In this document: positions 1 through 22,996 of the stretch, one piece after another
How the letters are laid out: every line of letters begins with the position of its first letter
Numbering within the stretch: position 1 is the stretch's first letter
Notes under the pieces: generated by a model
What the model was told of the DNA's origin: nothing
Database searches by the model: none
The model's input: only the letters and a program-made list of their open reading frames with translations
DNA from: a virus
DNA: 22,996 bases
Virus record (IMG/VR): IMGVR_UViG_3300034101_002100
Location: 1-22,996 of that record
Direction: 5' to 3' (one strand)
Made by a program: the position numbers and the translations under genes

Positions 1-285
1 ACGCGGTTACATTTCCACTAGTAGTTACTCCATTGTTTAATACAACAATTCCAGTCCCATCAGGATCAATGACAATGTTGGCGTTGGATACTGTGCCAAA
101 TATAGTCTGATCGGAAACATCGAGATTCCCAAGACTAAAACTAGCTGGATGGCCTCCTTGCGTGACGCCGTCATGAATATTCAAGGTCCAGTTAGTTGTA
201 TTAACTGTAAGCTCACCCTCTGGCCCTGTATAGGTAGAACTTACATTAGCGTTACCACGCTTCCATTGGACTGTTTTGCTCATTT
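1..285 (-). CDS. Tail-fibre / tropism-determinant-like protein, N-terminal part (truncated by window edge)
   Basis: The reading frame stays open from an ATG at 285 through 95 codons to the window edge, so the C-terminal part lies outside. The product begins MSKTVQWKRGNANVSSTYTG and continues with a GELTVNTTNWTLNIHDG segment. That pattern (a short beta-strand, a GNT/GNA turn, then 'E..V.T....L..HDG') is typical of the N-terminal domain of phage tail-fibre and major-tropism-determinant-like proteins, which anchors the fibre and is followed by a variable receptor-binding region. A Shine-Dalgarno-like GGAAG lies 7 nt upstream of the ATG. The gene follows the other tail genes in the same direction, 46 nt after the stop of the 247-aa gene. 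The domain assignment rests on recognised motif style, not a search. Whether this is a long fibre or a short adhesin cannot be told from the visible part. Confidence 0.7.
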
Positions 286-331
286 ATATCTTCCAAACAT
301 TTGTTATATACATACTTATCAAAATAATGGT

Positions 332-1075
332 TTATCTTCTATTCATTGACTGTATTAAGTTGTCGATAAAAAACAAATTTTGATTAAACCCTACAAAAAA
401 GTTTATGTCTAATACAGAAACTATTGCCCCTGCAGGTGCTCCTAATAGTTTTCCAGTTTCCCACATTACTGCCGGATATGCATTAGTCGTAAAAGGTGTA
501 GTCATTGCCGTTCCGTTGCCAATAGAAATAAAAGCGCCTGGACGAGAAAAAACCAATGAACTACTAGAATTTGCTAGTCTGAATTGTGATAATAATGTAG
601 TGTTAACTGAATAATTATAATCCGTACTAGATCTTGTAATATTTCCGCCCCCGATACCTGTTATAAAAACATCAATAGCATCATCACGAACACCAAAATT
701 ACTATTTTCTCCTAACATAAACATAGAGCCGCCGCTTTGCAAATAATTATACAGTATGTTGGTTGGATTATTTGGATTAGATACGTATGGACTTGCATAT
801 CCAATATCCCAAATATGTGCGTAATCTGACAGATTTAATGTGTTTAAAGTTGCATAACTTTGAACCAATGTGGTAGTAAAATTAAAAGTTGCTTCCCTTG
901 CTTGTATCACAGGATAAACTGCGGTTGCCGGGTTTACGTCTCCTGAATTATAATAATTGGTATTACCACCCGGACCGTTTGTTAGAGGATCATAAAAAAC
1001 AAGAACATTTTTTTTATATCCTCTATCAGGAGGTTTATTGTACCAAAATCCTAATCTGCTAGCACCAAAATTCAT
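332..1075 (-). CDS. Putative tail-fibre-associated protein with a GATase/ThuA-like alpha/beta fold
   Basis: This is a 247-aa protein of uncertain function. Residues 22-29 (KNVLVFYD) form a hydrophobic strand. They are followed around residues 84-94 by YAHIWDIGYA and around residues 108-120 by YLQSGGSMFMLGEN. This strand/'sggsmfmlGE' order resembles glutamine-amidotransferase-like or ThuA-like alpha/beta domains, but no catalytic Cys is seen at the expected elbow. The sequence is rich in Asn, Ser and Thr, as phage structural proteins often are. The start codon overlaps the stop of the upstream collagen-like gene by one base (TAATG), so the two are probably translationally coupled. Position between two fibre genes suggests a virion or fibre accessory protein. 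The fold suggestion is weak inference. Confidence 0.6.
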   Translation of the reverse strand: MNFGASRLGFWYNKPPDRGYKKNVLVFYDPLTNGPGGNTNYYNSGDVNPATAVYPVIQAREATFNFTTTLVQSYATLNTLNLSDYAHIWDIGYASPYVSNPNNPTNILYNYLQSGGSMFMLGENSNFGVRDDAIDVFITGIGGGNITRSSTDYNYSVNTTLLSQFRLANSSSSLVFSRPGAFISIGNGTAMTTPFTTNAYPAVMWETGKLLGAPAGAIVSVLDINFFVGFNQNLFFIDNLIQSMNRR

Positions 1076-2055
1076 TATTGATACCCAGTTGTTAAAGTAA
1101 CGTAGTAGACAGAGCCATCATAAAACATGTTTAACATATCAATACTATTAGCAGTGGTGCTCAATGTTTTAAAATTTCCAGCAAATTTATAATTTAAGTT
1201 AGGAGTTAATAAACGATTTCCAGTGGCATCTTGAGTAAAAATTAATGTTAAACTTTGTCCGAGTATCATATTGGTCGGTGTAGACAAAGTTACATTTCCA
1301 ATTAAAGTTGCATGTTGCACTGACGCATAAGACCTATTAGGAGCAAATGTTCCAGAAATATTACCTATAGAATATAACGTATCAATTGATCCTGGAATAG
1401 TTACAGTTACTACATTGGCAACATTAGTTGCAGTAACACCATCCCCCACAAAGTTTAAAGTAGAGACATTGCTGGTAATCTCAGTTCCTTCATCTTGCAC
1501 AATAATTTCTGACCCAGGTCCCTGTGGTCCCTGTGGCCCAGGTACATTACTACTGCCAGCTGGTCCCTGTGGTCCCTGTGGTCCCTGTGGTCCAGAACCT
1601 TGTGGACCTTGTGGACCTTGTGGACCTTCTGCTCCTTGTGGACCTGAACTGCCAGTAAAACCTACTGGCCCTGCAGGACCTTGTTCCCCCTGTGGTCCAG
1701 TGGGTCCTTGTGGTCCTTGTGGCCCAATTTCACCTTGTGGTCCTTGAACTCCTGCACCAGTGGGACCTTGTGGTCCAGAAGGACCTTGATTACCAATAGG
1801 ACCTTGCGGTCCTTGTGGTCCTGTTGGACCTTGGACTCCTTGCCCTTGTGGTCCTTGTGGTCCTGTTGGACCCTGTGATCCTTGCGGTCCTTGCGATCCA
1901 GTGGGTCCTTGTTCCCCTCTTAGACCTACTACTCCAGTGGGACCTTGTGGCCCTTGTGGTCCTTGAATTCCTGCATTTCCAATTGGCCCACGTGGTCCTT
2001 GTGGTCCTTGTGGACCTTGTGGGCAAGGAATTCCTAATAGACTTTCTATACTCAT
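1075..2055 (-). CDS. Collagen-like tail-fibre protein
   Basis: This is a 326-aa protein with three parts. Residues 1-13 are a short head. Residues 14-181 are a Gly-X-Y collagen-like segment dominated by GPQ and GPT triplets. Residues 182-326 are a beta-rich tail domain beginning [13 protein letters not shown] and continuing [19 protein letters not shown], a linker style common in tail fibres of marine myoviruses. The triplet phase is broken at about residues 71-74, 101-103 and 153-155. Such imperfections usually make flexible hinges. Collagen-like stretches in phage fibres form trimeric stalks that hold receptor-binding tips away from the virion. A good Shine-Dalgarno (AAGGA, 6 nt before the ATG at 2055) supports the start. 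The gene sits 9 nt after the stop of the preceding tail gene and is coupled to the next gene by a TAATG overlap. Confidence 0.9.
1513..2016 (-). repeat. Low-complexity Gly-Pro-Gln coding repeat
   Basis: About 500 bp encode consecutive Gly-X-Y triplets (residues 14-181 of the collagen-like protein). At the DNA level this is a degenerate 9-bp repeat, seen on the plus strand as variants of CCTTGTGGT and CCCTGTGGT. Codon-level variation keeps the amino-acid pattern but not exact DNA identity. Copy number could change by slippage or recombination, altering fibre stalk length. It also generates long antisense and out-of-frame open frames that are not genes. Confidence 0.9.
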
Positions 2056-2064
2056 ATTTGTTCC

Positions 2065-2664
2065 TTAAATTGTTCCAAAATCATACATTGCGCTGTTTAT
2101 CCCGTCGCCCATTGAGCCAAGATCTAAAGCCGCAGGCTGATCAACCGGGTAGGCCGAATTACTTACATATAACTGCCCAGCTCCACCGTAATTGTCATCA
2201 ACGTATGATGCCACATTTCCCCAGCAAGTTTGTATTTTTACATTATAGTTATATTGTTCTCTATCTAACTGCACCAAATCTAACCCAGTTAGCGTGACAT
2301 ACCCCAATCCAGCGGCAGCATTGCTCATTACCACATTTGCGCTTAACACAACATTGGCATTAGAAAAAACATAATCGTCAACAACGTTAAACGTAAGTAA
2401 ATGGCCGGTTACATCAATGGGTTTTTGATCTGCATTTTTTACTGCAATCTTAACAACATTGGTAATGCCTTTGTAAATTTGTAATGGTCTGGTATACACA
2501 ACTCTATTCCTTTGGGGGATGTCTACTGGTATAAGACAAGTTGAACTGATGTCAAATTGTACATCCACAGTATTGTCATAATAGTAACTTATAACGGTTT
2601 GCATCACATATTTAGTTGCTTTTCCATATTCAATATATACAAAATTTTCGGTAATAAATATCAT
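2065..2664 (-). CDS. Putative tail/baseplate structural protein
   Basis: This is a 199-aa protein with no enzyme motif. The middle (residues about 60-170) is a series of beta-strands with the order 'YKGITNVVKIAVKN', 'LLTFNVVDD', 'GYVTLTGLDL' and 'YNYNVKIQTCW'. This resembles the immunoglobulin-like N-terminal domains of baseplate upper proteins and tail adaptors. The C-terminus is Gly/Asp-rich. A second Met at residue 21 (2604) is an alternative start, and neither start has a convincing Shine-Dalgarno. The gene begins two bases from the start of the oppositely oriented 124-aa gene, so its promoter must lie inside that gene. It heads the tail-fibre group and is followed 9 nt later by the collagen-like fibre. 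A structural role is inferred from context and composition. Confidence 0.65.
   Translation of the reverse strand: MIFITENFVYIEYGKATKYVMQTVISYYYDNTVDVQFDISSTCLIPVDIPQRNRVVYTRPLQIYKGITNVVKIAVKNADQKPIDVTGHLLTFNVVDDYVFSNANVVLSANVVMSNAAAGLGYVTLTGLDLVQLDREQYNYNVKIQTCWGNVASYVDDNYGGAGQLYVSNSAYPVDQPAALDLGSMGDGINSAMYDFGTI
2653..2660 (+). promoter_or_regulatory. Late-promoter-like octamer AATAAATA before the plus-strand gene
   Basis: The octamer matches the T4-type late motif TATAAATA at 7 of 8 positions. It ends 5 nt before the GTG at 2666. With the usual T4 late geometry (motif at about -13 to -6) the first transcribed base would be the G of the start codon, giving a leaderless mRNA. The motif lies inside the start of the divergent gene. 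AT-rich DNA makes chance matches fairly common. Confidence 0.35.
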
Positions 2665-2665
2665 T

Positions 2666-3040
2666 GTGGATTTATCTTACCAAAAATTATTAGACCAGTA
2701 TCCTTTTTTAAGTTTTCTTACTTACGGGGGCAATGAATACATAGGCATTATTCAAAATTTAGATGATGTTATCACCAGCGTCTACGATTTTGGATTACTT
2801 AAAACCCCTGATCAGAAACGATTATACCTAGAACTAGGGGAAGTATGGTGGTGGGAAAGTAATAGGATGGTTCCTATTAATATTTTCCTAAAATCAGACT
2901 GGGGAGTGTTTAGGCCCACACTCAAGACCTTCAACAGCAAAGATGTAGAATTAAAATACGGACCAGCGCTGAGTCTTAAAGAATCTGCACAAAAAAGATC
3001 AAAAAGAAGAAGTATTACACTTGTTCGACGAATCGTTTAA
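2666..3040 (+). CDS. Conserved hypothetical protein, only plus-strand gene in the window
   Basis: This 124-aa protein starts at GTG (2666). The first residues MDLSYQKLLDQYPFLSF look like a natural N-terminus, and no closer ATG exists. Visible features are a tryptophan cluster (LGEVWWWESNR, about residues 57-67), a 'TFNSKDVEL' segment and a strongly basic C-terminus (QKRSKRRSITLVRRI). The basic tail could bind nucleic acid or sit in the virion. I do not recognise a functional family. Its start is one base from the divergent minus-strand gene at 2664. Its 3' end overlaps the convergent gene ending at 3015 by 26 bp. It therefore interrupts an otherwise one-directional block and probably has its own promoter, for which the AATAAATA octamer at 2653-2660 is a candidate. 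Confidence 0.7.
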   Translation: MDLSYQKLLDQYPFLSFLTYGGNEYIGIIQNLDDVITSVYDFGLLKTPDQKRLYLELGEVWWWESNRMVPINIFLKSDWGVFRPTLKTFNSKDVELKYGPALSLKESAQKRSKRRSITLVRRIV

Positions 3041-3623
3041 TAGTATCTTCTGCATTAGTTAGCAAGTTCATATGAACTACTACCAAATTGGCATATGAAA
3101 TTGCATGTGCTTTTTTAAAATAGTACCCGTCGTCTTGCGGTTTTTCAAACACTGTTTTGGCAACTTCTGCCCAAGGTAATCCGATTAGATGTCTTTTGGC
3201 TGGTCTAATAACACTTAAAAACATGGCCATTCTAGTAATGCTATTAACAGCTTCAGGCATCTTAGTCAGCGTACTATAATGGTTTCCAATGTGAATTAAC
3301 TGCCCACAGAACGCAGGATCATTCAATTTTTCCCAGTCTGGTTCCTGCTGCATTAACTGATCTAAGTGACTTTCATTTTTTACTTGTTGATACAAACTAA
3401 CATTTAAAAAATCTAATTTTAAATATCCTCGGTCTTCTGCCTTTTGATAATCGAGGCTGGATTGTCCGGTATAAGGATCTACGGGAATATCTGTAAAATA
3501 CACTCCAGTATTATGTTTACTTAATTTTCCATCTTTGATTATGCTGGCGGGTGTATGTTTAAGCAAACTGAGAATTTGATCCCTATTGGCAAAATCAATG
3601 TCAATATCTGACTTAAATTTCAT
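3015..3623 (-). CDS. Miniature DNA polymerase III alpha (DnaE/PolC)-like protein
   Basis: This 202-aa protein reads like a condensed copy of the bacterial replicase palm and fingers. In order it has DIDIDFANRDQIL (residues 6-18; DnaE 'PDFDVDF...RDQV'), KHNTGVYFTDIP (36-47; DnaE 'KHAGGVVIAP'), EDRGYLKLDFLN (63-74; DnaE 'Y.GLVKFDFLGL'), MFLSVIRPAK (134-143; DnaE 'ALFRPGP') and YFKKAHAISYANLVVVHMNL (168-187; DnaE 'GFNKSHSAAYALVSYQT'). The acidic residues equivalent to the three catalytic aspartates of E. coli alpha (D401, D403, D555) appear present at 8, 10 and 71. The PHP, beta-binding and OB parts are absent; DnaE is about 1,160 aa. The ATG at 3623 is chosen because it forms an ATGA overlap with the upstream stop. 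A longer frame to 3656 is open but less likely. Whether it polymerises DNA is unknown. Confidence 0.65.
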   Translation of the reverse strand: MKFKSDIDIDFANRDQILSLLKHTPASIIKDGKLSKHNTGVYFTDIPVDPYTGQSSLDYQKAEDRGYLKLDFLNVSLYQQVKNESHLDQLMQQEPDWEKLNDPAFCGQLIHIGNHYSTLTKMPEAVNSITRMAMFLSVIRPAKRHLIGLPWAEVAKTVFEKPQDDGYYFKKAHAISYANLVVVHMNLLTNAEDTIKRFVEQV

Positions 3624-4303
3624 AGCCCTGCCTTTTGTAAAATATCTTTGACCCATTCGGTGTCTGCTGCATAATCTGTAAATTTACGTTGCCAATAATC
3701 AGGATCAATCCATGGCATTATCATTGCAAGTTGTTCTTCGTTCAGTGAACTAAGAAAATCAATTCCGCTAGCACAGTTAAACACTATCCAGGGGCTAATA
3801 CGTCCGTTTGAAATATGATGAACTATACGATTGCCAGAACCCGATCGAAAGTAATTATTAAAGTTATTTTGCAGTTTTGAATCAATGTCTGCGTAGTCTT
3901 GCATTTCTTTTAATGCCCGCTCTATTGCATCTTGTACTGCTTCTTTTTTCATATATTCAGATAGCCACTCTAAGTACAAGATTTCCTTACACCAATTATC
4001 TAATTTTTTATTGTTTTTTAATAACCAATTGGTAAAATTACTTACGTTGACACATTTAATTGCTGTTACGTGTCTGCCATATTTAACAAATGCAGTATAA
4101 TACGGACTGGATGCAAAGTCTTCGTAGGTTTTTAGTCGAGCACTGCCTTGGGATACTTCGTAAAATTTTAAATAAGACTTGAATCCGAGCTGGACTCCTG
4201 TTTCATTTTGCTGTTGCCATCTACGTTTAGGTTCACATAAATGTGCAGTCAGAGTACTTTCTTTAATATAAGATTTACCACAATACCGACAACTATAGCT
4301 CAT
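3620..4303 (-). CDS. Zinc-finger-containing hypothetical protein
   Basis: This 227-aa protein has an N-terminal C2HC finger: Cys5-X2-Cys8, then His21-X-Cys23, in the context SCRYCGKSYIKESTLTAHLC, followed by a basic EPKRRW. The rest (residues about 35-227) is mostly predicted helical with no motif I recognise. Helical segments such as VQDAIERALKEMQDYADI and a closing WIDPDYWQRKF region are visible. A single short finger plus a basic patch suggests nucleic-acid or protein binding. Its stop overlaps the start of the Pol III alpha-like gene (ATGA at 3620-3623), and its own start overlaps the upstream SGNH gene the same way (4300-4303). Coupled translation with the polymerase-like protein makes a functional partnership plausible but unproven. 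Confidence 0.7.
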   Translation of the reverse strand: MSYSCRYCGKSYIKESTLTAHLCEPKRRWQQQNETGVQLGFKSYLKFYEVSQGSARLKTYEDFASSPYYTAFVKYGRHVTAIKCVNVSNFTNWLLKNNKKLDNWCKEILYLEWLSEYMKKEAVQDAIERALKEMQDYADIDSKLQNNFNNYFRSGSGNRIVHHISNGRISPWIVFNCASGIDFLSSLNEEQLAMIMPWIDPDYWQRKFTDYAADTEWVKDILQKAGL

Positions 4304-4983
4304 ATATTATTTTGTTGTATGTAATTATATAGATATTCTACTAAAGGTAGATTTTCGTTACCGTGATAATGTTTACAAGAAGGGCTAACACCGACGTCGG
4401 CACTTGTCGACCCCGCTTCGTGTAAAAATAAATTACTAGACCATGTACCCAGATTTATTAAGTTTTTATTTTCTTCAATACATTTCAATTTCGATTCGCT
4501 TACATGATTTTTCAATGGCGACGACCTTAGAAATTCATCACCGGGGGCAGAATATATCACATGTCGAATATTTCTACTAGTTAAAAAACCACTTAGGCAA
4601 ATTACATCATGAAAAAACATATCCATATATTTGTGATTAACATCGAATTTATAACGATCCTCAATGTATTTGATGTATTGATCATTTAAGTTTGCATATC
4701 TTAAATTTTTTATTCCAACTGGACTATAACTGACCCAATGACGATTATAAGATTCAATTTTAGGATTCCATGGGGCCGACTGCCTGTTCCAAAAGGTAGT
4801 AGATATAATTACAAAATCAACAGGTCGAGTTAATATATATTCTATTGTGCTTGTAAAAATCCTATCGTTGCTTGCTCCGGGTAAACTAAGATTGAAATAA
4901 TTTTCGATATTTAATTTTTTAGCCAAGACTGGTAAAGAAGTTCCCCATGCTGCCCCATAACTGCAACCGTTTAACAACAGCAT
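4300..4983 (-). CDS. SGNH/GDSL-like hydrolase
   Basis: This 227-aa protein has signatures of the SGNH hydrolase fold. Block I is LLLNGCSYG with the putative nucleophile Ser8 at the N-terminus. Block II is LSLPGASNDRI (about 33-43), carrying the oxyanion Gly and Asn. A strand FVIISTTFWNR at about 57-67 corresponds to block III. The C-terminal CKHYHGNENLP (about 203-213) could supply the catalytic His. The typical 'DxxH' is not clean here. Members of this fold remove acyl groups from polysaccharides or modify lipids and glycans. The gene overlaps the zinc-finger gene (ATGA) and directly abuts the 154-aa gene. A second, frameshifted SGNH protein lies one gene upstream. The substrate is unknown, and a degraded non-catalytic relative is possible. 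Confidence 0.7.
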   Translation of the reverse strand: MLLLNGCSYGAAWGTSLPVLAKKLNIENYFNLSLPGASNDRIFTSTIEYILTRPVDFVIISTTFWNRQSAPWNPKIESYNRHWVSYSPVGIKNLRYANLNDQYIKYIEDRYKFDVNHKYMDMFFHDVICLSGFLTSRNIRHVIYSAPGDEFLRSSPLKNHVSESKLKCIEENKNLINLGTWSSNLFLHEAGSTSADVGVSPSCKHYHGNENLPLVEYLYNYIQQNNI

Positions 4984-5447
4984 TAAGATAATTCCTTTTT
5001 AATTTCGCTGTCACTCATGCCTAATTCTTTGGCCATGATTTTGATTTCTTTTTCAGTGTTCAGTTCAGCCATAACAGCAATATCATTTAATTTCATAGCA
5101 GGATAAAGTTTACTTAAAAATTTAATAATTTTAGTATTTGATCCTTCTTTCTTTTTGCTGCTTAACCAGTAGTGTCTCTGTTTGCCCATGCCCGGGCTCA
5201 CTGATGTACACATTAACCATTGTAGTTTTGTGTGTTTATTAAAATCGAAAAAATTTATATTTACTCGTTCGTTACTAGCCATTAAATACCAAGCTTGAAG
5301 ATCACTGCTGCCTTCAACATTGGCGCTGTATTTCATCATTAGATAAGTGCTAAACTTTTTACGTTCTTCATCTGTGAGCTCATCATAAAATTCTCGATTT
5401 TTTAAATCAAGTTGAGCCATTTCATTGTTTATCGAAAGTTTATCCAT
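4983..5447 (-). CDS. Conserved hypothetical protein, helical and basic
   Basis: The product is a 154-aa, highly charged protein. Visible segments are 'LDLKNREFYDELTDEERKKF' near the N-terminus, a 'SDLQAWYLMASNERVNINFF' helix, 'VSPGMGKQRHYW' near residues 83-94, and a helical C-terminal domain ending KELGMSDSEIKKEL that looks like a small helix-bundle or SAP-like motif. I recognise no enzyme signature. The frame begins at ATG 5447, but Met10 at 5420 is an equally good start: MAQLDLKNREFYDEL looks like a natural N-terminus and lies 8 nt past the upstream stop. The gene sits between two SGNH hydrolase-like genes, in the group that also holds the polymerase-like protein. No function is assigned. 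Confidence 0.6.
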   Translation of the reverse strand: MDKLSINNEMAQLDLKNREFYDELTDEERKKFSTYLMMKYSANVEGSSDLQAWYLMASNERVNINFFDFNKHTKLQWLMCTSVSPGMGKQRHYWLSSKKKEGSNTKIIKFLSKLYPAMKLNDIAVMAELNTEKEIKIMAKELGMSDSEIKKELS

Positions 5448-6039
5448 GTGTACAATTCTTCTGCTATTAATCGATGGCCTTCTTCATTTGGATGACTGCT
5501 ACGCTTTATCATATATTTTCGATTCACATTCGCCCAATTTACTTCGTAGTCTGGATTGCACGATCCAGCACTTATCATTTGCATAAATGTTTTTGGGCAC
5601 CATTGTTCCTGGTCTACCAGATGATGGGACGGCAATGGATCCCAATTAGATACAAAGTATACAGGAATTTTTTATTTTTGCAAATTTCTTGCACTAACAG
5701 GCAGTTTTTAATCCGATTAAGTTTTCCCAACTCATCCGAATATAATCTAGTATAGTACCACTCCATGTTGGGATCTTGTGGATGTACTTCAAATATTTGA
5801 TCGCTGTCAATTTTCATAGTCCTTGCATACCCTGTTGCACAAAACAGCACCATCGAATCAGTTACATCAGTTTTCAAGAATACATTTACTGCATGATCTA
5901 TGCTCGTTCCTCTTTGACTTAAATTTTTACAGTTCAAGTTTAATTTTTGAGATAGTATTGCAGGGAACGAGTCTTTTTGCGGATCCTGCAAATCGGCGCC
6001 GGCCGGCCAACTGTCCCCAAACACTATTAAATTTTTCAT
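5429..6039 (-). CDS. SGNH/GDSL-like hydrolase split by a frameshift at an A6 run
   Basis: Two overlapping frames encode the two halves of one SGNH-type protein of about 203 aa. The first frame (from ATG 6039) gives block I 'LIVFGDSWPAGADL' (putative Ser10) and runs well to residue 124 (EICKNKK). It then turns into junk and stops at 5614. The sensible continuation in the other frame is IPVYFVSNWDPLPSHHLVD, ending with block V 'SSHPNEEGHRLIAEEL', which carries the catalytic His. The switch falls at a run of six A on the coding strand (plus-strand T6, 5668-5673). One extra A, or a -1 ribosomal slip there, restores one protein. The start overlaps the upstream stop (ATGA, 6036-6039), and the C-terminal end overlaps the next gene by 19 bp. 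It may be a true mutation, a homopolymer error or programmed frameshifting. Confidence 0.7.
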
Positions 6040-6302
6040 ACTGGATGATGCTGTATTTCTACAGTATTGCCCTTCATTAAAAGATAAAATATTTTAACAC
6101 GTTCTAGTTCTGATTGTAAAGCAGGATGAAATTTACTTTGCTCAACTATTTCTTTCCATAGATCCCAGTCAAGATGATCTTTTGTTACCCGTTCTGCGGT
6201 TCGACCCATTTCGATTCTTTCAGTAGACAGCGGTTCCCTGGCATAGATTATTCCATCTGCTTGTTCATAAATGTAAGTGGCCCCAGGTTTAAGATTGCCC
6301 AT
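6036..6302 (-). CDS. Conserved small hypothetical protein
   Basis: This 88-aa protein begins MGNLKPGATYIYEQADGIIY. It has a beta-hairpin-like N-terminus (residues 7-24), a charged middle (REPLSTERIEMGRTAERV) and a helical C-terminal half (DLWKEIVEQSKFHPALQSEL). No known family motif is seen and it is soluble by composition. It overlaps its downstream neighbour, the frameshifted SGNH gene, by an ATGA. It also overlaps the upstream 55-aa gene by 14 bp, so all three are likely translated as a coupled series from one transcript. No function is proposed. Confidence 0.6.
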   Translation of the reverse strand: MGNLKPGATYIYEQADGIIYAREPLSTERIEMGRTAERVTKDHLDWDLWKEIVEQSKFHPALQSELERVKIFYLLMKGNTVEIQHHPV

Positions 6303-6456
6303 CTATTAGATCAGTTTTAAAACTATAACCATATTGAGCATACGCCCATCTCATAAACCTCAATAATTCTTCTTTATCGTCGGGATAACTTTCTAAATAA
6401 ATTCTAACCAATCTATTAAAGGCTTGAAACATCTCGGGTTCTGTATATTTGGACAT
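6289..6456 (-). CDS. Small hypothetical protein (55 aa)
   Basis: This short frame runs from ATG 6456 to TAA 6289. It encodes a 55-aa soluble, probably helical peptide starting MSKYTEPEMFQAFNRLVRIY and continuing with an acidic 'ESYPDDKEELL' and an aromatic 'RWAYAQYGYSF' segment. The start lies just 1 nt after the stop of the upstream 167-aa gene, and the end overlaps the next gene by 14 bp. That packing fits a genuine phage gene, since it fills exactly the gap between two conserved-looking genes. No motif is recognised. Confidence 0.6.
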   Translation of the reverse strand: MSKYTEPEMFQAFNRLVRIYLESYPDDKEELLRFMRWAYAQYGYSFKTDLIDGQS

Positions 6457-6457
6457 T

Positions 6458-6961
6458 TTACCACACCTTAGAATAATTAACTACTTCACTCTGACGACTA
6501 ATGTCTTTAACAAAATAAACGCACATAGGTTTATCTGTTCCAGTTTCCAAAGGCACAGCCAACATCTGCCCAGGTTTGAGTTTAGGGAAGTACCATTTAA
6601 CATCTTGATATATGTCAATTACTTCTACAGGATAGAACTCAGGCCGAAAGCTAGCCATAGGATTAAAAGCAAATGCACTAAAACCTCGATCATTGATGCT
6701 AGTAAGCGGAACAACTTCTAAATCTCCTAAGTCGGGTTCACCTATAAGTAATTGCCAGTCTATGGGCATTTTAACTACGTTGTTACCTATTTTAAGAACT
6801 AGTGCAGGACTGTTAAAGCTTTCTAAAAAAATTAAAGGAATAAAAAAGTAATCAGGTTCCTTAGGATCTGAATTGTCTAATACGCAGAATCTTATGTCGT
6901 CAACTTCTTCAGGTATCTCGTTTAATTCGTAACTGGTGTTATCTAATGTTAATAATCTCAT
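6458..6961 (-). CDS. Conserved hypothetical protein of T4-like marine phages
   Basis: This 167-aa, acidic, beta-rich protein starts MRLLTLDNTSYELNEIPEEV. Notable segments are an 'IDWQLLIGEPDLGDLEVVPL' stretch (about residues 67-86), 'NDRGFSAFAFNPMASFRPEF' (about 90-109) and a C-terminal 'CVYFVKDISRQSEVV'. The style and neighbours suggest a conserved phage core gene, but I cannot name a function. It has no Shine-Dalgarno. The start codon sits 6 nt after a -10 hexamer (see the promoter at 6968-6996), so its mRNA may be leaderless. It is the first gene of the run 6961-3015, directly after the UvsW gene. Confidence 0.65.
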   Translation of the reverse strand: MRLLTLDNTSYELNEIPEEVDDIRFCVLDNSDPKEPDYFFIPLIFLESFNSPALVLKIGNNVVKMPIDWQLLIGEPDLGDLEVVPLTSINDRGFSAFAFNPMASFRPEFYPVEVIDIYQDVKWYFPKLKPGQMLAVPLETGTDKPMCVYFVKDISRQSEVVNYSKVW

Positions 6962-6967
6962 ATTGTT

Positions 6968-6996
6968 ATAATAATATCTTTGTCAGTGTAAGTCAA
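6968..6996 (-). promoter_or_regulatory. Sigma70-type promoter, TTGACT - 17 nt - TATTAT
   Basis: On the minus strand TTGACT (6996-6991) and TATTAT (6973-6968) are separated by exactly 17 nt, the ideal spacing. Only 6 nt separate the -10 from the ATG at 6961, so the predicted +1 is the A of the start codon. The -35 overlaps the end of the UvsW gene (stop at 6993). It would start the 6961-3015 gene run. Confidence 0.65.
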
Positions 6997-8438
6997 CTCT
7001 GCCATTCGGTTTTTTCTATACTAAATGGGTAGTTTGCTTCTTTATAAAATTGTTTACGTTTAGTTAAGTGTCGTTTGGCGAATTTACAAGTTGATGTTAT
7101 GTCCCAGATTTGGACGAAGTCTTTGTCTTCAGCTTTTCTAATACCTCGCCCAATTGATTGTATAACCCTTGTAAAGCTTTTTCCGGACTCCACAAGAACC
7201 AAATTAAAAATCCTAGGGATATTAATACCCACAGCGGCCACACCGTAAGTCGCCACAGCAACCTTGTCATCAGTAATCGCAAATTCGTCGTACTCATCTT
7301 TTCTTGCCTTTGATTTAGTAGCTCCCGATACAAAAACTGCATTTTTTATTTTACTGGTTAATTTCTTACCCGGATCTACACGGTCAACCAGTACTAGGGT
7401 ATTTCCCGTTTCAGAAATCTTGTTAATAAGATTAGCAATATAGTCTAATCGATCGTCTGTCTCTAACAAATATCTTAGTTCTTGTTGATAATCTTTATAT
7501 TCGACATAGTCGACCATTTGTATTACATTCACGTGACAGTTACTTAGATGTCCTTGTTCTTGTAATTCGCTGGCACTAAGTTGCCCTATTACTGGACCAA
7601 TGCAACAGTTCAATGCTTGATATGCATAATCTTCTTTGGGAACTGTGCCGGTTAATCCCCAGCGAATAGGCACACGAGCAAAGATGGTGGTCAACATAGA
7701 CTTCAATGCATCTGCTTTGGCACTGTGAGCTTCGTCTACCATAACACAAACAACATTCTCGATAAAGTCGTGTATAGTCACATCTGCTTCATAGTTCTTT
7801 GTATTCTTCACTAAAGCATTCAAACTTTGCCATGTGCAGATTGTGTGTTGTTTAGTATATTCTTTGCGATCTCCAAACAATACACCAACGTCTAATCCCA
7901 TGGTTTTGTAGTCTGTTTCTGTTTGTGTAACAAGACTTTTAGAAGGAACAATAACAATGCTTCGACCCAAATGTTGCACACTTGCAGACAGTGCCGCGGT
8001 CATAATAGTTTTACCAGCGCCTGTGGCCACTTCCTGAATACACTGCGGATTCTTTAAAAAGCGATTGATAATTTCAACTTGATAATCGCGCAGTATAATA
8101 GGTTCATTGTTGGGCCATTGTTTGTGAGAGAAACTATCTTCGACCACTTGCCCGAGTTCTAATGTAGTACTGTATTCTCGGACATCATCTACATCAATAT
8201 CGTAACCCCGTTCTTCTAAGTAAGGAAGAATATCAGGCAATAAATTAATGTAGGTTGTCCCGCCCAAATTAAAATAAGGCACTCTACCGTCCCAACGCCC
8301 TAATCGGACCGCAGGCAAATACTTTGCTCCGGGTATTTCGTATTTGAACTTTTCCACTAATCGTTTTCGATCAGCGAGTTCAAGCCCTTCGATCTTTACA
8401 TTAACTTCGTCTCGAATAATTAATTTTGCTTGATTCAT
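6993..8438 (-). CDS. uvsW: UvsW-like SF2 helicase
   Basis: This 481-aa protein is an ATP-dependent superfamily-2 helicase of the T4 UvsW type. That enzyme unwinds branched DNA and R-loops, acts in recombination-dependent replication and repair, and shuts off origin-dependent initiation. The N-terminal ~100 residues carry the small UvsW DNA-binding domain (KYEIPGAKYLPAVRLGRWDG, then NLGGTTYINLLPDIL). Motifs follow in order: Q-like 'LRDYQ' (116-120), Walker A ATGAGKT (138-144), DEAH box VDEAHSA (234-240), motif III GLTGT (261-265) and motif VI QSIGRGIRK (427-435). Length is close to T4 UvsW (503 aa). The start overlaps the upstream HARP-like gene by ATGA (8435-8438). It is the clearest T4-like marker in the window. 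Confidence 0.95.
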   Translation of the reverse strand: MNQAKLIIRDEVNVKIEGLELADRKRLVEKFKYEIPGAKYLPAVRLGRWDGRVPYFNLGGTTYINLLPDILPYLEERGYDIDVDDVREYSTTLELGQVVEDSFSHKQWPNNEPIILRDYQVEIINRFLKNPQCIQEVATGAGKTIMTAALSASVQHLGRSIVIVPSKSLVTQTETDYKTMGLDVGVLFGDRKEYTKQHTICTWQSLNALVKNTKNYEADVTIHDFIENVVCVMVDEAHSAKADALKSMLTTIFARVPIRWGLTGTVPKEDYAYQALNCCIGPVIGQLSASELQEQGHLSNCHVNVIQMVDYVEYKDYQQELRYLLETDDRLDYIANLINKISETGNTLVLVDRVDPGKKLTSKIKNAVFVSGATKSKARKDEYDEFAITDDKVAVATYGVAAVGINIPRIFNLVLVESGKSFTRVIQSIGRGIRKAEDKDFVQIWDITSTCKFAKRHLTKRKQFYKEANYPFSIEKTEWQS

Positions 8439-9478
8439 TCTAGAATTATAATTTTTTCAGCATTAGAAACCCAACTTTGTTTTTTACTACCTATCATTAG
8501 GCTGGTGGTAGTTACTAGTAACTTGGGACATACTTCGGGTCCCATTCCTCGATTCAAATAGATAATGTCTTCAGTATTGGATTTTGGTAACCCAGTTTCG
8601 TAAACATGAATGGGCAATCTATTTACCTTTCGTGCATATTCTAAAACTTGCTCCATAGAAATTTTTTCTTTGTTGCAAGTAGTTTTTCGATTTATCAAAA
8701 ATCTACGATCATGTCCGTAATCTAATTTGTCGATCTGCTCCATTAAAGTTTCATCTACATCAAAGCCCAGCACTGCACTGACATCAATTAATTTTAATAG
8801 GTTGTTCATGGTAACGCCGCCGATATTCTCTAAGTAATCTAACAAACTAGATTCAGCATTTTCCAAGATCAATTGATTGTCTACTAACTTAAGGCAAATT
8901 TCATAACCACTGTTTTCCACAGATAACATCTTTTCGTACAGTGCTGTAACAGATTCGTGAACGGAAAAATCATTTGAAGGACAAATAGTCATGATCCAAT
9001 TTAAGTTGTATTCAGTCATGCCCAATATCCACATCTTTTTGTCATAATCGAATTTAACAGATCCTTCGCCTTGTCTTGCCTGTTTTTTCAACAAGTCGAT
9101 TAACTTAGTATCATATGGAAATTTAACCACAAATTGATTATCGTCGATGTATACAGATTTCGATCTATCAACAACTCGTATACCTAATCTGAATGATTCA
9201 AGTTTTTCAGGGACAATGACCGGAGTGCTTAAACCTGCTAATTGCCTTCTGTACTTGTCTACAAGTTTTATTGCCAATGCACTTTGTTTATCTGTATAAG
9301 GATTATTTAACTCGCTGGTTTGCGAGGACAAACTATCAATAATAGATACATCATATCTTGCCAAGTTTATAGGAACTGGGACATGGTTAAATATTCCGAA
9401 AATTTTACCGTCGATGCTGCGCCGGCCACCGATAAACTCTATGTAATCTTCAACATAATTAAAAGTGGGCTGCTTCAT
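8435..9478 (-). CDS. HARP-like protein coupled to UvsW
   Basis: This is a 347-aa protein of uncertain function. Residues about 57-82 contain 'NPYTDKQSALAIKLVDKYRRQ', a segment type seen in phage replication and helicase proteins. Residues about 108-162 (VYIDDNQFVVKFPYDTKLID, then KFDYDKKMWILGMTEYNLNW) follow the pattern of the HARP domain: 'F.V.FPY...LI...', then 'YD...K.W.....Y..L'. HARP domains in SMARCAL1-type annealing helicases bind branched DNA next to an SF2 motor. Here the motor could be the adjacent UvsW, whose gene overlaps this stop by ATGA. No ATPase motif is present. The ATG at 9478 lies 6 nt after a perfect -10 hexamer with no Shine-Dalgarno. The HARP assignment is inference from a short pattern. 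Confidence 0.6.
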   Translation of the reverse strand: MKQPTFNYVEDYIEFIGGRRSIDGKIFGIFNHVPVPINLARYDVSIIDSLSSQTSELNNPYTDKQSALAIKLVDKYRRQLAGLSTPVIVPEKLESFRLGIRVVDRSKSVYIDDNQFVVKFPYDTKLIDLLKKQARQGEGSVKFDYDKKMWILGMTEYNLNWIMTICPSNDFSVHESVTALYEKMLSVENSGYEICLKLVDNQLILENAESSLLDYLENIGGVTMNNLLKLIDVSAVLGFDVDETLMEQIDKLDYGHDRRFLINRKTTCNKEKISMEQVLEYARKVNRLPIHVYETGLPKSNTEDIIYLNRGMGPEVCPKLLVTTTSLMIGSKKQSWVSNAEKIIILE

Positions 9479-9497
9479 ATTGCTATTATAGCAATAT
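9477..9497. promoter_or_regulatory. 9-bp-arm palindrome across -10 box and start codon
   Basis: Arms ATATTGCTA (9477-9485) and TAGCAATAT (9489-9497) are perfect inverted repeats with a 3-nt centre. The palindrome spans the TATAAT box and the first two bases of the ATG at 9478. It could be an operator for a dimeric repressor, or an RNA hairpin if transcription begins further upstream. Confidence 0.45.
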
Positions 9498-9513
9498 TTA
9501 ATTCACAAATCAA
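9485..9513 (-). promoter_or_regulatory. Sigma70-type promoter, TTGATT - 17 nt - TATAAT
   Basis: On the minus strand TTGATT (9513-9508) and a consensus TATAAT (9490-9485) are separated by 17 nt. A TG one base upstream of the hexamer (TTGCTATAAT) makes an extended -10. The ATG at 9478 follows after exactly 6 nt, so the predicted +1 is the start codon. It would drive the HARP-like protein and UvsW separately from heme oxygenase. Confidence 0.65.
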
Positions 9514-9525
9514 ATGTATTGATAG

Positions 9526-10053
9526 TCAGACATCGTATTCTTGCAGAATTCTAATAGCCCAATCAAACGCTAGATTAGCTTCATCTGCCATGCTGTCGTC
9601 CAGCTTTGATCTAATTGTGCTAATCAATTGATCCTTGTTTTCAAACTCAAATGCAATATGACTGCCAGGAATTAATCGTTTAATCATTTGGCCACCGTAG
9701 AGATCCCCCATATGCCAGACATATAAGTGAGCCATTATTTTGGCCGGATCTTTGTTAATGCTTAACAAATAATTGTGATAATCAACAGCAGCATTCTTAA
9801 AGGAATATTGTTTTTTATCAGCGTTCATAATATGATAGTCGTGAAATAACTTAAACGATCTACTTATGTCCGGCAAGTCTCTTAATAAGCCATTCATACC
9901 CGCAGCACCTTCTATGGTTTTGTAGAATAACATCTTCTGATAGGTGTAATCTATCCAATGATCCATGGGCAATGTTCCTGCAAATATAGCTCGCATGAAT
10001 TGTGTGGATTCGGCTTGTTTATGTTTTTCTGCGGTAAGTTCTTTGAGACTCAT
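9526..10053 (-). CDS. ho: Short heme oxygenase
   Basis: Heme oxygenase opens heme to biliverdin, Fe(II) and CO using reduced ferredoxin or a similar donor. This 175-aa version starts MSLKELTAEKHKQAESTQFM. His11 is the expected proximal heme ligand in the 'T.EKH...E' motif. The distal-helix glycine motif is present as GDLYGGQMI (116-124). It is shorter than cyanobacterial HO (about 235-240 aa) and ends soon after the distal helix region. The ATG at 10053 is preferred over a longer frame starting at 10107, because the extra residues would be translated from the intrinsic terminator. No bilin reductase gene (pcyA/pebS type) is in the window, so iron release, biliverdin signalling or chromophore supply are all possible. 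It sits alone between a terminator and the UvsW promoter. Confidence 0.9.
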   Translation of the reverse strand: MSLKELTAEKHKQAESTQFMRAIFAGTLPMDHWIDYTYQKMLFYKTIEGAAGMNGLLRDLPDISRSFKLFHDYHIMNADKKQYSFKNAAVDYHNYLLSINKDPAKIMAHLYVWHMGDLYGGQMIKRLIPGSHIAFEFENKDQLISTIRSKLDDSMADEANLAFDWAIRILQEYDV

Positions 10054-10058
10054 ATTCT

Positions 10059-10066
10059 TACTTATA
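10059..10066 (-). promoter_or_regulatory. Late-promoter-like octamer TATAAGTA before heme oxygenase
   Basis: Minus-strand TATAAGTA (10066-10059) matches the T4-type late motif TATAAATA at 7 of 8 positions and ends 5 nt before the ATG at 10053. That is the same unusual spacing as at the plus-strand gene (2653-2660). Because a terminator lies just upstream, heme oxygenase needs its own promoter, and this is the best candidate. A TTGACT further upstream is 14 nt from TATAAG, too close for a normal sigma70 pair. Confidence 0.35.
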
Positions 10067-10084
10067 AAGTAAAAACATAAAGTC

Positions 10085-10113
10085 AAAAAAAAGCCCTGCT
10101 TACGCAAGGCTTT
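10085..10113 (-). terminator. Rho-independent terminator with GNRA loop
   Basis: Minus-strand RNA would form a 10-bp stem (AAAGCCTTGC paired with GCAGGGCTTT, one G-U) closed by a GUAA tetraloop (10113-10090). It is followed directly by a further U5 tract (10089-10085). There is no U-tract on the other strand, so it acts only leftward. It ends the transcript covering the SPFH and 139-aa genes and insulates heme oxygenase. Confidence 0.9.
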
Positions 10114-10159
10114 AAAGAATCGCCACAGGAGCTAACTGATTAACAGGCGACCCGAAAAA

Positions 10160-10579
10160 TTAATATGCTTGATTATTTAATTTAACATTAGACAAGCCTG
10201 CAAGAATTTGAAATTGATCCCACGCTTGTTTTACTGCTACGTTATTGTCAAGATCTTCGCCAACTAACACAGTTTCTAACCAATAATAAGGCAATCGAGT
10301 CGGCCGAGCCCCGAACTTTCGCGGTTGGTGTAGCTTTCCTGCATTCCAAAGTTCTATACTAACTGTACGAAACTCTTCTTCGGTATGTTCACTGCCGCCC
10401 CATTCCATGTTAGTGTTAAAAAACGAGCCACCATGATATCCGGCCCAAATTCCTGACCATTGGTCATCGTCACGCGGATCAAAATCTGTGCGAGCAATAA
10501 TAACTAACACATCACCGATATCAACATTTCCTTCTACGATGTCTCGAACACAGCGACTATAACTTAGACCGATTTTCAT
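10160..10579 (-). CDS. Conserved hypothetical protein
   Basis: This 139-aa soluble protein starts MKIGLSYSRCVRDIVEGNVD. It shows 'DVLVIIARTDFDPRDDDQW' (about residues 23-41) and the aromatic/Gly segment 'WSGIWAGYHGGSFF' (41-54). A second half, 'TEEEFRTVSIELWNAGKLHQ', reads as helical. No catalytic signature is recognised. The pattern of an N-terminal strand, an acidic loop and a Trp-rich turn suggests a compact conserved phage protein. Its ATG begins one base after the SPFH stop and it is the last gene before the intrinsic terminator at 10113-10085, so it is co-transcribed with the SPFH gene. No function is proposed. Confidence 0.65.
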   Translation of the reverse strand: MKIGLSYSRCVRDIVEGNVDIGDVLVIIARTDFDPRDDDQWSGIWAGYHGGSFFNTNMEWGGSEHTEEEFRTVSIELWNAGKLHQPRKFGARPTRLPYYWLETVLVGEDLDNNVAVKQAWDQFQILAGLSNVKLNNQAY

Positions 10580-10580
10580 A

Positions 10581-11375
10581 TTATTTGGGCATCATCAAAG
10601 CATTGAAGTTAGCAGGAACTACGATAGTTTGAACTTTACCGTTCTTGATACCTTCGGAAATATTCAGAGCGGCCTGGGCATTCATAAACGCAATGCTACT
10701 GGCACTGTTATTAGCCAGTGCTGCCATTCGGCGTGCTTCTGCTTCAGCAGTTTTAACTTCCACTTCCTTTTGCTTGAGTTCGTTCTTACTACGAACCAAA
10801 TCGTTGGCAGACGCCACAACACTGTCGGCAGGCACAACATTACGAATCAGCACCTGACTGATACTAATACTACCGTCCAGTTTTTCTTCGGCAAGATTGC
10901 GAATAATTTCTTCTTTGATGAAGTTTTCCATTTCAGTACGATTGTCTGCCATATCCAACGCTTCGTACTTACGTGCGGCTTTATAGATAGCGTTACGGGC
11001 ATTTTGCACAATGTAGTTATACATCAAGTAAACATCGCCTTTGAACTCTGCATGGAAAGCACGATTCTTTTGGCTGTATAGTTCAGCCACTTGTTGACTG
11101 TTAATATTATAGACCACTACTGCATCAAAGTCTTTCATGGTACTATTGTCTTTGGCCACAGGAGTCATGTCGTTGAGTGCGACATTAACATCCTTGACTG
11201 GGAATGTAAGAACATCGCCAATCATAACCTGATTAAAAGAACCGGGCAGCAGTTCACCAGGTTGAACCTGTTTATCAAAACCAATACGAACACCGACCTC
11301 GCCGGTCTCAATACGAGTACAACCAGTGGCAAGAACTGCGGCGGCAATAAGACTCAAAGTAGCAAAACGTTTCAT
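10581..11375 (-). CDS. SPFH/prohibitin-like lipoprotein
   Basis: This 264-aa protein has an N-terminal export signal (MKRFATLSLIAAAVLATGC) with a lipobox-like LATGC, making Cys19 the likely lipidated residue. An SPFH/Band-7 domain follows (GEVGVRIGFDKQVQPGELLPG through VLIRNVVPADSVV, about residues 25-185). Next is an Ala/Glu/Lys-rich coiled coil (about 190-222, SKNELKQKEVEVKTAEAEAR) and a hydrophobic C-terminus. SPFH proteins form ring or scaffold assemblies at membranes and regulate membrane proteases such as FtsH or organise membrane domains. A phage copy might protect phage proteins, alter the host envelope or affect lysis timing. A clean Shine-Dalgarno (GGAG, 7 nt before ATG) lies inside the preceding 31-aa gene, whose stop overlaps the start (TAATG). 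Confidence 0.85.
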   Translation of the reverse strand: MKRFATLSLIAAAVLATGCTRIETGEVGVRIGFDKQVQPGELLPGSFNQVMIGDVLTFPVKDVNVALNDMTPVAKDNSTMKDFDAVVVYNINSQQVAELYSQKNRAFHAEFKGDVYLMYNYIVQNARNAIYKAARKYEALDMADNRTEMENFIKEEIIRNLAEEKLDGSISISQVLIRNVVPADSVVASANDLVRSKNELKQKEVEVKTAEAEARRMAALANNSASSIAFMNAQAALNISEGIKNGKVQTIVVPANFNALMMPK

Positions 11376-11470
11376 TAGATAACTCCATTAGTAAAAAAAA
11401 TGATTGTGATTGTCGCACCCAACATAATATATGCAAGTCGACCAAGAACTTCTAGTGCAATGTTATACAT
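11375..11470 (-). CDS. 31-aa membrane peptide coupled to SPFH gene
   Basis: This short frame runs from ATG 11470 to TAA 11375. It begins MYNIALEVLGRLAY and continues as one hydrophobic segment (about residues 13-31, YIMLGATITIIFFTNGVI). Its start is 2 nt after the stop of the 58-aa membrane protein, and its stop shares a base with the SPFH ATG. There is no own Shine-Dalgarno, so it would be translated by coupling. The exact fit between two genes supports it. Its size and position next to a membrane scaffold suggest a small SPFH partner, but this is inference. Confidence 0.5.
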   Translation of the reverse strand: MYNIALEVLGRLAYIMLGATITIIFFTNGVI

Positions 11471-11472
11471 AG

Positions 11473-11649
11473 TCAAAACAAAATATAGATCAGTGAAAGC
11501 AACATTGTTGAAATTAGTCCACACAGTATAGCAATTAACACAATTTTAGTCAACTGCCACCGCTCTTTTCCGGTAGCTATAGACCAAAGATAAATTAGTG
11601 CGCCAGCCAGAACCGATACAGTAAACCACACTTGTATAATTTTTATCAT
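11473..11649 (-). CDS. 58-aa two-TM membrane protein
   Basis: The frame from ATG 11649 to TGA 11473 encodes a 58-aa protein with two clear hydrophobic helices. The first is about residues 8-24 (WFTVSVLAGALIYLWSI) and the second about 36-58 (IVLIAILCGLISTMLLSLIY region). They are separated by a short charged loop, TGKERWQLTK. A purine-rich AAGGA lies 9 nt upstream, inside the end of the preceding gene. Spacings to its neighbours are -2 to +3 nt, typical of this operon. It could be a holin-like or envelope-modifying peptide, or an SPFH partner. No family is recognised. Confidence 0.65.
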   Translation of the reverse strand: MIKIIQVWFTVSVLAGALIYLWSIATGKERWQLTKIVLIAILCGLISTMLLSLIYILF

Positions 11650-11652
11650 TGT

Positions 11653-11838
11653 TCAGTTTCCTTGTTTAACACAGACAAATTTAACTTCTTTAGTAGTCCG
11701 TTTAGCAAGAGCCTCTGCCTGTTTGCCAGCAGCCTGGCAAACAGCCTCAGTGGCAAATCCCGGAACATTTGTCAGTGACATGCTGTCTTTGTCGGACATC
11801 ACACCTGCATGAACAAACAGAATCAATACCCAACTCAT
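11653..11838 (-). CDS. Small secreted/periplasmic protein (61 aa)
   Basis: The product starts MSWVLILFVHAGVMS, a short hydrophobic stretch that looks like a signal peptide or signal anchor. It is followed by a soluble part with two cysteines (Cys34 in EAVCQAAG and Cys56 in KFVCVKQ) that could form a disulphide in the periplasm. A strong Shine-Dalgarno AAGGA lies 6 nt before the ATG, just after the stop of the 131-aa gene. It lies within a run of small envelope-type proteins leading to the SPFH lipoprotein. The function is unknown. Confidence 0.65.
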   Translation of the reverse strand: MSWVLILFVHAGVMSDKDSMSLTNVPGFATEAVCQAAGKQAEALAKRTTKEVKFVCVKQGN

Positions 11839-11848
11839 ATTATATCCT

Positions 11849-12244
11849 TTACTTTATAAGTTTATTAACTTGGTCTTCAGTTTTATCTGACAGCGCGGCA
11901 AACATCTTACGTTTTTCCAGACGTTCGGCCTCTAGTCGTTGACGCTCACGCTCTTTGTCTTCGAACTTCTTGCGCTTTTTTTCATCAGTTAAACGCAACA
12001 TATAGTCATACTGTTGAGCTTTTGCCCACCCATTCAACCACACTTCTAGTTCACGAAAAGATCCAACAAAAAGTTCAGCGTCACGAGAATATATAGGCAA
12101 TTGATCTTCTGCCGGAAAGACTGCAACAAACTCAACATCACCTCGGCCCGTATAACCATGCTTAGGATTACCCAATCTAAAGCCAAGGTGTTTTGCCTGG
12201 GCTTCGATTCTTTGCAACCTAGTATAAGTTTCGTACCCACTCAT
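11849..12244 (-). CDS. Hypothetical protein with charged coiled-coil C-terminus
   Basis: This 131-aa protein has a small alpha/beta N-terminal half: 'IEAQAKHLGFRLGNPKHGY', then 'DVEFVAVFPAEDQLPIYSRD', then a helix 'FRELEVWLNGWAKAQQYDYM'. The C-terminal half is strongly charged and almost certainly a coiled coil (DEKKRKKFEDKERERQRLEA). It may be a scaffold, or bind nucleic acid or a partner protein. The Shine-Dalgarno AGGAG lies 7 nt before the ATG at 12244, inside a preceding tiny frame whose stop overlaps this start (TAATG). It is co-transcribed with the AAA+ ATPase gene upstream. No family is recognised. Confidence 0.65.
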   Translation of the reverse strand: MSGYETYTRLQRIEAQAKHLGFRLGNPKHGYTGRGDVEFVAVFPAEDQLPIYSRDAELFVGSFRELEVWLNGWAKAQQYDYMLRLTDEKKRKKFEDKERERQRLEAERLEKRKMFAALSDKTEDQVNKLIK

Positions 12245-12309
12245 TACATTACTCCTATTAGGAAAATGATTAAAGCAATAACAGGGTGGCCAAATAACAA
12301 GGCCATCAT
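12244..12309 (-). CDS. Possible 21-aa membrane microprotein
   Basis: A short hydrophobic frame between the AAA+ gene and the 131-aa gene reads MMALLFGHPVIALIIFLIGV plus a final Met. Its TAA overlaps the next ATG by one base, exactly as with the 31-aa peptide before SPFH. The frame is open further upstream to a TTG (about 40 aa), so the start is uncertain and no Shine-Dalgarno is seen. It may simply be a translated leader that couples the next gene. Confidence 0.3.
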   Translation of the reverse strand: MMALLFGHPVIALIIFLIGVM

Positions 12310-12347
12310 TGCCAAGATACTAGCAAAGAATGCCTTGTCATTGTCTA

Positions 12348-13376
12348 TTATGCTGCCTTCATGCAAGTAGTTGCTGCCATAGCCTTCCAACGAAGCGGAA
12401 AGCTCTTACGCAGATCCGCAATCTTCAGCGCCATACGCAGGCTCATTTCACGAAGCTTGCTCTTGTTAGAGTCCATGAACTCGAGAATCTCGTCACGGCC
12501 GATGTCGCCGAAATCGTAGTCTTGAAACAATGCGCCGTCAGTGGCAATCTGCTTGATACGCAGGAACTTGTCGCGCATGGTATCCAAGGTCAGATCCAAG
12601 TAGTGGCAGCGACTTTGCAGTGCATCCAAGTGATCCCGCAGCTTCTGCGACTTCATAGTGTCAAACTTCAAGTTGGTGATAAAAATCACACTTCCGTTGA
12701 AGTTGAATTGATCTGGCACACCTTCACGACGCAACATGTTGCTGTCAGCAAGCCAAGAAATTTTACGCTTCTTGCCACTGTCCAGCGCACCCTTGAGCAA
12801 GTTCAGTGCAACATCATCCAACAGAATGCTGTCGCAGTCATCAAACACAAGAACGCAATTGGGATCGCTGTACTTGTACAGAGTGCAATACAGACCCAAT
12901 GCAGTGGCGCTACCTTTAACAACTTCTGCACGAAGTTTCTTGCCAGCAATCTGGTCAAACAGGCAAGCTTTCTCCACAATAGTCTCAACACCGTAGCTCT
13001 TACCAACGCCTGGAGGGCCACTGACAATCATTGCACGAATGTCGCCATTGGTAGCAGCCTTGGTCATCTCGTCGAGGATATCAAAACGCTCACGGATACG
13101 AGCAATCACTTCTTCGTCAGTCTCAACGCTGACGGCTTCGCGCACTTCCATATCGTGCTGAACCATTTCGTTGCCAGTGACAAATTCGTAGGCCGCAACA
13201 CCGTCAACTTTGATACGGATAGTGTCGGGCATGTCAGGAAAATTGCCGCCGTTGCGAACAGTGACGTGCCCACCGCTGGCAGTTTTCTTGTACTGCTCAA
13301 CAAGCTCAAAAGTCATGCCGTTAACGGGCTTGTTACGATAAGTGCCTTTGCGGATAAGAACGGTTGCTTTGGACAT
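12348..13376 (-). CDS. AAA+ ATPase
   Basis: This 342-aa protein has an N-terminal non-catalytic domain (about 1-105) and an AAA+ core. Walker A is GPPGVGKS (120-127), Walker B is VLVFDDCDS (175-183), and sensor 1 is IFITN (231-235). A helical lid follows (DALQSRCHYLDLTLDTMRDK onward). AAA+ proteins with this layout act as remodelling machines or protein-complex loaders. The partner here could be the 222-aa protein encoded just upstream, because both genes carry nearly the same promoter and leader. Translation starts at ATG 13376, 5 nt after a strong GGAG. The C-terminus ends with a basic helical segment (LRKSFPLRWKAMAATTC). Substrate and process are not identifiable from sequence. Confidence 0.9.
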   Translation of the reverse strand: MSKATVLIRKGTYRNKPVNGMTFELVEQYKKTASGGHVTVRNGGNFPDMPDTIRIKVDGVAAYEFVTGNEMVQHDMEVREAVSVETDEEVIARIRERFDILDEMTKAATNGDIRAMIVSGPPGVGKSYGVETIVEKACLFDQIAGKKLRAEVVKGSATALGLYCTLYKYSDPNCVLVFDDCDSILLDDVALNLLKGALDSGKKRKISWLADSNMLRREGVPDQFNFNGSVIFITNLKFDTMKSQKLRDHLDALQSRCHYLDLTLDTMRDKFLRIKQIATDGALFQDYDFGDIGRDEILEFMDSNKSKLREMSLRMALKIADLRKSFPLRWKAMAATTCMKAA

Positions 13377-13380
13377 TTCA

Positions 13381-13386
13381 GCTCCT
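13381..13386 (-). promoter_or_regulatory. Strong ribosome-binding site of the AAA+ gene
   Basis: AGGAGC on the minus strand; its GGAG core ends 5 nt before the ATG at 13376. It decides the start and contrasts with the Shine-Dalgarno-less genes elsewhere in the window. Confidence 0.8.
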
Positions 13387-13405
13387 GTTTTGTTACTATT
13401 CCATT

Positions 13406-13434
13406 ATTATAGCAAATTGCCCATTTTCGAGCAA
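13406..13434 (-). promoter_or_regulatory. Sigma70-type promoter of the AAA+ gene, TTGCTC - 17 nt - TATAAT
   Basis: TTGCTC (13434-13429) and TATAAT (13411-13406) have ideal 17-nt spacing and an extended -10 (TTTGCTATAAT). The following leader (ATAATGG, ATAGTAA, then GGAG) nearly repeats that at 14199-14170. Confidence 0.8.
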
Positions 13435-13449
13435 CCTTAAAATGCTGAT

Positions 13450-13483
13450 TTTTGGGGTGTTGCACAAAAACAACACCCCAAAA
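13450..13483. other. Long intergenic hairpin without U-tract
   Basis: Perfect 13-bp arms TTTTGGGGTGTTG (13450-13462) and CAACACCCCAAAA (13471-13483) with an 8-nt loop lie between the 222-aa gene and the promoter of the AAA+ gene. Neither strand has a U-run after the stem. It may be a processing/stabiliser hairpin, a weak terminator or a protein site. A smaller GCTTAA/TTAAGC hairpin spans the stop codon just beside it (about 13485-13499). Confidence 0.65.
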
Positions 13484-13493
13484 TGCTTAAAAA

Positions 13494-14162
13494 TTAAGCA
13501 AATTTGACGAAATTCAGCGTAGTAACCTGAGCACCGTTATGATATTTGCTAGTTTCGGTGCGTTTAATTTTGCCCGAATAACGAGCGCTACGAGTGCAAT
13601 CTTCTTTGGCAGTCAGATACGAAACCAAATTTCCGTTGTCGTCTTTAGCATTAACTGACCAGCAATTGAATTGCTGAAGAAAACGACTGTTCATGACAGT
13701 CAAATTGACTGTAATTTTATCACCAACGCGGCCCAAATATTGACTAACTTGGGCCAGCTCTGCCACTTCTTGCTCGCGAGCTTGACGCTGAACAAGTTGA
13801 GCCGTCATGCTAGGCAGAAATGCCATAAGCCCAGCGTCACTCATGGTGGACTCTGTCTGCGTGAGCAGGTTAGTCAGTGTGTTCTGAAAGTCCGGAACCA
13901 TGAGACCTTTAAGGATACGCATCATACGATCCTGACTCAGAGTCTCCATGGCAGCAAGTGCGTCGGTGCGATCCTGCTCAGTGACTTCAAGGTTGCCTTC
14001 GCGCATCAATTGCTTATTAGGAACAACTGTGACCAGTGAATCCTTTTCTTTGTCAAAATACGAACTGTCTTTATAGACATTAGACTGATTCTTGCGATAG
14101 GCCGCAAAAGCCAGAGCGGCAAGCTCAACAGTAGAAATTTTCACTGGGGTGTATCGTGCCAT
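13494..14162 (-). CDS. Hypothetical protein, probable partner of the AAA+ ATPase
   Basis: This 222-aa soluble protein starts MARYTPVKISTVELAALAFA. Residues about 5-55 hold a helix and a 'PNKQLMREG' turn. The middle (60-145) is helical with many Gln, Thr and Met. The C-terminal third is beta-rich (KITVNLTVMNSRFLQQFNCW, then GNLVSYLTAKEDC, then a basic GKIKRTETSKYHNG). The last part could be an OB-like or other small beta-barrel domain. No known motif is found. It has an excellent promoter and Shine-Dalgarno (AAGGAG, 7 nt spacing), nearly duplicated in front of the AAA+ gene, which suggests equal and high expression of the two. A hairpin separates them. Function unknown. Confidence 0.75.
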   Translation of the reverse strand: MARYTPVKISTVELAALAFAAYRKNQSNVYKDSSYFDKEKDSLVTVVPNKQLMREGNLEVTEQDRTDALAAMETLSQDRMMRILKGLMVPDFQNTLTNLLTQTESTMSDAGLMAFLPSMTAQLVQRQAREQEVAELAQVSQYLGRVGDKITVNLTVMNSRFLQQFNCWSVNAKDDNGNLVSYLTAKEDCTRSARYSGKIKRTETSKYHNGAQVTTLNFVKFA

Positions 14163-14169
14163 TTCGTTG

Positions 14170-14175
14170 CTCCTT
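14170..14175 (-). promoter_or_regulatory. Strong ribosome-binding site of the 222-aa gene
   Basis: AAGGAG on the minus strand ends 7 nt before the ATG at 14162, an optimal Shine-Dalgarno that fixes the start. Confidence 0.85.
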
Positions 14176-14193
14176 GTTACTTACTATGCCATT

Positions 14194-14222
14194 ATTATAG
14201 CAAAATTGGGAATATTGGTCAA
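14194..14222 (-). promoter_or_regulatory. Sigma70-type promoter of the 222-aa gene, TTGACC - 17 nt - TATAAT
   Basis: TTGACC (14222-14217), 17-nt spacer and TATAAT (14199-14194), with an extended -10 (TTTTGCTATAAT). It is close to the bacterial consensus and shares its -10 region and leader with the AAA+ promoter. It lies directly after the stop of the 50-aa membrane gene. Confidence 0.85.
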
Positions 14223-14229
14223 CCAAAAT

Positions 14230-14382
14230 TTACTTATCTGGCACTAAGTTATACAGCCACCAGATCAATGAAAAAATGTTGTAAAAAACCCACAATATAT
14301 ACCCAATGGCTAATATTAATAATAAAGTAACAATTAATTGAACACCAGGTTTACTACAAAATTTAATAAACCATTCTTTCAT
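14230..14382 (-). CDS. 50-aa single-TM membrane protein
   Basis: The frame from ATG 14382 to TAA 14230 gives a 50-aa peptide. It has a basic N-terminus (MKEWFIKFCSKPG), a long hydrophobic helix (about 14-33, VQLIVTLLLILAIGYILWVF) and an aromatic tail (SLIWWLYNLVPDK). A purine-rich AGAAG is found upstream. It fills the gap between the 51-aa gene and the 222-aa gene promoter in the same direction. It could be a membrane anchor or toxin-like host-effector peptide; no family is recognised. Confidence 0.6.
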   Translation of the reverse strand: MKEWFIKFCSKPGVQLIVTLLLILAIGYILWVFYNIFSLIWWLYNLVPDK

Positions 14383-14393
14383 TTATATGCTTC

Positions 14394-14549
14394 TTATTCT
14401 TCGGATTTATTGTCGGCGTCGATGTATTGTTTAATAACACGCATCATCTTTCGACTAGTGTCATAGACAAATTCTTTGGCTTCGTCTTCGGTATTAACTA
14501 CTAGAATAAAACCATTGGCGGCTTTGCGAATTTCGATTGATTCAAACAT
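14394..14549 (-). CDS. Small acidic hypothetical protein (51 aa)
   Basis: The frame from ATG 14549 to TAA 14394 gives a 51-aa soluble peptide starting MFESIEIRKAANGFILVVNT, then an acidic helix EDEAKEFVYD and TSRKMMRVIKQYIDADNK. A beta-hairpin followed by a helix is likely. AAGG lies about 6 nt before the start, and a near-consensus promoter lies immediately upstream, so it is probably the first gene of an early transcript. Small beta-beta-alpha proteins of this kind are common early phage genes. No specific function is recognised. Confidence 0.65.
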   Translation of the reverse strand: MFESIEIRKAANGFILVVNTEDEAKEFVYDTSRKMMRVIKQYIDADNKSEE

Positions 14550-14577
14550 GATTGACCTTAAAGTTAATTGAGTCGTA

Positions 14578-14606
14578 ATAATAACATATTACCAAATTAA
14601 AGTCAA
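14578..14606 (-). promoter_or_regulatory. Sigma70-type promoter, TTGACT - 17 nt - TATTAT
   Basis: TTGACT (14606-14601), 17-nt spacer and TATTAT (14583-14578), with TG one base upstream of the -10 (extended -10). The ATG of the 51-aa gene follows 28 nt later, leaving room for a normal leader with AAGG. It marks the start of the transcription unit after the sugar cassette. Confidence 0.8.
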
Positions 14607-14621
14607 CCTAGATTTAATCAA

Positions 14622-16397
14622 TCAGCAACTTTGGCTTTCTTCCCTAACTTGGGCTACGGTTGCATCGGGCAAGAACGGGAACATGGCATCCAAACTGCCG
14701 CTGATAATTTTACCGTTGGCATCCTTTTTACTCTGCACTCTGGGAATCAACAATTGATCTCGTACCATGTTAACTTCTATAAACATGGGCCCGGGCTGAT
14801 CCAAAAGGTAACCTAAATTGTTTTTGACATCGTCCAGAGTTTTGAGCTTGTGCGAAGGAATCCCGTAAGCGTCTGCCAACTTGATAAAGTTTGGATTACT
14901 GACTCCGCTGCCAGCATCAGCACCAAAGTGATTGCCACTAAACAGATTATCCTGCATGAGACTGATAGCAAGGTAGCCTGCATTGTTCAGCAAAATAATT
15001 TTAATGGGTAACTTGTTATGTGCAACAGTTTGCAGCTCTTGTAGATTCATTTGAAATCCGCCGTCGCCTGCTACACAAATAACACGATTGTCGGGATTAG
15101 CAGTGTATGCACCAATGGCGCCCGGCAAGCCGAATCCCATACTGCATAATGCACTACTGGTAAACAAACGATCTCGTCCAGTGTGTTTCAATGCCTGCAT
15201 GGTACAGGTAAAGCTGGTACCCATGTCAGTTACCACAACGTCATCATCTCGAAGTTTGTAACCCAACTGTTGGATAAAGTCAAAACTGTTCACATAACCC
15301 ACTGCTCGAACGTGGCTTTCTCCGTTGACTGGAAATCTATTCTTCCATTGGTTAACCGTATCTTTCCACTTGAGTCTCAGGGGCGTGTCTGCGTTTAATA
15401 ATAGTTTGATAAATTCTTTTACATCAGCCACAATCGGATAGTTAATCTTTACTGTGTGCTTGTGGATTTCATTAGGGTCAATGTCCACCATTATCTTACG
15501 GGCATTAGGCGCAAAGTCTTTGCTGTTATAACCGGTACAGGGAATACTCAATCTACTGCCAAGAATGATCAGCAGGTCGGCTTCCTGTACTGCAAAGTTT
15601 GCAGCCCGTTCGCCCAACAATCCAAAATTTCCCACATACAAATCATCATCTGCTTCGAATAAGTCTTTGGCATTCCAAGTGGCCACGACTGGAATTTGCA
15701 AGTGTTGGACTAGTTGCAGAAATTCTGGTTCGGCATTGGCCAAATGAATTCCGTTACCTGCAATAATCAAAGGCTTTCGTGCTGCCGCAATAGTAGACTC
15801 CAGCATTGCGAGATCCAACAGAGTACTCTGTGGTATGCTCGGAAAAAACTCCAATTGATCGTCAGTTTCAATCATCTCACTTTGAATGTCGATGGGAATA
15901 TCCAACCAGACTGGGCCCATTCGTCCAGTGGTAGCAATATGCCATGCTTTATCAACTTCATGACGAATAGTCTGAATCAAAGTTAATTGATGTGCGTAAT
16001 TTGTACAATGCTTGACCATACTGATAATATCAGCTTCTTGCAATCCCAACTGTCTAACTATTCCGGGTTCAGCCGACATTGTTTGATGCCGCGGCACTTG
16101 ACCACTTAATACAATCATAGGCACTGAATCTTGCCAAGCACCCAATACTCCAGTGATGGCATTACTACTGCCCGGGCCGTTGGTGACCAGCACCAATGCA
16201 GGCTTTTTAGCAATACGAGCATATCCATCTGCACTCATGGCACAGGCCTGCTCGTTATAATTGTGATAGGTCTTGATATTACTGGTTCGCAGACTTTCCA
16301 TTAAATGCGCCGCGGCACCGCCTGTAATACAAAAAGCAGTGTCTAAGCCTTTTTGTTCTAGTAAACTAATGATATAATCACTTACTTTTATCAGCAT
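14622..16397 (-). CDS. TPP-dependent enzyme, acetolactate-synthase family
   Basis: This 591-aa protein has the three domains of the TPP-dependent pyruvate-decarboxylating family. The N-terminal PYR domain has the catalytic Glu49 in YHNYNEQACAMSADGYAR and the LVTNGPGSSN loop (70-79). The central domain spans about 195-335. The C-terminal PP domain has the TPP/Mg motif GDGGFQMNLQEL (445-456) ending in NN (471-472). Family members join an activated acetaldehyde from pyruvate to another carbonyl. Being coupled to nucleotide-sugar genes, and without a regulatory subunit gene, it fits a YerE-like role (adding a two-carbon branch to a keto-deoxysugar) better than branched-chain amino-acid synthesis. 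The exact substrate is inference. The start overlaps the HAD gene by 20 bp. Confidence 0.85.
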   Translation of the reverse strand: MLIKVSDYIISLLEQKGLDTAFCITGGAAAHLMESLRTSNIKTYHNYNEQACAMSADGYARIAKKPALVLVTNGPGSSNAITGVLGAWQDSVPMIVLSGQVPRHQTMSAEPGIVRQLGLQEADIISMVKHCTNYAHQLTLIQTIRHEVDKAWHIATTGRMGPVWLDIPIDIQSEMIETDDQLEFFPSIPQSTLLDLAMLESTIAAARKPLIIAGNGIHLANAEPEFLQLVQHLQIPVVATWNAKDLFEADDDLYVGNFGLLGERAANFAVQEADLLIILGSRLSIPCTGYNSKDFAPNARKIMVDIDPNEIHKHTVKINYPIVADVKEFIKLLLNADTPLRLKWKDTVNQWKNRFPVNGESHVRAVGYVNSFDFIQQLGYKLRDDDVVVTDMGTSFTCTMQALKHTGRDRLFTSSALCSMGFGLPGAIGAYTANPDNRVICVAGDGGFQMNLQELQTVAHNKLPIKIILLNNAGYLAISLMQDNLFSGNHFGADAGSGVSNPNFIKLADAYGIPSHKLKTLDDVKNNLGYLLDQPGPMFIEVNMVRDQLLIPRVQSKKDANGKIISGSLDAMFPFLPDATVAQVREESQSC

Positions 16398-16779
16398 GAT
16401 GTGTCTTTATATAATTTAGAGTGTCAGTCCAGTTTTCAAAGCGATATCCGTTATCGTCAATGTATAAAAAGCTGCGTGGTTTTTCTGCGGTCACTTCTGC
16501 AATACAATCAGCAATGCCGTGTTTAGCTAGCCATTCCCATACTAACTCAGTGCCAGTTTTTCCATTTATCAGTGGACGATCTGATTTGGCTTTGGCAGTA
16601 AAAATAATAATTCTGTACTGTTTGCTCAGTTCACGCACTGCATTCAGACTTCCCGGGAGTGGATCTCCGTAGACAGTGCCATCGTGAAAACCCAAATGCA
16701 TTGAATGAATGACTCCGTCAAAGTCAATACTGAGATTGTTGGCATCATCAGAGAAGCCAGGTGGAAAATGATGTTTCAT
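16378..16779 (-). CDS. HAD-superfamily hydrolase
   Basis: This 133-aa small HAD protein has motif I in LSIDFDGVIHS (nucleophile Asp19, acid/base Asp21), motif II as IIIFTAK (Thr61), a motif III lysine near Lys100 (EKPRS) and motif IV as LYIDDNGYRF (Asp108, Asp109). HAD proteins of this size are phosphatases with minimal caps. In sugar cassettes they remove phosphate from hexose or heptose phosphates or act on small sugar-like substrates. A nucleotidase role cannot be excluded. The start (16779) overlaps the upstream cupin stop by 4 nt, and its end overlaps the TPP gene. Its place between a cupin and the TPP enzyme suggests a part in the same pathway. Confidence 0.75.
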   Translation of the reverse strand: MKHHFPPGFSDDANNLSIDFDGVIHSMHLGFHDGTVYGDPLPGSLNAVRELSKQYRIIIFTAKAKSDRPLINGKTGTELVWEWLAKHGIADCIAEVTAEKPRSFLYIDDNGYRFENWTDTLNYIKTHHADKSK

Positions 16780-17450
16780 CGAATTACCATAATAACTGTG
16801 TCGGATGCAAAGTTATCCATTTCCTTTGCAACTTGCTGGATAACTTTAACTTGTCCCACATCGCCAGGCTGTGTTACCATATGAGCTCTGCCATCAATGG
16901 TTTTGACCAATCCGCCGCGTAGAAATATCACAATGTCGTCTGAGGGATAGTCGTTAAGTGCCAGCACGTCATGAACTCGTGTAATGCCGACATAAGAACG
17001 ACCCAGCATATAGTGATTGGCTTGATCAGTTTCGGGATCATCAAACCAAACGCAATCTTCAGTTTTGGGTAACTCAAACTGGTGACCTTCGTAACCCGAA
17101 TCTTTACGGCCGTAGTTGTCTTTGAGTCTGACTAAATCATCTTTGTCCACTGGAGTTTCGATTTCCAGCATCAGGATGCCGCCGTCACTGATTGCGTGAG
17201 TTTGATGAAACAAGCCCCTGCGAATCATCTGTTTGGCAGGAGCAGTCAGTGTACGACTGTCTGCAATAAAGTTGATCTCCGCAGTCCCGTTGACAACTAC
17301 CAAGCCTGTACTTTTGTTGGGATGACAGTGCAGGCTGGTTCGCTCGCCTTGTCGAATATGCAGCAACTTCATTGCCACATATTCATTTTGGTATACGATA
17401 TACTCGTAACCCCAAGGCTTACTGACTATATTATGTTCGATTGCGATCAT
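16776..17450 (-). CDS. Cupin protein (sugar-isomerase / ManC-C-terminal-like)
   Basis: This 224-aa protein starts MIAIEHNIVSKPWGYEYIVY. 'KPWG.E' followed by 'GERTSLHCHPNKSTGLVVV' (about 35-53) is the pattern of cupin domains related to type II mannose-6-phosphate isomerases, with metal-ligand candidates His41 and His43. A 'DNYGRKDSGYEGH' signature and a second, degenerate cupin half (IVIFLRGGLVKT, then PGDVGQVKVI) follow. Such proteins are frequent beside deoxysugar operons and may isomerise or sense sugars. The ATG at 17450 gives this natural N-terminus; a longer frame to 17495 is open but adds unlikely residues. It overlaps the DJ-1 gene by 20 bp and the HAD gene by 4 bp. Confidence 0.75.
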   Translation of the reverse strand: MIAIEHNIVSKPWGYEYIVYQNEYVAMKLLHIRQGERTSLHCHPNKSTGLVVVNGTAEINFIADSRTLTAPAKQMIRRGLFHQTHAISDGGILMLEIETPVDKDDLVRLKDNYGRKDSGYEGHQFELPKTEDCVWFDDPETDQANHYMLGRSYVGITRVHDVLALNDYPSDDIVIFLRGGLVKTIDGRAHMVTQPGDVGQVKVIQQVAKEMDNFASDTVIMVIR

Positions 17451-17982
17451 TATATAGCTTGATAGCTTCTTCCATCCAAACGCCCATGTGGTCATAGTGC
17501 GGGCTGGTAATAATGTTATCGTCGATCACGAATGGCTCGTTGGTGTAAACTGCACCAGCATTGTTGATATCGTCTTTGAGACTATAGTAGCCGCTGATTT
17601 TACGACCACTGACCACCCGAGCACTGATCAACAATTGAGCACCATGACAAGTGCTGACAATAACTTTGCCTGCATCATTCCAACGTGTAATAAACTTTAT
17701 CACGTCTTGATTCTGACGAAGTTTTTCAAGACTTTTAACTCCGCCTGGAATTACCAGCATATCATAATTTTTAAAATAATGATCTGCGTTGATGCCAAAC
17801 TCGTTTAGCAGTACATGACAGGGCATGTTGAGTCCGAAGATTCCATAGATGCGTTCTTGTTCATCTCTTTTTTCTGCCACGATGTGAGTTTTAAATCCCT
17901 CACCTAGCAGTCGATAGTATGGATACACAAGTTCGTGATCCTGGAATCCGTTGTGGGTAATAATTAGTGCTTGTTTTTTCAT
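17431..17982 (-). CDS. DJ-1/PfpI family protein
   Basis: This 183-aa protein starts MKKQALIITHNGFQDHELVYP. The DJ-1/PfpI hallmarks are Glu17 in the first loop and the nucleophile elbow VSTCHGAQLL with Cys112, followed by the usual GYYSLKDDINNAGA segment. Members are glyoxalases, deglycases, chaperones or amidases. In sugar cassettes they may process reactive keto intermediates. The ATG at 17982 is preferred: it has its own promoter (TATAAT ends 9 nt upstream), while the longer frame to 18000 would run into the preceding gene. It overlaps the cupin gene by 20 bp. Confidence 0.8.
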   Translation of the reverse strand: MKKQALIITHNGFQDHELVYPYYRLLGEGFKTHIVAEKRDEQERIYGIFGLNMPCHVLLNEFGINADHYFKNYDMLVIPGGVKSLEKLRQNQDVIKFITRWNDAGKVIVSTCHGAQLLISARVVSGRKISGYYSLKDDINNAGAVYTNEPFVIDDNIITSPHYDHMGVWMEEAIKLYNDRNRT

Positions 17983-17991
17983 AGTGTTTCT

Positions 17992-18021
17992 ATTATACAA
18001 ATAAACTCATGAATCCGTCAA
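17992..18021 (-). promoter_or_regulatory. Internal sigma70-type promoter, TTGACG - 18 nt - TATAAT
   Basis: TTGACG (18021-18016), 18-nt spacer and TATAAT (17997-17992) lie in the last codons of the E1 gene. The DJ-1 ATG (17982) follows after 9 nt, so the leader would be only a few bases. It could give extra expression of the DJ-1, cupin, HAD and TPP genes. Confidence 0.55.
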
Positions 18022-19312
18022 CTTTTTCTCCAATGTAAGCAATCTGTTCTGGTGTAATAACAGGACTGGTACCGTGGAAGTAAGTATGTGTCATAGCATG
18101 AGTGGCGTTGGGATAATTGTCTTTGGCCAACTGTGGATCCATCAAATGACTGTACGCAGGTTGCAACATGATGTTGCCGGCAAAATATGGTCGAGTTTGA
18201 ATTAAATTTTCTTCTAGGTAATCTACCAAGTCAGCGCGAGTAAAAGGAGCACCTTTGCGAACAGTAATAGGAAAAGCAAACCAGCTTGGATCCGATTTGG
18301 CAGTAGGTCTTGGTAAGTGGAAGTATTGCTCATACTTTTCGTATATAGCAAATAGTAGGTTATAATTTCTTCTTCGTAGTTCATGAATCTTGGGCAGTTT
18401 CTTAAGTTGTTCCATGCCCATAGCGCATTGTAGTTCAATTGGCTTGAGGTTGTAGCCAATCTCGTCGTAGACATATTTGTGGTCAAAGATTTCGTCGGGC
18501 AAGGTTGGAATCCAATTCTTAAATCGACTACCGCAAGTGCCGCATTTGAGTTTATTAGCTTCTGGTCCCACACAGTAGCAACCACGGCCCCATTCACGGA
18601 AACTGCGTAAAATGACATCAGTGTTAGGGTCGTTAGTGGCCACATAGCCGCCTTCGCCCATGGTCATATGGTGTGCTGGATAAAAGCTACAACTGGCCAT
18701 CAACCCAAATGCTCCCAGCGGAATACCTGCATAGGTACTGCCCAATGCATCGCAACAATCTTCCAACAAGATAAGTTGTCGCTCATTGACCAACTTCATG
18801 AGACGATCCATATTGGGTGGATTACCTAATACGTGTGCAAATGTGATTACTCGAATATCTGGATTCTCATCAAGTGCTCGCTCAACTTGATCCAAATCTA
18901 AATTCAGAGTGTCTAGTTCAATGTCCACGAATACTGGAGTAAATCCAACTTGCAGTGTGGGATTAAGAGTAGTGGGGAAACCTGCAATGGGCATTAAAAC
19001 TTTAGTGCCTTTGGGCAAGTTGTAACCACGCTTACTGGTCAACGCACTCATCATCAACAAATTGCTGGAACTGCCGCTGTTGGTAACAATACCTTTTGTT
19101 TTACCAAATTGTTTAGGAAATTGCCTTTCGAATTGCAGTCCCTGGTCTCCTAGGGCCAGCCATCCGTTGAGCAGAGATTCTACTCCGGCTACGAATTCAT
19201 CTTCGTTGTAATATGCACCTGCATAATTGACAAAGTCTCGTCCCGCCTGCCATGTTTTGTTTGCTTGTTTTTCGCGAATGTACTCGCGAACTTGTTGAAG
19301 AATTTGTTCCAT
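17993..19312 (-). CDS. PLP/[2Fe-2S] nucleotide-sugar 3-dehydrase, DdhC/AscC (E1) type
   Basis: This 439-aa DegT/DnrJ/EryC1-fold protein has the E1 hallmarks of CDP-6-deoxy-4-keto-glucose 3-dehydrase. The PLP-lysine motif is replaced by histidine in SFYPAHHMTMGEGG (209-222; His214/215). The iron-sulphur cysteines are kept: Cys187-X57-Cys245-X1-Cys247, then Cys257 and Cys260. I recall the E1 motif as C-X57-C-X1-C-X7-C; here the last gap is two longer. E1 enzymes remove the C3 hydroxyl of a 4-keto-6-deoxy sugar with electrons from a reductase (E3). No E3 is in the window, so a host ferredoxin or reductase may serve, as described for SpnQ. Length matches the family (about 437 aa). Three nt separate it from the 4,6-dehydratase gene that would supply its substrate. 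Nucleotide (CDP or dTDP) is not determinable. Confidence 0.9.
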   Translation of the reverse strand: MEQILQQVREYIREKQANKTWQAGRDFVNYAGAYYNEDEFVAGVESLLNGWLALGDQGLQFERQFPKQFGKTKGIVTNSGSSSNLLMMSALTSKRGYNLPKGTKVLMPIAGFPTTLNPTLQVGFTPVFVDIELDTLNLDLDQVERALDENPDIRVITFAHVLGNPPNMDRLMKLVNERQLILLEDCCDALGSTYAGIPLGAFGLMASCSFYPAHHMTMGEGGYVATNDPNTDVILRSFREWGRGCYCVGPEANKLKCGTCGSRFKNWIPTLPDEIFDHKYVYDEIGYNLKPIELQCAMGMEQLKKLPKIHELRRRNYNLLFAIYEKYEQYFHLPRPTAKSDPSWFAFPITVRKGAPFTRADLVDYLEENLIQTRPYFAGNIMLQPAYSHLMDPQLAKDNYPNATHAMTHTYFHGTSPVITPEQIAYIGEKVDGFMSLFV

Positions 19313-19315
19313 GTA

Positions 19316-20263
19316 TCACCAAATAAAATTTTCTTTGTAGTATTCTACTATCTTTACTAGTTCGTTGTCAAATATTGCTTCAGGTTTCCATCCCAAATGA
19401 CGTAATTTACTGTCGTCGATACTGTATCGGACATCTTGACCAACTCGGATCATGTGTTCGATATAATCTTCTAAAGGACCAGTGAGTTCCATTAAATTGA
19501 CTATTTTCTTAACTACATTGATATTTTCGGTTTCGTAGTTTCCGCTTATGTTATAAATTTCATTTACTACACCAGATTCGATAATCTTAATTACTGCCTG
19601 TGCAGTATCTCCCGCATATAACCAAGTACGCACAGGAGTACCGTTATTGTGCAGGTCCACTTTACGTCCCACACTCAAATATTTTACCGTTTTGGGAATG
19701 AGCTTTTCAACATATTGGCCAATCCCATAATTATTAGTTGGACGGATTATAACATAGGGCAGATTATATGTTCTGCCCCAACTTGTTACAAGATGGTCAG
19801 CGGCGGCTTTGGTTGCACTATATGGATTACTAGGTTTTAACAAGTCTGTTTCTGTGTGACTACCCAGTTCTATATCGCCGTAGACTTCATCTGTGCTAAA
19901 GTGTAAAAATATAGGTTTTTTATATTTCTTTTTGTTTATCAACTTGAGTAAATTATGTACTCCATTAATGTTACTGTGAACAAATAAATCGCTGTCTTCT
20001 ATGCTGTTGTCAACATGAGTTTCAGCCGCAGTGTTAATAATATAATCACAGTCATAAAGTCTTGTTAGATCATTGATGTCGCTTTTTATAAAATGAAACT
20101 GATCACCATACCTCATTGACCAACTATCGATCCATGCAGGGTTACTAGCATAAGTGCATTTGTCTACACCAATAACATACCACCCTTGTTTTAAACAAGT
20201 TTCTGTGACATGGCTTCCAATGAATCCTAAACATCCTGTAACATAAACAATTTTTTTAGACAT
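19316..20263 (-). CDS. dTDP-glucose 4,6-dehydratase-like SDR
   Basis: This 315-aa extended SDR is very close in motif style to RmlB. It has the NAD-binding GCLGFIGSH (10-18), NTAAETHVDNSI (77-88), the catalytic STDEVYGD (123-130) with Asp125-Glu126, and YSATK (Tyr148, Lys152). RPTNNYGIGQYVEKLIPKTV and GTPVRTWLYAGD follow. It converts an NDP-glucose to the 4-keto-6-deoxy sugar, the common first step to deoxysugars. It is somewhat shorter than RmlB (about 350 aa). The start overlaps the upstream SDR stop by 8 bp, and the E1 gene follows after 3 nt, so the product can be passed straight to the 3-dehydrase. The motifs suggest dTDP over CDP, not proven. Confidence 0.9.
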   Translation of the reverse strand: MSKKIVYVTGCLGFIGSHVTETCLKQGWYVIGVDKCTYASNPAWIDSWSMRYGDQFHFIKSDINDLTRLYDCDYIINTAAETHVDNSIEDSDLFVHSNINGVHNLLKLINKKKYKKPIFLHFSTDEVYGDIELGSHTETDLLKPSNPYSATKAAADHLVTSWGRTYNLPYVIIRPTNNYGIGQYVEKLIPKTVKYLSVGRKVDLHNNGTPVRTWLYAGDTAQAVIKIIESGVVNEIYNISGNYETENINVVKKIVNLMELTGPLEDYIEHMIRVGQDVRYSIDDSKLRHLGWKPEAIFDNELVKIVEYYKENFIW

Positions 20264-21056
20264 AGTTTTTTAATCCTTCTTCCAGCCCCTGGAGTTCTAA
20301 TCCCAATTGAGCTAATTTTTCTCCATCTCCGGTATAATATCCCCAAGTTTTATTGGTAATTTCATATGAAATTGTTGCATTCTGACACTGGGACAACATT
20401 GTTAAATGATTACTGAGTAAGTGTTTTTCTAAATAAACACAATTAATATCTCGATGCACGAGAGTTTCTTCTTTACAATAATATTCTACAATTTTTGCAA
20501 AGTCACTGAGACTAATATAGTCAAAAAATTTATTTTCAATGCTACTAATTTTTCCTGCTAAAAATCTTTTAAACAGTCTAATGCCAGGTTCGCTGCTGTC
20601 AAAGCAACCAAACAATCTTAGTGTATAAAAATTTTCTCTATTAAGCACTGTACGTGATATAATGTTTTTAGCAAATCCATAACTTTCCAGCGGAGTGCAA
20701 GTGAGTATAGATTCTTCTTTGGCTTTATAAATGATGGTCCGTCTATCGTATTCGGCCCCACTGCCTATGTTAATATAACGTGGGCAATGTTTGTTATTAT
20801 AAAAATTAAAAAATATACCTAAGTCTGTTTGTACATCAGTGTAGTTAATGTCGTTTACTCGGGCACCTCCACCGCTGGTAACTGCATTAATAATCACATC
20901 GGGCTGAACAGAGTTAATCCAATTATCTACTGCGATGTAATCACTGAGATTAAGTGTATCTCTTGTCACTGGTATCACAGTGTGTGATTTATTAGAAAAA
21001 TACTGAACTAGATAAGACCCGATAAATCCACGAGCACCCAATATTGCAATTTTCAT
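20256..21056 (-). CDS. NAD-dependent sugar epimerase/reductase (extended SDR)
   Basis: This 266-aa SDR has the Rossmann motif MKIAILGARGFIGSYL (1-16). An 'INIGSGAEYD' strand follows at about 95-104 with the active-site Ser. YGFAK at 126-130 gives the Tyr126/Lys130 pair. A substrate domain follows (FYTLRLFGCFDSSEPG, DYISLSDFAKIVEYY). It resembles RmlD-like or GDP-fucose-synthase-like 4-keto reductases/epimerases, and could be the last reduction step of the deoxysugar route. It overlaps the glycosyltransferase-like gene start by ATGA (21053-21056) and the 4,6-dehydratase by 8 bp. The exact reaction is unknown. Confidence 0.85.
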   Translation of the reverse strand: MKIAILGARGFIGSYLVQYFSNKSHTVIPVTRDTLNLSDYIAVDNWINSVQPDVIINAVTSGGGARVNDINYTDVQTDLGIFFNFYNNKHCPRYINIGSGAEYDRRTIIYKAKEESILTCTPLESYGFAKNIISRTVLNRENFYTLRLFGCFDSSEPGIRLFKRFLAGKISSIENKFFDYISLSDFAKIVEYYCKEETLVHRDINCVYLEKHLLSNHLTMLSQCQNATISYEITNKTWGYYTGDGEKLAQLGLELQGLEEGLKNYV

Positions 21057-21826
21057 TTTAATTCAGTTAATAATGGAACACCCAATGCTTCGTTAACTTG
21101 TCTCATACATTCTAATTTAGTAGGACTATGACGACTACTATGCCAATGAACAACATGTGCATCTTGGTATTTGCACTGATTCCATTCATCTTGTTGTTCG
21201 ATACTTGCCCACAGTGGGATCCATTGTGCTTGATAAAACAAGTCTGGACGATGAGCATCTTTCCATTCCAACCCTTGGCTCCAGAACATTGTATTATGGA
21301 TTATCTGTTGGTTGTTGTAACTGCTCATCCCGTCGCTGTTATCCCACGCACCTCGCATTTCGCGTTCCATTTCCCATAGTTGTGAATTCATGTCATGTGG
21401 GTAGTATTGCAAATCGTTGTTAAACAAGTTGTCAAAACTCTTATTATATTGATTAGGCTCATGCCAACTCTTAGGGTCTGTCCAGTTAAATAATCTGAAT
21501 TCATTGAACTCCCCGAACAACTTAGTAGGTTTTACAAACTGTACGTCAGGCCCGACCCATAAAATATTACATGGCTCCTTGTGCCAAAGTTCGTACACTC
21601 TGTCATTGTTCAAAGGCATAGCATTATTAATGCTTTCAATTTCCTCATCGAACAGAACATATTCCCACTCGCCTTCCAAAAAATGTCGGGCACTGCTTAA
21701 ACTGTGCAAACACATCTGTTTGTAAGTTTCATAGATATCACCTTCGTCTTTGGTATCTTTCCACACCCACTTAGTACTTTTGATTTTGCGGTGAGCACAC
21801 ACCACATAGTTTTTTACATTTGTCAT
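21053..21826 (-). CDS. Putative glycosyltransferase (GT-A-like)
   Basis: The 257-aa product begins MTNVKNYVVCAHRK. 'GDIYETYKQMCLHSLSSARHFL' (about 29-50) and 'NILWVGPDVQFVKPTKLFGEF' (about 87-107) follow the GT-A style: residues lining up a nucleotide-sugar site, then 'ILW..DV.F.KP'. The classic DXD is not present as such; GPDV occupies its place. A late histidine-rich motif 'DAHVVHWHSSRHSP' (about 229-242) fits the metal-coordinating end of some GT families. No membrane segment is seen. It precedes the nucleotide-sugar enzymes in the same operon, and a transferase for the product is the natural role. It could instead be a non-catalytic relative or an unrelated conserved phage protein. Confidence 0.6.
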   Translation of the reverse strand: MTNVKNYVVCAHRKIKSTKWVWKDTKDEGDIYETYKQMCLHSLSSARHFLEGEWEYVLFDEEIESINNAMPLNNDRVYELWHKEPCNILWVGPDVQFVKPTKLFGEFNEFRLFNWTDPKSWHEPNQYNKSFDNLFNNDLQYYPHDMNSQLWEMEREMRGAWDNSDGMSSYNNQQIIHNTMFWSQGLEWKDAHRPDLFYQAQWIPLWASIEQQDEWNQCKYQDAHVVHWHSSRHSPTKLECMRQVNEALGVPLLTELK

Positions 21827-21842
21827 TGATTGAAATTAAAGT

Positions 21843-22283
21843 TTATAGTTGTATATATTCGTAGTTAACACTTTCATGATTAACTCTGAATACGTTGGCG
21901 CCGTTTTTCAAATGAAACTTTCGGGCCATGTCTGTGGTAGGACTTAGTGTTACAAATCTTTTAACATTGGGCATGGTCTTTTGTAATTCTTTAAGACCTT
22001 CCCTTATTAACTTTTGCCCTGCACCAGGATGATAACTCCATATTGTATAAAATACTGCGGTATCTGGCATGTCAGAATTATCGGACAGTAATTCTTGTTC
22101 GTCTTTAGGAATTATACTGCACAGTCTGGCGCAAACAACTGCATGAACTGTGTTGTCTTCAGTCAGTGCCAATACTTGACGGTTTGCGCCGAATCGCTGC
22201 TCGTGTGGTATGTGTGGTCTGACAGGGTCATCTTTAAGATAAGACGCTAGAGGATCAGATAAATCTTTTATGGTGTAAATCAT
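21843..22283 (-). CDS. GNAT-like N-acetyltransferase
   Basis: This 146-aa protein starts MIYTIKDLSDPLASYLKDDP. The order of a beta-strand pair 'VHAVVCARLCSII', then 'AVFYTIWSYHPGAGQKLIRE' and a helix 'GLKELQKTMP' matches the GNAT fold, with the acetyl-CoA binding loop approximated by HPGAGQ. The helix-strand end 'MARKFHLKNGANVF' is the typical 'a..FY.k.GF' element. It would acetylate an amine or another small group from acetyl-CoA. The gene begins 21 nt after a perfect late-promoter octamer and 17 nt before the glycosyltransferase-like gene, so it may start the late transcript of the sugar block. The substrate is unknown; an amino sugar or peptide is possible. Confidence 0.7.
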   Translation of the reverse strand: MIYTIKDLSDPLASYLKDDPVRPHIPHEQRFGANRQVLALTEDNTVHAVVCARLCSIIPKDEQELLSDNSDMPDTAVFYTIWSYHPGAGQKLIREGLKELQKTMPNVKRFVTLSPTTDMARKFHLKNGANVFRVNHESVNYEYIQL

Positions 22284-22304
22284 TTTGAAGGCCAGTTATA
22301 ACCA

Positions 22305-22312
22305 TATTTATA
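22305..22312 (-). promoter_or_regulatory. T4-type late promoter TATAAATA
   Basis: An exact match to the T4 late octamer (22312-22305) lies in the 56-nt gap between the NAD synthetase and GNAT genes. The predicted +1 is near 22299, leaving a leader of about 15 nt. It is the only exact octamer I found on the minus strand and implies late expression of the GNAT and sugar block. Confidence 0.65.
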
Positions 22313-22339
22313 ATAGTAGTATAAAATAGCCTTATTATT

Positions 22340-22996
22340 TTAAACGTTCCACAAGGAACTGTCAATTGATTTTAATCCACTGTATCTGAAATTTTGATGT
22401 GGGTGATCTAAGTTATAAGGATTCTGTCTTTTGAATGCACTGCCTTTAATTCTGTCCAATATACGATTCACTTTTTCTAAATCAGCAGGAGGAACATCAA
22501 GATATTGAATTATAGAATTTCTATTATCTAGTATAGTACCGGAATTACACAATAACATTAACACTATATCAAATTCTAAATAACTAAAACCAAATTGATC
22601 TTCGTCCCCATTGCTAATACCGAGACCGTCAGTGGGTGTAGCAAAAACAGTAGATTCAGGCACCCCATATAGTTCAGCCAATTTGGGAACCTCCCAACTT
22701 TTATTCAAACTTTGAATTGGAGCTAAGTCGCCTACGTCCCCATGTAAAGTCCAAAACCCTGCGGCTAATTCACTGAAATTGTCAGTACTGCCCACTAAAC
22801 CTTTAATAGCACTTGCTTCGTTGTATACTGTCATCATTCGCAGACGAACTCGTAGATTTCCTCGTCGAAGACTTTGATCTGATGCCATTATTTCTGGATC
22901 ATGTACTTTTACACTTTTTAATAAATCATCATAGTTTTTAGTTAAATCTATATGTTTATGTGCAATACCTAATACTTTGCAGGCTTCGATACCTCT
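22340..22996 (-). CDS. nadE: NAD synthetase (NadE), C-terminal part (start outside window)
   Basis: The frame is open to the window edge: 219 codons, and the Met at 22888 is internal. NadE makes NAD from nicotinate adenine dinucleotide with ATP and ammonia or glutamine. Visible motifs are an 'EACKVLGIAHKHIDLT' strand/helix, the 'LRRGNLRVRLRMMTVYNEA' helix (RxRM), GSTDNFSELAAGFWTLHGD (adenylate-binding region), LAPIQSLNKSWEVPKLAELY and ATPTDGLGISNGDEDQFGFS (PT.GL..DE..GF). These are in the order of the C-terminal two thirds of the NadE fold. The SGGxDS pyrophosphate loop would lie outside the window. NAD scavenging genes are known auxiliary genes in T4-like phages. A weak 7-bp AT hairpin covers the stop region (about 22320-22342). 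Confidence 0.88.
   Translation of the reverse strand, partial: RGIEACKVLGIAHKHIDLTKNYDDLLKSVKVHDPEIMASDQSLRRGNLRVRLRMMTVYNEASAIKGLVGSTDNFSELAAGFWTLHGDVGDLAPIQSLNKSWEVPKLAELYGVPESTVFATPTDGLGISNGDEDQFGFSYLEFDIVLMLLCNSGTILDNRNSIIQYLDVPPADLEKVNRILDRIKGSAFKRQNPYNLDHPHQNFRYSGLKSIDSSLWNV

Follow-up and report, generated by a model that had tools for sequence, protein, structure and literature searches.

How is a gene expressed when a promoter-like sequence ends only 6 nt before its start codon and no ribosome-binding site precedes it? This question is raised by a 167-aa gene in the window, the whole stretch of DNA analyzed here, which is a 22,996-bp record from a viral contig collection with nearly all of its genes on the minus strand. 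The ATG of the gene lies about 30 nt beyond the end of a uvsW-like helicase gene (6993-8438). The best isolate matches of the uvsW-like protein (46 to 52% identity) come from the jumbo phages PA5oct, Atu_ph07, 121Q, and the Sinorhizobium phage Phosso, and close relatives of the 167-aa gene are found in many IMG/VR contigs, including the large contigs G003 (338 kb), G022 (354 kb), and G021 (374 kb). Elsewhere in the window, positions 10581-11375 encode a Band_7/SPFH-domain protein that starts with a lipoprotein-like signal sequence.

An earlier note had described TTGACT-17-TATTAT followed by 6 nt and the ATG at the 167-aa gene, without naming the strand. The promoter is on the minus strand, where positions 7010-6950 read ...GGCAGAG TTGACT TACACTGACAAAGATAT TATTAT AACAAT ATG AGATTATTA, and direct reading bears out the described arrangement. 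The absence of a Shine-Dalgarno sequence likewise stands, there being no GGAG/AGGA/GAGG-like motif upstream. The same note had claimed that the 6-nt gap recurs at 9478, the start of a 347-aa gene, and we read TTGATT-17-TATAAT-6-ATG there, with CAATATG ending both sites and again no Shine-Dalgarno sequence in the window at the 347-aa start. Both sites thus have a -10 about 12 to 7 nt before an AUG start and a -35 at a spacing of 17. The window also carries two promoters of ordinary, leadered design, upstream of the genes at 13494-14162 and 12348-13376, so that both classes are represented in it (Table 1).

Table 1. Positions in the window of the promoter elements, genes, and inverted repeat discussed in the text
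Positions	Strand	Feature
6458-6961	-	167-aa gene, phrog_11279, function unknown; kept near uvsW in jumbo phages
6959-6961	-	Start codon ATG of the 167-aa gene; leaderless transcription is predicted to begin (+1) at its A
6962-6967	-	AACAAT, the 6-nt gap from -10 to ATG, without Shine-Dalgarno sequence
6968-6973	-	-10 TATTAT of the 167-aa gene, spacer of 17 nt from the -35
6991-6996	-	-35 TTGACT of the 167-aa gene; the TGA within it also terminates the uvsW-like reading frame
8435-9478	-	347-aa gene, function unknown; best-conserved predicted leaderless promoter of any family
9476-9478	-	Start codon ATG of the 347-aa gene; A 9478 is the predicted +1, and AGCAAT fills the gap (9484-9479)
9477-9497		21-bp inverted repeat ATATTGC-TATAATA-GCAATAT around the 347-aa -10, extending into the ATG; possible operator
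9485-9490	-	-10 TATAAT of the 347-aa gene, TGC just before it, spacer of 17
9508-9513	-	-35 TTGATT of the 347-aa gene
13406-13434	-	Leadered comparator TTGCTC-17-TATAAT, AATGGA-ATA...ACAGGAG, 29 nt to the ATG of gene 12348-13376
14194-14222	-	Leadered comparator TTGACC-17-TATAAT, AATGGC-ATA...CAAGGAG, 31 nt to the ATG of gene 13494-14162

A -10-like hexamer might fall near an ATG by chance in AT-rich upstream DNA, and the window has a GC content of 39%. We counted promoters exactly 6 nt before the start codons of ORFs spanning 60 aa or more, allowing at most one mismatch in total in TTGAC plus TATAAT, and, for comparison, repeated the count on the upstream regions after each of 300 dinucleotide shuffles. 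The window, in which the upstream regions of 32 ORF starts were tested, gave 2 such promoters (shuffle mean, 0.00), G003 gave 6 (0.03), G022 gave 9 (0.02), and G021 gave 7 (0.02), and none of these counts was reached in any of the 300 shuffles. Overall, the window has about as many promoter-like sites as its shuffles do (66, compared with 57.6 by chance; standard deviation, 6.9), with no excess, and the signal is therefore carried by position and not by the motif alone. Chance is extremely improbable as an explanation and is contradicted for the class, since 0.00 to 0.03 sites are expected where 2 to 9 were found and since orthologues keep the placement.

The genome-wide enrichment at this distance that the earlier note had looked to was found: a sharp peak, one position wide, stood at 6 nt in G003, G021, G022, and pooled fragments. 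When exact TTGAC-16..18-TATAAT promoters were plotted with an open frame of 40 codons as the only gene criterion, the -10-to-ATG distance was bimodal, with 7, 9, and 3 promoters at a gap of 6, almost none at 8 to 16, and a second mode at 27 to 32. The exact TTGAC-TATAAT promoters lay on the main gene-bearing strand in 27 of 29, 44 of 46, and 9 of 11 cases. Under looser criteria 50 gap-6 sites were observed, and roughly 8 of these (about 15%) are expected as background. At ORFs of at least 60 aa, the codon at gap 6 was ATG in 40 cases, TTG in 1, and GTG in none; these ORFs were called mechanically, with some error in start assignment outside the 167-aa and 347-aa families. Other codons (GTG, TTG, CTG, and the unrelated TAC and AAG) gave no ATG-like peak at gap 6 across the genomes. 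Strong promoters were also seen at gap-6 ATGs whose frame closes after 3 to 12 codons, in L159 (minus strand, 438 and 17123), L128 (13538), and L129 (13826); such sites may represent leaderless mini-ORFs, or else leaders with an incidental 5' AUG.

After removal of duplicates, 61 promoters fell into the leaderless class (gap of 5 to 7, exactly 6 in 42) and 117 into the leadered class, which has its mode at 27 to 32 nt and a Shine-Dalgarno sequence in 73 of 117 cases. The leadered promoters provide an indication of where transcription would begin. At the seventh nucleotide after their -10, the presumed +1, 50% have A; T stands at +2 in 62% and a pyrimidine at -1 in 73%, the whole often reading C-ATA-GCAA. 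This A/T preference falls at the very coordinate occupied by the ATG in the leaderless class, although no ATG is needed there, and the start site is thereby placed independently. A leader of about 1 to 3 nt, with transcription starting slightly upstream of the ATG, would account for the minority of promoters at gaps of 5, 7, 8, and 9, and σ70 start sites may slide by one or two nucleotides; the peak at exactly 6 and the coincident preference in the leadered class nevertheless make a short leader quite improbable. The first 40 nt of the ORFs in the leaderless class are A-rich and fold weakly (-2.2 kcal/mol, compared with -6.2 within genes), properties that suit leaderless translation. The T4 late promoter, TATAAATA, which is read with gp55 and has no -35, was considered as another source of the pattern and rejected: the window site has a -35 and TATTAT instead, and TATAAATA is rare in G003, G021, and G022 (12 to 14 per genome) and has no strong positional peak.

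The 347-aa gene provides the most extensive test of conservation. Its protein has no Pfam, PHROG, or phage-isolate match, and a search of GTDB genomes for a host returned no relative. We followed the family into 80 contigs from alignment A1. Among 48 distinct upstream sequences the gap was 6 in 27 and, measured to a second ATG in the same frame, in 3 more; it was 5 in 8 and 7 in 3, and the loci that conserve the promoter encode proteins down to about 31% identical. With near-duplicates collapsed, the gap was 6 in 26 of 36 upstream sequences; ten loci failed this stricter search. The distance from the initiating Met to the VEDY core of the protein varies from 5 to 11 residues and the gap is still 6 in 23 of 30 cases: the start codon tracks the promoter and not the protein. 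At many of these loci a terminator-like sequence lies just upstream, its U-tract flowing directly into the -35 (GGCAGGGCTTTTTTTTGAC). In the window, a terminator-like hairpin at 10090-10113, upstream of a heme-oxygenase gene (9526-10053), has a U-tract that continues into TTGACTT; since the same type of terminator directly precedes the 347-aa promoter in many relatives, the heme-oxygenase gene may be an insertion.

The inverted repeat over the -10 of the 347-aa gene raises the question of whether the conserved element is mainly an operator, with leaderlessness a by-product of gene packing. Inverted repeats with arms of at least 6 bp around the -10 were found in 5 of 61 leaderless promoters, a count that overstates the independent cases because some of the sequences are closely related, compared with 0.3 in shuffles and 0 of 117 leadered promoters. 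The arms covary in relatives of the 347-aa gene (ATACTGC/GCAGTAT and ATACTGT/ACAGTAT). The pattern ATAYTGY-N7..9-RCARTAT lies on the -10 and ATG of the 347-aa gene, centered on the leaderless -10 at 9477-9497 of the window and in L129, L227, L239, and L244 to L246, and it recurs on the start of a uvdE-like gene in G003 and G023. A putative operator is the simplest reading of this dyad. Most leaderless promoters lack it, however, and within the 347-aa family it is confined to one sub-lineage, which makes it very improbable that the conserved element as a whole serves mainly as an operator. One operator common to all leaderless promoters was rejected on the same distribution, the dyad occurring only in the 347-aa sub-lineage and some uvdE-like genes.

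At the 167-aa gene itself, the start at 6961 appears to be real, because the amino terminus MR[LI]LTL(D/E)N is conserved among homologues. L002, L005, and L009 share the leaderless geometry with little or no change, the -10 of L005 being the weaker TACTAT. In L003 the 167-aa protein is 99% identical and the upstream sequence is nonhomologous, yet it reads TTGCAA-17-TATAAT-6-ATG. Other homologues have promoters such as TTGACA...TGTATACT about 18 to 33 nt upstream, or the gene simply abuts uvsW. On these comparisons the leaderless arrangement of the 167-aa gene is young, occurring only in the window and in L002, L005, L009, and L003, which are its near relatives, and the 347-aa gene is for this reason the stronger case. 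In several homologues the apparent start codon is ATT (L010, L015, and L052), ATC (L053, L056, and L057), or CTG (L068), preceded by a good Shine-Dalgarno sequence, GGAG. In the five of these loci that were translated (L010, L015, L052, L053, and L068), there is no in-frame ATG between the upstream stop and the ATT, ATC, or CTG codon, a situation reminiscent of infC-like start-codon control.

For the 167-aa gene alone, it is also conceivable that the promoter is weak or unused and that translation proceeds from the uvsW transcript. The -10 is imperfect, uvsW ends about 30 nt upstream, and most homologues are leadered or abut uvsW, many of them abutting or overlapping it without a promoter. Against such an arrangement, reinitiation would find no Shine-Dalgarno sequence at the gene, L002 and L009 retain the exact geometry, as does L005 with its weaker -10, and other lineages have placed different promoters in the same interval. 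We consider expression from the uvsW transcript unlikely, and leaderless expression of the 167-aa gene likely, mainly from the behavior of the promoter class to which it appears to belong.

Taken together, the enrichment at gap 6, the conservation among orthologues, and the +1/+2 preference of the leadered class support the proposal of the earlier note that the mRNA is leaderless and that the A of the ATG is +1. We regard it as very likely, from the sequences compared, that this σ70-type promoter yields a leaderless mRNA as one of a clade-wide leaderless class that exists beside a leadered, Shine-Dalgarno class. The promoter would most likely be read by the RNA polymerase of the host, carrying its main σ factor; transcription would begin at the A of the start codon or within about 1 nt of it, giving a leaderless mRNA; and ribosomes, chiefly 70S, would bind the 5'-terminal AUG directly. 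The class would be used across the jumbo phage clade alongside the ordinary leadered class, and its predicted members include many replication and repair genes. Families leaderless by this arrangement in more than one genome are those of a 5'-3' exonuclease, a primase, a DnaB-like helicase, a UvdE endonuclease, and a 3'-5' exonuclease; the 5'-3' exonuclease genes of 121Q and PA5oct have no gap-6 promoter. A homologue of ribosomal protein bS21 is encoded by G003, G021, G022, G023, and G024 and also by PA5oct, Atu_ph07, and Phosso, and no match was found in 121Q. The presence of bS21 does not account for the leaderless class, since it is found in PA5oct and Atu_ph07, both of which are without gap-6 promoters. 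A further suggestion, which we hold to be doubtful, is that the replication and repair set is translationally distinct, its leaderless mRNAs being separated from the Shine-Dalgarno genes so as to be favored once infection has modified the ribosomes, as might happen if phage bS21 replaced host bS21, and that in one sub-lineage the dyad spanning the -10 and AUG provides additional control by a repressor or conceals the AUG when transcripts read through from upstream.

The λ cI mRNA transcribed from PRM is a phage message that starts at its AUG, and the leaderless phage messages known are mostly single cases. In contrast to λ cI and similar single genes, the class in these jumbo phages is repeated genome-wide and includes replication genes. 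Leaderless mRNAs in bacteria can be bound at their 5'-terminal AUG by 70S ribosomes (PMC9031893), and leaderless genes in many bacteria have a TANNNT -10-like signal about 12 bp before the start codon (PMC3160421). The placement of that signal, and the kind of sequence argument by which those TA-led genes were recognized, are the same as here; that survey, however, covered cellular genomes, whereas the present genes belong to a clade of phages, have a good -35 and the exact 17/6 geometry, and share their genomes with a distinct leadered class. The giant phage AR9, likewise a jumbo phage, has two mapped promoter classes, but these are read by its own multisubunit polymerases and give leaders of 26 to 491 nt (PMC5312081), whereas the promoters described here are σ70-like and many of the leaders are predicted to be absent. 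The more distant isolated relatives PA5oct, Atu_ph07 (an Agrobacterium phage), and 121Q (an Escherichia phage) also have uvsW-like proteins (46 to 50% identity) and homologues of the 167-aa protein (34 to 47%), but they gave 0 gap-6 promoters in the same test and have leadered promoters only.

A search of open-access papers turned up no account of leaderless genes as a class in these phages. Leaderless genes of this type are already known, and it is their systematic, conserved use in this clade that appears to be undescribed. The exact gap-6 promoter would provide gene finders with a start signal that is missed by models based on the Shine-Dalgarno sequence. If the interpretation is correct, viruses can adopt leaderless expression as a stable strategy across the genome, here in a clade of large uncultivated phages in which some of the leaderless orthologues share only about 31 to 36% protein identity.
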